Origin: Methylorubrum populi | GTDB taxonomy: Bacteria > Pseudomonadota > Alphaproteobacteria > Rhizobiales > Beijerinckiaceae | Assembly: GCA_036946625.1 (NCBI GenBank) | Contig: JAQIIU010000002.1 | Span: forward strand, 1,532,001 to 1,596,000 | Direction: 5' to 3' | DNA length: 64,000 bases | In this document: in pieces, positions 1 through 64,000 of the stretch | Numbering within the stretch: position 1 is the first letter of the stretch | Layout: each line of letters begins with the position of its first letter | Notes under the pieces: generated by a model | The model's database searches: none | What the model saw: only the letters and a program-made list of their open reading frames with translations | Told to the model about the DNA's origin: nothing | Position numbers and translations under genes: made by a program

Positions 1-924
1 GCCGTTGATCCGCTCGATCTCGGCCTCGACGCGCTGGAGCGTCGGCAGGCTCTGGCCGCCGCGGCTCATCAGCACGATGCCCTCGACCACGTCCGGGTCG
101 TCGTCCTGGCCGACGATGCCGAGCCGCGGCGCGTGCGAGACGCGCACCTCCGCCACGTCGCGCACCAGCACCGGCACGCCGTTCACCTGCGTCAGCATGG
201 TGTCGCGGATGTCGTCCATGTCGCGGATCAGGCCGATCCCGCGCACCACCGCCGACTGCTCGCCGACGTTGAGCGTCTGGCCGCCGACATTGATCGAGGA
301 ATTGTCGAGGGCGTTGACGAGCTGGACCAGGGTCATGCCCAAGCCTTGCAGCCGGGCCAGATCGACGGCGATCTCGTACTCCTTGGCCTTGCCGCCGAAG
401 GCGGTGACGTCGACCACGCCGGGGATCGCCTTGAAGCGGCGCTGCAGCACCCAGTCCTGCAGCGTCTTCATATCGGCCGGGGAGAAGCCCGGCGGGCCGA
501 CGAGCTTGTAGCGCATGATCTCGCCGACCGGGCTCGTCGGGGAGATCTGCGGCTGGGCGCCGTTCGGCAGCGGCGGCAATTGCGACAGGCGGTTGAGGAC
601 GCGCTGGAGCGCCTCCTCATAGGTGAACTCGTAGTTGAACTGCACCTTCACGTCGGAGAGGCCGAACAGCGAGATGGTGCGCACCACCTGCGCGTTCGGG
701 ATGCCGGCAAGCTGGACCTCGATGGGGATCGTGATGTAGCGCTCGATCTCCTCCGCCGACTGGCCCGGATTCTGGGTGATCACGTCGACGAGCGGCGGGA
801 CCGGATCGGGATAGGCCTCGACGTTGAGTTGCAGGTAGCTCGCGTAGCCGAGCGCGAGCATCATCACGAAGCCCAGGAACACCAGCACGCGCTGGCGCAG
901 GGCGAAGACGATCAGGCTGTTCAT
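1..924 (-). CDS. Heavy-metal efflux RND permease, CzcA/CusA family (partial)
   Basis: Inner-membrane proton-driven pump of a tripartite metal efflux system. Only the first 308 residues are present; the rest lies beyond base 1. Read from the ATG at 924 the protein begins MNSLIVFALRQRVLVFLGF, a first transmembrane helix, followed by the periplasmic porter start with YPDPVPPLVDV and NPGQSAEEIER, both typical of the CzcA/CusA branch. Further on are QISPTSPVGEIMRY and the GKAKEYEIAVD segment. The adaptor gene ends 10 bases upstream, so the two are one operon transcribed leftwards. The family is known to export Co/Zn/Cd, Ni or Cu/Ag; the metal cannot be assigned because the diagnostic transmembrane helix 4 is outside the window. 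Confidence 0.88.
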   Translation of the reverse strand, partial: MNSLIVFALRQRVLVFLGFVMMLALGYASYLQLNVEAYPDPVPPLVDVITQNPGQSAEEIERYITIPIEVQLAGIPNAQVVRTISLFGLSDVKVQFNYEFTYEEALQRVLNRLSQLPPLPNGAQPQISPTSPVGEIMRYKLVGPPGFSPADMKTLQDWVLQRRFKAIPGVVDVTAFGGKAKEYEIAVDLARLQGLGMTLVQLVNALDNSSINVGGQTLNVGEQSAVVRGIGLIRDMDDIRDTMLTQVNGVPVLVRDVAEVRVSHAPRLGIVGQDDDPDVVEGIVLMSRGGQSLPTLQRVEAEIERING

Positions 925-934
925 CGCCCGCCCC

Positions 935-2269
935 TTACGACGCCTTGTCGCCCGAGGCGGCACGGTCGATGAACAGGGCGCCGCGGGTGACGATCGCCTC
1001 GCCGGCCCGCAGGCCCTCGACGACCTGGGCGACGTCGCCGTTGACGAGGCCGATCCGCACGGGGCGGGCGGCGATCGTGCCGTCGGCCCCGGCGACCCAG
1101 ACATGGGCGCTGGGCCCCTCGTAGACGATCGCCGCGAGCGGCACGGCGGGCGAGGGACGCGGCGGGCCGGTGACGATGGTGAAGGTGGCGAACATCTCCG
1201 GCCGCAGCACCCGGTCCGGGTTCTCGACCTCGCTGCGCACGGCGAGCCGGCGCGTCGCCGCGTCGAGGCTCGCGGCCATGTAGTCGATGCGGGCCTTGAA
1301 CACCCGGTCGCCGAAGCCCGCCACCCGCGCCTCGACCGGCTGGCCGACATGCACCTTCGGCACTTCGCTCTCGCGGATGTTGGCGATGAGCCAGACCGTC
1401 GAGAGATCGCCGATGACGAAGGCGGGATCGCTCGACGAGGAGAGGAACTGGCCGACGCCGACCTTGCGCTGGACGATGGTGCCGGCGATCGGCGCGCGGA
1501 TCTCGACGTCCGAGTTGAGATGACCGCTCTTCTCGAAGGCGGCGATCTCCGCGTCCGACTTGCCGAGGAGGCGCAGCCGGTTCTTCACCGCGTCGAGACT
1601 CGCCTCGGCGGTCTTCAGGTCGCTCTGCGCGGCGATGACGTCGTTCTGGGCCGACTGGTAGTCCTTCAGCGCGACGGCCCGGGCCGCGAACAGTTCCTGC
1701 TGGCGGGCGGCGATGGTCTGGTCGAGCTTGAGCAGCGCCTGCTGCTTCTGCAAGGTGTTGAGCGCGCTCTGGTAGTCGTTCTGCGCCTGGACCATGTCGC
1801 TGGCCTCGAGCGTCAGCAGGAGGTCGCCCGCCTTCACCTCCTGGCCCGCCCGGACCTGCACCTTGGTCACACGGCCCGAATAGGGTGAAGCCACCGGCAC
1901 GTTGTCGTCCTCGTTGAGGGCGATGCGCCCCTCGGCCGACCCCTCGGGTCGGAACGTCACGGTCGCGACCGGCTGGATTCCGAAGGTGGCGCGCTGCTCC
2001 GGGCTCGGGCGGAAGACGCGGGCACCGGCCGCGTGCGCCTCGCCTGCGGGCTCCGAGGCCGGCTCCGCCGTGCGCCCGGTCAGCCGGGCGACGAGATCGA
2101 TCGCGCCCTCGGCCGCGCGCCGCGTCGGCTGCGGAAAGGCGACGGCGGCCGCCACGAGAGCGACGACCGGGATCAGCACGACGACCGCGCGCCGCAGGCC
2201 GGTGCGGTGCCGGCGCGCGTCGCGAGCGCCCTCAGGGGTCTGAGGCGAACAGGGCTTACCCGCGTCCAT
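935..2269 (-). CDS. RND efflux periplasmic adaptor subunit (CzcB/CusB-like membrane fusion protein)
   Basis: Periplasmic adaptor of 444 residues that links the RND permease to an outer-membrane channel. A cytoplasmic N-terminus rich in Arg is followed by one membrane anchor at about residues 28-45. A long Ala-rich linker leads into the lipoyl/barrel-sandwich half (SPYSGRVTKVQVRAGQEV), a coiled-coil hairpin rich in Gln and Ala, the second lipoyl half (IRAPIAGTIVQRKVGVGQ) and the beta-barrel. The order is standard for CzcB-type adaptors. It is the first gene of the operon, with the permease 10 bases downstream. No outer-membrane factor gene is visible, so it must be elsewhere or shared. About 235 bases separate its start from tRNA-Thr; I saw no clear metal-regulator operator there. 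Confidence 0.87.
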   Translation of the reverse strand: MDAGKPCSPQTPEGARDARRHRTGLRRAVVVLIPVVALVAAAVAFPQPTRRAAEGAIDLVARLTGRTAEPASEPAGEAHAAGARVFRPSPEQRATFGIQPVATVTFRPEGSAEGRIALNEDDNVPVASPYSGRVTKVQVRAGQEVKAGDLLLTLEASDMVQAQNDYQSALNTLQKQQALLKLDQTIAARQQELFAARAVALKDYQSAQNDVIAAQSDLKTAEASLDAVKNRLRLLGKSDAEIAAFEKSGHLNSDVEIRAPIAGTIVQRKVGVGQFLSSSSDPAFVIGDLSTVWLIANIRESEVPKVHVGQPVEARVAGFGDRVFKARIDYMAASLDAATRRLAVRSEVENPDRVLRPEMFATFTIVTGPPRPSPAVPLAAIVYEGPSAHVWVAGADGTIAARPVRIGLVNGDVAQVVEGLRAGEAIVTRGALFIDRAASGDKAS

Positions 2270-2504
2270 GGTCGTCTCTGGTGGATCGGTTCGACCGAAG
2301 CCGAACCGGATGCGGCCTATCGTCGATCATTATGACAAGCCCAAGTCTGACCCGAATTCTGTCCCGAATTCCGTCGCCGGACGAGGACACGGCGCTTGAA
2401 GCTTTTCTGTGGCCATCGCGAGGGCGTGATCCACCGCGAGCCCGGCCTCATCCGGCGGCTCCGTCAAGGCGCCGGACGTGGGGTCAGGATCGGCAGGGAT
2501 GGGA

Positions 2505-2580
2505 TGGTGCCGGTTGCGGGACTCGAACTCGCGACCTACCGCTTACAAGGCGGTTGCTCTACCAACTGAGCTAAACCGGC
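2505..2580 (-). tRNA. tRNA-Thr (anticodon UGU)
   Basis: Read on the - strand the 76 bases fold as a complete cloverleaf. The acceptor stem is GCCGGTT/AACCGGC with discriminator A and an encoded CCA end. The D-arm begins TAGCTCAGTTGG, the anticodon stem ACCGC/GCGGT encloses the loop CTTGTAA (anticodon TGT), and the T-arm carries GTTCGAGTC. It reads ACA codons. The - strand continues directly towards the metal efflux operon without an obvious terminator hairpin. Confidence 0.96.
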
Positions 2581-2759
2581 AGTGCTCAACCCGCTACCAG
2601 CCCGACCCGGACCGCGCAAGCGCGCCCATGGGTATCGCCCCCGTCTCCACGGACCGCCCCTTGTATATTGCGCGCAACTGATCTTGCGTTTCACGGCCGA
2701 GTGCAAGCATTCGGCCCGAGCCGGCTCCGGGTCATCGCCTCGAAACCCTGTCGAGCCTG

Positions 2760-3010
2760 CGGTTCACGACGCATCGTCCGGCCTCGGTGCGGCGGCAACT
2801 CGCTGTCGGCGAGCATCTGCTCCGCCGTGTGGACGAAGCGGGCGCTGCGCAGTCGCGTCGCCGACAGATGGACTGCGACCGTGAGATGAGCGGGCCAGGC
2901 GGCCGCCTCGCGGCAAGGCCTCGGCCAGGATCCGGGCCCCGATCTCGGGCATCAGGCCCGCTTCCTCGGCGCCCGCTACGAACCCGGCGGGCGAGATCGC
3001 CACCCCGTCC
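2760..3010 (-). pseudogene. Remnant of an EAL-domain cyclic-di-GMP phosphodiesterase
   Basis: Two - strand reading frames together resemble the middle of an EAL domain. The upstream frame reads PAGFVAGAEEAGLMPEIGARIL, matching the family's P-x-x-F-I-x-x-A-E-x-x-G-L-I-x-x-I-G stretch. Near base 2905 the match moves to another frame: HLTVAVHLSATRLRSARFV then AEQMLADSELPPHR, matching the V-A-V-N-L-S-A-x-Q-L and L-x-x-S-x-L-P-P stretches. The catalytic EAL motif and the C-terminal half are absent. A frameshift in a fragment of about 80 residues means a dead gene. It lies next to a tRNA and a palindromic repeat, a common place for decayed sequence. Confidence 0.65.
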
Positions 3011-3168
3011 GCTCGGCATCATCGGATCGACGGCCTGGGCAGCCGGCCAACGGCTTGCCCTGAAGTTGAACGTTTTCGGGAGAACCCGACCGTCCCGCCG
3101 CAACCCGTTACGAATCGCTCGGACCGCGCGTTCCTCGCCGCGGCGAAAGCGTAACCGCATCACACAGA

Positions 3169-3344
3169 TGTGATACGATATCCGGTTGATGAGTTCGGCC
3201 TCTCCTCCGTCCTTGCGAGGCGAAGCCGTGGCAATCCAGGGCGCGTCCTTTCCGGACCTGTCGCGCCCTGGATCGCTTCGCGGCCGCTCGCGATGACGGA
3301 GGGTGGCCAAACCCTGAAGCAATCAATCGGAAACGGTATGATGC
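3169..3344. repeat. Dispersed palindromic repeat, family A, copy 1
   Basis: A composite palindrome of about 175 bases. Its outer arms (ATATCCGGTTGATGA and CAATCGGAAACGGTAT) and inner arms (GCAATCCAGGGCGCG and CGCGCCCTGGATCGCTTC) are inverted repeats. The same building blocks recur at 15430-15506, 18536-18705 and 46884-47042. It is non-coding although open frames run through it. It looks like a REP/BIME-type element found between genes. This copy lies in reverse orientation relative to the copies at 18.5 and 46.9 kb. Confidence 0.85.
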
Positions 3345-3495
3345 GTTTCGCACCTCTCCTGCGTGCGTGTTGGGCCGCGGCCGGCTCGCACGGCCTCACG
3401 GGGCCGAACCTTCCCGCATCGGCCCGTTCCGGACGCCTCCCGACCCCCGAGCCACGCGTGATCAGGCCGTATCGGCCGTCCGAGGAACCGCTCGC

Positions 3496-3837
3496 ATGCC
3501 GCAGCGTCCCTACACCCTCGACGCGGACGGGCTCACCCTCGCGGTGCGGCTGACGCCGCGGGCAAGCCGCAGCGGGCTCGACGGCGTCCGCGCCGATGCG
3601 GACGGACGCCCGGTCCTGTGCCTGCGGGTCGCGGCACCGCCGGTCGAAGGCGCGGCCAACGCGGCGCTGACCGTCTTCCTGGCCAGGAGCCTCGGGCTGA
3701 GGAAGGCCGAGGTGACGCTCGTCTCCGGCGAGACGTCCCGGACCAAGCGGCTGCATCTCTCGGGTGAGCCGGGGGATCTCGCCGCGCGGGTGGAGGCGTG
3801 GCTCGACGGGGCGGAAGGAGGTCTCAGGCGGCCTTGA
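3496..3837 (+). CDS. DUF167 (UPF0235/YggU) family protein
   Basis: Small cytosolic protein of 113 residues of unknown biochemical role. The family signature is clear: LAVRLTPRASRSGLDG near the N-terminus, then LRVAAPPVEGAANAAL and the C-terminal VSGETSRTKRLHL. The ATG at 3496 was chosen because homology starts there; the open frame upstream runs through intergenic sequence. The stop overlaps the 3' end of the convergent cmk gene by 14 bases. Length is as usual for the family. Confidence 0.9.
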   Translation: MPQRPYTLDADGLTLAVRLTPRASRSGLDGVRADADGRPVLCLRVAAPPVEGAANAALTVFLARSLGLRKAEVTLVSGETSRTKRLHLSGEPGDLAARVEAWLDGAEGGLRRP

Positions 3838-4459
3838 GCCGCTCCACGAGGACGACCGCTTCGGCGAAGGCGGCGTCGGCATCGAGTTCGGTGGTGTCGA
3901 GCACCACCGCGTCCGCGGCGGGCTTCAGGGGAGCGGCGGCGCGGCTCGAATCGCGGGCGTCGCGGGCGCGGATGTCGGCGAGGATCGCGGCGAGCGTGGT
4001 CTCCTCGCCGCGGCCGAGCAGTTCGCGGTGGCGCCGCCGCGCCCGCTCCTCGGGGGCGGCGACGATGAACAGCTTCACCCGCGCCTCGGGGCAGACCACG
4101 GTGCCGATGTCGCGCCCGTCGAGAACGGCGCCCTCCGGTCCTTCGGCGAAGCGACGCTGCCAGGACAGCAGGGCGGCGCGCACCGCCGGCACCGAGGAGA
4201 CCCGCGAGGCCGCCTCGCCCATCGCCCGTTCCCGCAGGCGCAGGTCGGACAGCCGCTCCGCCGACAGGGCGGAGGCGGCCCGCGCCGCCGCGCCCGCATC
4301 GTCGAGATCGGCCCCGGCATCGATCAGGGTCAGGGCGACGGCGCGGTAGAGCAGGCCGGTATCGAGATGCGGCAGCCCGTAATGCCGGGCGAGCCGCCGG
4401 GCGAGCGTGCCCTTGCCCGAGGCCGCCGGACCGTCGATGGCGATGACGAGGGGAGTCAT
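3824..4459 (-). CDS. cmk: Cytidylate kinase
   Basis: Phosphorylates CMP and dCMP with ATP, feeding CTP and dCTP pools. The 211-residue protein has the P-loop GPAASGKGT at residues 10-18, then the CMP-binding DTGLLYRAVAL, LDGRDIGTVVCPEA, and the lid region RARRRHREL. It lies directly behind aroA on the same strand. Start is uncertain: the ATG at 4459 puts the P-loop at the usual distance, but in-frame ATGs at 4477 and 4492 also exist, and the one at 4492 overlaps the aroA stop as ATGA, which would give translational coupling. In many alphaproteobacteria rpsA follows cmk; here the convergent DUF167 gene does. Confidence 0.93.
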   Translation of the reverse strand: MTPLVIAIDGPAASGKGTLARRLARHYGLPHLDTGLLYRAVALTLIDAGADLDDAGAAARAASALSAERLSDLRLRERAMGEAASRVSSVPAVRAALLSWQRRFAEGPEGAVLDGRDIGTVVCPEARVKLFIVAAPEERARRRHRELLGRGEETTLAAILADIRARDARDSSRAAAPLKPAADAVVLDTTELDADAAFAEAVVLVERLKAA

Positions 4460-4488
4460 GTCGGCGTCGGGGCTCATGCCTCTCGGGA

Positions 4489-5901
<1,413 letters not shown>

Positions 5902-6094
5902 TCAGGGCGCCGACGGCCGTCCGCCGGACGGGGCCGGCGCGACGGGCGCCGCGTTAGCACGCGGACCCGGCGGCGTCATCCGGCGCGTCACCCGTTCTGC
6001 TAGCGCCGCTCCGTGGTGCATAGAGACCCAGGCGGACCGGCTCGGCGCCTCCCGAACCCTCGACAAATCCCAACATATGTTTATTCTCCGATCC

Positions 6095-6349
6095 ATGACG
6101 CCGGTGAGCCAGTGCCTTCGCAAGATCGATCATGCCTCCGCCGTCGCCGATGCGACGGTCTCCGAGCGCGTCCTCGAAGCTCTCAACGAGCTGGAAAGCG
6201 CCTATCGCCGCCCCAGCGAGCGCATCGTCGCCCTCGAAGCCGTCCTGCAGGGATTCGACCGCGGCAGGCCGGCCGGCGGCACGCCCTTCGGCCGCTTCCT
6301 GCGCGTCAGCGTCGAGCGGCGGCAGAACAAGTGGTCGCGCCGCGCCTGA
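6095..6349 (+). CDS. Small hypothetical protein
   Basis: I do not recognise this 84-residue protein. It is predicted soluble and mostly helical, with a central acidic stretch (SERVLEALNELESAYRRP) and a basic C-terminus ending RRQNKWSRRA. The ATG at 6095 is one choice; another in-frame ATG lies at 6077, and neither has a clear ribosome binding site. It sits between divergent aroA and the FYDLN-acid gene, pointing towards the latter. An open frame on the other strand (5954-6391) is less convincing. Support is limited to codon pattern and position. Confidence 0.45.
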   Translation: MTPVSQCLRKIDHASAVADATVSERVLEALNELESAYRRPSERIVALEAVLQGFDRGRPAGGTPFGRFLRVSVERRQNKWSRRA

Positions 6350-6465
6350 GGTTGCGGCCCCTCCCACGGCGGGCGACATGGCGTTTGACATGGGCGGAGG
6401 CTGCGACTAACGGGGCCGCTCTCCCGGACCCTTTCCCCCTATTTCGTCCCCAGAGGTTCGCTGCC

Positions 6466-6840
6466 GTGGCTAGACCGGAACTCGGCGTCAAGCGCCAGTG
6501 CATGAATTGCGGTGCCAAGTTCTACGATCTCGACCGCGATCCGGCGACCTGCCCGAAATGCGGCACGATCTATCAGATCGCGACGACCCGCGTCGCCCCG
6601 CCGGTCGCCAGCCGCTCGGATGACGACGAGGACGAGGACGAGAAGGGCGGCCCGGAGATCGTCTCCCTCGACGAGGCCGAGACCAACGAGGACGACTCGG
6701 ACATCAACGTGGACGACGAGGAGGGCGGCGGCGATTCCAGCGGCGGCGGCGACGACGACACCTTCCTGGAGGAAGAGGACGGCGACGACGACGTCTCCGA
6801 CCTGATCGACAACGATTCCGACGGCGACGAGGAGGGCTGA
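6466..6840 (+). CDS. TIGR02300 / FYDLN-acid family protein
   Basis: 124-residue cytosolic protein of unknown function, well conserved in Rhizobiales. The N-terminal third is a zinc-ribbon-like module: CMNCGAKFYDLDRDP, then CPKCG, giving two CxxC pairs around the FYDLN motif. The remaining two thirds are almost wholly Asp, Glu, Gly and Ser, an acidic low-complexity tail. The GTG at 6466 is the likely start: it follows AGAGG at the right distance and puts the family's N-terminus in place. The gene is known to lie beside aroA in relatives, as here. Confidence 0.92.
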   Translation: MARPELGVKRQCMNCGAKFYDLDRDPATCPKCGTIYQIATTRVAPPVASRSDDDEDEDEKGGPEIVSLDEAETNEDDSDINVDDEEGGGDSSGGGDDDTFLEEEDGDDDVSDLIDNDSDGDEEG

Positions 6841-6871
6841 CGCCCTCCGCTGCAGCGGCCGATCGGAGAGA

Positions 6872-7591
6872 TCAGCCGCCGAACCGCTCGGTGCGGATCG
6901 TGCCGGGCTTCACGCCGGCATCGACCAGCAGGTCGGCCACGGTGCCGACGAAGCCGTTGCCGCCGCAGACGAAGCTGTGGCGCGGCATGCCGAGGCATTC
7001 GATCGCCGTGTCGATCATCACCCGGTCGATGCGCCGGCCCGCCGTCGGGCCCTCGCGGGTGAGGAGCAGGGTCAGGTCGAACCCGGTCTCGTCGCGGGAG
7101 CGCGCGGCGAGTTCCGCCCGGGCGATGGCCTCGGCCGCGCCGCGCACCGAGTAGATCAGCAGCATCGGCACCCCGGGCGCGCTCAGGGCGCGCGCGCGCA
7201 CCATGGCGAGCAGCGGCACCACGCCGGAGCCGCCGCCGATCAGCAGCACCGGCCCGCCATCCTCCGGCTCCCAGGCGAAGGCGCCCAAAGGCCCGCGCAG
7301 TTCGATCGCGTCGCCGACCTCGGCGACCTGATCGAAGAAGCCCGAGACCTCGCCCGCCTCCAGTCCCTCGATCATCAGCTCGATTCCGGCGGGATCGCCG
7401 GGTGCCGAGGCGATCGAGTAGCTGCGCTGCGCCCGGTAGCCGTCGGGGGCGGTGAGGCGCACATCGACGTGCTGGCCGGCGCGGTGGGGCCGGTCCAGCC
7501 CATCGAAGCGGACGCTCTTCACCCGCGGCGTCGCGGGCGCGATCGCCCGGATCGTCGAGGCCCGCCAGGGAGAGGGCGCGGTGCCGTTCAC
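6872..7591 (-). CDS. Ferredoxin/flavodoxin reductase-like FAD/NAD(P)-binding oxidoreductase
   Basis: 239-residue flavoprotein of the ferredoxin-NADP reductase superfamily. RSYSIASAPGDP at about residue 75 is the FAD-binding R-x-Y-S motif; LIGGGSGVVPLLAM is the NAD(P) nucleotide-binding loop; FVCGGNGFV near the C-terminus is the C-G-x-x motif of the pyridine-nucleotide site. There is no 2Fe-2S ferredoxin domain. Its start lies 13 bases behind the stop of the sulfite-oxidase-like molybdoprotein, so the two are one operon. The simplest reading is that the flavoprotein passes electrons to or from the Mo protein; this is inferred from position. Confidence 0.88.
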   Translation of the reverse strand: MNGTAPSPWRASTIRAIAPATPRVKSVRFDGLDRPHRAGQHVDVRLTAPDGYRAQRSYSIASAPGDPAGIELMIEGLEAGEVSGFFDQVAEVGDAIELRGPLGAFAWEPEDGGPVLLIGGGSGVVPLLAMVRARALSAPGVPMLLIYSVRGAAEAIARAELAARSRDETGFDLTLLLTREGPTAGRRIDRVMIDTAIECLGMPRHSFVCGGNGFVGTVADLLVDAGVKPGTIRTERFGG

Positions 7592-7604
7592 TTCAAGGCC
7601 GCCC

Positions 7605-8210
7605 TCAATCGCCGCTGAAGCGCTGCTCGCGCCAGGGATCGCCGTACATGTGGTAGCCGCGCAGTTCCCAGAAGCCGGCCTCGTCCCGTTCGGTGAAGCG
7701 CAGGCCCTTCACCCACTTGGCGCTCTTCCAGAAATACAGGTGCGGCACGAGCAGGCGGGCCGGGCCGCCGTGATCGGGCGGGATCGGCCGCCCGTCGTAG
7801 AGGGTCGCCACCATCGCCTGGCCACCGATGAGATCGGCCACCGGCACGTTGGTGGTGTAGTCGTCGTGACCTTCCGCGAGCACGAAGCCGGTCGGCGCCT
7901 CGATCCCGGCGGCGGCGAGGATGTCGTCGAAGCTCACCCCCTCCCAGGCGGTGTCGAACTTCGACCACTTGGTCACGCAGTGGATGTCGCCCTGCCAGCG
8001 GGTGCGGGGCAGTTGCGCGAACGCGTCCCAGCTCCAGCTCGTCAGCGGGCGCGAGCCCTGGCGCAGGGTGAAGCGCCAGCCCTCGGTCGGGACCCGCGGC
8101 GTCGGCCCGAGTTGAAGCACGGGGAAGTCGTCGGTGAGGTACTGGCCCGGCGGCAGCCGCTCGCGGACCGCCGCGGCGGGGGGACGTCCGGTAAAGCCTC
8201 GCGTCGCCAT
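7605..8210 (-). CDS. Sulfite oxidase-like molybdopterin oxidoreductase (SUOX fold)
   Basis: 201-residue protein with a single oxidoreductase molybdopterin-binding domain. The segment GDIHCVTKWSKFDTAWEGV contains the conserved Cys expected to bind molybdenum, followed by DDYTTNVPVADLIGGQAM and GGPARLLVPHLYFWKSAKWVKG, all typical of the family to which YedY/MsrP belongs. No Tat signal is seen, so it is probably cytosolic, unlike MsrP. The ATG at 8210 follows a good GGAGGAG; longer in-frame starts add only unconserved sequence. First gene of an operon with the flavin reductase. The substrate is unknown. Confidence 0.9.
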   Translation of the reverse strand: MATRGFTGRPPAAAVRERLPPGQYLTDDFPVLQLGPTPRVPTEGWRFTLRQGSRPLTSWSWDAFAQLPRTRWQGDIHCVTKWSKFDTAWEGVSFDDILAAAGIEAPTGFVLAEGHDDYTTNVPVADLIGGQAMVATLYDGRPIPPDHGGPARLLVPHLYFWKSAKWVKGLRFTERDEAGFWELRGYHMYGDPWREQRFSGD

Positions 8211-8376
8211 CTCCGCTCCTCCATCGTCCCCAGCCGCGACCGTACCGCCCGACACACGTATCGGGCGATCCGACACGGCCCCCAGGCGCCGCAACGAGGC
8301 TTGGCCGGAAAGCGTTCCCCGCCATGCGGCCCTCGGCCGCCGGAAGATAGTCCGGCGTCGCTGGGGATCGGCCTTT

Positions 8377-8901
8377 TCAGGCCGGCCGCGACGGATCGGG
8401 GCGCGGCAGCCGCAGGATGCGGGGCCGCCAGATGCCGAGCACGACGTTCAGCACCGCCACCGCCAGCAGCACCCACAGGGTGTTGCGTTCGGCCGCCAGC
8501 GCGCCCGTGAGGGTGGCGGGGTCGATCTCCCCCGTCAGCGCGGCGGCGCTGCGGCGCGCCTCCTCCTGCATCGGTCCCTGGATGCCGACGAAGCCGCCCT
8601 CGAACACCAGCACGCCGGTGGCGAGCTTCACCCAGGCCCAGCCCGCCTCGCGGAACCCCGGATGCAGGGCGACCGCGAGCAGGCCGGCCACCAGCGTCAG
8701 GGCGAGGGAGGGCAGGAAGATCCAGGTGGCGACGGCGCCCATCGCCCCACGCATCAGGGCGTAGCCGGCGAGCGAGGCGGGCGGCGGCGTGAGACTCAGG
8801 AGGACGACGAGGCAGGCCATCGCCCCCATCAGCCCGATCGCCCCCATCGTATGGAGAAACTTGAGAAGGCGTCGCATGCCCGTGCGCCCCACCTCGGCCA
8901 T
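8377..8901 (-). CDS. Integral membrane protein, DUF2269-like
   Basis: About 174 residues with four hydrophobic segments: GAIGLMGAMACLVVLLSL, IFLPSLALTLVAGLLAVAL, LATGVLVFEGGFVGIQG and NTLWVLLAVAVLNVVLGIW. The pattern RRLLKFLHTMGAIGLMG near the N-terminus resembles small cytochrome-b-like or DUF2269 membrane proteins. Start could be 8901 or the ATG at 8877 just before RRLLKF. It is probably a separate unit from the Mo/flavin pair, whose first gene starts 167 bases downstream. Role unknown. Confidence 0.72.
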   Translation of the reverse strand: MAEVGRTGMRRLLKFLHTMGAIGLMGAMACLVVLLSLTPPPASLAGYALMRGAMGAVATWIFLPSLALTLVAGLLAVALHPGFREAGWAWVKLATGVLVFEGGFVGIQGPMQEEARRSAAALTGEIDPATLTGALAAERNTLWVLLAVAVLNVVLGIWRPRILRLPRPDPSRPA

Positions 8902-9047
8902 CGTCCCGGGATTGTAGACGCGAAGACGGGGGCGGCGCGAGCGCTGCTCCCGCCGGGACGGAGCGGGCTTCGAAACGAGCACGGGCGGTGACGGCCGACG
9001 GCGCACCAAAGCTTTTACACGCGCGCCCGGCGCCGAGCCGTTTCTAC

Positions 9048-9064
9048 TTTAGACTTGGAATAAA
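9048..9064 (+). promoter_or_regulatory. Candidate iron-control (ICE/Irr-type) box before the siderophore receptor
   Basis: TTTAGACTTGGAATAAA has 17 bases and matches the alphaproteobacterial iron control element TTTAGAA-N3-TTCTAAA at 10 of 14 fixed positions, including both outer tetranucleotides. It lies in a short A+T-rich island 140 bases before the receptor start, in an otherwise very G+C-rich intergenic stretch of 302 bases. Promoter elements could not be placed with certainty. Confidence 0.35.
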
Positions 9065-9203
9065 ATGTTGTCCTGCCGCAACGACATGATCTCGCTCAGT
9101 CGAATCCCACAAAATATTCAGGAACACGCTTGCGATCGGGAGAGCAGCCTATGTAAACGCGCCGCACCGGCTTTGGCGAGCCGGCTCTCGAGACGGAACG
9201 GCG

Positions 9204-11387
9204 ATGGGCAAGGCAGCGCGGGACGCGATCCGTCCCGAAACTCACAGGACCGTCGCCCTCCTCGCCGGCTCGGGCGTCCTGTTCGGTCTCGCATCGTCCT
9301 GGCCGCCCGTTGCCCGAGCACAGACGGTTCCGCCGGAGGCCGGCGAGACCGTCCTGTCCGAACTCTCGGTGACGGGCAGCGGCGAGCGGGCGGGCGGTCC
9401 GGTCGTCGGCTATCGGGCGACGCGCTCGGCCAGCGCCACCCGGACCGACACCGCCCTGCGGGACTCGCCGCAATCGGTCCAGGTCGTGCCCCGCGAGGTG
9501 CTGGTCGATCAGCAGAACGTGCGCCTGACCGACGCGCTCACCAACGTCAGCAACGTCCAGCCGGCGGGCACGATCCAGGGCCGTTCCGACACCTACATCC
9601 TGCGCGGCTTCCGCACCCAGACCTACGCCATCGACGGCCTGCTGCTGAACCCGGCCAACTCGTTCCAGCCGACGCAGCGCGACCTCGCCAACGTCGAGCG
9701 GGTGGAGGTGCTGAAGGGCCCGGCCTCGGTTCTCTACGGGCAGGGCGATCCCGGCGGCCTGATCAACATCGTGACGCGCCAGCCGACCTTCACGCCCTCC
9801 GCCGACGCCACCGTGCAGGGCGGCTCGTTCGGCTTCCGGCGGGTGCAGGGCTCGGTGTCGGGGGCGATCCCGAGCGTGGAGGGGCTCGCCGCCCGCTTCA
9901 GCTTCGGCACGCAGAACGAGGCGACCTTCCGCGATTTCGGCGGACCGGAAAACTCCCGCCACTTCTTCGCGCCGGCCTTCTTCTGGAATCCCGACCCGTC
10001 CACCCGCGTCTATCTCAACGCCGAGTTCAGCCGCCAGCACAGCCAGTACGACGAGGGTCTGATCGCCTTCCGCGGCCGGGTGCCCCTCGACAACGTCCGC
10101 CGCTTCTATGGCGAGCCGTGGTCCCGCTACTACGGCGAATCGAACATGATCACGCTGCTCGCCGAGCACGACGTGAACGAGAACCTGACCCTGCGGCAGG
10201 CGATCAACGGCCAGTGGGGCGGCTTCGACGTGTTCGCGACCCGCGCCACGGGCGTGAACGCCGCCGGCACCACGGTGACGCGCCGCCTCACGGAAGCGGA
10301 GTCGATCTACCACTCCATCGACAGCCGGACCGAGGCGGTCGGGCGCTTCGTCGATCCGTTCGGCTTCCGCCACACGGCGCTGGCCGGCTTCGAGGTGGTG
10401 GACGGCTTCCGCCACCCCTACTCGACGCAAGGGGCGGCGACCGCGGTCTCGTTCCTCAACCCGATCCGGGGCTCGGTGCCGCAGGTCGGCACACTCACCC
10501 TGCAGAGCGACCTGAGGCAGAAGCTCCACCTGTTCGGCACCTACCTGCAGGACCAGATCGAGTTCTTCCCCGGCCTGCAGCTCGTCGTCGGCGTGCGGGT
10601 CGACACGGCCAACCAGTTCTACTTCCAGCGCACGCCCACAAGTCAGACGCCGGCGCCGGATCAGAACCTGACGGGCGTCTCGCCGCGGGTCGGCCTCGTC
10701 TGGCGACCGGCCGAGCCGCTCACGCTCTACGGCAGCTACACCACCTCCTTCACGCCGCAGACCGCCAACCTCCTCGGCGGCACCGCGCCGCCGCCCGAGA
10801 CCGGCGAGCAGGTGGAGGTCGGCGCCCGCTTCGACCTGATCCCCGACCGGCTCACGGTCAGCGGCGCCGCCTTCCGCATCCTGCGGGCGAACGTCGCCGT
10901 CACCGACCCGACCGACAGCCGCTTCTCGATCATCACCGGCGAGCAGCGCTCGCAAGGGTTCGAGGGCGACATCGCCGGCGAGATCCTGCCCGGCTGGAAG
11001 ATCATCGGCGGCATCGGCTATCTCGACGCGCAGGTGACGCGGGACACGACGGTCGCGGTCGGCAACCGGCTGCCGGCGGTGCCGGTCTTCAGCGCCAGCG
11101 TCTGGTCGACCTACCAGTTCCAGGGCGGTCCCCTGCGGGGTTGGGGCCTGGGGGGCGGCGTCACCTATGTCGGCGAGCGCTTCGGCGACATCACCAACAC
11201 CTACAAGGTCGGCGCCTATGCCCGCCTCGACGCGACCGTGTTCTACGAGATCGATCCGACATGGCGCTTCGCCGTGAACGGCCGCAACCTCACCGACCGG
11301 CGCTACATCGAGCAGCCGTTCAACGCGTTCAACAACCTGCCCGGCGCTCCCCTGACGGTGCTCGCCAGCCTGACGGCGCGGTACTGA
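9204..11387 (+). CDS. TonB-dependent siderophore receptor, FhuA/FpvA-type
   Basis: Outer-membrane receptor of 727 residues that imports ferric siderophores using TonB energy. A signal peptide (LLAGSGVLFGLASS, ending near PVARAQ) is followed by the TonB-box region ETVLSELSVTG. The plug domain has RDSPQSVQVVPREVL, DTYILRGFRTQTYAIDG and ERVEVLKGPASVLYGQGDPGGLINIVTRQP, the last being the hallmark of ferrichrome- and ferric-siderophore-type receptors. The 22-strand barrel ends with NLTDRRYIEQPFNAFNNL and a terminal aromatic (LTARY). A PepSY reductase-type gene follows 6 bases later. Probably iron repressed, in line with the candidate ICE box upstream. Confidence 0.94.
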   Translation: MGKAARDAIRPETHRTVALLAGSGVLFGLASSWPPVARAQTVPPEAGETVLSELSVTGSGERAGGPVVGYRATRSASATRTDTALRDSPQSVQVVPREVLVDQQNVRLTDALTNVSNVQPAGTIQGRSDTYILRGFRTQTYAIDGLLLNPANSFQPTQRDLANVERVEVLKGPASVLYGQGDPGGLINIVTRQPTFTPSADATVQGGSFGFRRVQGSVSGAIPSVEGLAARFSFGTQNEATFRDFGGPENSRHFFAPAFFWNPDPSTRVYLNAEFSRQHSQYDEGLIAFRGRVPLDNVRRFYGEPWSRYYGESNMITLLAEHDVNENLTLRQAINGQWGGFDVFATRATGVNAAGTTVTRRLTEAESIYHSIDSRTEAVGRFVDPFGFRHTALAGFEVVDGFRHPYSTQGAATAVSFLNPIRGSVPQVGTLTLQSDLRQKLHLFGTYLQDQIEFFPGLQLVVGVRVDTANQFYFQRTPTSQTPAPDQNLTGVSPRVGLVWRPAEPLTLYGSYTTSFTPQTANLLGGTAPPPETGEQVEVGARFDLIPDRLTVSGAAFRILRANVAVTDPTDSRFSIITGEQRSQGFEGDIAGEILPGWKIIGGIGYLDAQVTRDTTVAVGNRLPAVPVFSASVWSTYQFQGGPLRGWGLGGGVTYVGERFGDITNTYKVGAYARLDATVFYEIDPTWRFAVNGRNLTDRRYIEQPFNAFNNLPGAPLTVLASLTARY

Positions 11388-11393
11388 GGGGAC

Positions 11394-12614
11394 ATGCCCG
11401 GACCTTCATCCGGACGCTTCATGCCGTCAGCCCCCTCCTTGCGCACCATCCTGTTTCGCCTGCACTGGGCGCTCGGCCTCACCGCCGGGCTCGTGCTCGC
11501 GCTGATGGGCGCGACGGGGGCGCTGTTGAGCTACGAGGAGGCGATCACGGCGTTCGCCAACCGCGACCGCGCGGTCGCGACGGTGCGGGGCGGGCGCCCC
11601 GCCCTCGCCCCCGCGACCCTCGTGGCGCGGATCGAGGCCCAGGCGCGGGAGGGCGGCCAACGAGGCGTGCGAGTGGCCGCGCTGACCCTGTCGGGCGACC
11701 CTGCGCAAAGCGTCGTGGCCCGCTTCGCCCGGGGGCGGGCGGGCGGCGAGCGTCCGCCCTCGGTCCATGCCGATCCCTATGACGGGACGGTGCTGGGCCC
11801 GGTCCGGCTCGAGGCCGCCTTCGCCACCGTGCGCGGGCTTCACCGCTGGCTTCTGATTCCCGGCGACGGCAAGGGCTGGGGCCGCACGATCACCGGCGCC
11901 GGCGCCCTCGCTCTCCTCCTCTTCCTCGGCAGCGGCCTGTATCTGCGCTGGCCCGGGCGGCACGGCTGGCGGGTCTGGCTGCGGCCGAACCTCGCCCGGC
12001 CCGGCCGGGCGCGCTGGTGGTCCCTGCACGCCGTCCTCGGCACGTGGCTGCTGCCGGTCTACGCGGTGATCGCCCTGTCGGGCCTGTGGTGGTCCTACGA
12101 ATGGTACCGCGCGGGCGCCACCTGGATCCTCACCGGCCAAGCCCCCGAGACCCGTCCCGCCGCCCGGACGCCCGGACGTCCGGCGCCGGACGCGACGTCC
12201 GACGGCGCGTCCGCGATCGATGCGGCCTGGGCCAGCTTCTCGGCCACCCACGGGGCGGCGCTCGCCACCCTGACCCTGCCGGAGCCGGAGGCGGCGACGA
12301 TCCGCATCCGCTGGCGCGCCGCGGACACGGTCCTGCGCCACGAGGCGACCTACGACGCGCGCACCGGCGCCCTCGCCGGCGAGCCGCATGCCGACGACGC
12401 CGGCCTCGGCCGGCGCATCGCCGGCAACATGCTGGAGGTGCATCGCGGCCGCTTCTTCGGCGCGCCCGCCGCCCTGCTGTTCTGCCTCGCCGCGCTGGCC
12501 ATGCCGGGCTTCTTCGCCACCGGGCTGACCCTGTACCTGCTGCGGCACCGGGCGGGACGGCGACGGGCCTCCGGAACCGCATCCCGGCCGGTTGCGGCCG
12601 CCGGGCGAGGGTGA
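11394..12614 (+). CDS. PepSY-associated TM-helix protein (putative ferric-siderophore reductase)
   Basis: 406-residue inner-membrane protein with four main transmembrane helices: LHWALGLTAGLVLALMGATGALLSYEE at the N-terminus, a helix near residue 165 after GLHRWLLIPGDGKGWGRTI, one near 220 (LPVYAVIALSGLWWSYEW) and one near the C-terminus (ALLFCLAALAMPGFFATGLTLYLL). Conserved His residues in H-W and H-R-W near helix ends are the expected haem ligands of this family. Members next to siderophore receptors are known or proposed to reduce ferric siderophores at the inner membrane. Translated right behind the receptor gene, 6 bases apart. Confidence 0.9.
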   Translation: MPGPSSGRFMPSAPSLRTILFRLHWALGLTAGLVLALMGATGALLSYEEAITAFANRDRAVATVRGGRPALAPATLVARIEAQAREGGQRGVRVAALTLSGDPAQSVVARFARGRAGGERPPSVHADPYDGTVLGPVRLEAAFATVRGLHRWLLIPGDGKGWGRTITGAGALALLLFLGSGLYLRWPGRHGWRVWLRPNLARPGRARWWSLHAVLGTWLLPVYAVIALSGLWWSYEWYRAGATWILTGQAPETRPAARTPGRPAPDATSDGASAIDAAWASFSATHGAALATLTLPEPEAATIRIRWRAADTVLRHEATYDARTGALAGEPHADDAGLGRRIAGNMLEVHRGRFFGAPAALLFCLAALAMPGFFATGLTLYLLRHRAGRRRASGTASRPVAAAGRG

Positions 12615-13052
12615 CCGCCCGTTTGCCGTGCGGCCGCGCGAGGGCCATTCCGCGAAGCCGCGTCCGGGGTGCCGCCGGCTCCGGGACGGCTCGGCGCGTG
12701 GCGGCCGGACGGGTCGGCTCGGACGCGGGCCGTTCGAGGCGGTGACGTTGCGGGAGTGGTGTTTTGCGGTGCAATGCGTTTCGCGAGGCGCTATGGCATA
12801 TATTATCCACCGGCGAGATCGCATGGATGCCACGCTCGCGGGGTGGGTTGCGCGGCGGGGCGCCAGTCTCCAGATGTGCGCCTCTGCCGCTGCCTCAGCG
12901 AGATTTGGCCCGTGCGTTGCAGCAGACGCCGACGGTCCGTTTCACCGGACGAATCTGCGGTGTTGGGACGAGGTCGAGACCCCGTCGGGGGCGCCCGGCA
13001 TGCATGCGGATCGAGGCGGGCGTCGGACAAGGACGATGAGGTGAGTGAGGCC
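12615..13052. other. Intergenic stretch before the XRE-shikimate kinase regulator
   Basis: No gene is supported in these 438 bases. An A+T-rich spot (TATATTATCC near 12799) could be a -10 region. TGCA words occur near 12769 (GGTGCAATGC) and inside GCATGCATGC at 12998-13007, 46 bases before the regulator start. BzdR/BoxR-type regulators are known to bind operators built on TGCA words, so these may be autoregulatory sites. This is a suggestion from word matches only. Confidence 0.3.
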
Positions 13053-13952
13053 ATGACCGACGCGGCCGAGCAAGAGGCGAGTTTCCTGAACGAGCTGGGC
13101 CGGCGGGTGCGCCACGCCCGGACGGTGCGCGGCCTGTCGCGCAAGCTGCTCTCGCAGACCTCCGGCCTGTCCGAGCGCTATATCGCCCAGCTCGAAAGCG
13201 GCCAGGGCAACGTCTCGATCATCCTGCTGCGGCGCGTCGCCAACGCGATGGGCATGCGGCTCGACGATCTCGTCGCCAGCCAGGAGGCCTCGTCCGACTG
13301 GCGCGTGATCCGCGACTTGGTCGATCAGGCCGATCCCGATCAGATCGCCCTGGCGAAGTCGGCGCTCGCCGGCTCGGCCGGCGCCGACACGCGGGCGATC
13401 CGGCGGCGGGTGGCGCTGGTGGGCCTGCGCGGGGCCGGCAAGTCGACCCTCGGGCGGATGGCGGCAGCCCATCTCGGCTGGCGCTTCGTCGAACTCAACA
13501 CCGAGATCGAGCGCGAGAACGGCCTGTCGGTGCGGGAAATCTTCGCGATCTACGGCCAGGAGGGCTACCGCCGCCTGGAACAGAAGGCCCTGCGCGGTCT
13601 CGCCGAGCATCCGGGACCGATGGTGCTCGCCACCGGCGGCAGCATCGTCGCCGAACCGCTGACCTACGACCTGCTGCTGTCCTCCTTCTACACGATCTGG
13701 CTCCAGGCCCGGCCCGAGGAGCATCTGCAGCGGGTGCGCGACCAGGGTCATGTCGAGGGCAAGGGCGATCCGACCTCCGTCCTCGAGGATCTGCGCGCCG
13801 TGCTGCTCAGCCGGGAGCCGCTCTACGCCCGCGCCTCGGCCGTGGTGGACACCTCCGATGTGCCGGTCGAGACCATGGCCGCGCGCCTGATCGAGGTGAT
13901 CGAGGATCGCTTCAGCGGCAACGACAACGGCGGCAGGCGCCCGGCCGCGTAA
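13053..13952 (+). CDS. XRE-family regulator fused to a shikimate kinase-like domain (BzdR/BoxR type)
   Basis: 299-residue transcription factor. Residues about 12-72 form an XRE helix-turn-helix (LGRRVRHARTVRGLSRKLLS, then SERYIAQLESGQGNVSI). From residue 118 a shikimate-kinase fold follows, with the P-loop GLRGAGKST at 124-132, FVELNTEIERENGLSVREIF and ATGGSIV. This architecture is that of BzdR and BoxR, regulators known in other bacteria to bind benzoyl-CoA through the kinase-like domain. No aromatic degradation genes are in the window, so the ligand is open. The ATG at 13053 is favoured; an in-frame GTG lies 12 bases upstream. cysE follows after 224 bases. Confidence 0.93.
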   Translation: MTDAAEQEASFLNELGRRVRHARTVRGLSRKLLSQTSGLSERYIAQLESGQGNVSIILLRRVANAMGMRLDDLVASQEASSDWRVIRDLVDQADPDQIALAKSALAGSAGADTRAIRRRVALVGLRGAGKSTLGRMAAAHLGWRFVELNTEIERENGLSVREIFAIYGQEGYRRLEQKALRGLAEHPGPMVLATGGSIVAEPLTYDLLLSSFYTIWLQARPEEHLQRVRDQGHVEGKGDPTSVLEDLRAVLLSREPLYARASAVVDTSDVPVETMAARLIEVIEDRFSGNDNGGRRPAA

Positions 13953-14176
13953 GGGTCGCGGTCACCATCCGATCCGCTCTTGATACGGGCCGGGGTCATC
14001 CCAAGCTGTAAGGCTTGACGCGGCGCGGGCGGAGACGTTTCTCTCACCCCGCGCCGCTCCCGCGACATCCGTCGTGCCCGGAAAGCCCGGCTCCGCGGCA
14101 TATCCGTCTCGCCGCGGCCGCGCGTGCGGCATCGAAGCCGGATGGACGGCCGGTGCGTCCCGTCGAGGAGGAATGC

Positions 14177-15037
14177 ATGTCCGCCAGTCCTTCGCTCAGC
14201 CCGGCCATCGGGCGCGAGGCGATCGCCGGCGTCGTCGATCCGCTCTGGACGCGCGTGCGCACCGAGGCGGAGGCGGTGCTGGGCGACGAGCCGCAGCTCG
14301 CCTCGTTCTTCGTGGCCACCATCCTCAACCACCCGACCCTGGAGGCGGCGGTGGCCCACCGCGTCGCCGCCCGGCTCGGCCACGCCTCGCTGCCGACCGA
14401 ACTCGTCGCCCACGGCTTCCACGAGGCGCTCCAGGACGATGCCCGCATCGGCCAGAGCATGCGCGCCGACATCCTCGCGGTGATGGACCGCGACCCCGCC
14501 ACGACCCGGGCGGTCGAGCCGCTGCTGTACTTCAAGGGGTTCCACGCGATCCAGGCGCACCGGCTGGCCCACTGGTACTGGGGCCAGGGCCGGCGCGACC
14601 TCGCCCTCTATCTCCAGAGCCGCTCGTCGGAGGTGTTCCAGACCGACATCCACCCGGCGGCCCGGATCGGGCGCGGCGTGTTCTTCGACCACGCCACCGG
14701 CCTCGTGGTCGGCTCGACCGCGGTGATCGAGGACGACGTCTCGATCCTGCACGCGGTGACGCTCGGCGGCACGGGCAAGCACGGCGGCGACCGCCACCCG
14801 AAGATCCGCCGCGGCGTGATGATCGGCGCGGGCGCCAAGATCCTCGGCAACATCGAGGTCGGGGCCTGCGCCCGGGTCGCGGCCGGCTCCGTCGTGCTGC
14901 GGCCGGTGCCGCCCCACACCACCGTCGTCGGCGTGCCCGCCCGCGTCGTCGGCGCCGCCGGCTGCGCCGAGCCCGCCCGCTCGATGGACCAGCTCGTGGC
15001 GATGAGCGAGTTCGTCGACATCGCCGGCGGGATCTGA
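14177..15037 (+). CDS. cysE: Serine O-acetyltransferase
   Basis: First committed step of cysteine synthesis: acetylates L-serine from acetyl-CoA. 286 residues, with the helical N-terminal domain (LASFFVATILNHPTLEAAVAHR) and a C-terminal left-handed beta-helix. Catalytic and substrate-binding motifs are QTDIHPAARIGRGVFFDHATGLV and ILHAVTLGGTGKHGGDRHPKI, and the helix ends with GVPARVVG. The ATG at 14177 follows GAGGAGGAAT. Cytosolic; in many bacteria forms the cysteine synthase complex with CysK and is feedback inhibited by cysteine. A DUF3126 gene lies 148 bases downstream, as often in relatives. Confidence 0.96.
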   Translation: MSASPSLSPAIGREAIAGVVDPLWTRVRTEAEAVLGDEPQLASFFVATILNHPTLEAAVAHRVAARLGHASLPTELVAHGFHEALQDDARIGQSMRADILAVMDRDPATTRAVEPLLYFKGFHAIQAHRLAHWYWGQGRRDLALYLQSRSSEVFQTDIHPAARIGRGVFFDHATGLVVGSTAVIEDDVSILHAVTLGGTGKHGGDRHPKIRRGVMIGAGAKILGNIEVGACARVAAGSVVLRPVPPHTTVVGVPARVVGAAGCAEPARSMDQLVAMSEFVDIAGGI

Positions 15038-15185
15038 AGCCCGGCATCGGGACCGGATCGGTCGCCGAGCGCTTGCCTGCCCTGCCCCGCCGTGGCAAGC
15101 CGCCCTCCACCAACTGAAAGCCCATCTGCGCTGCCGCCGGGACCGCCCGTCCCGGTACGCGGCGCCTCGCAAGAAGGTTGACGGC

Positions 15186-15401
15186 GTGACCAAGACCGAA
15201 GTCGCCAAGCTGCAGGACTATCTGCGCCGCAAGTTCGCCAACGCCAGCATCCGCGTGGTCGCGATGAAGACCGGCGATTCCGCCGAGGTGTTCATCGGCG
15301 ACGAGTCGATCGGCGTGCTCGCCGACGACAAGGAGGACGGCGACGATTCCTTCACCTTCCGCATGGCGATCCTCGACATCGACCTCGAAGAGGACGCCTG
15401 A
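15186..15401 (+). CDS. DUF3126 family protein
   Basis: 71-residue cytosolic protein of unknown function, restricted to alphaproteobacteria as far as I know. KLQDYLRRKFAN, VVAMKTGDSAEVFIGDE, IGVLADDKEDGDDSFTF and the closing ILDIDLEED are the family pattern. GTG start at 15186 with AAGAAGG eight bases before it. It follows cysE, the family's customary neighbour. A hairpin-bearing repeat begins just behind it. Confidence 0.88.
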   Translation: MTKTEVAKLQDYLRRKFANASIRVVAMKTGDSAEVFIGDESIGVLADDKEDGDDSFTFRMAILDIDLEEDA

Positions 15402-15429
15402 GACCGCATCCGCTCGATGGCTTCCATCT

Positions 15430-15506
15430 CCCCTCCGCCATCGCTTCGCTGACGCTCGCGATGACGGAGGGGAGCAAAACCCGAAGCGATCAACCGGAAA
15501 CCGTGT
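15430..15506. repeat. Palindromic repeat family A, half copy
   Basis: CCTCCGCCATCGC and GCGATGACGGAGG form a stem around a short loop, followed by AAAACCCGAAGCGATCAACCGG and AAACCGTG, the same outer arm seen in the full copies at 3.2, 18.6 and 46.9 kb. The second half is missing. It occupies the gap behind the DUF3126 gene and could act as a transcript end. Confidence 0.75.
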
Positions 15507-15712
15507 AAAGCCCGCGCATCGTTCCGACGGGCTTTCCGGCCTGCGGACGAGGGCAACGCTCTGAAAGATGGCGGCTTCCAACGCCATGGACGGCGCCGCC
15601 CCGGGCTCCGGGCCTGTGGGCGGCGTTTACGTTAACGGAACGTGTTTCTTAACAAGCCGTAAACGATCGGCCAGACTGCGCGTCCATCCTGAGAAGGAGC
15701 GTCGAGCGCGTC

Positions 15713-16042
15713 ATGACCGTGAGCCCGTCTTCCCTCGAATCGATCCAGGCCCTCCTCGTCGGGCTCGCGCTGGCCGGGCTGCTCGCGAGCGCCTTCGAAT
15801 ACGCCACCAACCGGCGGGCGAGCTTCCGCCTCCTCGAGGCGGGCGGCGTCTCGGCCGTCGCGGCGCTGCCGATGATCGCGGTCGTCGCGCCCTTCATCAT
15901 CCTGCGCAACACCCTGCGCGGGCGGCGCCTGGAGCGTCGGCCGATCCCCTTCGTGATGATCGCGACGATGATCGCCTGCGGCTGGAGCCTGCTCTCGGGC
16001 CACGTCGCCCTCGACGTGGCCCACCGGCTGGCGGGCCTCTGA
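15713..16042 (+). CDS. Small membrane protein of unknown function
   Basis: 109 residues with three hydrophobic helices: LLVGLALAGLLASAFEYA at the N-terminus, VSAVAALPMIAVVAPFIIL in the middle and PFVMIATMIACGWSLLSG near the end, joined by short Arg-rich loops. I do not recognise the family with certainty. It is convergent with the S24 regulator, whose stop lies 11 bases away. The space upstream is mostly repeat sequence with a TTAACGGAACG region that may hold its promoter. Confidence 0.7.
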   Translation: MTVSPSSLESIQALLVGLALAGLLASAFEYATNRRASFRLLEAGGVSAVAALPMIAVVAPFIILRNTLRGRRLERRPIPFVMIATMIACGWSLLSGHVALDVAHRLAGL

Positions 16043-16052
16043 CGACGGCCCG

Positions 16053-16685
16053 CTACTGCCGCACCCACATCACCCGGACCATCCAGGCGACGTCGGCGAG
16101 CGGCACCGTGCGATCCTCGTGGTCGGGGTTGAGCGAGACGAGTTCGATGGTGCGGGCGGTGCGGCGGCGCAGCTCCTTGGCCAGCACCTCGCCGCCGCTG
16201 AGCCGGGCGACGATGCGGTCGCCCTTGCGGATGCTGGCGGTGGGCGAGACGATCAGCACGTCGCCGTCGCGGTAGAGCGGCAGCATCGAATCGCCCTGGA
16301 CCTCCAGGGCGAAGGCGCGGTCCCCGCCGAGATCGGGAAACTCGATCTCGTCCCAGCCGGGACCGCCCGCCGGCATGCCCTCGTCGGTGAACAGGCGGCC
16401 CGAGCCGGCCTGGGTCAGGCCGATCAGCGGCACCATCGTCCGCGCCGGCCCTTCTTGGGAATCGACCAGGCGCAGGAAGTCGTCGAGGCTGGCGCCGGTC
16501 GCGGCCAGCACCTTGGCGATCGACTCGGTCGAGGGCCAGCGCTTGCGCCCGTCCGGCCCGACCCGCTTCGAGCGGTTGAAGCTCGTCGCATCGAGCCCCG
16601 CACGCCGGGCGAGGCCCGAAGCGGAATAGCCGTGGCGCTCGGCCAACCGGTCGATGGCAGTCCAGATCTGCTCGTGCGACAGCAT
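16053..16685 (-). CDS. S24-family (LexA-like) transcriptional repressor
   Basis: 210 residues. The N-terminal part is a helix-turn-helix (HGYSASGLARRAGLDATSFNRS, then WPSTESIAKVLAATG) like CI-type repressors. The C-terminal half is a LexA/UmuD-type peptidase domain with the nucleophile Ser133 in GDSMLP and Lys170 in VLAKEL, so the self-cleavage dyad is intact. The usual Ala-Gly cleavage pair may be the AG in TQAGSG at about residue 94. The ATG at 16685 fits the domain start. It resembles phage-type repressors but no prophage genes are near; it is a stand-alone gene widespread in Rhizobiales. A dyad-symmetric site lies 18 bases upstream. Confidence 0.9.
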   Translation of the reverse strand: MLSHEQIWTAIDRLAERHGYSASGLARRAGLDATSFNRSKRVGPDGRKRWPSTESIAKVLAATGASLDDFLRLVDSQEGPARTMVPLIGLTQAGSGRLFTDEGMPAGGPGWDEIEFPDLGGDRAFALEVQGDSMLPLYRDGDVLIVSPTASIRKGDRIVARLSGGEVLAKELRRRTARTIELVSLNPDHEDRTVPLADVAWMVRVMWVRQ

Positions 16686-16702
16686 GGCAGCCTCGGCCCG
16701 GC

Positions 16703-16736
16703 CCGTATGCCGATGAGACATCGATGAGACATACGG
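16703..16736. promoter_or_regulatory. Candidate autoregulatory operator of the S24 repressor
   Basis: CCGTATG at 16703-16709 and its exact complement CATACGG at 16730-16736 flank two tandem copies of CGATGAGACAT (16711-16721 and 16722-16732). The combined inverted and direct repeat lies directly upstream of the repressor start, where autoregulated LexA/CI-type genes usually keep their operators. Function is inferred from position and symmetry. Confidence 0.4.
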
Positions 16737-16920
16737 CCTAGAGTTAGGAAACTAGAACCCGCTGGCCCCGGACGCAATCGGAGCGTCCGGGGAGGCCAGT
16801 GTCGCATCGGAGCGGCCCGGGGTGAAGACGTTCCGCTCCGCATCCGGTATCATGTCGAGCCGGTTGCTCCGCGCAGGCCCACGCTCTATCGCTCGGACGA
16901 ATTCGCCGCGCGGAGACCGG

Positions 16921-17271
16921 ATGGCCCTCGTCTACAAGATCTGCCCGCGCCCCCTCTGGCGGGAGGCGGAGGCGCTCGGCCGCTTCACCGGCGCGCCAGC
17001 CGACCGCGCCGACGGCTTCATCCATTTCTCCACCGCCGGGCAGGTGGCCGAGACCGCCGCGCGCCATTTTTCCGGGCAGGACGACCTGCTGCTCGTGGCG
17101 ATCGAGGGCGACGATCTCGGCGAGGCCCTGCGCTTCGAGCCGTCGCGGGGCGGCGCGCTGTTCCCGCATCTCTACGGCGACTTGCCGCTGAGCGCCGTGC
17201 GTTCCGTGGCCGACCTGCCCCTCGGGGCGGATGGGCGCCACGTCTTCCCGGCGGAGATCCCGCGGGCATGA
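16921..17271 (+). CDS. DUF952 family protein
   Basis: 116-residue cytosolic protein of unknown activity. [13 protein letters not shown] at the N-terminus, the central [21 protein letters not shown] and [13 protein letters not shown] are the DUF952 pattern. The ATG at 16921 begins the conserved region. Its stop overlaps the pyrD start as ATGA, so translation of the two is coupled; the same pairing occurs in relatives. Confidence 0.92.
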
Positions 17272-18344
17272 TCGAGGCCCTGTTTCCCCTCGCCCGCCCG
17301 CTGCTGCACGGGCTCGACGCCGAGACGGCGCACGACCTGACGATCCGCGGCCTCTCCCTGCTGCCGCCGCGCCGGCCGCCGGCCGACGACGCGGCGCTCG
17401 CCGTCGAGGCGCTCGGTCACCGCTTCCCCAACCCGCTCGGCCTCGCCGCCGGCTTCGACAAGGGCGCGCGGGTGGCCGACGCCCTGTTGGGCCTCGGCTT
17501 CGGCTTCGTCGAGGTCGGCGGCGTGGTGCCGCGAGCCCAGCCCGGCAATCCGCGCCCGCGGGTGTTCCGTCTCGACCGCGACCGGGCGGTGATCAACCGC
17601 TTCGGCCTCAACAGCGAGGGGCTCGACGCGGTGGCCGACCGGCTCGCGGCCCGGGCCGGCCGGGCCGGCCTCGTCGGCGTCAACATCGGTGCCAACAAGG
17701 AATCGCAGGACCGGCTCGCCGACTACGTCGCCTGCACCACCCGGCTCGCGCCGCACGTGGCCTTCATCACCGTCAACGTCTCCTCCCCCAACACCCCGGG
17801 TCTGCGCGACCTTCAGGGCGAGGCCTTCCTCGACGACCTGCTGGCCCGCGTCGTCGCCGCCCGCGACGCCAGCGGGTCGCAGGCCGCCGTGCTCCTCAAG
17901 ATCGCCCCCGACATCGCGCTGGACGGCCTCGATGCGATGACGGCAACGGCGCTCCGGCGCGGCATCCAGGGCCTCGTGGTCTCGAACACCACGATTGCCC
18001 GGCCGGCCACCCTCGCCGAATCGACCCTGGCCAAGGAAGCCGGCGGCTTGTCCGGCCGGCCGCTGTTCGGCCCGGCGACCCGGCTCCTCGCCGAGACCTT
18101 CCTGCGCGTGGGCGAGCGAATCCCGCTGGTCGGCGTCGGCGGGGTCGATTCGGCGGAGGCCGCCTGGACCAAGATCCGGGCGGGCGCGCGCCTCGTGCAG
18201 CTCTATTCCGCCCTGGTCTACGACGGGCCGGCGCTCGTCGGCACGATCAAGCGCGGCCTCGCCGACCGGGCGCGGGCGGAAGGGCTGACGAGCCTCGCCC
18301 CCGTCGTCGGCCGGGATGCGGCAGCAATCGCGCGGGGTGCGTGA
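17268..18344 (+). CDS. pyrD: Dihydroorotate dehydrogenase (quinone), class 2
   Basis: Oxidises dihydroorotate to orotate in pyrimidine synthesis and passes electrons to ubiquinone at the inner membrane. 358 residues, with the membrane-associating N-terminal helix pair ([19 protein letters not shown]), the FMN barrel start [48 protein letters not shown] (with the catalytic Ser) and the phosphate-binding [19 protein letters not shown]. Start codon overlaps the DUF952 stop. Followed by 0.7 kb of repeat-rich sequence. Confidence 0.97.
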
Positions 18345-18466
18345 GTCGGGTTCCCGACCGAGCGGTTCGGCGCGAGTGCCGGCGCGGCAAGGGCTCGGTC
18401 TTCGGTCGAGCGGTGCGCTGGATGGCTACGGCCTCGCCTCGCGATGATGGAAGAAGCGGAAACACG

Positions 18467-18508
18467 CCGTCATTGCGAGCCGTCAGGCGAAGCAATCCAG
18501 CACCGCGA
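18467..18508. repeat. Palindromic repeat family B, half copy
   Basis: CCGTCATTGCGAGCC followed by GGCGAAGCAATCCAGCA matches one arm of the full family B palindrome at 49.62-49.71 kb. It lies directly beside a full family A element behind pyrD. Confidence 0.65.
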
Positions 18509-18535
18509 CGGCACCGGACGAGGCATCCCAGCGGT

Positions 18536-18705
18536 TTGATACCGTTTCCGATCGATCGCTTCGGGTTTCGCCACACACCGTCATCGCGAGCGGCAGCGAA
18601 GCGATCCAGGGCGACATGTCCGGCAAGGTCGCGCCCTGGATTGCCACGGCTTCGCCTCGCAAGGACACAGGAGAGGCCGAAGTCATCAACCGGAAACGGT
18701 ATGAC
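18536..18705. repeat. Palindromic repeat family A, full copy
   Basis: Outer arms GATACCGTTTCCGATCGATC and CAACCGGAAACGGTATGAC and inner arms GCGATCCAGGGCG and CGCGCCCTGGATTGCC enclose about 170 bases. It is near identical in layout to the copy at 46.9 kb and inverted relative to the copy at 3.2 kb. Found in the 746-base gap between pyrD and the molybdoenzyme gene. From 18706 to 19090 I see no gene; that part is richer in A+T and should hold the promoter of the molybdoenzyme operon. Confidence 0.85.
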
Positions 18706-19090
18706 ACCATTCACCGGCTGCATCGTCCTCGCCTCGTCACGGGAAAAGCGGGTGGTTCGTGACCGTCCGAACCGCGCGCTGCGGCCAGCCCGCATCCGCA
18801 TGCCACGTCATTTCCTGCACCCGGAATTTTGGTGCAACGCATCAAATCTCCGAGCGATATTTCAGCGAAACCCGCGTTGAGCCATTCCAGAAACGGGCAT
18901 CTTCTGGATTCGATTCAAATTGCCTTGCGCGGCACGAATACCTCCCCCGCCGCCGGTCGCTCATCAACACGCATCCGCGAGATGCTATCTTCCGGTCACG
19001 ACATCCGAAACCGCTCACCCGCCAGGGGGCGAAGCGGCGGGCGCGGATCGTCGAATGCCTCTCCCACATCGCGAAAGACCGGGCTGTCGG

Positions 19091-21427
19091 ATGGACCGTT
19101 CGCAAGGCTCACCCAAGCGCTCCTCCGCCGCGGGCGGCTGGGGCGCGCTGAAGAGTTGCGGCAAGCACCTGTTGGGCAGCCGGGCGCCGCTGTCGGGTGC
19201 GCGCGCCCTGCTCTCGGCCAACCAGCCGGACGGGTTCGACTGCCCCGGCTGCGCCTGGGGCGACCCGGCCCACGGCTCCTCCTTCGAGTTTTGCGAGAAC
19301 GGCGTGAAGGCGGTCTCCTGGGAGGCGACGGACAGGCGCGCCACGCCGCGCTTCTTTGCCAAGCACACGGTCTCCGAACTGCGCGGCTGGACCGACCACG
19401 CGCTGGAGAGCGAGGGCCGCTTGACCCATCCGATGCGCTACGACGCGGAAACCGACACCTACCGCGCGGTGGCGTGGGAGGAGGCCTTCGCCGAGATCGG
19501 CGCGACCCTGCGCGGCCTCGACCATCCCGACCGCGTCGAGTTCTACACCTCCGGCCGCGCCTCCAACGAGGCGGCCTATCTCTACCAGCTCTTCGCCCGG
19601 GCCTACGGCACCAACAACTTCCCCGACTGCTCGAACATGTGCCACGAGGCGAGCGGCATCGCCCTCACCCAGGCCATCGGCATCGGCAAGGGCACGGTGC
19701 TGCTCGAAGACTTCGAGAAGGCGAACGCGATCTTCGTCGTCGGCCAGAACCCCGGCACCAACCATCCGCGGATGCTGGGCGACCTGCGCCGGGCCGCCGA
19801 GCGCGGCGCGCGGGTCGTGGTGCTCAACCCCGTGCGCGAGCGCGGGCTGGAGCGCTTCGCCGATCCGCAGAACAGCGTCGAGATGCTGCGCGGTGCGAGC
19901 CGCCCCATCGCCAGCCATTACTACCAGCCCAAGCCCGGCGGCGACATGGCCGCCTTCCGCGGCATCGCCAAGGCGGTCTTCGCCCGCGACGCGGCGGCGC
20001 TTGCGGAGGGCCGGCCCTCCCTCCTCGACCACGCCTTCATCGCCGCGCATACCAGCGCCTTCGCCGACTACCGCGCGGCGGTGGAAGCGACGGCGTGGGC
20101 GGCGATCCTCGACCAGTCGGGCCTGACCCGCGAGGCGATCGAGACCGCGGCCGACGTCTATCTCGGCGCCGACCGGGTGATCGCCACCTGGGCGATGGGC
20201 GTGACCCAGCACCGCCACTCGGTGGCGACGATCCGCGAGATCGCCAACCTGCTGTTCCTGCGCGGCCATATCGGCCGGCCCGGCGCCGGCCTGTGCCCGG
20301 TGCGCGGCCATTCCAACGTGCAGGGCGACCGCACCGTCGGCATCAACGAGAAGCCGCCGGCGGCCCTGCTCGAAGCGCTCGACCGCGAGTTCGGGCTCAG
20401 CGTGCCGCGCAAACACGGCCACAACGTCCTCGGCGCCATCGGCGCGATGCTCGACGGCTCGGCGAAAGCCTTCATCGGGCTCGGCGGCAACTTCGTGCGG
20501 GCCACGCCCGACACGAAGCTGGTCGAAAAGGCCCTGAGCGGCTGCGAACTCACCGTGCAGATCGCGACGAAGCTCAACCACTCGCACCTCGTGCCGGGCC
20601 GGATCGCCTACCTGCTGCCCTGCCTCGGCCGCACCGAGATCGACCGCAACAGCAGGGGCAAGGTGCAGATCGTGACCGTCGAGGATTCGATGAGCATGGT
20701 CCACGGCTCGGGCGGCATCAACAAGCCGGCCTCTCCGCATCTGCGCTCGGAGATCGGCATCGTCGCCGGCATGGCCGCGGCCACCGTCGGTTCGGAGCGG
20801 ATCGACTGGGTGGCGCTCGCCGACGATTACGACCTGATCCGCGACCGGATCGAGCGGACGATCCCGGGATTTGCCGGCTTCAACACCCGGGTGCGCCGGC
20901 CGCGCGGCTTCATGCTGCGGAATCTGGCCGCCGAGCGGGTGTTCGAGACGGCGACCGGCCGCGCCGGTTTTTCGAGCGGGCCGCTGCCGGTCGCGACCGA
21001 GCACCAGCGCGCGAGCGCGCGAGGCGACACGTTCGTGCTGCAGACCTTCCGCAGCCACGACCAGTACAACACCACGATCTACGGCCTCGACGATCGCTAC
21101 CGCGGCGTCTACGGCGAGCGCCGGGTGGTGTTCGCCCATCCCGACGACCTCGCCGCCCTGAAGGCGCGGGCGGGCGAGCGGGTCGATCTCGTCTGCGTCC
21201 ATGCGGAGGACGGGATCGAGCGGGTCGCGGAGGATTTCCGGCTCGTGCCCTTCGACATGCCGCGCGGTTCGCTCGCCGGCTACTACCCCGAACTCAACGT
21301 GCTGGTGCCGCTCTCGGCCTTCGGCGAGTTCTCGGACACGCCGACCTCGAAATCGGTGCTGGTCCAAGTGCGTGCCCGCGCCCAAGTGCGTGCCCGCGCG
21401 GCCAAGCCCTTGGGCCGGGCCGCGTGA
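19091..21427 (+). CDS. fdh4A: FdhF/YdeP-type molybdopterin oxidoreductase, probable formate dehydrogenase 4 alpha subunit
   Basis: 778-residue Mo-bisMGD enzyme of the YdeP branch of the formate dehydrogenase-H family. FDCPGCAWGDP (Cys51, Cys54) and Cys68 in FEFCENG sit where the Fe-S cluster is bound; DCSNMCHEASG carries Cys184, the likely Mo ligand in place of selenocysteine. VGQNPGTNHPRML, MGVTQHRHSVATI, and the C-terminal RSHDQYNTTIYGLDDRYRGV complete the family pattern. No Tat signal, so cytosolic. In Methylobacterium extorquens the two-gene fdh4AB unit encodes a formate dehydrogenase of this type; the small gene overlapping the 3' end here fits that layout. The ATG at 19091 is favoured; one at 19055 is also in frame. 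Confidence 0.85.
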   Translation: MDRSQGSPKRSSAAGGWGALKSCGKHLLGSRAPLSGARALLSANQPDGFDCPGCAWGDPAHGSSFEFCENGVKAVSWEATDRRATPRFFAKHTVSELRGWTDHALESEGRLTHPMRYDAETDTYRAVAWEEAFAEIGATLRGLDHPDRVEFYTSGRASNEAAYLYQLFARAYGTNNFPDCSNMCHEASGIALTQAIGIGKGTVLLEDFEKANAIFVVGQNPGTNHPRMLGDLRRAAERGARVVVLNPVRERGLERFADPQNSVEMLRGASRPIASHYYQPKPGGDMAAFRGIAKAVFARDAAALAEGRPSLLDHAFIAAHTSAFADYRAAVEATAWAAILDQSGLTREAIETAADVYLGADRVIATWAMGVTQHRHSVATIREIANLLFLRGHIGRPGAGLCPVRGHSNVQGDRTVGINEKPPAALLEALDREFGLSVPRKHGHNVLGAIGAMLDGSAKAFIGLGGNFVRATPDTKLVEKALSGCELTVQIATKLNHSHLVPGRIAYLLPCLGRTEIDRNSRGKVQIVTVEDSMSMVHGSGGINKPASPHLRSEIGIVAGMAAATVGSERIDWVALADDYDLIRDRIERTIPGFAGFNTRVRRPRGFMLRNLAAERVFETATGRAGFSSGPLPVATEHQRASARGDTFVLQTFRSHDQYNTTIYGLDDRYRGVYGERRVVFAHPDDLAALKARAGERVDLVCVHAEDGIERVAEDFRLVPFDMPRGSLAGYYPELNVLVPLSAFGEFSDTPTSKSVLVQVRARAQVRARAAKPLGRAA

Positions 21428-21726
21428 GCGAACCCCCCGCCGACGCCGAGACGTTCCTGGCCGCGACCGACACCCTCGCGGCCCTGCGCCCGGAACTGAG
21501 CCTCCTGGAGGCCGGCATCCTCGCCGGCCTGCATCTCGGGCTCGCGGGCGACAGCCGCAGCTTCGCCCGCATCTTCGGCGTCGAGCACGCCCTGGTGCTG
21601 CGGGCGGTGGAGGGACTTGCCGGCGCGGCGCTCCTCACCGTCACCGCCCGCGACGGCCGCACCCAGCGCACCCGCTACGCGGCGAGCGCGGCCGGAACTG
21701 CGGTGTTGACGGCGCTCGCGGCTTAA
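21424..21726 (+). CDS. fdh4B: Small protein partner of the molybdoenzyme, fdh4B-like
   Basis: 100-residue soluble protein translated from a GTG that overlaps the stop of the preceding gene (GTGA), so the two are co-translated. It is helical, with LRPELSLLEAGILAGLHLGLAGDSRSF and FARIFGVEHALVLRAVEGLA, and ends in a small beta wing-like part (LLTVTARDGRTQRTRYAAS); the profile suggests a winged-helix fold. I assign it to fdh4B from size and position next to fdh4A. Biochemical role unknown; it may be an assembly factor or a subunit. Its stop overlaps that of the convergent TonB receptor gene. Confidence 0.72.
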   Translation: MSEPPADAETFLAATDTLAALRPELSLLEAGILAGLHLGLAGDSRSFARIFGVEHALVLRAVEGLAGAALLTVTARDGRTQRTRYAASAAGTAVLTALAA

Positions 21727-23870
21727 AATCGGGCGGTCAGGAACAGCCGCACGTTGCGCCCCGGCAGCACCACCTCGTCCTTACGGAAGGAGGCGGCGTT
21801 GCGGATCACGTCGTCGAGCAGGTTGGTGCCGCGCAGGCCCAGCGTCACCTCGCTCAGACCGTACACGGCCGGATCGAGCGGGCGGCTGCAGGCGATCTCC
21901 GCCCTGAGGTCGTTGTAGCCGGGCGTCGGCGTCTCCAGCGCTCCGGTCTGCGTCTGCGCGAAGGCGTGGAGCAGGCTCACCTGTGCGGACCATCCGTCCG
22001 CCCGCAGGAACACGCCGCCGCCGACGCGGTGGGGCGGGATGCGCGGCACGAAGCGGCCGTCGTCGAACTGCGCCCGCACGAAGTCGTACTGGGCGCTGAT
22101 GCCGGCAAACCCGTCGCCGACCGGCACGAGGTCGATCTGGCCCGCGATCTCGGCCCCGGTGAAGGTCGTGCCGGCCTGCGAATAGGCGACCTGCCGCAGA
22201 TCCCCGCCACCGATCCCGCAACTGCCGAAGGTGTCGCCGCAGGTGAAGCCGGTCAGGCGCTTGTAGACGAAGCCGGTGTAGCGGGTGACGTAGCCGGTCG
22301 CGTCGAGGCGGAAGGGGCCCTCCGCGCGACGGATGCCGAGCTCGACGGTGCGGGCGCGCTCCGGCCTGAGATCGGGATCGCCGATCTCGAAGGTGGCGGA
22401 GGCCTCGTGCGGTCCGCGCGAGAACAGTTCCGGCGCGGTCGGGGCACGCTCGACGTAGGAGCCGGTGAGGCTCGCGACGAAGCCGTGGGGCAGATCCTGA
22501 AGCGCGCCGAAGCTCGCGCTCTTCGGGACGGAGCGGCGGGTGCGGCGGGATTCCACCGGCTCGTCACCGGGCCCCTCGGGCAGGAAGCCGGACGGGAACA
22601 GCGCCTGGGTGCCGGCGACCCTGTTGCCCTCGATGCGGCCCGCCGCCTGGAACCGCAGGCCGCCGCCGAGCGCCAGTTCCTCGAACAGGTAGGCGGCGTC
22701 GACCCGGGTGTCGGCGGGGCGCAATAGGCCCCCTTCCGCGCCGGAGATGCCGATCCTGCGCCGGTCCGATTGGAGGCCGAGCTGGCCGCTCAGGGTTCCG
22801 AACGCCGTCTCGACGGGACGGTGGTCGAGCTCGATCCGCCCTTCCGCCGCGCGGTTCCTGAACACCGCCTCGATGTCCTCGACGCCGTTCGCGCCGGTGC
22901 CGAACTCGTTGTGCCGGTAGTTCGAGCCGCCGGCCCAGAACCGGATCGCCGCAAACGGCCCGTCGAGCGGACGATACTCGCCGCGGGCCTGGAGCTTGTC
23001 CTGCCTCGGGTCGAGGCGGGTTCGCTGCGCCGCGGCGCCGCGGCCGGGGATGCCGTAGACGGAATCGAAATGGCTGAAGGACAGGCCGACGAAGCCGCGG
23101 TCGAACAGGAGGGAGGTGCCGAAGGCGCCGCCCTGCGACCGGTTGAAGGCGTTGCGCTGGATGCCGAGGGGCGTGTCGTAATCGTCCGCCGCGCTTCGGA
23201 AAGCGTCGGCGTGGACGGCGACGTTGCCGCTGCCGGCATCGACCGTGGCGGCGACGTTGCGACCGTCGTCGACCGTCGAGGTGCCGGTCGTGACCCGCCC
23301 CGCGACACCGCCCGCCGGAATGCCCGTTGGAATGCGGTCGTTCTCCACCGAGACCACACCGCCGACCGCCTGCGAGCCGTAGCGCAGGCCTGCCGGCCCG
23401 CGGATCACCTCGATGCGGTCGGCGATCAGCGGGTTGATCGGCACGGCGTGATCCTCGCCGAGATCGGACATGTCCTGCACGCCGGTGCCGTTTTCGAGGA
23501 TGCGGACGCGGTGGTTGTCGAGACCGCGCACGATCGGGCGCGAGGCGGAGCCCGGCGCGAAGGTCGAGGCGGACAGGCCCGGCCTGTCGAACAGGGCCTC
23601 GCCCAGAGAGGTCGGCTGCGAACGCGCGAGCTCGTTGCCGGGGACGACGGTGACCGTCGAGAAACGACCGGTCGCCACCGGCAGGACGCCGACGGCACCG
23701 TCCGGGGCCGGATTCGGTCCCGCCGCCGCCTCGCCCGCGCGCCGGCCCGGCCTGTCCGAGGTGACGCTAATCTCGTCCAGGGAGATCTCCTCGGCCTGCA
23801 GCGGGGACACGACGAGGCTGGCGAAGCCGATCCCGGCCCAACGGCCAAGCCCATAACGCTTCCTCGGCAT
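21723..23870 (-). CDS. TonB-dependent receptor, ZnuD-like
   Basis: Outer-membrane transporter of 715 residues. The signal peptide (GIGFASLVVSPLQAEE) is followed by a short linker with ISLDEISVTSD as TonB box region. The plug reads LGEALFDRPGLSAS, RPIVRGLDNHRVRILENGTGVQDMSD, EDHAVPINPLIADRIEVIRGPAGLRYG and IGGVVSV-like VGGVVSVENDRIP. This resembles ZnuD zinc receptors more than siderophore receptors. The barrel ends with a terminal RF. A pair of Cys (TCGDTFGSCGIGG) sits in one extracellular loop. The gene stands alone; an 18-bp palindrome overlaps its putative -10. Substrate could be zinc or another metal chelate. Confidence 0.9.
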   Translation of the reverse strand: MPRKRYGLGRWAGIGFASLVVSPLQAEEISLDEISVTSDRPGRRAGEAAAGPNPAPDGAVGVLPVATGRFSTVTVVPGNELARSQPTSLGEALFDRPGLSASTFAPGSASRPIVRGLDNHRVRILENGTGVQDMSDLGEDHAVPINPLIADRIEVIRGPAGLRYGSQAVGGVVSVENDRIPTGIPAGGVAGRVTTGTSTVDDGRNVAATVDAGSGNVAVHADAFRSAADDYDTPLGIQRNAFNRSQGGAFGTSLLFDRGFVGLSFSHFDSVYGIPGRGAAAQRTRLDPRQDKLQARGEYRPLDGPFAAIRFWAGGSNYRHNEFGTGANGVEDIEAVFRNRAAEGRIELDHRPVETAFGTLSGQLGLQSDRRRIGISGAEGGLLRPADTRVDAAYLFEELALGGGLRFQAAGRIEGNRVAGTQALFPSGFLPEGPGDEPVESRRTRRSVPKSASFGALQDLPHGFVASLTGSYVERAPTAPELFSRGPHEASATFEIGDPDLRPERARTVELGIRRAEGPFRLDATGYVTRYTGFVYKRLTGFTCGDTFGSCGIGGGDLRQVAYSQAGTTFTGAEIAGQIDLVPVGDGFAGISAQYDFVRAQFDDGRFVPRIPPHRVGGGVFLRADGWSAQVSLLHAFAQTQTGALETPTPGYNDLRAEIACSRPLDPAVYGLSEVTLGLRGTNLLDDVIRNAASFRKDEVVLPGRNVRLFLTARF

Positions 23871-23888
23871 GAGACCTTCTCGTCCAAA

Positions 23889-23906
23889 TTATAGCTTGAG
23901 CTATAA
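23889..23906. promoter_or_regulatory. Perfect 18-bp palindromic operator overlapping the TonB receptor promoter
   Basis: TTATAGCTTGAGCTATAA has two 8-base arms around TG. On the - strand it contains TATAAT, a perfect -10 hexamer, with TTGCAC 19 bases upstream as a possible -35. It lies 19 bases before the receptor ATG. A repressor bound here would block the promoter. The A+T-rich dyad is in the style of Zur or Fur-family boxes but does not match one exactly. Confidence 0.6.
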
Positions 23907-23998
23907 ATTCGAGTGCAACCGTTGTCGAGCCGGGAGGTGACGCGCGATGCGTGAGGAAGGGTCCGCCTGGACGATCGTGCCGGTCAGAAAACGCGAAA

Positions 23999-24040
23999 GC
24001 GCGCCGCCCTCGAATGAGGGCGGCGCGCCGAAGGGTGATC
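23999..24040 (-). terminator. Rho-independent terminator behind ftsK
   Basis: GCGCGCCGCCCTC (23999-24011) and GAGGGCGGCGCGC (24016-24028) form a 13-bp stem with loop GAAT. Read on the - strand the stem is followed by CTTTCGCGTTTTC, a discontinuous U-rich tract. It lies 30 bases behind the ftsK stop. Confidence 0.7.
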
Positions 24041-24058
24041 CGAACCGGGCGAAGCGGC

Positions 24059-26659
<2,601 letters not shown>

Positions 26660-26756
26660 ACCGGTCCGGTGTCAACGGTCCGGTAAGGCTAATGCCGGAC
26701 GGTTAACGCCGGGCTAAGCATCCGCGCGCGAGGTCGGACCGCTGCCCCGTGAAACG

Positions 26757-26788
26757 CGAGAGGCCCCGGATCTCTCCGGGGCCTCTCG
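26757..26788 (-). terminator. Rho-independent terminator behind the porin
   Basis: CGAGAGGCCCCGG and CCGGGGCCTCTCG form a perfect 13-bp stem with a 6-base loop. On the - strand it is followed by CGTTTCAC. It lies 39 bases behind the porin stop and separates it from ftsK. Confidence 0.65.
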
Positions 26789-26827
26789 AGGCGGGACCGT
26801 CCCCGGCCGGCGAACCGGCCGGCGGCG

Positions 26828-28078
26828 TCAGAAGGTGAAACCGGTCTCGACGAGGTAGCGCTCCTGCGAGCGGCGGGTGCCGTCGCGGCCGAAGCCGAAG
26901 CCGGGCGTCACGTCGTAGGCCTGCACCGTCGCGAACTCGCCGCGGAGGAAGTAGCGGTCCCAGGTGAAGGTCGGCGTGATCGTGAACGAGAAGGCCGAAC
27001 TGCCCGGGCCGTAGAGGACGCTGGTCGCCGCGGTCGGCGAGACATCGCCGCGCGTGCCCGACTGCGCGATGTACTCGACGCGGCCGGCCAGCGCGAAGTT
27101 GTCGGTGAAGGTGTAGCCGGCCAGCAGGGCGCCGCCCCAGGTCTCCGCACCGTTGATCGGGGTGAGATAACCCTCCTTGCGGGCGACGTTGGTGTACTGG
27201 ACGTACGGCGAGATGATCCACGGCCCGTTGGCGTAGGTGTAGTTCACGCTGACGATGCTGCTGTTCTGCAGCGAGTTGATCGTCGCGAACTGGAAGCGCG
27301 GGCTGCGGGTCGAGGCGTCGAAGTCGCTGAAATGCGTGCCGCCGTTGATGCCGATCGTGTTCGAGTCGTCGAGCTTGTAGGTGGCGAAGCCCGTCACCCA
27401 GTTCAGTTCGCCGGAATAGAAGCCGTCGGTCACCGCGAGGGCGGCCGCGAAGGGCCCGCTGGCGTAGTTCACCTGGACGCCGTGGTTGATGAAGTTCTCC
27501 TGGTTGAACACCAGGCCGCGGGAGATGTTCAGGTTCTGGTAGGAGAACAGCAGTTCGGAGCCGATGTTGGTGAACATCCGGCCGGCCTGGATCGACCACT
27601 CGTCGTTGATCTGCCACTTGCCGAAGGCGACCGGGATCGGGCCGAACAGCGACTCGGTCTGCTCGAACGAGGAGTAGAGCGGCAGGCCGAGCGCCGGGAT
27701 CGAGTAGAGGCCGGCATGCACGTAGAACTGCAGCGGGCCGTCCGCCTTCTGGATCCAGCCCTGCAGGTTCGAGAAGTCGACGCGGCCGTAGCGGTCCACC
27801 TCACCGCCGGGCGAGACGATGCCGAAGGCGTTGGTCTGGGTGTAGGCGAATCCGGTGATGGCGCCACCGACATAGATGTCGCCGAGGCCCGTGACGATGC
27901 AGGCCGGGTTGGGATTCGCCTTGATGAGACCGCCGAAGGTCGGGGTCGAGATCGCGGCCTTGCAGTGCTCTTCGACGATCACGGGCGCCTGCGCCGGCAT
28001 GTCGGCGGCCAGGGCCGGCATCGCGATGACAGTCGAGAGCATCGCCCCCGCGGCCAGGATCTTCGTGTCGATTGTCAT
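26828..28078 (-). CDS. Outer-membrane beta-barrel porin (OmpL/BBP2-like)
   Basis: 416 residues. A clear Sec signal peptide (ILAAGAMLSTVIAMPALAAD) is followed by a short N-terminal part containing two Cys (EEHCKAAI and NPACIV) and then amphipathic strands rich in Tyr, Phe and Asn, for example SIQAGRMFTNIGSELLFSYQN and VSVNYTYANGPWIISPYVQYTN. It ends in Phe (LVETGFTF), as needed for BAM-dependent insertion. It resembles the putative beta-barrel porin-2 family; the pore substrate is unknown. Codon use is strongly biased, as in highly expressed genes. It has its own terminator. Confidence 0.85.
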   Translation of the reverse strand: MTIDTKILAAGAMLSTVIAMPALAADMPAQAPVIVEEHCKAAISTPTFGGLIKANPNPACIVTGLGDIYVGGAITGFAYTQTNAFGIVSPGGEVDRYGRVDFSNLQGWIQKADGPLQFYVHAGLYSIPALGLPLYSSFEQTESLFGPIPVAFGKWQINDEWSIQAGRMFTNIGSELLFSYQNLNISRGLVFNQENFINHGVQVNYASGPFAAALAVTDGFYSGELNWVTGFATYKLDDSNTIGINGGTHFSDFDASTRSPRFQFATINSLQNSSIVSVNYTYANGPWIISPYVQYTNVARKEGYLTPINGAETWGGALLAGYTFTDNFALAGRVEYIAQSGTRGDVSPTAATSVLYGPGSSAFSFTITPTFTWDRYFLRGEFATVQAYDVTPGFGFGRDGTRRSQERYLVETGFTF

Positions 28079-28423
28079 CAGGCTCAGCCCCCAGGTCTTT
28101 GATACTGCCAAGGTGCCGAACTCGACCGTTCGGGGCAAAATGAAGTTTTGCGCATTTGCCTAGTTTTTGAGCAAATCCGCGTCGGGGCAACCTAAGGAAG
28201 ATCCCATGTTGCGGGAAGGCAACGCCTGCTCCCACCACAGAAGTCGGATCTTTCGCAGAAAACCGGCGCGCTCTTCACGTTTCGTCAACCTTGTAAAAAC
28301 CGACAGCCGGAGAATCCGCAGGGCGCAGCAAATCCGTCTTCGCATCCGGTGACGCAAAAAGGCCCCGGCGCGGCGCGCCGGGGCCCTCGTTCGCGTCACC
28401 TGCCCCAGGGGCAGGGACATCGA
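28079..28423. other. Intergenic stretch between amtB and the porin gene
   Basis: 345 bases without a gene. The amtB terminator occupies 28361-28385. The rest, up to 28350, is richer in A+T than its surroundings and should hold the porin promoter and a long leader, reading leftwards; TTTTGAGC and CAAAATG tracts lie near 28135-28170. I could not place promoter hexamers with confidence. Confidence 0.5.
28361..28385 (-). terminator. Rho-independent terminator behind amtB
   Basis: GGCCCCGGCGC and GCGCCGGGGCC pair as an 11-bp stem with a 3-base loop; read on the - strand it is followed by TTTTTGCGTC. It lies 38 bases behind the amtB stop. Confidence 0.8.
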
Positions 28424-29926
28424 TCAGTAGTTGTAGGCGCGCTCGCCGTGGTCGGCGATGTCGAGACCCTCGCGCTCTTCTTCCTGCGTGACGCGCAGGC
28501 CGATCGTCAGATCGACGAGCTTGTAGAGGATCGCCGAGCCGATCCCCGACCACAGGAGGGTGAAGCCGACCGCCTTCGCCTGGACGATGAGCTGGGCAAC
28601 CATGTCGTAGGAGCCCAGCACCAGCTCGCCGGGTTTGGTGGTGTAGTCGGGGATGCCGGCGCCGCCGAGGTCGGGCGAGACCAGGATGCCGGTGGCGAGG
28701 GCACCGATGATGCCGCCGATGCAGTGCACGCCGAACACGTCGAGGGAGTCGTCGTAGCCGAGCGCGTTCTTCACGGTGGAGCACATCACGAAGCAGACCG
28801 CGCCCGCGACGAGGCCGAGCACGATCGAGCCCATCGGGCCGGCGAAGCCCGCGGCCGGGGTGACGGCGACGAGGCCGGCGATGGCGCCCGAGAGCATGCC
28901 GAGCAGCGACGGCTTGCCCTTGGCGGCCCACTCCACGAACAGCCAGGACACGGCCGCGGCGGCGGTGGCCACGAAGGTGTTGATCATGGCCACGCCCGTG
29001 GTGCCGTTGGCTTCGAGGTTCGAACCGGCATTGAAGCCGAACCAGCCGACCCAGAGCAGCGAGGCGCCGATCGTGGTCATGGTCAGGGAGTGCGGGGCGA
29101 GCAGGTCACGGCCGTAGCCGATGCGCTTGCCGAGCATCAGGCAGCCGACGAGGCCGGCGATGCCGGCGTTGATGTGCACCACGGTGCCGCCGGCGAAGTC
29201 GAGGGCGCCCCACTTGAAGAGCATGCCGGCGTCACCGAGCACGGCGTCGTACTCGCCCTTGGCGGCGGCGTTGGCCTCGCCACCGGCGGCGGCGAGCTTG
29301 CGCGCGGCGTCGGCGAAGACGTCGGGGCCGCCCCAGTACCAGACCATGTGGGCCATCGGGAAGTAGATCAGCGTGACCCAGAGGATCGTGAACACGATCA
29401 GCGCCGAGAACTTCATCCGCTCGGCGAAGGCGCCGACGATGAGGGCGGGGGTGATCATCGCGAACGTCATCTGGAAGCAGATGTAGACGTATTCGGGGAT
29501 CACGACGCCGTTGGAGAAGGTGGCCGCCACCGCGTTGGCGTCGACGCCCTTGAGGAAGGCCTTGGAGAACCCGCCGACGAAGTCGTTGAGGCCGCCGCCG
29601 TTGGTGAAGGCCAAGCTGTAGCCGTAGGTGACCCACAGGAGGCAGACGATCGAGGCGATGGCGAAGACCTGGGTCAGCACCGAGAGCATGTTCTTGGTGC
29701 GCACGAGGCCGCCGTAGAACAGCGCCAGGCCCGGCACGGTCATCATCAGGACCAGGACCGCCGAGAGCAGCATCCAGGCCGTGTCGCCCTTGTTGGGCAG
29801 GGGCGCGGACGGCGCCGGGGCCGCGGCGGCCTCGGGTGCGGGCGACTGCGCGAGCGACGGCTCGACGAGGAGGAGGCCGATGGCGGCCCCTCCCAGCCCG
29901 AGCGCGAGAAGGGTACGAGGTTTCAT
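28424..29926 (-). CDS. amtB: Ammonium transporter
   Basis: Trimeric inner-membrane ammonium channel of 500 residues. The protein starts with a signal peptide (LLALGLGGAAIGLLLVEPSLAQ), then a Pro/Ala linker, then eleven transmembrane helices. Seen are DTAWMLLSAVLVLMMTVPGLALFYGG, FGGLVR-like GGLVRTKNMLSVL, DFAGGTVVHINAGIAGLVGC with one pore His, and DVFGVHCIGGIIGALATG with the second pore His. The ATG at 29926 follows AGGAGC. glnK lies 130 bases upstream on the same strand; GlnK blocks the channel when nitrogen is plentiful. Confidence 0.97.
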   Translation of the reverse strand: MKPRTLLALGLGGAAIGLLLVEPSLAQSPAPEAAAAPAPSAPLPNKGDTAWMLLSAVLVLMMTVPGLALFYGGLVRTKNMLSVLTQVFAIASIVCLLWVTYGYSLAFTNGGGLNDFVGGFSKAFLKGVDANAVAATFSNGVVIPEYVYICFQMTFAMITPALIVGAFAERMKFSALIVFTILWVTLIYFPMAHMVWYWGGPDVFADAARKLAAAGGEANAAAKGEYDAVLGDAGMLFKWGALDFAGGTVVHINAGIAGLVGCLMLGKRIGYGRDLLAPHSLTMTTIGASLLWVGWFGFNAGSNLEANGTTGVAMINTFVATAAAAVSWLFVEWAAKGKPSLLGMLSGAIAGLVAVTPAAGFAGPMGSIVLGLVAGAVCFVMCSTVKNALGYDDSLDVFGVHCIGGIIGALATGILVSPDLGGAGIPDYTTKPGELVLGSYDMVAQLIVQAKAVGFTLLWSGIGSAILYKLVDLTIGLRVTQEEEREGLDIADHGERAYNY

Positions 29927-30056
29927 GGACAGGAAGCTCCTGATCGCAATGCGTCGAGCGTGAAGGGATAGGGGGGACAAGGCGATGCGGCCGGGCGCTT
30001 CGCTGGAACGGAAAGCCTCGAGGCCGCGGCCGTGGAAGCCGGGATGGAGCAGGACC

Positions 30057-30422
<366 letters not shown>

Positions 30423-30498
30423 TCACCGCCGGCCGCGCACCGGCCGAGACCCAGCGGTTCCGCGAGGATCGGTATGACCCTGCGACCGCGCGCCTTCA

Positions 30499-30514
30499 TT
30501 CAAGGACCATGCCA
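30499..30514 (-). promoter_or_regulatory. Candidate sigma-54 promoter of glnK-amtB
   Basis: On the - strand the sequence is TGGCATGGTCCTTGAA. It matches the -24/-12 consensus TGGCAC-N5-TTGCA at nine of eleven fixed positions with correct spacing; the -12 GC is GA here. It lies about 100 bases before the glnK start, a usual distance. NtrC sites were not identified. Confidence 0.5.
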
Positions 30515-30676
30515 AGCGGAACCATTTTCAGCCTCGCACTTCTGCCCAGAACGTAAGCGGCATATGATCGCCCAATGGGCATCGACGGCGCGATGCCCGC
30601 CCAATAAATGCGCAATCAGTCCGTTTACGCGCCACAAACGAGCGCCCTCGCCGAAAGACGCATCCCCGCCGCCCGT

Positions 30677-31540
30677 TCAGACGCGACGCAGGCGGATCAG
30701 CCCCTCCTGGGCGACGGAGGCGACGAGACGTCCCTCCTCGTCGTGGAACGTGCCGCGGGCAAATCCCAGGGCCCCCGCGGCGCTCGGGCTGTCCTGCGCG
30801 TAGAGCAGCCAGGAATCCATCCGGAACGGACGGTGGAACCACAGCGCGTGATCGAGGCTGGCGGACTGGATCTCGGGGTCGAACACCGTGCGCCCATGCG
30901 GGATCAGGGTCGAATCGAGCAGGGTCATGTCCGAGGCGTAGGCGAGCACGGCCCGGTGGATCGCGGGATCGTCCGGCAGAGGCTTCGTCGCGCGCATCCA
31001 GACGTGGTAGCGCGGGGGCCTCGGCGTGCGGTCGCGGTAGCGCTCGACCTCGACCGGCCGCAATTCGATCGGCCAGGCCTTGGTGAAGTAGGCACGCAGG
31101 GGCTCGGGCACGATGCTGCCCTCGTCGCGCGCAAGCGTCCGCGCGTCGGCGAGCGCCTCGGGACCGGGCACGTTGGGCCGCGCCGCGGCGTGATCGAACC
31201 CCTCCTCCGCCACATGGAACGAGACGGACATGGCGAAGATCGCGCGGCCCTTCTGGACCGCCTTGACCCGGCGGGTGGTGAAGCTGCCGCCGTCGCGGAT
31301 GCGCTCGACCTCGTAGACGATCGGCACCTGGGGATCGCCGCCGAGCAGGAAGTAGGCGTGCAGCGAGTGCGGCGGGCGCGACGCCTCGACGGTGCGGGAG
31401 GCCGCGACCAGCGCCTGTGCCACGACCTGACCGCCGAACACCCGCGGCCAGCCGATCCGGGGGCTGATCCCGCGGAACAGATCGGTCTCCAGGCGCTCCA
31501 GATCGAGGATCGCGAGGAGCGCATCGACGGGATCGGGCAT
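30677..31540 (-). CDS. tesB: Acyl-CoA thioesterase II
   Basis: Hydrolyses acyl-CoA esters to free acid and CoA. 287 residues made of two hotdog domains. N-terminal LETDLFRGISPRIGWPRVFGGQVVAQALVAA and the HSLHAYFLLGGDPQVPIVYEVERIRDGGSFTTRRVKA core contain the family's active-site region; the C-terminal domain has the catalytic Asp in ASDMTLLDSTL and the SLDHALWFHRPFR segment. Length is normal. It stands alone and is divergent from the UbiH-like gene, with 269 bases between the starts. Confidence 0.95.
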   Translation of the reverse strand: MPDPVDALLAILDLERLETDLFRGISPRIGWPRVFGGQVVAQALVAASRTVEASRPPHSLHAYFLLGGDPQVPIVYEVERIRDGGSFTTRRVKAVQKGRAIFAMSVSFHVAEEGFDHAAARPNVPGPEALADARTLARDEGSIVPEPLRAYFTKAWPIELRPVEVERYRDRTPRPPRYHVWMRATKPLPDDPAIHRAVLAYASDMTLLDSTLIPHGRTVFDPEIQSASLDHALWFHRPFRMDSWLLYAQDSPSAAGALGFARGTFHDEEGRLVASVAQEGLIRLRRV

Positions 31541-31809
31541 GGCAGCTTCACGACGGCTTGCGTGGGGGGAAAGGGACGGAAGACCCGGCCCCGCGGATAC
31601 GGACGAGCCACATAGCGGCCCCTCCGGACAAGGCCACGGCGTTTCATCCCGCGGCGAATGCAGCCGAATCCGTCACGCCCGGGTGCGGGCGGCGGACGGG
31701 CGGGCTATCACGGACCGATTCCGGCGTCGCGCGCCAGGGTCGCGCGCCAAGTAGGGTCGCGCGCCAAGTACGGCACCGAACCGGCAGCGGGGGGGGAGGG
31801 GCACGCCCG

Positions 31810-33120
31810 ATGAGCGCAATCGACCATCCTCTCCGGGAGCATCCGATCGGGGATCCTCCCATCGGGGACCGCCGCGCCGGGAGCCGCAGCCTGCTCGTGG
31901 CCGGGGCGGGCATCGCCAGCCTCACCCTGGCGCTCGCCCTGAAGCAGGCGCACGGGGCCGCCCTCGACGTGGCGGTCTGCGATCCCGGCCTGGCGGCGGG
32001 CGCGGCGCGCCATCGCGGGCGCGCCTACGCCGTCGCGGCCGGACCGCGGCGGATGTTCGAGCGCCTCGGCCTGTGGCCCCGGATCGCTCCGGCGGCGGAG
32101 CCGATGCGCCGCCTCGTCATCAGCGACAGCCGGGTCGGCGACCCGGTGCGGCCGGTCTTCCTCACCTTCGGCGACGGCACGGAGGCGCGCGAGGCGGGCG
32201 AGCCCTTCGCCCACATGGTCGAGGCCGAGCCCCTGGCCGGCGTTCTGATCGACGCCTGCCGGGACGCGGGCGTCCGGCTCGCGACGGCGGGCGTGCGCGC
32301 CGCCGTGCCGGGCCCGCGCGCGATCCGGGCCCGCCTGAGCGACGGCAGCGAGGCCGACGCCGCGCTCGTCGTCGCCGCCGACGGCGCGCGCTCGGCGCTG
32401 CGGGAGGCTGCCGGCATCGGCTGGGTCGGCTGGTCCTACACGCAATCGGGCATCGTCGCGACGATTCGGCACGCCCGCGCCCACGAGGGGCGGGCCTTCG
32501 AGCACTTCCTGCCGAGCGGCCCCTTCGCGATCCTGCCGCTCGCGGCCGGGGGCGCGCTCGGCCACCGCTCCTCCATCGTCTGGACCGAGCGCAGCGCCGA
32601 GGTGGCGGCCCTGCTCGGCGGGGGCGCCGAGGAGGCGCTGGCGGAAATCGAGCGCCGGTTCGGGCCCGAACTCGGGCGGATCACCCTGGAACACGGCCCG
32701 AGCGCCCACCCGCTGCATCTCGGCATCGCCCGCAGCTTCCGGGCGCCCCGCCTCGCGCTGCTCGGGGACGCCGCCCACGTCATCCACCCGCTGGCCGGCC
32801 AGGGGCTCAATCTCGGCCTCGCCGGGGCGGCGGCGCTCGCCGAGGCGGTGACCGGCGCCCTGCGGCTCGGGCTCGATCCCGGCGCGGACGCGGTGCTGCG
32901 CGACTACGAGCAGGCGCGCCGCTTCGACACGGTGGCGATGGCCGCAGTGACCGACGGGCTCAACCGCCTGTTCTCCAACGACAGCCTGACCCTGCGCCTC
33001 GCCCGCGACCTCGGCCTCGGCCTCGTCGACCGGATGCCGGGCCTGAAGCACTTCTTCATCGGGCAGGCCTCGGCCCTGCGGGGACGGACGCCGCGCCTGC
33101 TGCGGGGCGAAGCTCTGTGA
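31810..33120 (+). CDS. FAD-dependent monooxygenase, UbiH/UbiF/Coq6 family
   Basis: 436-residue flavoprotein hydroxylase. VAGAGIASLTLALALKQ is the FAD dinucleotide fold, ADGARSALREAAGI is the DG motif, and LGDAAHVIHPLAGQGLNLGLAGAAALAE is the second FAD motif typical of ubiquinone hydroxylases (UbiH, UbiF, UbiL, VisC). Which ring position it hydroxylates cannot be decided from sequence alone; alphaproteobacteria often use one UbiL-type enzyme for several steps. The ATG at 31810 has only weak ribosome binding signal. Convergent with the downstream dehydrogenase gene. Confidence 0.9.
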   Translation: MSAIDHPLREHPIGDPPIGDRRAGSRSLLVAGAGIASLTLALALKQAHGAALDVAVCDPGLAAGAARHRGRAYAVAAGPRRMFERLGLWPRIAPAAEPMRRLVISDSRVGDPVRPVFLTFGDGTEAREAGEPFAHMVEAEPLAGVLIDACRDAGVRLATAGVRAAVPGPRAIRARLSDGSEADAALVVAADGARSALREAAGIGWVGWSYTQSGIVATIRHARAHEGRAFEHFLPSGPFAILPLAAGGALGHRSSIVWTERSAEVAALLGGGAEEALAEIERRFGPELGRITLEHGPSAHPLHLGIARSFRAPRLALLGDAAHVIHPLAGQGLNLGLAGAAALAEAVTGALRLGLDPGADAVLRDYEQARRFDTVAMAAVTDGLNRLFSNDSLTLRLARDLGLGLVDRMPGLKHFFIGQASALRGRTPRLLRGEAL

Positions 33121-33189
33121 GGCGGGCGCAAGGGGTGCATGGCTGCGGCAAACCCCGTCGCCGGCCGTCTTCGAGGAGCGATCGAGGGT

Positions 33190-34842
33190 TCAGGTCGCCT
33201 GCGCTGCCGCGCGACCGGCATTGCGGCCGCTGAACAGGCATCCGCCCAGGAAGGTGCCTTCGAGCGAGCGGTAGCCGTGCATGCCACCGCCACCGAACCC
33301 GGAAGCCTCGCCGGCCGCGTAGAGGCCCGGCATGATCGCACCGTCGCGCCCGAACACGCGGCCGTCCAGGTCGGTCTCGAAGCCGCCGAGGGTCTTGCGT
33401 GTGAGGATGTTGAGCCGCACGGCGATCAGCGGGCCGTGGGTCGGGTCGAGCAGGGCATGGGGCTTGGCCGTCCGGATCAGCCGGTCGCCCAGCGACCTGC
33501 GGGCGTTGCGGATGCCCATCACCTGCGCATCCTTGCAGAAGACGTTCGCCAGTTCACGGTCCCGTGCGACGATCTCGGCGCGGAGCGCATCGAGGCGGAT
33601 GCGGTCGTTGCCGGCGAGCGCGTTCATGCCCGCGACCAGCGCCTCCAGATCGTCGCGCACCACGAAGTCCGCGCCGTGCGTCTTGAACGCTTCGACGGGC
33701 GCCGGCGCGTTCCTGCCGACGGCGCGCTTCAGCGTCATGCGCCAGTCCTTGCCCGTGATGTCCGGGTTCTGCTCCGAACCCGAGAGTGCGAATTCGCGGC
33801 GGATGACGGTCTGGTTCAGCACGAACCAGGAATAGTCTTCGCCTGTCCTGGCAAGATGCTCCAGGGTGCCGAGCGTGTCGTAGCCGGGATAGAGCGGCGC
33901 CGGCAGCCGACGCCCGAACGCATCGAACCACATCGAGGACGGGCCCGGCAGGATGCGAATGCCGTGGTTCGGCCAGATCGGGTTCCAGTTCCGCAATCCC
34001 TCGACGTAGTGCCACATGCGGTCGCGGTTGATCAGGCGGGCGCCGGCCGCTTCCGTGATGCCGATCATCCGCCCATCGACGTGCTCGGGCACGCCCGACA
34101 CCATCCGCCGCGGTACAGGCCCGAGCCGGGACGGCCAGTTCCTGCGAACGAGTTCGTGGTTGCCGCCGATGCCGCCGGACGCGACGATGACCGCCTGGGC
34201 ACGGAACGCGAACGTTCCGGTCTCGATGCGGCTCGAAGGGGCGCCGCGCGCCGCCGCGCTCGGTTCGAGGACGGCGCCGTGCACCCCCTCGACGGTGCCG
34301 TTGGTGACGACGAGGCCGTCGACCCGGTACCGGAACCGGAAGGTCAGACGGCCGTGCTTCTCCGCCTCCCGCGCCCGCCGCTCGAACGGCGCCACGACAC
34401 CAGGGCCGGTGCCCCAGGTCAGGTGGAAGCGCGGCACCGAGTTGCCGTGCGTCGTCGCCGCGCCGCCGCCGCGCTCGGCCCAGCCCACGACCGGGAACAG
34501 GCGGTGCCCCATGGCGCGCAGCCAAGCCCGCTTCTCGCCCGCCGCGAAGGCGACGTAGGCCTCGGCCCAGCGGCGGGGCCAGCCATCCTCCTCGCGGTCG
34601 AAGCCCGCCGAGCCCATCCAGTCCTGCAGAGCGAGGTCGAGGCTGTCGCGAATACGCTGGCGCCGCTGCTCGGGGGTATCGACCATGAACAGGCCGCCGA
34701 GCGACCAGAACGCTTGGCCGCCGAGAGCCTGTTCCGGCTCCTGATCGAGCACGATGACCCTGCGCCCCGCATCGGCGAGTTCCGTCGCGGCGACGAGGCC
34801 GGCCAGCCCCGCACCGACGACGATGACATCCGCATCCGCCAC
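33190..34842 (-). CDS. FAD-binding dehydrogenase, fumarate reductase/KstD-like flavoprotein family
   Basis: 550 residues. DVIVVGAGLAGLVAATELADAGRRVIVLDQE is the N-terminal FAD site; GGQAFWSLGGLFMVD follows. The C-terminal FAD region is LYAAGEASGFGGGGMHGYRSLEGTFLGGCLFSGRNAG. The family includes fumarate reductase flavoproteins, 3-ketosteroid-delta-1-dehydrogenase and uncharacterised FAD-binding dehydrogenases of this exact length; it matches the last group best. No signal peptide is seen. It stands alone, and its substrate is unknown. Confidence 0.88.
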   Translation of the reverse strand: MADADVIVVGAGLAGLVAATELADAGRRVIVLDQEPEQALGGQAFWSLGGLFMVDTPEQRRQRIRDSLDLALQDWMGSAGFDREEDGWPRRWAEAYVAFAAGEKRAWLRAMGHRLFPVVGWAERGGGAATTHGNSVPRFHLTWGTGPGVVAPFERRAREAEKHGRLTFRFRYRVDGLVVTNGTVEGVHGAVLEPSAAARGAPSSRIETGTFAFRAQAVIVASGGIGGNHELVRRNWPSRLGPVPRRMVSGVPEHVDGRMIGITEAAGARLINRDRMWHYVEGLRNWNPIWPNHGIRILPGPSSMWFDAFGRRLPAPLYPGYDTLGTLEHLARTGEDYSWFVLNQTVIRREFALSGSEQNPDITGKDWRMTLKRAVGRNAPAPVEAFKTHGADFVVRDDLEALVAGMNALAGNDRIRLDALRAEIVARDRELANVFCKDAQVMGIRNARRSLGDRLIRTAKPHALLDPTHGPLIAVRLNILTRKTLGGFETDLDGRVFGRDGAIMPGLYAAGEASGFGGGGMHGYRSLEGTFLGGCLFSGRNAGRAAAQAT

Positions 34843-35125
34843 CGTCTTCCCTCAGGTCACAGAACGATCCGCCGTCGGTCGTACGATGGCCGCCGCCGCC
34901 CGCGAAGCGCGCCGCCGGGGCGGCCCGGCACGTTCGCGCGCGATTGTCACGCGATTGTCAGCCGAGTTGGCCGCCGACACCTCGGGCCGGCACGCCTCCG
35001 CCGCCATTTGCGGCCACCCGGTTTTTCGTTCATGTAGCGGCACCGCGCGCCGGGCGCGTCCGCGCCTGCGATCCGCTCCGCCCGACCGCATCGGGATTGT
35101 CTGAAAACCCGGGATCTTCGAACCC

Positions 35126-35689
35126 ATGGCCACACCGGATTTCGACCTCGGCGACATCAAGCGCCGCATGCAGGGTGCCGTCTCCTCCCTGAGCAAGGAT
35201 CTGGGATCGCTGCGCACCGGCCGCGCGACGCCGAGCCTGCTCGATCCGATCCAGGTCGAGGCCTACGGCGCCTCGATGCCGATGGCCCAGGTCGCGACCG
35301 TGAGCGTGCCGGAGCCGCGCCTGCTCTCGATCTCGGTGTGGGACCGCTCGATGGTCACCAACGTCGAGAAGGCGATCCGCGAATCCGATCTCGGCCTCAA
35401 TCCGATGACGGAAGGCCAGACCATCCGCCTGCGCATCCCCGAGATGAACGAGCAGCGCCGCAAGGAGATGGTCAAGGTCGCCCACAAATACACCGAGGAG
35501 GCCCGCGTCGCCGTGCGCCACGTGCGCCGCGACGGCCTCGACATCCTGAAGAAGCTGGAGAAGGACGGCGCCATCGGCCAGGACGACGAGAAGCGTCAGG
35601 CCGGCGAGGTCCAGAAGGCCACCGACGACGCCATTGCCGAGATCGACGGCGTTCTGGCGGCCAAGGAAAAGGAGATCATGCAGGTCTGA
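35126..35689 (+). CDS. frr: Ribosome recycling factor
   Basis: With EF-G, splits post-termination ribosomes into subunits. 187 residues, full length: [29 protein letters not shown] at the start, [14 protein letters not shown] and [23 protein letters not shown] in the second domain, and [27 protein letters not shown] in the closing helix. It opens the seven-gene + strand cluster. pyrH, its usual neighbour upstream, is absent here and lies 14.7 kb away on the other strand. Confidence 0.98.
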
Positions 35690-35790
35690 ACGCCCGACCT
35701 GCATCGCGCGAGGATGGGCGGGGCGGGGCCGCGCCGGGCCGCGGCGGCAAGGGGGGGCGGCAAGGGGTGCGACGAGAGGGGGAGGCTGCG

Positions 35791-36570
35791 TTGGTTCGCT
35801 CGGAGAGCGCGCGGCAGATCGGGGAGGCGGCCGGGGCCGCCCCCGAGGGCGCGGCGCGGCCGGCGCCGCGGCACGTCGCCATCATCATGGACGGCAACGG
35901 CCGCTGGGCCGCGCGCCGGGGCCTGCCCCGCTTCGAGGGGCACCGCCGCGGCGTCGAGGCCGTGCGCCGTGCGGTGCGCTCCGCGATCACCCTCGGCGTC
36001 GACTATCTCACCGTCTACAGCTTCTCCTCCGAGAACTGGCGCCGGCCGCCCTCGGAAGTCTCCGAACTGATGGGCCTGCTCAAGCTGTTCGTGCGCGGCG
36101 ACCTCGCCGACCTCCACGCCAACAACGTGCGCATCCGGGTGATCGGCGACCGGGCCGACCTCTCGCCGGACATCGCCGGCCTGCTCGACGAGGCGGAGGC
36201 GCGCACCGGCGCCAATACCGGCCTGACCCTGGTCGTCGCCTTCAACTACGGCGGACGCCAGGAGATTCTCCGGGCCGTGAAACGCATTGCGTCAGCCGTC
36301 GCCGAGGGACGCCTGCGGCCCGAGGAGATCGACCTGCCGACCATCGCGGAAGCGCTCGACACCGCCGGCATCCCCGACCCGGACCTCGTGATCCGCACCT
36401 CCGGCGAGCAGCGCCTCTCGAACTTCCTGACCTGGCAGACGGTCTATGCCGAGTACGTGATCGAACCGGGCCTCTGGCCGGATTTCGACCACGACGCCTT
36501 CCGCGCGGCGATCGACGAGTATCACCGCCGCGACCGCCGCTTCGGCGGCCTCGGTGCCGGGGCCGGCTGA
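35791..36570 (+). CDS. uppS: Isoprenyl transferase (undecaprenyl diphosphate synthase)
   Basis: Adds isopentenyl units in cis to farnesyl diphosphate to make the C55 carrier for cell-wall sugars. 259 residues with [20 protein letters not shown] (catalytic Asp in MDGNGRW), [25 protein letters not shown] and [19 protein letters not shown]. The start is taken as TTG at 35791, because GAGAGGGGGAGG ends 6 bases before it; an in-frame GTG at 35767 lies on the wrong side of that site. Stop overlaps the start of cdsA. Confidence 0.95.
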
Positions 36571-37430
36571 TGGCCGCCGACGAAGCCGTTTCCACGGCAC
36601 GGCGCGCGCCCTTCGCCACGCGCGAGTTCGGCCTGCGCGTCGCCTCGGCGCTGGTACTCGGTGCGGCGGTGCTCGGCACCCTGATCGTCGGCGGCTGGGC
36701 CTTCGCCCTCGTCTGGCTGATCGCCGGAACCGTCGGCGCCGCCGAGTGGCTCGCCATGACCCGCTCCGAGCCGCTCCTGCCGCTGCTGGGCCTCACCGGC
36801 GCGACGATGTTCGGAGCGCTCGCCGCCGTGCTGCTCGGCGCCCCCCCCTGGATGCCGCTCCTCGTCCTGCTGGCCGGCAGCCTCGGCCTCCTCGTCCTCG
36901 GGCACGGTCCGGGCCGGCGCAAGCCGGTCTGGGGCCTGCTCGGCGGCGCGGTGGTCGCCCTGGTGCCGACGCTGCTGCGGATCGATCCCGGCATCGGCCT
37001 CGTCGGTCCGGCCTGGATGTTCGCCGTGGTGTGGTCGACCGACAGCGTCGCCTACTTCACCGGCCGCCTGATCGGCGGGCCGAAGCTGATGCCGCGGGTG
37101 AGCCCGAAGAAGACATGGTCGGGCGCGCTCGGCGGCCTCGCCGCCGGCATCCTCGGCGGCACCGCGACCGTGCTCGTCGCCCGCGCGCAGGGCTGGGACG
37201 CGCTGCCCGCTCTCTCCACCGCGGCGGTCGCCGTCTTGAGCGGGCTCGCCTCGATCCTGTCGCAGGGAGGCGACCTCGTCGAGTCCGCCCTCAAGCGGCG
37301 CTACGGCGTCAAGGATTCCGGCCGTTCGATCCCCGGCCATGGCGGCGTCATGGACCGGCTCGACGGCTTCTTCGCCGTGGCCGGGCTCGCCGGCCTGTGC
37401 CTCGCCGCCCTGCGGCTCCTGAATGCCTGA
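36570..37430 (+). CDS. cdsA: Phosphatidate cytidylyltransferase
   Basis: Makes CDP-diacylglycerol from phosphatidate and CTP at the inner membrane, the branch point of phospholipid synthesis. 286 residues with about seven transmembrane helices. The C-terminal signature SALKRRYGVKDSGRSIPGHGGVMDRLD contains the S-x-x-K-R-x4-K-D and H-G-G-x-x-D-R core. WSTDSVAYFTGRLIGGPKLMPRVSPKKTWSG precedes it. The ATG overlaps the uppS stop by one base (TGATG). dxr follows after 15 bases. Confidence 0.96.
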   Translation: MAADEAVSTARRAPFATREFGLRVASALVLGAAVLGTLIVGGWAFALVWLIAGTVGAAEWLAMTRSEPLLPLLGLTGATMFGALAAVLLGAPPWMPLLVLLAGSLGLLVLGHGPGRRKPVWGLLGGAVVALVPTLLRIDPGIGLVGPAWMFAVVWSTDSVAYFTGRLIGGPKLMPRVSPKKTWSGALGGLAAGILGGTATVLVARAQGWDALPALSTAAVAVLSGLASILSQGGDLVESALKRRYGVKDSGRSIPGHGGVMDRLDGFFAVAGLAGLCLAALRLLNA

Positions 37431-37445
37431 ACGGAAACGATCCCC

Positions 37446-38624
37446 GTGAGCCTCACCGTCACCGTCCTCGGCGCCACCGGCTCCATCGGCCGCTCGACCA
37501 CGGACCTGCTCGCCCAGCATGCGGGCCGCTTCCGCGTCGGCGCCCTCGTCGGCGGGAAGGACGCCGCAGCCCTGGCCAGGCTCGCCCGGGAGCTGAAGCC
37601 CGACTTCGCCGCGCTCGCCGACGCGAGCGCCGGTCCGGCGCTGGCCGAGGCGCTCGCGGGTTCCGGCATCCCGAACGGCGCGGGCGAGGGCGCGGTGCTG
37701 GAGGCGGTCGCCCGCGAGGCCGACATCGTGGTCGCGGCGGTGAGCGGGGCGGCGGGCCTGAAGCCCACCCACGCGGCGCTCCGGCTCGGGCGCACCATCG
37801 CGCTGGCCAACAAGGAGAGCCTCGTCTGCGCCGGCGACGCCTTCATGCGCGACGCCGGGCGCTACGGCGCCCGCATCCTGCCGGTGGATTCCGAGCACAA
37901 CGCGCTCGCCCAGGCGATGGGCGACGGCCGCGTGTCCGACATCGCCAGGATGACGCTGACCGCCTCCGGCGGCCCGTTCCGCACCTGGACCCGCGAGCGC
38001 ATCGCCGCAGCAAGCCCGACCGAGGCCGCCGCCCACCCGACCTGGTCGATGGGCATGAAGATCAACATCGATTCCGCCTCGCTGATGAACAAGGGGCTGG
38101 AGCTGATCGAAGCCCACCACCTCTTCGGCATCGAGGCCGGACGGCTCGACGTCATCGTCCACCCGCAATCGATCGTGCACGGGCTGATCGCGTGGCGCGA
38201 CGGCGCGGTGACGGCGGGGCTCGCCATGCCCGACATGCGCGTGCCGATCGCCCACTGCCTCGGGCTCGGCGATCGCCTGGAGATCGCCCGCGGCCGTCCG
38301 CTCGATCTGGCCGCCACCGGCAGCCTCACCTTCGAGCCCGCGGACGAGGCCCGCTTCCCCTGCCTGCGGGTCGCCCGCGCGGCGCTCAGCGAGGGGGGTG
38401 CGGCACCCACCGTGATGAACGCCGCCAACGAGATCGCGGTGGCCGCCTTCATCCGCGGCGCCATCCCCTTCTACGGCATCGCCGAACTGGTGGAGCGGGC
38501 GGTCGAGCGCTTCGCCGCCGAACACCGCCGGGCCCCCGATGACGTCGAGGAGGCCCTGGCCATCGACGCGCAGGTGCGCGCCTGGAGCCGGGAGGCGGTC
38601 CCGGCCGCCCGCGCGGCGGGTTGA
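37446..38624 (+). CDS. dxr: 1-deoxy-D-xylulose 5-phosphate reductoisomerase
   Basis: Second step of the non-mevalonate isoprenoid pathway. 392 residues: NADPH site VTVLGATGSIGRSTTDLL at the N-terminus, ALANKESLVCAGD, the metal and substrate site PVDSEHNALAQAM, SGGPFRTW, HPTWSMGMKINIDSASLMNKGLELIEAHHLF with the flexible loop, and HPQSIVHG. GTG start at 37446. Placed so that its product line supports uppS just upstream. 215 bases of non-coding sequence separate it from rseP. Confidence 0.97.
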   Translation: MSLTVTVLGATGSIGRSTTDLLAQHAGRFRVGALVGGKDAAALARLARELKPDFAALADASAGPALAEALAGSGIPNGAGEGAVLEAVAREADIVVAAVSGAAGLKPTHAALRLGRTIALANKESLVCAGDAFMRDAGRYGARILPVDSEHNALAQAMGDGRVSDIARMTLTASGGPFRTWTRERIAAASPTEAAAHPTWSMGMKINIDSASLMNKGLELIEAHHLFGIEAGRLDVIVHPQSIVHGLIAWRDGAVTAGLAMPDMRVPIAHCLGLGDRLEIARGRPLDLAATGSLTFEPADEARFPCLRVARAALSEGGAAPTVMNAANEIAVAAFIRGAIPFYGIAELVERAVERFAAEHRRAPDDVEEALAIDAQVRAWSREAVPAARAAG

Positions 38625-38839
38625 CCTTCACCGAGTGTGATCGGGGACGGCCGTCGAGCAAGAGCACGCACCAAGAGCACGCACGGCGCGCGATTAGATC
38701 TCGCGCTCGAACGTGAGGCGTGCGACGATCCGCGGATTGCGGGCCGTGAGGCCGCCCTGTCAGGGCGGACGGCCGATACGACCGGAACCGATTGCGGTCT
38801 CGACAGTCGGCTTCCTAACGACAGTCGCGGCCTGAAGGA

Positions 38840-40009
38840 ATGGCGGCCATGGAATTCTTGAGCGGCATGGGCGGCAACGCGGCCGGCTTCTTCGGCGCGG
38901 TGATCCCGTTCCTGTTCGTGCTGACCATCGTCGTGTTCGTGCACGAGATGGGTCACTTCCTGGTCGGGCGCTGGTGCGGGGTCGGCGTCACCGCCTTCTC
39001 CATCGGCTTCGGCCCGGAACTCGGCGGCTTCAACGACCGGCGGGGCACCCGCTGGAAGCTCTCGGCGATCCCGCTCGGCGGCTACGTCAAGTTCGTCGGC
39101 GACGCCAACGGCGCCAGCGTGCCCGATCCGGAGGCGGTCGCCCGCATGAACCCGCACGAGCGGGCGGTCAGCTTCCCGACCCAGCCGGTGGCCAAGCGCG
39201 CGGCCATCGTCGCGGCGGGCCCCATCGCCAACTTCATCCTGGCCATCGCCGTCTTCGCCGGGGCGATCTACGTCAACGGCCGCCACGAGACGCCGGCCCG
39301 GGTCGAGGCGGTGCAGCCGAACAGCGCCGCCGCGCGGGCGGGTTTCCAGCCGGGCGACGTGATCCGCACCATCGACGGGCAGGCGGTCGACACCTTCGGC
39401 GACATGCAGCGCGTCGTCTCCGCCGCCGCCGGCTCCTCGCTGACGGTCACCGTGGACCGCGGCGGGCAGGCGGCGACCCTGACGGCCGTGCCCGACATGA
39501 TCGAGGAGCGCACGCCCTTCGGCCGCCACCGCTTCGGCCGGCTCGGCATCAACGGGCCGAACGCCGGCGCGGCCAAGCTCGTGCATTACGGCGCCCTCGA
39601 CTCCCTGCGCCTGGGCGTCCACGAGACCGCCTTCGTGGTGGAGCGCACCTTCGACTACATCGGCAAGCTCGTCACCGGCCGCGAGTCCGCCGACCAGCTC
39701 TCGGGTCCGATCGGCATCGCCCGGGTCTCGGGCGAGGTCGCGCGGGTCGGCGGCGTCGGCGGGCTGATCGGGCTGATCGCCCTGCTCTCGGTCTCGATCG
39801 GGCTCCTGAACCTGTTCCCGATCCCGCTGCTCGACGGCGGCCATCTGCTGTTCTACGCCTTCGAGGCGGTGCGCGGGCGCCCCTTGAGCGAGCGGGCGCA
39901 GGAGATCGGCTTCCGCATCGGGCTGGCCTTCGTGCTGATGCTGATGCTGTTCGCCGCCTGGAACGACATCCTGAATCTGGGCGCCTCCCTGAGCCAGCGC
40001 GGCACCTGA
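38840..40009 (+). CDS. rseP: RIP zinc metalloprotease RseP (site-2 protease)
   Basis: Intramembrane protease that cuts anti-sigma factors and leftover signal peptides. 389 residues. HEMGH at 35-39 in the first helix holds the zinc ligands; LSAIPLGGYVKFVGD follows. One PDZ domain (VEAVQPNSAAARAGFQPGDVIRTIDG) lies in the middle, shorter than the two-PDZ E. coli enzyme. The third zinc ligand is in NLFPIPLLDGGHL. Four transmembrane helices in all. The start is at 38840; an ATG at 38849 is possible. A terminator follows the stop. Confidence 0.96.
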   Translation: MAAMEFLSGMGGNAAGFFGAVIPFLFVLTIVVFVHEMGHFLVGRWCGVGVTAFSIGFGPELGGFNDRRGTRWKLSAIPLGGYVKFVGDANGASVPDPEAVARMNPHERAVSFPTQPVAKRAAIVAAGPIANFILAIAVFAGAIYVNGRHETPARVEAVQPNSAAARAGFQPGDVIRTIDGQAVDTFGDMQRVVSAAAGSSLTVTVDRGGQAATLTAVPDMIEERTPFGRHRFGRLGINGPNAGAAKLVHYGALDSLRLGVHETAFVVERTFDYIGKLVTGRESADQLSGPIGIARVSGEVARVGGVGGLIGLIALLSVSIGLLNLFPIPLLDGGHLLFYAFEAVRGRPLSERAQEIGFRIGLAFVLMLMLFAAWNDILNLGASLSQRGT

Positions 40010-40356
40010 TCCGACGCGTGATCCCACCCGATTCGACGGCCCGGCTCGCATGCCGGGCCGCTCGCGTTTTGGGTTGACAAGCACTTGGCACGATCCGGAC
40101 AGGATCGGGAAAGTCGTGATCCCGACCATATTTACGCCCTATTCACCTTAATCCGGGATCATCCGGAACGGGTCTTTCGCGTTAAGTGGCGCGAAGGCCA
40201 CGACCCCCCAAAATCCCGGGATGCCGGACTTCGCCCGCGTTTGCTTCGTGGGGGAATCCCGATACAAGCGTGGCTGGGACCAGAGGGCGGCGAGCCTTAA
40301 GGGCGGCTGCCTGCGGGTGCGAACCCGTGCTGAGACAAAAAGAGACGGGCGATTAC
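40010..40356. other. Gap with rseP terminator and bamA promoter region
   Basis: 347 bases without a gene. GGCCCGGC (40038-40045) and GCCGGGCC (40052-40059) form a hairpin followed by CTCGCGTTTT, a probable terminator of the frr-rseP unit. Right behind it TTGACA at 40074-40079 is a perfect -35 hexamer; no equally good -10 is found at 16-18 bases, so the promoter is tentative. The remaining 250 bases would be an unusually long bamA leader. Confidence 0.5.
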
Positions 40357-42921
40357 ATGATGTCGATGACGGGAAAGCGCCGGCGAAAGTCGGCGGAGCA
40401 GGCCATCGTTCTGGTCGCCACCGCCGCCGGCGTGATCCTCGGCGGCGCGGCCGCGCAGGCCCAGCAGATCGTCGTCGAAGGCAACCGTCGGGTCGATTCC
40501 GACACGATCCGCTCCTACGTCACCGGCACCGCCTCCGGCTCGCCCGAGGAAGCGCGGCGCAACCTTCTCTCCACCGGCCTCTTCTCCGACGTGCAGGTCT
40601 CGGGCCGCGGCGGCACCACCGTGGTGCGGGTGCGTGAGAACAACGTGGTCGGCCGCGTCTTCTTCGAGGGCAACAAGAAGGTCGAGAAGGCGACGCTGGA
40701 AGGCGTGGTCGAGACCAAGGAGCGCGGCGCCCTGAGCCAGGCGGTGATCGCCGCGGACGTCGAGCGGATCCGGGACGTGTACAAGCGCTCGGGCCGCGGC
40801 ACGGCCAAGGTCGGCTCCCGCCTCGTCGACCTGCCCAGCGGCCGCTCCGACGTCGTCTTCACCATCGACGAGGGCGACAAGACCGGCATCCGCGAGATCC
40901 ACTTCGTCGGCAACCAAGCCTACTCGGAATCGACCCTCAAGGGGCTGATGTCCTCCTCCGAGATGAACTTCCTGTCGTTCATCAAGACCTCCGACGTCTA
41001 CGATCCCGACCGCATCTCCGCCGACCTCGACGTCGTGCGCCGCTACTACCTCAAGAACGGCTACGCCGACTTCCGCGTCGTCAACGCCGATGCCCGCTAC
41101 GTCGAAGCGGGCGAGGAGGCCGGCTGGGTCGTCACCGTCACCGTCGAGGAAGGCGAGCCCTACACGGTGGGCGCGGTGGCGGTGGACCCGCGCATCCCCG
41201 GCGTCGACCGCGAGGCGCTGGACGGGCAGATCCGCGCCCAGGTCGGCGACGTCTACAACGCCGAGGACGTCGAGAAGACGCTGGTCGGCGTCACCAACGA
41301 GGTCAACCGCCAGGGCTACCCCTTCGCCCAGGTGCGCCCGACCGGCCAGCGCGACCGCGCCACGCATCAGGTCGCCCTCGGCTTCGTGGTCGAGGACGGC
41401 CCGCGCGTCTACGTCGAGCGCATCAACATCCGCGGCAACACCCGCACCCGCGACTACGTCATCCGCCGCGAACTCGACCTGACCGAGGGCGACGCCTACA
41501 ACCGCGTGCTGGTCGACCGGGCCGAGCGACGGCTGAACGGCCTCGGCTTCTTCAAGAAGGTCCGGTTCTCCAACGAGCCGGGCTCGGCGCCGGACCGGGT
41601 GGTGGTGAACATCGACGTCGAGGATCAGCCCACGGGCTCGTTCTCGGTGGCGGGCGGCTACTCGACCCAGGACGGCATCATCGGCGAGGTCTCGGTCTCC
41701 GAGTCGAACTTCCTGGGCCGCGGCCAGTACGTGCGCTTGGCCGTGCAGGGCGGCCAGTTCGCCCGCGGCATCGACTTCTCCTTCACCGAGCCGTACTTCC
41801 TCGGCTACCGCCTCGCGGCCGGCTTCGACGCCTTCTACAAGTACTCCGACCTGACCCGCTGGTCGCGCTACGAGACCACCGTCTACGGCGGCCAGCTCCG
41901 CCTCGGCCTGCCGATCACCGAGGAGTTCGGCGTCACCTTCCGCTACTCGCTCTACAACACCGAGCTGCGGGTGCCGAACACGATCAAGCGGCCCTACAAC
42001 GACTGCTCGGTGGCCATTCCCGGCTACACCGCTCTCAATCCGACCGGGACGATCGATCCCTCGAGCGGTCGCGACGTGAGCGGCACGCCGGCCTACCCGG
42101 CCTGCGCCTTCGACGGCGAGGCCTCGATCGCCCTCAAGGGCCAGCAGGGCAACGTGCTGACCTCGCTGGCGGGCGTCACCCTGGCCTACTCGACGCTGGA
42201 CAACCTCCAGCGCCCCTCGAACGGCTTCTACGGCGAGGTGAAGCCCGACATCGCCGGCATCGGCGGCGACTCCAAGTTCTTCCGCGTGACGGGCGACGCC
42301 CGCTACTACAAGGAACTGTGGGAGGACGTGGTCGGCTTCGTGCGCGTCCAGGGCGGCCACATCTCGAATCTCGACAGTCAGCCGCTGCGCATCACCGACC
42401 AGTTCTTCCTCGGCCCGTCCCTCGTCCGCGGCTTCGCCCCGAACGGCCTCGGCCCGCGCGACGTCGGCATCGCCGACGCCCGCTCCAACGCCATCGGCGG
42501 CACCACCTATTTCGGCGGTACGCTCGAGGTTCAGTTCCCGATCTGGGGCCTGCCGAAGGATCTCGGCCTGAAGGGCGCCGTGTTCGCCGATGCCGGTACG
42601 CTGTTCGGCTACGCCGGCAGCCGCAACTTCGACGTGAACGGCGACGGCTTCATCAACGGCTTCGCCCCCGGATCGGGCTGCAACTACACGAACTTCGGCA
42701 GCACCGCGATCAAGGTCGAGCCCGAATGCGTGAACGTGCGCGACAAGCCGACGATCCGCTCCTCGGTCGGTGCCTCGATCCTGTGGAACTCGCCGCTCGG
42801 CCCGATCCGGTTCGACTACGCCTACGCCCTGACGAAGGACGAGGGTGTCGCGACGGCCGTGGGTCGGGCCGGCAAGGACCAGCTCCAGGCGTTCCGCTTC
42901 TCCGGCGGCTCGCGCTTCTGA
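40357..42921 (+). CDS. bamA: Outer-membrane protein assembly factor BamA
   Basis: Core of the BAM complex that folds beta-barrel proteins into the outer membrane. 854 residues. A signal peptide ([20 protein letters not shown]) precedes five POTRA domains starting [18 protein letters not shown]; repeats of GN-x-R at [20 protein letters not shown] and [15 protein letters not shown] mark them. The 16-strand barrel ends RFSGGSRF with terminal Phe; the conserved VRGF motif is seen in [14 protein letters not shown]. The ATG at 40357 is followed at once by a second ATG. A terminator lies behind the gene. Confidence 0.97.
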
Positions 42922-42940
42922 TCCCCGAGGCCCGTACCTG

Positions 42941-42985
42941 AAAGAGCCGTGCCCAGTCGATCCCGGGCCCGGCTCTTTCGTTTTG
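42941..42985 (+). terminator. Rho-independent terminator behind bamA
   Basis: AAAGAGCCG-T-GCCC and GGGC-C-CGGCTCTTT pair as a long stem with one mismatch and a loop of about ten bases, followed by CGTTTTG. It lies 20 bases behind the bamA stop. Confidence 0.75.
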
Positions 42986-42989
42986 TCCG

Positions 42990-43036
42990 GGGCCTCGTCC
43001 CGAAAGGGGGCCTCCGGCTTCCAGAACCATGCGCCG
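42990..43036. repeat. Short palindromic repeat family D, degenerate copy
   Basis: GGCCTCGTCCCGAAAGG, then GGCCTCCGGCTTCC and CCATGC follow the family D plan CTAGAGCATCGTCCCGAAAGG...CCGGCTTTCGG...ATGC. Better copies are at 54.9 and 63.7 kb. It lies between the bamA terminator and lpxD. Confidence 0.6.
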
Positions 43037-43129
43037 GGACGCGCTTCCTTGCCCGCGGCGGGTGCCGCCCGCACCGAACGACGCTATAGCGGCGCTCCGA
43101 CCCATCCCGCGCCGGCGCATTCGAGCCTC

Positions 43130-44185
43130 ATGTCAGATCCCGTCTTCATCGCCCCGAAGGGCGGCCTGACCCTCGGCGGCGTCGCCGAAGCCTGCGGCGT
43201 CCCGCTGCCCGAGGGTATCGACCCCGACCGGGCCGTGACCGGCGCCGCTCCGCTCGAAACCGCGGGTCCGACCGAAGTCGCCTACATGGACAATGCCCGC
43301 TACGGCGACGCGCTCGCCGCGACCCGGGCCCTGGCCTGCCTCGTCGCCCCGCGCTTTTCCGCCCGCGTGCCCTCCGGCACCGTGGCGCTCGTCACCCGCG
43401 ATCCCTACCGCGCCTATGCCGGGCTCCTGGCGCGCCTCTACGAGGAGGCGATGCGGCCGGGCTCGCTGTTTGCCGCGGGCGGGATCTCGCCCGGCGCCCA
43501 TGTCCACCCGCAGGCACGGCTGGAGGACGGAGTGCGCGTCGATCCCGGCGCCGTGGTCGGCCCCGGCGCCGAGATCGGCGCGGGCACGGTGATCGGCCCC
43601 AACGCGGTGATCGGCCCGAACGTGCGGATCGGCCGCGACTGCTCCATCGGCGCGGGCACGACCCTGACCCACGCGCTCGTCGGCAACCGGGTGATCGTCC
43701 ATCCCGGCGCCCGGATCGGCCAGGACGGGTTCGGCTTCGCCATGGGCGCCGGCGGCCATCTCAAGGTGCCGCAGGTCGGCCGCGTCATCGTGCAGGACGA
43801 TGTCGAGATCGGCGCCAACACCACGATCGACCGGGGCGCCTCGCGCGACACGGTGATCGGCGAGGGCACCAAGATCGACAACCTCGTGCAGATCGCCCAC
43901 AACGTGGTGATCGGCCGTCACTGCGTGATCGTCTCCGGCGTCGGCATCTCCGGTTCGACCACGCTGGAGGATTACGTGGTGCTCGGCGGCCAGGTCGGCG
44001 TCGTCGGCCACCTGCGCATCGGCATGGGCTCGCAGATCGCCGGCTCCTCCAACGTCAACCGCGACGTGCCGCCGGGCTCGCGCTGGGGCGGCACGCCGGC
44101 CAAGCCGGTGCGGACGTGGTTTCGCGAGATGACGACGCTCGCCCGCCTCGCCGAGCGGTCGGGCAAGGATGACACCGGGAATTGA
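43130..44185 (+). CDS. lpxD: UDP-3-O-(3-hydroxyacyl)glucosamine N-acyltransferase
   Basis: Third step of lipid A synthesis; adds the N-linked acyl chain. 351 residues: an N-terminal uridine-binding domain ([19 protein letters not shown]), then a left-handed beta-helix of hexapeptide repeats from residue 120 ([23 protein letters not shown]), and a helical tail. [15 protein letters not shown] contains the catalytic His; GQDGFGFA and GANTTIDRG are family motifs. The ATG at 43130 fits. In most proteobacteria fabZ and lpxA follow; here the next gene is a convergent WcbI-like gene. Confidence 0.96.
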
Positions 44186-44250
44186 CGTTCAGGGCTCCGC
44201 CCTGAAACCCGCCGAAGGGCTTGCCCTCTGGGAACCCGTGACGGGCACCT

Positions 44251-45237
44251 TCACGCTTCGAACAGCGAGACGATGTCGGGACGGCCGCGCCAGTGCTCGA
44301 TCCGGTGGCAGGTCAGCGACGCAGGCGGCAGCGTCCGGTAGATCGCGAGGCTTTCCGCCACGAAGGCGTCGAGGCTCAGCGTCTCGGGCGGCGCGTTCCG
44401 GCGCTGGCGGCGCTTGAACACCGTGGAGCCCGCCACGCCGTAGAGCGTCGCCACCGGCGGATAGACCGGCCAGATCGCATCGTCGAGGAGCACGTCCGGC
44501 GCGTAGGCCTCGACCGGGACCGGGCGCGGCGTCAGCCCCGCCTCGCGCGCGAGCCGCGCGGCGACGTCGCCGAGCACGGCCAGCCGCGGGTGGTTGATGT
44601 TGTGCATGAACAGGCCGCCCCGCGACCAGCGCAGCAGGTCGCCCGAGAGGTCGAAGCCGATCGCCCGGCTCGACGCGATCAGGTCCGCGGCGGCGATGTC
44701 CCAGGCATCGAGATAACCCAATCGCGAAAAGACGTCCTCGCGGAACAGCCCGACGATCCGCTCCGGCGCGAGCCCCTGGAGGAAGCCGAACAGGACGATC
44801 GCCGAGTGATAGGTGCCGAGCGGCGACGGCGCGAGCCGGACGCGGGCCACCGAGGCGAGATCGCCGACATAGACCGCGTCGGGGTGGAAGGCGGTGAAGA
44901 CGATCGACGGAAACAGCCGCATCCGCGGCAGCCGTTCGCCCAGCGCCTCCGAGCCGCCCTCGGGGAAGAAGCCCGCCGGGAAGGGCTGCGAGAAGACGTG
45001 GTCGCACGCGCCGAGCGATCTCGCGAAGGCGTCGAGGCCCTGCCCGCCCTTGCCCAGCGCGCTCATCGGGATCAGGCGCACCCGTGCGCCGACGAGGATG
45101 CGCAGGGCATCGGCGACGCCGCGGGCCTGGCAATTGCCGATCACCGCGATCCGGGGACCGGTCAGGCCGGCATCCTCAGCCCCGCCGCGTCCGGCCCAGG
45201 GCCGGCGCGCCCAGCGAAGAAGGCGGGCGAGGCCCAA
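44251..45237 (-). CDS. WcbI-type polysaccharide biosynthesis putative acetyltransferase
   Basis: 328 residues. IAVIGNCQARGVADALRIL at residue 30 is the WcbI hallmark (N-C-Q nucleotide or CoA site). FPSIVFTAFHPDAVY, LFRFEDVF-like GLFREDVFSRLGY, and GLFMHNINHPRLAVLGDVA match the rest of the domain. WcbI of Burkholderia capsules binds CoA and is proposed to acetylate capsular sugar. Cytosolic. Transcribed just behind a tyrosine-phosphatase-like gene (10 bases apart), so the two form an operon, possibly for surface polysaccharide modification and its control; that link is an inference. Confidence 0.85.
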   Translation of the reverse strand: MGLARLLRWARRPWAGRGGAEDAGLTGPRIAVIGNCQARGVADALRILVGARVRLIPMSALGKGGQGLDAFARSLGACDHVFSQPFPAGFFPEGGSEALGERLPRMRLFPSIVFTAFHPDAVYVGDLASVARVRLAPSPLGTYHSAIVLFGFLQGLAPERIVGLFREDVFSRLGYLDAWDIAAADLIASSRAIGFDLSGDLLRWSRGGLFMHNINHPRLAVLGDVAARLAREAGLTPRPVPVEAYAPDVLLDDAIWPVYPPVATLYGVAGSTVFKRRQRRNAPPETLSLDAFVAESLAIYRTLPPASLTCHRIEHWRGRPDIVSLFEA

Positions 45238-45247
45238 GGCGGCGCGC

Positions 45248-45928
45248 CTACTCGCGCCGCAGCAGGCGGTCGACCACGAGGTCGGACCAGAAGCCGGCGC
45301 GGAAGCTTCGGGTGAGCGCCTGCGGATCGTAGGTCTGCTCGACCCACTCCAGGAAGCCCTGCCCGCGCGCCTCGCCCTCGCGCAGATAGGTGGCGAAGAA
45401 CGCGTCCAGGATGCCGGTCTTGGCGAAGCGGAAATGGCCGTAGCGCGGCGAGAGCTGGCGCAGGGCCTCCCGTACCGGCCGGCCCTCGTGCAGGATCAGG
45501 AACAGGGTGGCGGCGAGCCCGGCCCGATCCGCACCCGACTTGCAGTGCATGACGGCCGGGTACTCGATCCCGGCGAAGAAGTCGCGGGCGGCGAGCAGGG
45601 TCTCGCGGGAGGGGGCCTCGCGGGAACGCAACACGAACTCCACCAGAGTCAATCCCTGCCGCTCGCAGGCCTCCCGCTGCAGCGGCCAGGAGCCGTGCTC
45701 GCGCCCGCCGCGCAGCGACACCACCGTGCGCACGCCCTGGCGCTTGAACCACGCGAACTGGTGCGGGCTCGGCTGGGCCGAACGCCAGACGAGCCCGGTG
45801 CCGATCCGGTGCCGGTTGAGATAGGCGAGCCGGAAGATGCCGTGATCCACGAGCAGCATGTTGGCCCAGGCCTTCGCCCGGGCGACGGAACCGTCGATGG
45901 GCCGCTCGAACTTCGCGATGCGCGCCAT
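45248..45928 (-). CDS. Protein tyrosine / dual-specificity phosphatase-like protein
   Basis: 226 residues. HCKSGADRAGL is the phosphatase signature H-C-x5-R with the nucleophilic Cys, preceded by VRTVVSLRGGREHGSW, a region typical of DSP/Siw14-like phosphatases. WRSAQPSPHQFAWFKRQG also fits: the R-S-A-Q-P motif opens many bacterial dual-specificity phosphatases. The start is uncertain: the ATG at 45928 is used; GTG at 45973 and ATG at 46051 are in frame upstream. First gene of a pair with the WcbI-like gene. Substrate may be a phosphoprotein or an inositol-type phosphate; not decided by sequence. Confidence 0.85.
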   Translation of the reverse strand: MARIAKFERPIDGSVARAKAWANMLLVDHGIFRLAYLNRHRIGTGLVWRSAQPSPHQFAWFKRQGVRTVVSLRGGREHGSWPLQREACERQGLTLVEFVLRSREAPSRETLLAARDFFAGIEYPAVMHCKSGADRAGLAATLFLILHEGRPVREALRQLSPRYGHFRFAKTGILDAFFATYLREGEARGQGFLEWVEQTYDPQALTRSFRAGFWSDLVVDRLLRRE

Positions 45929-46113
45929 GCGCCGCGCGTAGCGCGTCTCGGGAGGAAGGAAGCGGTTGAACACGGATCGCGCGGGGGGAAGCCTGTCGGA
46001 GCGTCCCTCTACCAGCCCGCGATTCGGGCGACAACGCGGACCGCTTCGCACCGTTGCCGAAGCGGTCGCTCTGTCGGCATCATGCGCCGTCCACCCGCCG
46101 ACCGGAGCCCGCG

Positions 46114-46620
46114 ATGACGACGAACACGGTGAGCGTCCGCCGCGCCCGTGCGGCGGACGCCGACGGACTCGCGGCGGTGTTCGACGCCGCTTGGCGCGAG
46201 GCCTACCAGGGCGTGATCCCCGGCCTCGCCCTGGAGCGCTTCCTCGCCCGGCGCGGGCCGACGACGTGGCACGGCATGATCGGGGGCGGGCGCGGGCTCG
46301 CCGTCGTCGCCTTCGGCGAGCGGGTCGCGGGCTACGCCGCCTACGGCCGGATGCGCGACCGGGCGATGCGGGCGGACGGCGAGATCGACGAGCTCTACAT
46401 CGCCCCCGCGTTCCAGGGGCTCGGGCTCGGCACCCGCCTGTTCCGGGCGGTGCGCAACGATCTGATCGACCGCGGGCTCACCCGCATCGGCGTCTGGGCG
46501 CTCGCCGACAACGCCCGCGCCTGCGCCTTCTACGAGGGCCTGGGCGGCGTGGCCGGTGCGGAATCGATCGAGCGCCTCTCCGGCATCGGCCTGCCGAAGG
46601 TCGGCTACCTGTTCTCCTGA
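46114..46620 (+). CDS. GNAT family N-acetyltransferase
   Basis: 168 residues forming a single GNAT fold. VSVRRARAADADGLAAVFDAAWREAYQGVIP is the N-terminal part typical of the PhnO/RimI-like group, IDELYIAPAFQGLGLGTRLFRAVR contains the Q/R-x-x-G-x-G/A CoA loop, and VWALADNARACAFYEGLGG is motif B. Substrate unknown. Divergent from the phosphatase-like gene. Directly followed by a MITE-like repeat. Confidence 0.92.
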   Translation: MTTNTVSVRRARAADADGLAAVFDAAWREAYQGVIPGLALERFLARRGPTTWHGMIGGGRGLAVVAFGERVAGYAAYGRMRDRAMRADGEIDELYIAPAFQGLGLGTRLFRAVRNDLIDRGLTRIGVWALADNARACAFYEGLGGVAGAESIERLSGIGLPKVGYLFS

Positions 46621-46664
46621 GCCGCGTCCGGCCCCGCTCGGCGGGCCGATCCTCCGCAAACGTC

Positions 46665-46884
46665 TGAGAGCCTGTTTGACTGCGGTGATCCCATCTCGAC
46701 CCTCATCCTGAGGTGCCGGAGTGCAGCGGAGGCCTCGAAGGGTGCTCCAGAAATCGCGCGGGATCTGGAACACCCTTCGAGGCCGCTCACGCGGCACCTC
46801 AGGATGAGGGTGAGGATGGGAGCATGGCCTTCTCGCCCTGCCGTTGCTTGGCGAGGACACGTCGGCCGGTCAAACAGGCTCTCA
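46665..46884. repeat. MITE-like element, family C, intact copy
   Basis: A 220-base element bounded by perfect 16-base terminal inverted repeats, TGAGAGCCTGTTTGAC and GTCAAACAGGCTCTCA. Inside is a long palindrome (about 46700-46810) with arms CCCTCATCCTGAGGTGCCG and CGGCACCTCAGGATGAGGG. No coding capacity. A second, IS-interrupted copy is at 57.55-57.78 kb. A family A repeat starts at the very last base of this element, giving a composite of nearly 380 bases. No obvious target duplication flanks it. Confidence 0.85.
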
Positions 46885-47042
46885 TACCGTTTCCGATCGA
46901 TCGCTTCGGGTTTGGCCATCCTCCGTCATCGCGAGCGGCCGCGAAGCGATCCAGGGCGCGGGCATGTCCGGAAAGGGCGCGCCCTGGTTTGCCACGGCTT
47001 CGCCTCGCAAGGACGGTGGAGAGGCCGAGGTCATCGACCGAA
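46884..47042. repeat. Palindromic repeat family A, copy fused to the MITE-like element
   Basis: ATACCGTTTCCGATCGATCG, GCGATCCAGGGCGCGG, GCGCGCCCTGGTTTGCC and CCTCGCAAGGACGGTGGAG match the full copy at 18.6 kb in order and orientation. The last outer arm is truncated: it ends at ATCGACCGAAGGGC rather than GGAAACGGTAT. The remaining 185 bases to the MFS gene carry no other feature I can support. Confidence 0.8.
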
Positions 47043-47227
47043 GGGCGTCTGAATGAGCCCCGCGCGACCAACCCGCGCAGCTTGTTCGCCTACGTTATAT
47101 CGGGCTAACCCGGATCGCATCACGCCGCGCTTCCGGCCGACGAAGGGCCGCCTGCGCGGAAGAACGCCTGCTTGCGATCCGCAGGATCGCCGCGCGCCTC
47201 GGGCGCCCGGCACGGAGATCTGACCGA

Positions 47228-48724
47228 ATGACGTTATCCCGTCCTGCCCAGCAGGCGCATTTCGGCTGGTTCAAGCGCCGACGCGACCTCGACATCGACG
47301 AGATCACGCGGGTGGACCCCGCGCTCGTGCGCCGCGCGGTGGGCGCGGCGGCGCTGGGCAACGCGATGGAGTGGTTCGACTTCGGCGTCTACGGCTACCT
47401 CGCCGTGACGCTCGGGCGCGTCTTCTTCCCCGAAGGCGATCCCACCGCGCAGTTGATCGCGACCTTCGCGACCTTCACCGTCGCCTTCCTCGTCCGCCCG
47501 CTCGGCGGCCTCGTGTTCGGGCCGCTGGGCGACCGCTACGGCCGGCACAAGGTGCTGGCCTTCACCATGATCCTGATGGCGGTCGGCACCTTCTCGATCG
47601 GGCTGATCCCCTCCTACGAGCGGATCGGCATCGCCGCCCCCATCCTGCTGCTGGTCGCGCGGCTGGTGCAGGGCTTCTCCACCGGGGGCGAGTACGGCGG
47701 CGCGGCCACCTTCATCGCCGAGTACAGCACCGACCGGACCCGCGGGCTGATGGGAAGCTGGCTCGAATTCGGGACGCTCGGCGGCTACATCGCCGGCGCG
47801 GCCACGGTCACCGCCCTGCAATTCGCGCTGAGCGAGGCCGACATGCTGAGCTGGGGCTGGCGCATCCCGTTCCTCATCGCCGGGCCGCTCGGGCTGCTCG
47901 GGCTCTACATGCGGCTGAAGCTCGAAGAGACGCCGGCCTTCCAGGCGCATGCCCGGGAGACCGACGAGCGCGAGAGCGAGCGGCCCGGCCTGCGCACCCT
48001 GTTCAGGCTGCACTGGCGGCCGATCCTGCACTGCATCGGGCTGGTGCTGGTGTTCAACGTGACCGACTACATGCTGCTCACCTACATGCCGAACTACCTC
48101 ACGGTGACGGTGGGCTATCACGAGACCAAGGGACTCCTGCTCATCATCGTCGTGATGCTGGTGATGATGCCGCTCAACGTGGTCGGCGGCCTGCTCAGCG
48201 ACCGGCTGGGGCGGCGCCCCATGATCATCGGCGCCTGCACGGCGCTGATCGTGCTGTCCGTCCCGTCGCTGATGCTGGTGGGCAGCGGCCACGACGGGCT
48301 GATCTTCCTCGGCCTGATGCTGCTGGGGCTGGCGCTGGTGTGCTTCACCAGTTCGATGCCCGCGACCCTGCCGGCCCTGTTCTACACGCCGGTGCGCTAC
48401 AGCGCCCTGTCGATCGCGTTCAACCTGTCGGTCTCGCTGTTCGGCGGCACCACGCCGCTCGTGACCGCGTGGCTGGTGAGCAGGACCGGCGACCCGCTGG
48501 TGCCCGCCTATTACCTGATGGGCGCCGCGACGATCGGGCTGCTGACCATGCTGACGGTCCGCGAGACCGCGGGGCTGCCCCTGCGCGGCTCGCCCCCGTC
48601 CGTGGCGAACGAGGAGGAGGCGCGCGAAGTCTGCGCGGGCGACGTGCCGCTCACCGTCGATCCGGTGCTGCCCGGCACCGCCTCGGCCCCGCCGGCCTCC
48701 GGGGGAGCGCCGGTGGCGGGCTGA
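47228..48724 (+). CDS. MFS transporter, metabolite:H+ symporter (ProP-like)
   Basis: 498-residue inner-membrane permease with twelve transmembrane helices. NAMEWFDFGVYGYLAVTLGRVFF in helix 1 is the hallmark of the metabolite:H+ symporter branch (ProP, KgtP, ShiA). GPLGDRYGRHKVLAFT is MFS motif A, repeated as GGLLSDRLGRRPMI in the second half. VARLVQGFSTGGEYGGAATFIAEY in helix 4 is also typical. Closest to ProP, so proline, betaine or a related osmolyte is the likely cargo. The long hydrophilic C-tail lacks the ProP coiled coil, so osmosensing as in E. coli is not supported. Confidence 0.92.
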   Translation: MTLSRPAQQAHFGWFKRRRDLDIDEITRVDPALVRRAVGAAALGNAMEWFDFGVYGYLAVTLGRVFFPEGDPTAQLIATFATFTVAFLVRPLGGLVFGPLGDRYGRHKVLAFTMILMAVGTFSIGLIPSYERIGIAAPILLLVARLVQGFSTGGEYGGAATFIAEYSTDRTRGLMGSWLEFGTLGGYIAGAATVTALQFALSEADMLSWGWRIPFLIAGPLGLLGLYMRLKLEETPAFQAHARETDERESERPGLRTLFRLHWRPILHCIGLVLVFNVTDYMLLTYMPNYLTVTVGYHETKGLLLIIVVMLVMMPLNVVGGLLSDRLGRRPMIIGACTALIVLSVPSLMLVGSGHDGLIFLGLMLLGLALVCFTSSMPATLPALFYTPVRYSALSIAFNLSVSLFGGTTPLVTAWLVSRTGDPLVPAYYLMGAATIGLLTMLTVRETAGLPLRGSPPSVANEEEAREVCAGDVPLTVDPVLPGTASAPPASGGAPVAG

Positions 48725-48928
48725 GACCCGCCGGCCCGGCACAGGCGGAAAATTTCCGTCTTCGATCCCCGGCCGGTGAGAGAACTTGGCCGGAGGAACG
48801 ATTTCATTTCCCCTCCGCGCATTCTAAGACTTCCGTCGATGGGTGCGGCACCGTGAGCCGCCCCCGCACGATGCACCCGCCGGACGGGGCGACGCGTCCG
48901 ACGGCCGGATTTCAGAGAGCACAGGGCC

Positions 48929-49468
48929 ATGGACATCAACGCCATCTCGATCGGCAGGAACCCGCCGCACGACGTCAACGTGATCGTCGAGGTCCCGCTC
49001 GGCGGCGAGCCGATCAAGTACGAGATGGACAAGGAGGCCGGCACGCTCGTCGTCGACCGGTTCCTCTACACGCCGATGTTCTATCCGGGGAATTACGGCT
49101 TCATCCCCCACACCCGCTCCGGCGACGGCGACCCCTGCGACGTGCTGGTGGCCAACACCCGCGCCATCATCCCGGGCGCGATCATCAGCGTGCGCCCCGT
49201 GGGCGTGCTGGTGATGGAGGACGACGGCGGCGAGGACGAGAAGATCATCGCCGTCCCCTCGCGCAAGCTGACCCAGCGCTACAACCGGGTCGAGAACTAC
49301 ACCGACCTGCCCGAGATCACGATCAGCCAGATCCAGCACTTCTTCGAGCACTACAAGGATCTGGAGCCCGGCAAGTGGGTGAAGGTCGTCCGCTGGGGCG
49401 ACAGGGAGGAGGCCCACCGCCTGATCCTCGAAGGCATCGAGCGCGAGAAGGCCCACAAGGCCGGCTGA
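48929..49468 (+). CDS. ppa: Inorganic pyrophosphatase (family I)
   Basis: Hydrolyses pyrophosphate to phosphate and so pulls biosynthetic reactions forward. 179 residues: [51 protein letters not shown] with the D-x-D-P-x-D metal site, and [18 protein letters not shown]. Cytosolic hexamer in relatives. A T-rich stretch (GTTTTTTC) follows the stop immediately, but no stable hairpin precedes it. Confidence 0.97.
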
Positions 49469-49620
49469 GTTTTTTCTTTCCGAAAGATCCTCTGGAGTTG
49501 CGGCGATCTCGCCGCGGCTCCTGCCGTTTCGGCTCTTCGCCAAGACAGGTGATGCCCCGCGCTTGTCGCGGACTTTCTGCGGTCCCGGCGGCCATGGGCG
49601 ATCGAAATCGTCACCGTCGC

Positions 49621-49712
49621 GGTGCTGGATTGCTTCGCTGCGCTCGCAATGACGGTGCGGGCTTTCCTTTCCCGTCATTGCGAGGCGGAGCCGAAGCAAT
49701 CCAGCAGCGCCA
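49621..49712. repeat. Palindromic repeat family B, full copy
   Basis: GCTGGATTGCTTCGCTGCG with CGCTCGCAATGACGG and, after a short spacer, CCGTCATTGCGAGGCGGAG with CCGAAGCAATCCAGC form one large inverted repeat. This is the classical layout of REP elements in this group of bacteria. It fills most of the 316-base gap between ppa and pyrH, which are convergent; it also sits at the proposed inversion breakpoint. Confidence 0.85.
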
Positions 49713-49784
49713 CGTTTCCGGAAGGACGGTGTCTCCGACTTTCGGCACCGACCCTTCGGAGGAGTCCGTCGTGGCGCACGCCCC

Positions 49785-50507
49785 TCAGGGCACCACGCGG
49801 GTCGAGACCGAGGCGCCCGTCAGGATCGCGCCGATCGAGCTCGGCGCGTGCACCGAGCCCACCACGATGGTGAGCCGGCTCTCGCGGGCGAGGGCGAAGG
49901 CGGCGGTGTCCATCACCTTGAGGTCGCGGGCGATGGCCTCGTCGTGGGTGAGCCGGTCGTAGCGGATGGCGTCGGGGTCGTTCTTCGGATCGGCCGAGTA
50001 GACCCCGTCCACCTGCGTCGCCTTCAGCACGGCGTCGCAGCGCAGCTCCGCCGCGCGCAGCACGGCCGCCGTGTCGGTGGTGAAGTACGGGTTGCCGGTG
50101 CCGCCCGCGAGCACCACGACCTGACCCTTGTCGAGGTGGTGCAGGGCCGGCTGGCGGGCATAGGTCTCGCAGATCGTCGGCATCGAGACCGCCGACATGG
50201 TGCGGGCCTGCACGCCGGCGGCGTTGAGCGCGGTCTCGATGGCGAGCGAGTTCATCACGGTGGCCATCATGCCGAGGGAATCGCCGGTCGCCCGGTCGAT
50301 CCAGCCGGCCTGGGAGATGCGCGCCCCACGGATCATGTTGCCGCCGCCGACCACGACCGCGACCTGGATGCCCTGGGCGATGGTGTTCGAGATGTCCTCG
50401 GCGAGCGCGGCCAGCGTCGGCGGGTGCAGCCAGTAGCCGTCGGGAGCGGCCAGCGCCTCGCCGGACAGCTTGACGAGGACGCGGCGGTAGGTCGTCGTTT
50501 CCGACAT
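49785..50507 (-). CDS. pyrH: Uridylate kinase
   Basis: Phosphorylates UMP; the bacterial type unrelated to eukaryotic UMP-CMP kinases. 240 residues: RVLVKLSGEALA at the N-terminus, VVVGGGNMIRG, TADTAAVL-like TTDTAAVLRAAELRCDAVLKATQVDGVYSADPKNDP, and a C-terminal IVVGSVHAPSSIGAIL. Third gene of rpsB-tsf-pyrH, transcribed leftwards; 127 bases separate it from tsf. frr, normally next, is missing here. Confidence 0.97.
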   Translation of the reverse strand: MSETTTYRRVLVKLSGEALAAPDGYWLHPPTLAALAEDISNTIAQGIQVAVVVGGGNMIRGARISQAGWIDRATGDSLGMMATVMNSLAIETALNAAGVQARTMSAVSMPTICETYARQPALHHLDKGQVVVLAGGTGNPYFTTDTAAVLRAAELRCDAVLKATQVDGVYSADPKNDPDAIRYDRLTHDEAIARDLKVMDTAAFALARESRLTIVVGSVHAPSSIGAILTGASVSTRVVP

Positions 50508-50634
50508 CGAAGATCCTCGTCGTCTCGGGCCTGGTGCGCCGCGGCTTCTAGCAACACGGGAGCCCGAACGTCGAGGGGCGGCGGCATCGCTGCCGCCGCC
50601 CCTTTATCGGACGACCTGTGAGGATCGGTGACGA

Positions 50635-51555
50635 TCAGCGCGACATGCTCGCCACTTCGGCGGCGAAGTCCGGGCCCTCTTCCTTCTCGATGCCCTCGCC
50701 GAGCGCGTAACGGACGAAGCCCTTGATCGCGACCTCGCCGCCGGCCTTGCCCGCGGCCTCCTTGAGGACCTGGGCGACGGTCTTGGAGCCGTCGTGGACG
50801 AAGGGCTGCTCCAGGAGGGTGACCTCCTTGTAGTAGCTCTTCAGGCCGCTCTCGACGATCTTGGCGAGCACGTGGTCCGGCTTGCCGGCGTTCTTCTCGC
50901 GCAGGATGTTCGACTCGCGCTCGACCACCGACGCATCGACGCCCGAGGCGTCGAGCGCCGCCGGGTTGGTGGCGGCGACGTGCATGGCGATCTGACGGCC
51001 GAGCGTCGAGAGGACCTCGACGTCGCCCTCGGACTCGAGCGCGACGAGCACGCCGATCTTGCCGAGGCCCTCGCTGATCTGGCCGTGGACGTAGGAGGCG
51101 ATCACGCCCTTGGCCACTTCGAGCTTGGCGACGCGGCGCAGGGTCATGTTCTCGCCGATGGTGGCGATGAGGTTCGAGAGCGTGTCCTTCACGGTCGCGG
51201 ACGAACCGGGGAAGGTCGCGGCCTCCAGGCCCTCCAGGGTGCCGTCGGTGTTCAGCGCGAGCTTGGCGGCCTCGCGGGCAAACGCCTGGAAGCCATCGTT
51301 GCGGGCGACGAAGTCGGTCTCGGAGTTCACCTCGACGACCGCGGCGTGGCGGCCGGCGGACTCGACGGCGACGAGACCCTCCGCCGCGACGCGGCCGGCC
51401 TTCTTGGCGGCCTTGGCGAGACCCTTCTTGCGCAGCCAGTCAACCGCCGCTTCGAGATCGCCGTCGGTCTCGTTGAGCGCGCCCTTGCAATCCATCATGC
51501 CGGCGCCGGTCTTTTCGCGAAGCTCCTTCACGAGAGCGGCGGTGATGTTGGCCAT
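50635..51555 (-). CDS. tsf: Elongation factor Ts
   Basis: Nucleotide exchange factor for EF-Tu. 306 residues: [24 protein letters not shown] in the UBA-like N-domain, then [31 protein letters not shown] and a full core of two subdomains. The C-terminus [15 protein letters not shown] is slightly extended. The ATG at 51555 is preceded by a GAGG site. An upstream hairpin and a 19-base tandem repeat sit between it and rpsB. Confidence 0.97.
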
Positions 51556-51599
51556 GGCGGTCCTCTTGAGGTCTGGAAGAGCAGGTCTTGAAGTGAGCG

Positions 51600-51668
51600 A
51601 GCCCGGCGCTCGTTGAAAGCACCGGGCTTTGCAAAACAGATGACGATCGGCAAAACAGATGACGATCG
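51600..51668. promoter_or_regulatory. rpsB-tsf spacer: hairpin and 19-base tandem duplication
   Basis: AGCCCGGCGCT (51600-51610) and AGCACCGGGCT (51618-51628) form a stem with one mismatch. Next to it GCAAAACAGATGACGATCG occurs twice in tandem (51631-51649 and 51650-51668). On the - strand the stem is not followed by a U-tract, so it is more likely an attenuator or processing site between rpsB and tsf than a full terminator. Confidence 0.5.
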
Positions 51669-51707
51669 GGCCGCCGGGCGGGAAACCCGGCGGCGGAGCG
51701 TTGCAAC

Positions 51708-52775
51708 TTACGCCGCAGCCGCCTCGACGAAGGCGCGGGACTGTTCGATCCAGCCATCGCGGGCGAGGCGGCCGTTGAGCTTCAGGTCCGTGTCGAGCTT
51801 GGCCACGTCCTCGGGCTGCATGGCGGCGATCTGCCAGTAGTGCCACACGCCGGCATCGTTGAGCTTCTGCACGAGCTGCGGGCCGACGCCGTTGAGCTTG
51901 GTCAGGTCGTCGGGCGCGCCGCGGGGTGCGGCGAGCTGCTCGAAGTGCCCGGTCGACTCGGCGAGCGCGGCGACGTCGGCCGGGGCGATCGCGTCGGAGG
52001 CGACGGAGGCCGCGAGGTCGTCGTTGGCCGGCGGCAGCTCCTCGGCGGTCGGCTCCTCGGAGGCGCCGACATCGATGCCGAGGGCGCCCTGGCCGCGGCC
52101 GATGCCCTCGATCGCCGCGCGGGCGATCAGGTCGCAGTAGAGCGCGATGGCGCGGCCGGCGTCGTCGTTGGCCGGGACGATGTAGGAGATGCCGTCCGGG
52201 TTGCAGTTCGTGTCGACGATGGCCGCGACCGGGATGCCGAGGCGCTGGGCCTCCTTGATCGCGAGCTGCTCCTTGTTGGTGTCGATCACGAACAGGAGGT
52301 CGGGCACGCCGCCCATGTCCTTGATGCCGCCGAGCGCCTTCTCGAGCTTGTCCTTCTCGCGCGTCAGCATGAGGCGCTCCTTCTTGGTGAGGCCGACGGC
52401 CCCGCCTTCGAGCGTCTCGTCGACCTTGCGCAGGCGCTGGATCGAGCCGGAGATGGTCTTCCAGTTGGTCAGCATGCCGCCGAGCCAGCGGGAGTTGACG
52501 TAGTACTGGGCCGAACGCTTGGCCGCCTCGGCGATGGCGTCCGCCGCCTGGCGCTTGGTGCCGACGAACAGAACGCGGCCGCCGCGGGCCACGGTGTCGC
52601 TCACCGCCTGGAGCGCGGCGTGGAGCGCCGGCACCGTCTGGGCGAGGTCGATGATGTGGATGTTGTTGCGGGTGCCGAAGATGTAGGGCTGCATCTTCGG
52701 GTTCCAGCGGTGCGACTGGTGCCCGAAATGGGCGCCGGCCTCGAGGAGCTGGCGCATAGAGAAATCGACGGCCAT
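51708..52775 (-). CDS. rpsB: 30S ribosomal protein S2, with C-terminal extension
   Basis: 355 residues, about 100 longer than E. coli S2. The S2 core is standard: [42 protein letters not shown]-like [47 protein letters not shown] and [16 protein letters not shown]. After residue 240 comes an Ala/Glu/Asp-rich linker and then [29 protein letters not shown], a helix-hairpin-helix-like module also known from S2 of other Rhizobiales. First gene of the rpsB-tsf-pyrH unit. Confidence 0.97.
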
Positions 52776-52817
52776 GATCTTTTGGTCTCTCCGGTTGATA
52801 CCGCCGCGGAGGATGCA

Positions 52818-52847
52818 GCCGGCGTTTCGCCGGCCACCGGAAACGCC
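52818..52847 (-). promoter_or_regulatory. rpsB leader with two mutually exclusive hairpins
   Basis: GCCGGCG-TTT-CGCCGGC (52818-52834) is a perfect 7-bp stem. GGCGTTTC (52821-52828) also pairs perfectly with GAAACGCC (52840-52847). The two stems share bases and cannot form together. They lie 43-72 bases before the rpsB start, where S2 is known to control its own translation in other bacteria. A switch role is inferred. Confidence 0.4.
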
Positions 52848-52936
52848 TCATTCAGGCATGAGGCCGGCTCCGCGTGTGGAATGGGCGCGGCGTTAGCAGG
52901 GAAAGTCCGGAATGGCAAGCCGGCGCGGCTCGGACC

Positions 52937-54622
52937 CTACGCAGCTCTCACCGACGCGAGGAAGCGGGACATCTCGGTGCTGAGACGTTCGGCCTGCCGC
53001 GACAGGTCGGAGGCCGAGGCCAGCACTTGAGCGGCCGCCGCTCCGGTTTCCTCCGCCGCCGTGGCGACGCCCGCGATGTTGCTCGTCACCTCGCCGGTGC
53101 CGGTCGCCGCCTGGCCGACGTTGCGCACGATCTCCTGCGTCGCCGCCCCCTGCTCCTCCACCGCCGCCGCGATGCCGGTGGCGACGCCGCTGATCTCGCG
53201 GATGCGGGTGCTGATCCCGTCGATGGCCGTCACGGCCTCGCCGGTCGCGCCCTGGATCCGTGCGATCTGGCCCGAGATCTCCTCGGTGGCCCGCGCGGTC
53301 TGGTTGGCGAGTTCCTTGACCTCGGCGGCCACCACCGCGAAGCCGCGGCCCGCCTCCCCGGCGCGGGCGGCCTCGATCGTGGCGTTGAGCGCGAGCAGGT
53401 TCGTCTGCGCTGCGATGGTGGAGATCAGCGCGACCACGTCGCCGATCCGCGCGGCGGCCTCCGACAGATCCCGCACCAGCACGACGGTCTGCCCCGCCTC
53501 GCCGGCCGCGACCCCGGCGAGTTCGGCCGATCCGGCGACTTGCCGGCCGATCTCCCACACCGAGGAGCCGAGTTCCTCGGTGGCGGCGGCGACCATTCCG
53601 ACATTGCCGGCCGCCTGCTCGGCGGCGGCCGCCACGGTGGTGGACTGGCCGGCGGTCTGCGTGGCGATCGCGGTCATGCTCTGGGCGGTGGCCTGCAGCT
53701 CGGTCGCCGCCGCGGTGACGGTTTCGAGAATGCCGCCGACCGCGTGCTCGAAGCCGTCGGCCATGCTGCGCATGCCGGCCTTGCGCTGCTCCTCGGCCGA
53801 GGCGCGGGCGAGGGCGGTCTCCTCCTCCAGGGCACGGGCGCGCAGAAGGTTGTCGCGGAACACGTGGACGGTGGCCGCCATCGCGCCGATCTCGTCCCGA
53901 CGCCGGCCGAAGGGGATCGGCGAATCGGTATCGCCGCCCGCGAGACGCCGCATCGCCTCCGTCATCCGCTCGATCGGGCGCGACACGCCGACGAAGGAGA
54001 AGATCATCGCGCCGACCGCCGTCAGGGTCGTGATGCAGAGCGCGGCCAGGGTGATGCGTATCGCGGTGGCCTGCTCGGCACGGACGGCGGCATCGGCGGC
54101 CTTGCTCCCCTCGATGTTGACGTCGACGAGGGCCCGCGCCGCATCGGAAACCGCGAGATAGCGCGCGTTCATGGATCCGCGGAAATGGGCGAGCGCCTCG
54201 TTCTGCCGGTCGCTCGGGAAGGCGCGCAGCCGGTCCCATTCCGGCTTCAGCAAGTCGAGCTTGGCCAGGAGATCGTCGTAGGCCCGCCGCTCCTGCGCGG
54301 ACGAGATCAGCGCCGCATAGGCCGCGACCTTGGCGTTGCGGTCGCGCATGAAGGTCGCGACCTTCTCGGCGTAGCCCGCCCGTGCCGCTTCGTCCTCGGC
54401 CGTGACGTAACGGAACTGCCAGAGCCGCGTCCGGATCACGAGGGCGTTGATGGTGTGGGCCTCGTTGATCGACGGAATGGTGTTGTCGAGGAGGCTCGAC
54501 GTTCGCGCGCCGATCGCGTCGAGCTTGATCAGGGCGAGGACGCCCTGCCCGACCGCCAGCAGCAGCATGAGCGCGAACAGGCCCGCGAGGGTGCGCTTGA
54601 GTGTCATCGTCATGGGAAGCAT
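52937..54622 (-). CDS. Methyl-accepting chemotaxis protein
   Basis: 561-residue transmembrane chemoreceptor. Membrane helix 1 spans about residues 12-32 ([21 protein letters not shown]), a four-helix-bundle periplasmic sensor of about 155 residues follows, helix 2 is near 190-212, and a HAMP domain ([16 protein letters not shown]) leads into the signalling coiled coil. The hairpin tip is conserved: [42 protein letters not shown]. No C-terminal CheR/CheB pentapeptide is present. Ligand unknown. No other chemotaxis genes are in the window. Confidence 0.95.
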
Positions 54623-54890
54623 GCGCCTTTCCTTGGCTCATGCACGCATTGCGCTGCGACAATTAATGAGCTGCAAATTCGAGAGAGATCCGTTGAAACG
54701 ATGGTAAACGCCAAGGCACACAGATATGCGTCGAGATAATCCTCGTATATCCAAGGAAATTTGGCGATATGCTTTAATTCGAACGATCCAGCTCCGCACG
54801 TTCGGTATGGCGCTCCCCTGGTTCCGCCCGCTCCGCCAACCGGATTTGTGATCATCCTCCGATGGGCGCATGCGGCCACCGCGGGCCGCT

Positions 54891-54940
54891 AGAGCATCCT
54901 CCCGAAAGGCGGCCTCCGGCTTTCGGAAAAAGACGATGCA
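54891..54940. repeat. Short palindromic repeat family D, copy 2
   Basis: AGAGCATCCTCCCGAAAGG, CGGCCTCCGGCTTTCGG and AGACGATGCA form a hairpin with CCGAAAG and CTTTCGG as central arms. It is the same plan, in opposite orientation, as the copy at 63.74 kb, including the outer CTAGAGCATC. Confidence 0.7.
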
Positions 54941-55030
54941 AAAACAAGAGTCCAGCGCATCCCTGCCGGCTGTCGGTGCCCGGCGAGGCCGCCTCCCGAA
55001 CGGTGACTGCCGGGATGCTGCCGAACGAAA

Positions 55031-55053
55031 GCCTTCCCCCGTCGGCGGAAGGC
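55031..55053 (-). terminator. Probable terminator behind the CoA-transferase gene
   Basis: GCCTTCC and GGAAGGC pair over a 9-base loop; on the - strand the stem is followed by TTTCGTTC. It lies about 30 bases behind the stop codon. Confidence 0.45.
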
Positions 55054-55084
55054 ACATTCCGCCGCGAACCCGGAGCCTCCGCCG

Positions 55085-57067
55085 TCAGGCGGCGGAGGCC
55101 ACCGCCGGCGAGATCATTTTCCGCGCGCGTCTGTCCTCGGTGCTGCCGAGGAAGGCCTGGGCCTCCTCCTTGCGCTCGAAGACGTGGGGGGCGACGCCGC
55201 GCTTGGTCAGGGCCTCCTCCATCTTCAGGCGCAGGAAGGCGCTGGTCGCGTAGCGGGTCGTCGTCGCGTAGTAGTTCGCCTGGAGATACTGGATCATCCC
55301 GGCATAGTCGTCGTAGAGGTTCTCGTTGAGCCGGAAGCCGTCGTGGTTGATCACGGCGTTGACCCGCTGGCCGGCCTTCCGGCAGGCCTCGACGATGGTC
55401 ATGCGCAACTCGTCCATGTCGCTCTTCACCCGGCAGTACCAGCCCTCCAGGTTGATGAAGAGGATGTTGCGCTCGGCATCCAGGCTGACGCGCGACGTGA
55501 GATCGAGGTTGAGCAGGTCCGAGATCAGGCCCATCGGCCCGTCGCGGAAGATGCGGGCGTCCATCGTCACCGGATTGCGCACCACGGGGGCGAAATCCAT
55601 GTGGGCGAGGATGTCGCGCTCGATGTCGATCCCGGGCGCCACCTCGATCAGTTCGAGCCCGTCCTTCGTGAGCTGGAACACGCAGCGCTCGGTCACGTAG
55701 ATCACCGGCTGCGCGCGCTCGACCGCGTAGGGGCCGGAGAAGGTGTTCTGCTGCACCTGGGTGACGAACTTCCGGGCCCGGCCCTCGGTGACGATCTTCA
55801 CTTGGCCCTCTTGCACGGCGATCTCCAGGCCGCCCGCGGTGAAGGTGCCGGCGAAGACGACCGAGCGGGCGTTCTGCGAAATGTTGATGAAGCCGCCGCA
55901 GCCGTTGAGCTTGCCCCCGAACTTCGAGGTGTTGACGTTGCCGGCGCCGTCGCACTCGGCCATGCCGAGGCAGGTCATGTCGAGGCCGCCGCCGTCGTAG
56001 AAGTCGAACATCTGGTTCTGGTCGATGATGCAGTCGGCATTCGTCGCCGCGCCGAAGCTGGAACCGGAGGCCAGCACCCCGCCGACCGCGCCGGCCTCGG
56101 TGGTCAGCGTGATGTAGGGGGTGATCTTTTCCTCGTTCGCCACGGAGGAAATGCCCTCGGGCGCACCGACGCCGAGATTGACCACGCCGTTGGGCGGCAG
56201 TTCGAAGGCGGCGCGCCGCGCGATGATCTTGCGCTCGTTGAGCGGCATCCGCTTGATGCCGGTGACCGGCACCCGGATCTCGCCGGCGAGCGCCGCATCG
56301 TACACGACGCCGTAGTTCATGCGGTGCATCTCGGGCTCGGCGACCACCACGCAATCCACGAGGATGCCGGGGACGCGGACATCCTTGGGCAGCAGGTAGC
56401 CGTCGTCGACGATGCGCTCGACCTGGGCGACGACGATGCCGCCGTTGTTGCGCGCGGCCATGGCCTGGGCGAGGCAGTCGAGGGTCAGCGCCTCCTTCTC
56501 GAAGCTCAGGTTGCCCGACGGGTCGGCGGAGGTGGCGCGGATGAAGGCCACATCGATCTTGGTGGCGGTGTAGAACAGCCACTCCTCGCCATCGACCTCC
56601 ACCAGCTTGACGATGTCCTCGGTGGTCAGGTCGTTGACCTTGGCCCCGCCGTGGCGCGGATCGACGTAGGTCTTCAGGCCCACCTTCGAGAACAGCCCCG
56701 GCTGGCCGGCGGCGCAGGCGCGGTAGAGCTGCGAGATCACGCCCTGCGGCAGGTTGTAGCCGCGGATCAGGTTGGCCTGCGCAGCCTGGGCGACCTTGGG
56801 CATGCGCCCGAAATTGGCGGCGATGACCCGCGACAGCAGTCCGTCATGGTGCAGGCGGCCAGTGCCGAGGCCTTTCGAGTCGCCCGCGCCCGCGGTCATG
56901 ATCAGGGTGAGGCCCCGCGGCGAACCGGTGTCGACGAAGCGCTTTTCGAGGGCCGCGTGCAGCGCCTCCGGGATGCAGCTCTGGACGAAGCCGGTGGTGG
57001 TCAGGACATCGTTCTCGCGGATCAGCGCGATCGCCTCCTCGGCCGTGATGACCTTGTTCTTCTTCAT
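55085..57067 (-). CDS. Family I acyl-CoA:acetate/3-ketoacid CoA-transferase with C-terminal extension
   Basis: Moves CoA between acyl-CoA and a free acid. 660 residues. The alpha part starts NKVITAEEAIALIRENDVLTTTGF; the beta part has PPNGVVNLGVGAPEGISSVANEE with the probable catalytic Glu, then EAGAVGGVLASGSSFGAATNAD. Together these match propionate/acetate CoA-transferases (Pct, YdiF), which end near residue 520. About 130 more residues follow (RNILFINLEGWYCRV, VNAVINHDGFRLNENLYDDY, TTTRYATSAFLRLKMEEAL, RGVAPHVFERKEEA), a separate domain that I do not recognise by name. The start is set at 57067 by MKKNKVIT. The acyl substrate is unknown. Confidence 0.9.
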   Translation of the reverse strand: MKKNKVITAEEAIALIRENDVLTTTGFVQSCIPEALHAALEKRFVDTGSPRGLTLIMTAGAGDSKGLGTGRLHHDGLLSRVIAANFGRMPKVAQAAQANLIRGYNLPQGVISQLYRACAAGQPGLFSKVGLKTYVDPRHGGAKVNDLTTEDIVKLVEVDGEEWLFYTATKIDVAFIRATSADPSGNLSFEKEALTLDCLAQAMAARNNGGIVVAQVERIVDDGYLLPKDVRVPGILVDCVVVAEPEMHRMNYGVVYDAALAGEIRVPVTGIKRMPLNERKIIARRAAFELPPNGVVNLGVGAPEGISSVANEEKITPYITLTTEAGAVGGVLASGSSFGAATNADCIIDQNQMFDFYDGGGLDMTCLGMAECDGAGNVNTSKFGGKLNGCGGFINISQNARSVVFAGTFTAGGLEIAVQEGQVKIVTEGRARKFVTQVQQNTFSGPYAVERAQPVIYVTERCVFQLTKDGLELIEVAPGIDIERDILAHMDFAPVVRNPVTMDARIFRDGPMGLISDLLNLDLTSRVSLDAERNILFINLEGWYCRVKSDMDELRMTIVEACRKAGQRVNAVINHDGFRLNENLYDDYAGMIQYLQANYYATTTRYATSAFLRLKMEEALTKRGVAPHVFERKEEAQAFLGSTEDRRARKMISPAVASAA

Positions 57068-57552
57068 GGGACCGCCGTCCTCCGCTCGCCTTCGGTCCGG
57101 CCGGGCGGTGCCCTCCGCCTCTTGCCGTCTCCACCCGACATCCTCCCGGCCGCCCGCGAAAATTCGGACGGCTTCCGCCGCCGGCCAGCCGGTCGAATCC
57201 TGCATGCATTCATCGTTGCGGCGCATCGATATGCTGTCGCACTGCAATAAACTGCACGTCTTTCGTGAGATAATACCGCAGAACCCCGGCAGCGTATGCC
57301 TGAAAAACTCTTCGTTCCAGCTTGAGAAAAATTGCAGGGCTTTTCACCCCGATCGTCGGCAGGCCGCCCGCGCCGGGAAGCAGAGTCCCGCCGGGACAAT
57401 CGCTCGAAGCCGCGTGAGCGGCTTCGCGGCGCCAAGAGGCACAATCAAGAGCGCCGCGCGGAGCGGGCTTTTCAGGACGGATGTCCTGAAAAGCGTCGAG
57501 CGGAGCGAGAGCCCAAGGAGCCGAGATGTCCGCGGAGGCGGGCGCCGGCGAC
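57068..57552. other. Gap upstream of the CoA-transferase gene with two strong hairpins
   Basis: No gene is supported. 57230-57350 is A+T-rich and likely holds the CoA-transferase promoter. GAAGCCGC-GTGA-GCGGCTTC (57406-57425) and GCTTTTCAGGAC-GGAT-GTCCTGAAAAGC (57467-57494) are perfect hairpins with 8 and 12 base pairs. Neither is followed by a U-tract, so they look like repeat-type structures. Confidence 0.5.
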
Positions 57553-57780
57553 TGAGAGCCTGTTTGACTGCGATCATCCCCTCCCCACCCTCATCCTGAG
57601 GTGCCGCGTGAGCGGCCTCGAAGGATGCTCCAGGGATCGCGCGGGATCTGGAGCACCCTTCGAGGCCTCCGCTGCGCTCCGGCACCTCAGGATGAGGGTC
57701 GGGATGGGAGTCATGGCTTTCCTCTCGCCTTGCCGTGGCCCGACGAAGACACGTCGGCCGGCCGAACAGGCTCTAAGAGT
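57553..57780. repeat. MITE-like element, family C, copy interrupted by an IS
   Basis: Left end TGAGAGCCTGTTTGAC is identical to that of the copy at 46.67 kb, and the central palindrome (CCCTCATCCTGAGGTGCCG ... CGGCACCTCAGGATGAGGG) is shared. The right end is degenerate, GCCGAACAGGCTCT in place of GTCAAACAGGCTCTC, and the IS4-family element has inserted at that point. The target duplication takes in the last bases of this repeat. Confidence 0.82.
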
Positions 57781-60544
<2,764 letters not shown>

Positions 60545-60604
60545 GTGCGCCGCCCGGCGGCTGTCGTGGCGTGGGACGGGCCTCCCGCGGCAGCCGCTGC
60601 GGCC

Positions 60605-61045
60605 TCAATCGACGGCAGTCCCTTCAAGCCAGGGATTCAGCACCACGACACGCGCCCTCCTGAAATCATCGACGTCGCGCGTCACGAGCGTCAGCCCATG
60701 CTGGAGCGCGGTCGCCGCGATGATGAGATCGGGTTGCGGAAAGGTGTGGCGAACCGTCCGGCCCTCCTCGACGAGCATTCGCCAGCGGAGCATGACATCT
60801 TCGCTGACCGGTAGGATGCGCTCCGCGAACATCGGCCGGATGCGGGCGTCGAGCCAGTTGCGAAGGGCTGCCCGCTTCGCTTCGTCATCCGCGCGCTCGA
60901 TACCGTATCGTATCTCGGCCAAGCTGACCGTACTGACATGCAGGCTGACGAGCGGCTGAGTGCTGACGAAGGCGGTGACTCTCGGATTCGGGCGCGGTCG
61001 ACGAAGTTCCGAGAGCACGTTCGTATCGAGGAGCCAACCCGTCAC
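60605..61045 (-). CDS. VapC-type PIN-domain toxin
   Basis: 146-residue ribonuclease toxin. Acidic PIN residues are in place: Asp7 in WLLDTNVLSE, Glu44 in LAEIRYGIE, Asp106 in QPDLIIAATALQHG and Asp124 in VTRDVDDF. VapC toxins are known to cleave tRNA or rRNA. The start is a GTG at 61045 that overlaps the stop of the antitoxin gene (GTGA), so translation is coupled and needs the antitoxin message to be read first. It is convergent with the aminotransferase gene, 60 bases apart. Confidence 0.93.
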   Translation of the reverse strand: MTGWLLDTNVLSELRRPRPNPRVTAFVSTQPLVSLHVSTVSLAEIRYGIERADDEAKRAALRNWLDARIRPMFAERILPVSEDVMLRWRMLVEEGRTVRHTFPQPDLIIAATALQHGLTLVTRDVDDFRRARVVVLNPWLEGTAVD

Positions 61046-61338
61046 AAGATCGGATCGCGTACGGGCATTGGAAAACGCTCCGGCTCGATCTCGATCTCCC
61101 GATCCGGCGAGGCCTGAAGGGCTGCGACCAGAGCCTCCCCCGTCGTCTGGCCCTTCAAACGGCGAAAGTCCTCGGCAGAGATGACGACGACCTCCTCCTG
61201 CCCGCGAACGGTGACATGCTGCGGCCCTTCGCTCCGGACGCGCCGAACGAGTTCGCCGAAACGCGCCCTGGCATCGGCCAGACGCCAAGAGCGCTCGGGC
61301 GTGGTCTCCGGGTCGGTCGAGTGGGTGCGTCCCGTCAT
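61042..61338 (-). CDS. Phd/YefM-family antitoxin
   Basis: 98-residue antitoxin. RSWRLADARARFGELVRRVRSEGPQHVTVRGQEEVVVISAEDFRRL is the Phd/YefM DNA-binding and dimer domain, and the acidic C-tail (DREIEIEPERFPM) is the part expected to wrap the toxin. The ATG at 61338 is used; an in-frame ATG at 61386 lies too far upstream. It should repress its own promoter together with the toxin. A Phd-type antitoxin with a VapC-type toxin is a common mixed pairing. Confidence 0.92.
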   Translation of the reverse strand: MTGRTHSTDPETTPERSWRLADARARFGELVRRVRSEGPQHVTVRGQEEVVVISAEDFRRLKGQTTGEALVAALQASPDREIEIEPERFPMPVRDPIL

Positions 61339-61809
61339 ACGGTTCAAAGTAGCAGGTCCGATCATCGCTTCAACGCGGCAGATCAAGGGATCGACGCGCC
61401 GTATCTCCGATCTCTGCGGAGCGACGTCACGGCGCGGTTGCCCGCGGCGGCGCAGACATCTACATCGGCCCTCCCCGCAACCGAGGCGCCCGATGGTTTC
61501 GCGAGCCCTCTCGGGCCGGCGTGGCGGCGGGGCCGGCAGTGACGGGGCGGTGCGGACCAGTTCTCTGCGCCGTTCCTGTGACGCTCAGTGGGCCGAGCGG
61601 CTGTCGGTGCGTCGGGAGCACGGGGAACAGGAACCGCGATCCCGGCGCATGGCCCACCTGTCGGTTTTCCGCCGGCCACGATCCGGCATGCGTCGGGACG
61701 GCCGCGGGGTTCCCGGGCTCCGGCGCGAGAACCGTTAACGATCTTTCTCAAGGGAAAGCGAACCGGTCGCGTGCAATCTTTTCGGACCTTATCGCTAAAA
61801 GGTTCCACC
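61339..61809. other. Intergenic stretch with no recognised feature
   Basis: 471 bases between the divergent antitoxin and hypothetical genes. Several short open frames exist on both strands, none with a good start signal or family resemblance. The last 70 bases are richer in A+T (CGTTAACGATCTTTCTC, CTTATCGCTAAAAGG) and probably hold the promoter of the next gene. Confidence 0.5.
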
Positions 61810-62109
61810 ATGTCCCATTCCGGCAGAGCCCGCGCCGCCGCCCGCCAGTACCTGCCGGAATCGAAGCTGGAAGACCTCGCCAGCAGCCTGAGGCGGCTCG
61901 CCAACCATCGCGGCCTCGTCCGCAGCGAGATCGCCAGTCCGATGCTGCTGCGCCTGCTGCCGCCGCCCCGGCGCGCCGAGCAGAAGAGCTACGAGGCCGA
62001 CCTGCGCCAGCGCCTCGCCGACGCCAATCTCGACGCACCCCGCATCGCCTATCTCATGGCCGACGCCGAGCGGGAGATCGCGGTCGCCCATACACGGCTG
62101 TCGGGCTGA
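61810..62109 (+). CDS. Hypothetical protein
   Basis: I do not recognise this 99-residue protein. It is soluble, helical and basic, with no signal peptide: ARAAARQYLPESKLEDLASSLRRLANHRG, then LLRLLPPPRRAEQKSYEADLRQRLADANLDAPRIAYLMADAEREIAVAH. Start ATG at 61810 follows AAAAGG. It converges on ppx, with 59 bases between stops. The even amphipathic pattern and a plausible start speak for a real gene. Confidence 0.6.
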   Translation: MSHSGRARAAARQYLPESKLEDLASSLRRLANHRGLVRSEIASPMLLRLLPPPRRAEQKSYEADLRQRLADANLDAPRIAYLMADAEREIAVAHTRLSG

Positions 62110-62168
62110 GCCGGCCCGTCAGCGAAAAGCGGCGATACCGAAGCGAACAGTCACCGGGCCGACACCGG

Positions 62169-63665
62169 TCAGGCGACCTCGACCCGCCCGTCGAGGCCGA
62201 TCAGGCGGCCGAGGCCACGCACCCGGTTCAGCAGACGCTCGCCATTGAGCTCGGCCCATTCGGCCGGCAGGCGCAGCACCACCTTGCCGTCCTCCACCGC
62301 GAGCGGCATCCGCTTGAGCGGCCCCTCCATCCCGGCCGAGACCGGGAAGGCCACGCGCATCAGCGCGCCGACGAGGCGGGCGCGGTCGAACAGGCGGGGA
62401 CCGGCGAGCGCCCGCAGGGTCGGGCTCGCCCGTTCCGGCGCCACGCCCTCGTGGCGGAAATAGCCCGACAGGGCGAGATAGGCGCGGCCGGGATGGTCGA
62501 TCCCGGCGAAGGCGGCGTTGGCGATCACGTTGAGGCTCTGCTCGCCGCGATAGTCGGGATGGGCCCGCCAGCCGATATCCGAGAGCAGGCAGGCGGCGTG
62601 GCGCAGGCGCCGCTCGCCCGCGGTCTCCGGGCCGTCGAGGGTGGCGATGAAGTGGTCGGTCCAGTCGCGCAGTTCCTCGCCGTGGCCGGGGGAGCGGGCG
62701 CGCTGCCCGTTCAGCGCCTGCGCCGCGACGATCAGCGGATCGGTGAGTCGGGCCTCGCGGTCGAGCTGCTCGAACAGCAGCCCCTCGCGCACGCCGGAGG
62801 CGGAGATGGCGATCTCGCGGGGGCGCCCCAGCCGGATGATCTCCTCCAGCACCACGGCGCCGAAGGCCAGCAGCGGCCGGCGCGCCTCGGAGATGGTCTC
62901 GACCTCCTGCAGGGTCGCGGCGTCGCTCGCCTCGACCATTTCGAGGAAGCTCAGCTCGTCGGAGGGCTCGACCGCGTAGCCGTGCATGACGTGGAGCGGG
63001 TAGCCGCGCGCCGCCTGATGCAGCCGTGCCAGCGCCCGCCACGTGCCGCCGACCGCGTAGAACGAGCGCCCGCGCAGGGTGTCGAGCTGCGGCTCGGCCT
63101 TCTTCAGGTGCTCCCGCGCGAGCTTGCGCGCCTTCTTCAGCGAGCCCTCCGAGAGATCCTGAAGAGCGAGTCCCCCGAGCGGCATGGTCACGCCCTGGCC
63201 GACGGTGGTGCCGTTGACGTCGACGAGTTCGAGCGAGCCGCCGCCGAGATCGCCCACCACGCCGTCGGGCGCGTAGAAGCCGGAGACGACGCCGAGCGCC
63301 GACAGCTCCGCCTCGCGCCGGCCGGAGAGAAGCTGGATGTCCTGGCCGAGCGCCGCGCGCGCCGCTTCCAGGAAGGCCGGGCCGTTGGCCGCGTCCCGGG
63401 CGGCGGCCGTCGCCAGCACGAAGATGCGGGCGATCCGCATCGTGTCGCACAGGACGCGGAAGCGGCGCAAAGCGGTCAGCGCCCGCTGCACCGCATCCTC
63501 GTTGAGGCGCCCCGTGGAGAAGACGCTGCGGCCGAGCCCGCACAGCACCTTCTCGTTGTAGAGCGGCGTCGGCGCCCGCTGCAGCCCGTCATAGGCGACG
63601 AGCCGCACGGAATTCGAGCCGATATCGATGATCGCGACGGGGCTGGGCGTCTGTGCGGTCGTCAT
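62169..63665 (-). CDS. ppx: Exopolyphosphatase, Ppx/GppA family
   Basis: 498 residues. Removes terminal phosphate from polyphosphate or converts pppGpp to ppGpp. The actin-like fold is clear: VAIIDIGSNSVRLVAYDG, LATAAARDAANGPAFL, SGRREAELSALGV, VGDLGGGSLELVDV and AVGGTWRALARLH. The C-terminal part is an HD-type helical domain (AACLLSDIGWRAHPDYRGEQ). The ATG at 63665 places the first motif at residue 10. The end of ppk lies upstream on the same strand, 189 bases away, so polyphosphate synthesis and breakdown genes are adjacent. Confidence 0.94.
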   Translation of the reverse strand: MTTAQTPSPVAIIDIGSNSVRLVAYDGLQRAPTPLYNEKVLCGLGRSVFSTGRLNEDAVQRALTALRRFRVLCDTMRIARIFVLATAAARDAANGPAFLEAARAALGQDIQLLSGRREAELSALGVVSGFYAPDGVVGDLGGGSLELVDVNGTTVGQGVTMPLGGLALQDLSEGSLKKARKLAREHLKKAEPQLDTLRGRSFYAVGGTWRALARLHQAARGYPLHVMHGYAVEPSDELSFLEMVEASDAATLQEVETISEARRPLLAFGAVVLEEIIRLGRPREIAISASGVREGLLFEQLDREARLTDPLIVAAQALNGQRARSPGHGEELRDWTDHFIATLDGPETAGERRLRHAACLLSDIGWRAHPDYRGEQSLNVIANAAFAGIDHPGRAYLALSGYFRHEGVAPERASPTLRALAGPRLFDRARLVGALMRVAFPVSAGMEGPLKRMPLAVEDGKVVLRLPAEWAELNGERLLNRVRGLGRLIGLDGRVEVA

Positions 63666-63735
63666 GGAGGCCGGCCGTTCGGCGGAGTGGGCGAGCGTCA
63701 GGTGCGGACGTGTCGGACCCATGCATCCCCCATTT

Positions 63736-63785
63736 GAGCGCATCGTCCCGAAAGCCGGAAACCACCTTTCGGGACGATGCTCTAG
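63736..63785. repeat. Short palindromic repeat family D, copy 3
   Basis: GCATCGTCCCGAAA and TTTCGGGACGATGC are perfect 14-base arms around CCGGAAACCACC-type loop sequence, flanked by GAGC and GCTCTAGG. It lies between ppk and ppx and could form a stable mRNA hairpin between them. Confidence 0.75.
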
Positions 63786-63853
63786 GACGGCGCCCCGCGC
63801 CGGGAGCGCCCACGTTCGTGCCGGGCGGGTCGCCCGCCCGGCGCAGCCCGTCG

Positions 63854-64000
63854 TCAGGACCGCTGCGAGCGGCGGCTGAGCGCCCGCGGGCTCGATTTCT
63901 TCGACGACTTGCCGCGCCCGGACAGGCTCGGATTCGTCATGAAATACTTGTGGGCGTTGAACGGTTCCTCCCCTTCCGCGGGGCCGATCCGCTCGCTGGC
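63854..64000 (-). CDS. ppk: Polyphosphate kinase, C-terminal end (partial)
   Basis: The last 48 codons of a gene that enters from beyond the window. The tail reads [19 protein letters not shown], then [15 protein letters not shown] and a basic end RRSQRS. G-E-E-P-F-N-x-H and N-P-S-L-S-G-R-G are the tail pattern I recall for PPK1 of Rhizobiales. Position directly upstream of ppx on the same strand supports the call. Domains and active-site His are outside the window. Confidence 0.72.

Follow-up and report, generated by a model that had tools for sequence, protein, structure and literature searches.

A candidate MntR operator at the promoter of a ZnuD-family outer-membrane receptor in Methylorubrum populi

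Few proteins for the passage of manganese over the outer membrane are named in the accessible part of a review (PMC9334652). MnoT of Burkholderia and MnoP of Bradyrhizobium, which are likewise outer-membrane proteins of manganese uptake, are not described as ZnuD-family members in that part of the text, and were likened to the families considered here by their descriptions. A TonB-dependent receptor of Stenotrophomonas maltophilia also carries an MntR box over its promoter, and one bidirectional promoter serves both mntR and mntH in that organism; this receptor is of a different family, marked by the motif CQNC in its plug and accompanied by a pTFP gene (PMC13217887, available text). No CQNC motif was found in the translation of the receptor analyzed here, and the gene upstream of it is ftsK rather than pTFP. 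The E. coli MntR operators of mntH, mntS, and mntP similarly consist of TAGC/GCTA half-sites four bases apart with A+T-rich ends, although the target in the present locus is, unlike theirs, an outer-membrane receptor. Expression of mntH rose about four-fold, and that of mntR fell, in M. extorquens AM1 carrying an insertion between the two genes (PMC5023240, excerpt).

At the protein level, Neisseria ZnuD (4RDR) was the best solved relative of the receptor (E = 1.5e-49), in agreement with an earlier note on this DNA that had called it ZnuD-like. The two proteins have a homologous plug and barrel and four zinc ligands in common. In contrast to Neisseria ZnuD, the receptor has an MntR box and no zinc-type element seen upstream, and scored 249.9 bits with the NCBIfam ZnuD model, far below its cut-off of 950. 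It also lacks the His-rich loop 3, a stretch in which the His clusters of ZnuD have been placed (PMC4557270, text in part): between the aligned parts, 59 residues in 4RDR correspond to 5 in the receptor, and the loop is missing from both copies in the own genome. The closest named relatives of the receptor (86-89% identical) are from Methylorubrum and Methylobacterium species.

Position and sequence of the dyad

The analyzed stretch of 64,000 nucleotides, referred to as the window, contains the following features around the dyad.

21723..23870, minus strand: ZnuD-like TonB-dependent receptor of 715 aa, clade A (Pfam Plug and TonB barrel; ZnuD the best solved relative)
23875..23881, minus strand: likely Shine-Dalgarno stretch GAGAAGG, as read from the sequence
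23889..23906, no strand: 18-bp dyad, putative MntR box, with core TATAGC-N4-GCTATA at 23890-23905
23900..23905, minus strand: proposed -10 hexamer TATAGC, within the box, 17 nt downstream of TCGACA (from 16 aligned upstream regions)
23923..23928, minus strand: proposed -35 hexamer TCGACA, with TCGACR at the same place in 13/16 orthologues

The dyad, TTATAGCTTGAGCTATAA, was the only match in the window at up to three mismatches (0.01 expected from shuffles), and its matrix score of 34.9 was the best in the window, the next best being -0.7. It had been described as a perfect 18-bp palindrome, which holds for the 8+8 arm bases; the central TG is not self-complementary and 16 of the 18 bases pair. 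Between dyad and ATG, 18 bases were counted instead of the 19 given previously. The TATAAT at 23888-23893 (minus strand), which had been proposed as a perfect -10, shares bases with the dyad, but would be a poor -10 and was ruled out on spacing, since the start site would then fall within the Shine-Dalgarno stretch. The TATAGC in the other arm, at its distance from TCGACA, fits better as a candidate -10.

Motif counts were of little use. In the own genome, TTATAGCTNNAGCTATAA occurred at up to three mismatches in 3 places against 4 for a backwards control, and ATAGCN4GCTAT in 4 places against 2; a scan of the genus at up to one mismatch gave sites in 99/99 genomes, with the backwards control higher in most of them. 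Because the control was similar or higher, copy number was dropped as evidence for the dyad, and the argument that it is more than a chance motif is based on its conservation and context.

Conservation of the box and its probable association with MntR

An orthologue of the receptor (clade A) was present in 16/99 genus genomes; 15 were placed by tree, and that of G117, which a contig end splits, was assigned by identity. In 98/99 genomes there was a sister copy (clade B), 60-69% identical; G023 showed the clade A copy only. A rapid tree of 65 proteins, with long outgroup branches flagged, set each of clades A and B apart from the rest by a branch (SH-aLRT 99 and 96). All 16 clade A upstream regions carried the box, centered 27 nt before the start codon, while none of the 41 clade B upstream regions scanned did so. 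When the 16 orthologues were aligned, the 12 half-site columns averaged 99% identity, compared with 67% for the other upstream columns. The spacer was variable and one orthologue has GATAGC; the true motif is therefore TATAGC-N4-GCTATA and not the 18-mer. With a score threshold of 8, only 0.2% of 1,500 base-shuffled upstream regions passed, at a top score of 10.5.

The scoring matrix was trained on 45 Methylobacterium sites picked by exact ATAGCN4GCTAT, 44 of them beside mntH/mntR and one beside the porin gene omp3; the latter, from L176, belongs to the omp3 gene of G008, whose box score is therefore not independent. Scanned with this matrix, the E. coli K-12 promoters of mntH, mntS, and mntP each had their box top-ranked (3/3 stretches scanned; AAACATAGCCTTTGCTATGTTT, AGATATAGCACAGGCTATATTA, AGACATAGCTTAGGCTATATTA), and a second box was present before each of mntS and mntP. 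The box before mntS (AGATATAGCACAGGCTATATTA) was the closest of these MntR-regulated promoter sites to the dyad. A difference is the CATAGC of the E. coli mntH box, the genus sites having a near-fixed outer T/A (TATAGC). In the own genome, the best second copy, GTATAGCATCAGCTATAA, lies between mntH and mntR (G000:C2:94470-94487). The MntH and MntR proteins encoded there both scored above NCBIfam cut-offs (MntR 250.4, cut-off 153). This MntR was the only PF02742 (DtxR-family regulator) protein found in the own genome. Its alignment with the E. coli counterpart (2H09) extends through the helix-turn-helix at 193 bits, and 6/6 of the manganese ligands listed for B. subtilis MntR are retained (PMC2628430, in part). 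Two kinds of MntH are encoded beside MntR across the genus, one sharing 78-91% identity with that of the own genome and the other only 45-49%, and the same box precedes both (L067, L081-L083, L088, L173, L185, L192, and L193).

Motif, fixed position, conservation, genomic partners, and regulator, all of which were read from sequence, thus indicate that the dyad is almost certainly an operator for MntR, the manganese-sensing DtxR-family repressor. The earlier note had proposed a metal-regulator site that did not exactly fit Zur, Fur, Irr, or MntR boxes. The site itself was borne out, as a box of the E. coli type shared with the mntH-mntR region; the supposed mismatch with MntR was not, in view of the E. 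coli promoters and of the second copy in the same genome. Since the dyad matches known MntR boxes, it does not represent a new type of regulator site.

Different elements occur before the sister copies. Sequences such as GAAACATTATAACGTG were read by eye in many clade B promoters. In the own genome, RNAACATTRTAAC was absent upstream of the window receptor gene but had 3 occurrences elsewhere, against 0 for the backwards control. Two of these precede the sister, and the other lies before a broken ZnuD-like frame (L394; G000:C1:319971-322013). This frame, which is broken up by stops, is the third for a ZnuD-like receptor and has the sister's zinc-type element before it. A one-mismatch relative of RNAACATTRTAAC directly precedes a gene for a ZnuA/AztC-like binding protein (AztC score 313.7, below the cut-off of 350), no obvious zinc gene follows either of two other one-mismatch copies, and at two mismatches 21 matches were obtained against 18 in the control. 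The sister element is probably of a zinc type, and its genomic placement suggests that it may be a Zur site. The Zur motif GTTA-N5-TAAC (PMC4176598, available portion) is absent from the sequence upstream of the window receptor.

Boxed outer-membrane genes across Methylobacterium

Among the matches listed, 54/54 distinct exact sites in relatives adjoin mntH/mntR or one of four outer-membrane families: 28 mntH/mntR, 12 omp2, 11 omp1, 2 window-type receptor, and 1 omp3. The site in L064 was counted once in this number, and a further exact site, in G005, is a receptor box already included in the 16 orthologues. The idea of a small regulon, in which transport genes share the site, was in this way borne out for mntH/mntR and outer-membrane genes. 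The four boxed barrel families are the ZnuD-type TonB receptor, an OMP_b-brl-OprB two-part barrel (omp1), a 12-stranded DUF6662-like barrel (omp2), and an OprB porin (omp3).

Sites of the form ATAGCN4GCTAT in the own genome comprised, besides the window dyad and the mntH/mntR copy, one at a siderophore-type TonB receptor and one inside a 456-aa reading frame (L056; G000:C3:49921). The latter probably arose by chance; it scores 13.2, above the threshold, and not every such site can therefore be regarded as functional. The siderophore-type receptor (L168:2434-4734, minus strand; G000:C3 near 731730; TIGR01783 over cut-off) has the looser MntR-like site CATAGCTTTAGCTATA (score 20.1) at its start. 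Within the window, a gene for a BBP2-family putative porin lies beyond ftsK (26828-28138, minus strand), for which the matrix scan of the window revealed no MntR-like site.

The families omp1-3 were named from boxed sites and then tested in reverse, by protein search and upstream scan. For omp1 and omp2, the boxed counts are from a wider upstream window, the narrower one having missed many omp1 boxes. The omp1 gene (OMP_b-brl plus OprB-like) was present in 89/99 genomes and boxed in 61/89 by the best copy scanned, which for most genomes was the only copy considered (extra copies in G006, G011, G019, G027, G107, G111, G117, G122, and G125 were left out); several of these boxes were weak (8.6 to 17.7). 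The weakly DUF6662-like omp2 occurred in 32/99 genomes at 50% identity or more and was boxed in 31/32, three of them weakly, the remaining copy (G027) being unassessed because its upstream piece was too short. In the structure model it forms a 12-stranded barrel, with channel-type barrels as the nearest solved folds. Its three weakest boxes (G028, G048, and G120) scored 8.3-11.6 and have one good half-site each. The upstream regions concerned (L222, L351, and L352, from G120, G028, and G048) have a common one-sided box, TATAGCATCATGCATA-like, and are perhaps decaying sites. OprB-type omp3 was found in 11/99 genomes at 63% identity or more, boxed in 8/11, and none of 19 more distant paralogues scanned had a box before it.

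In total, 92/99 genus genomes had at least one boxed outer-membrane gene, counting some weak boxes. None was found in the remaining seven (G010, G034, G099, G113, G124, G125, and G128); in G034, G124, and G128 the omp3 boxes are decayed, the G099 piece stops at a contig end, and G113 is 70% complete.

The boxed genes were unevenly distributed. According to Fisher tests, which ignore relatedness (13/16 receptor genomes are one tight clade, implying few independent events), a boxed omp1 occurred in 2/16 clade A receptor genomes and in 59/83 others (p = 0.00002), a boxed omp2 in 0/16 and 31/83 (p = 0.002), and a boxed omp3 in 0/16 and 8/83 (p = 0.35). Similarly, a boxed omp3 was found in 0/61 genomes with a boxed omp1 and in 8/38 without. 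Replacement is only partial, since boxed omp1 and boxed omp2 occurred together in 22 genomes. In 14/16 receptor genomes omp1 is present with no box in the copy scanned, which looks like a role handed over to the receptor.

Cargo of the receptor and competing readings

In the proposed mechanism, Mn-bound MntR would, when cytoplasmic manganese is sufficient, bind TATAGC-N4-GCTATA across the core promoter and block receptor transcription. As judged from the anatomy of the site, with the box over the likely -10, bound MntR would exclude RNA polymerase. When manganese is scarce, the receptor would be made along with the inner-membrane importer MntH; it would carry manganese, free or chelated, over the outer membrane with TonB energy, after which MntH would import it. 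To this whole chain of an MntR operator, repression, and a manganese-importing ZnuD-family paralogue, in which we infer binding, repression, and the metal, we assign a probability of about 0.6.

The zinc ligands of ZnuD, D99, H100, E340, and H499 (PMC4557270, same excerpt), map to D140, H141, E322, and H488 in the alignment with 4RDR, and all four are kept in 15/15 clade A, 41/41 clade B, and 9/9 outgroup rows. No metal-ligand change between clades A and B was found in the alignment rows, while 26 other columns differ consistently between them, including M134/V near the ligands and Q639/H. In the structure model, pLDDT was below 50 in plug loop 101-144 and no site geometry was drawn from it. 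Because all four zinc ligands are kept, the receptor sequence does not favor manganese over zinc; the case for manganese, which we regard as the probable cargo, derives from the regulation and the replacement pattern. For the same reason, a receptor under MntR control whose cargo is still zinc, or more than one divalent metal, with the wiring reflecting cross-talk or metal substitution, was given serious weight. A ligand set of two His, one Asp, and one Glu is able to hold manganese as well as zinc, as in manganese-binding proteins such as PsaA, and its conservation in both clades and the outgroups would suit such a receptor. Nevertheless, the sister with its different, probably zinc-type, promoter element in 98/99 genomes, and the rarity of boxed omp1 and lack of boxed omp2 or omp3 in clade A genomes, as would be seen if the receptor filled the manganese role of these barrels, make this reading unlikely.

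The remaining readings concern the dyad itself. ZnuD-type genes are usually under Zur, and a ZnuD-like receptor might accordingly be controlled by Zur, Fur, Irr, or the Fur-family Mur through this site. A Zur box was rejected for want of GTTA-N5-TAAC and in view of the different element before the ZnuD-type sister and the broken ZnuD-like frame; Fur and Irr boxes, judged by their general motifs, were not matched either. With this box recurring at mntH/mntR and in promoters that MntR controls in E. coli, use of the dyad by another metal regulator is very improbable. Activation of the receptor by MntR would have a precedent in some bacteria, in which MntR activates efflux genes, such as yebN in Xanthomonas (PMC3136493, available part), but has a slim chance here, with the box over the likely core promoter of an uptake-type receptor that shares it with mntH. 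An origin of the dyad by chance, as an A+T-rich palindrome in a promoter, could be argued from the A+T richness of -10 regions and from raw motif counts that did not exceed the backwards control. The identity of its half-site columns compared with the other upstream columns, its fixed position in 16/16 orthologues, its absence from 41/41 sister regions, and the low frequency of passing scores among shuffled regions leave this reading a negligible probability.

Methylobacterium may combine an invariant inner-membrane step of manganese uptake, MntH with MntR, and an interchangeable outer-membrane gate, for which at least four MntR-boxed barrel families would partly swap between species. The window receptor would then be a ZnuD paralogue re-specialized for manganese by regulator exchange, its MntR box standing in place of the sister's zinc-type element and its metal ligands unchanged. 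This wider picture is tentative, with odds slightly short of even. In the open-licence literature, no description of an MntR-boxed outer-membrane regulon of Methylobacterium was found among the matches listed, by title or abstract opening. For the outer-membrane step of manganese uptake, on which knowledge is scant, this analysis of harmless methylotrophs supplies an operator that can be named, a regulon that can be tested, and four candidates for the gate. As the receptor and its sister share the four ligands but differ in their promoter elements, a comparison of the two would show directly whether regulation or the binding site sets the metal of a ZnuD-type receptor.
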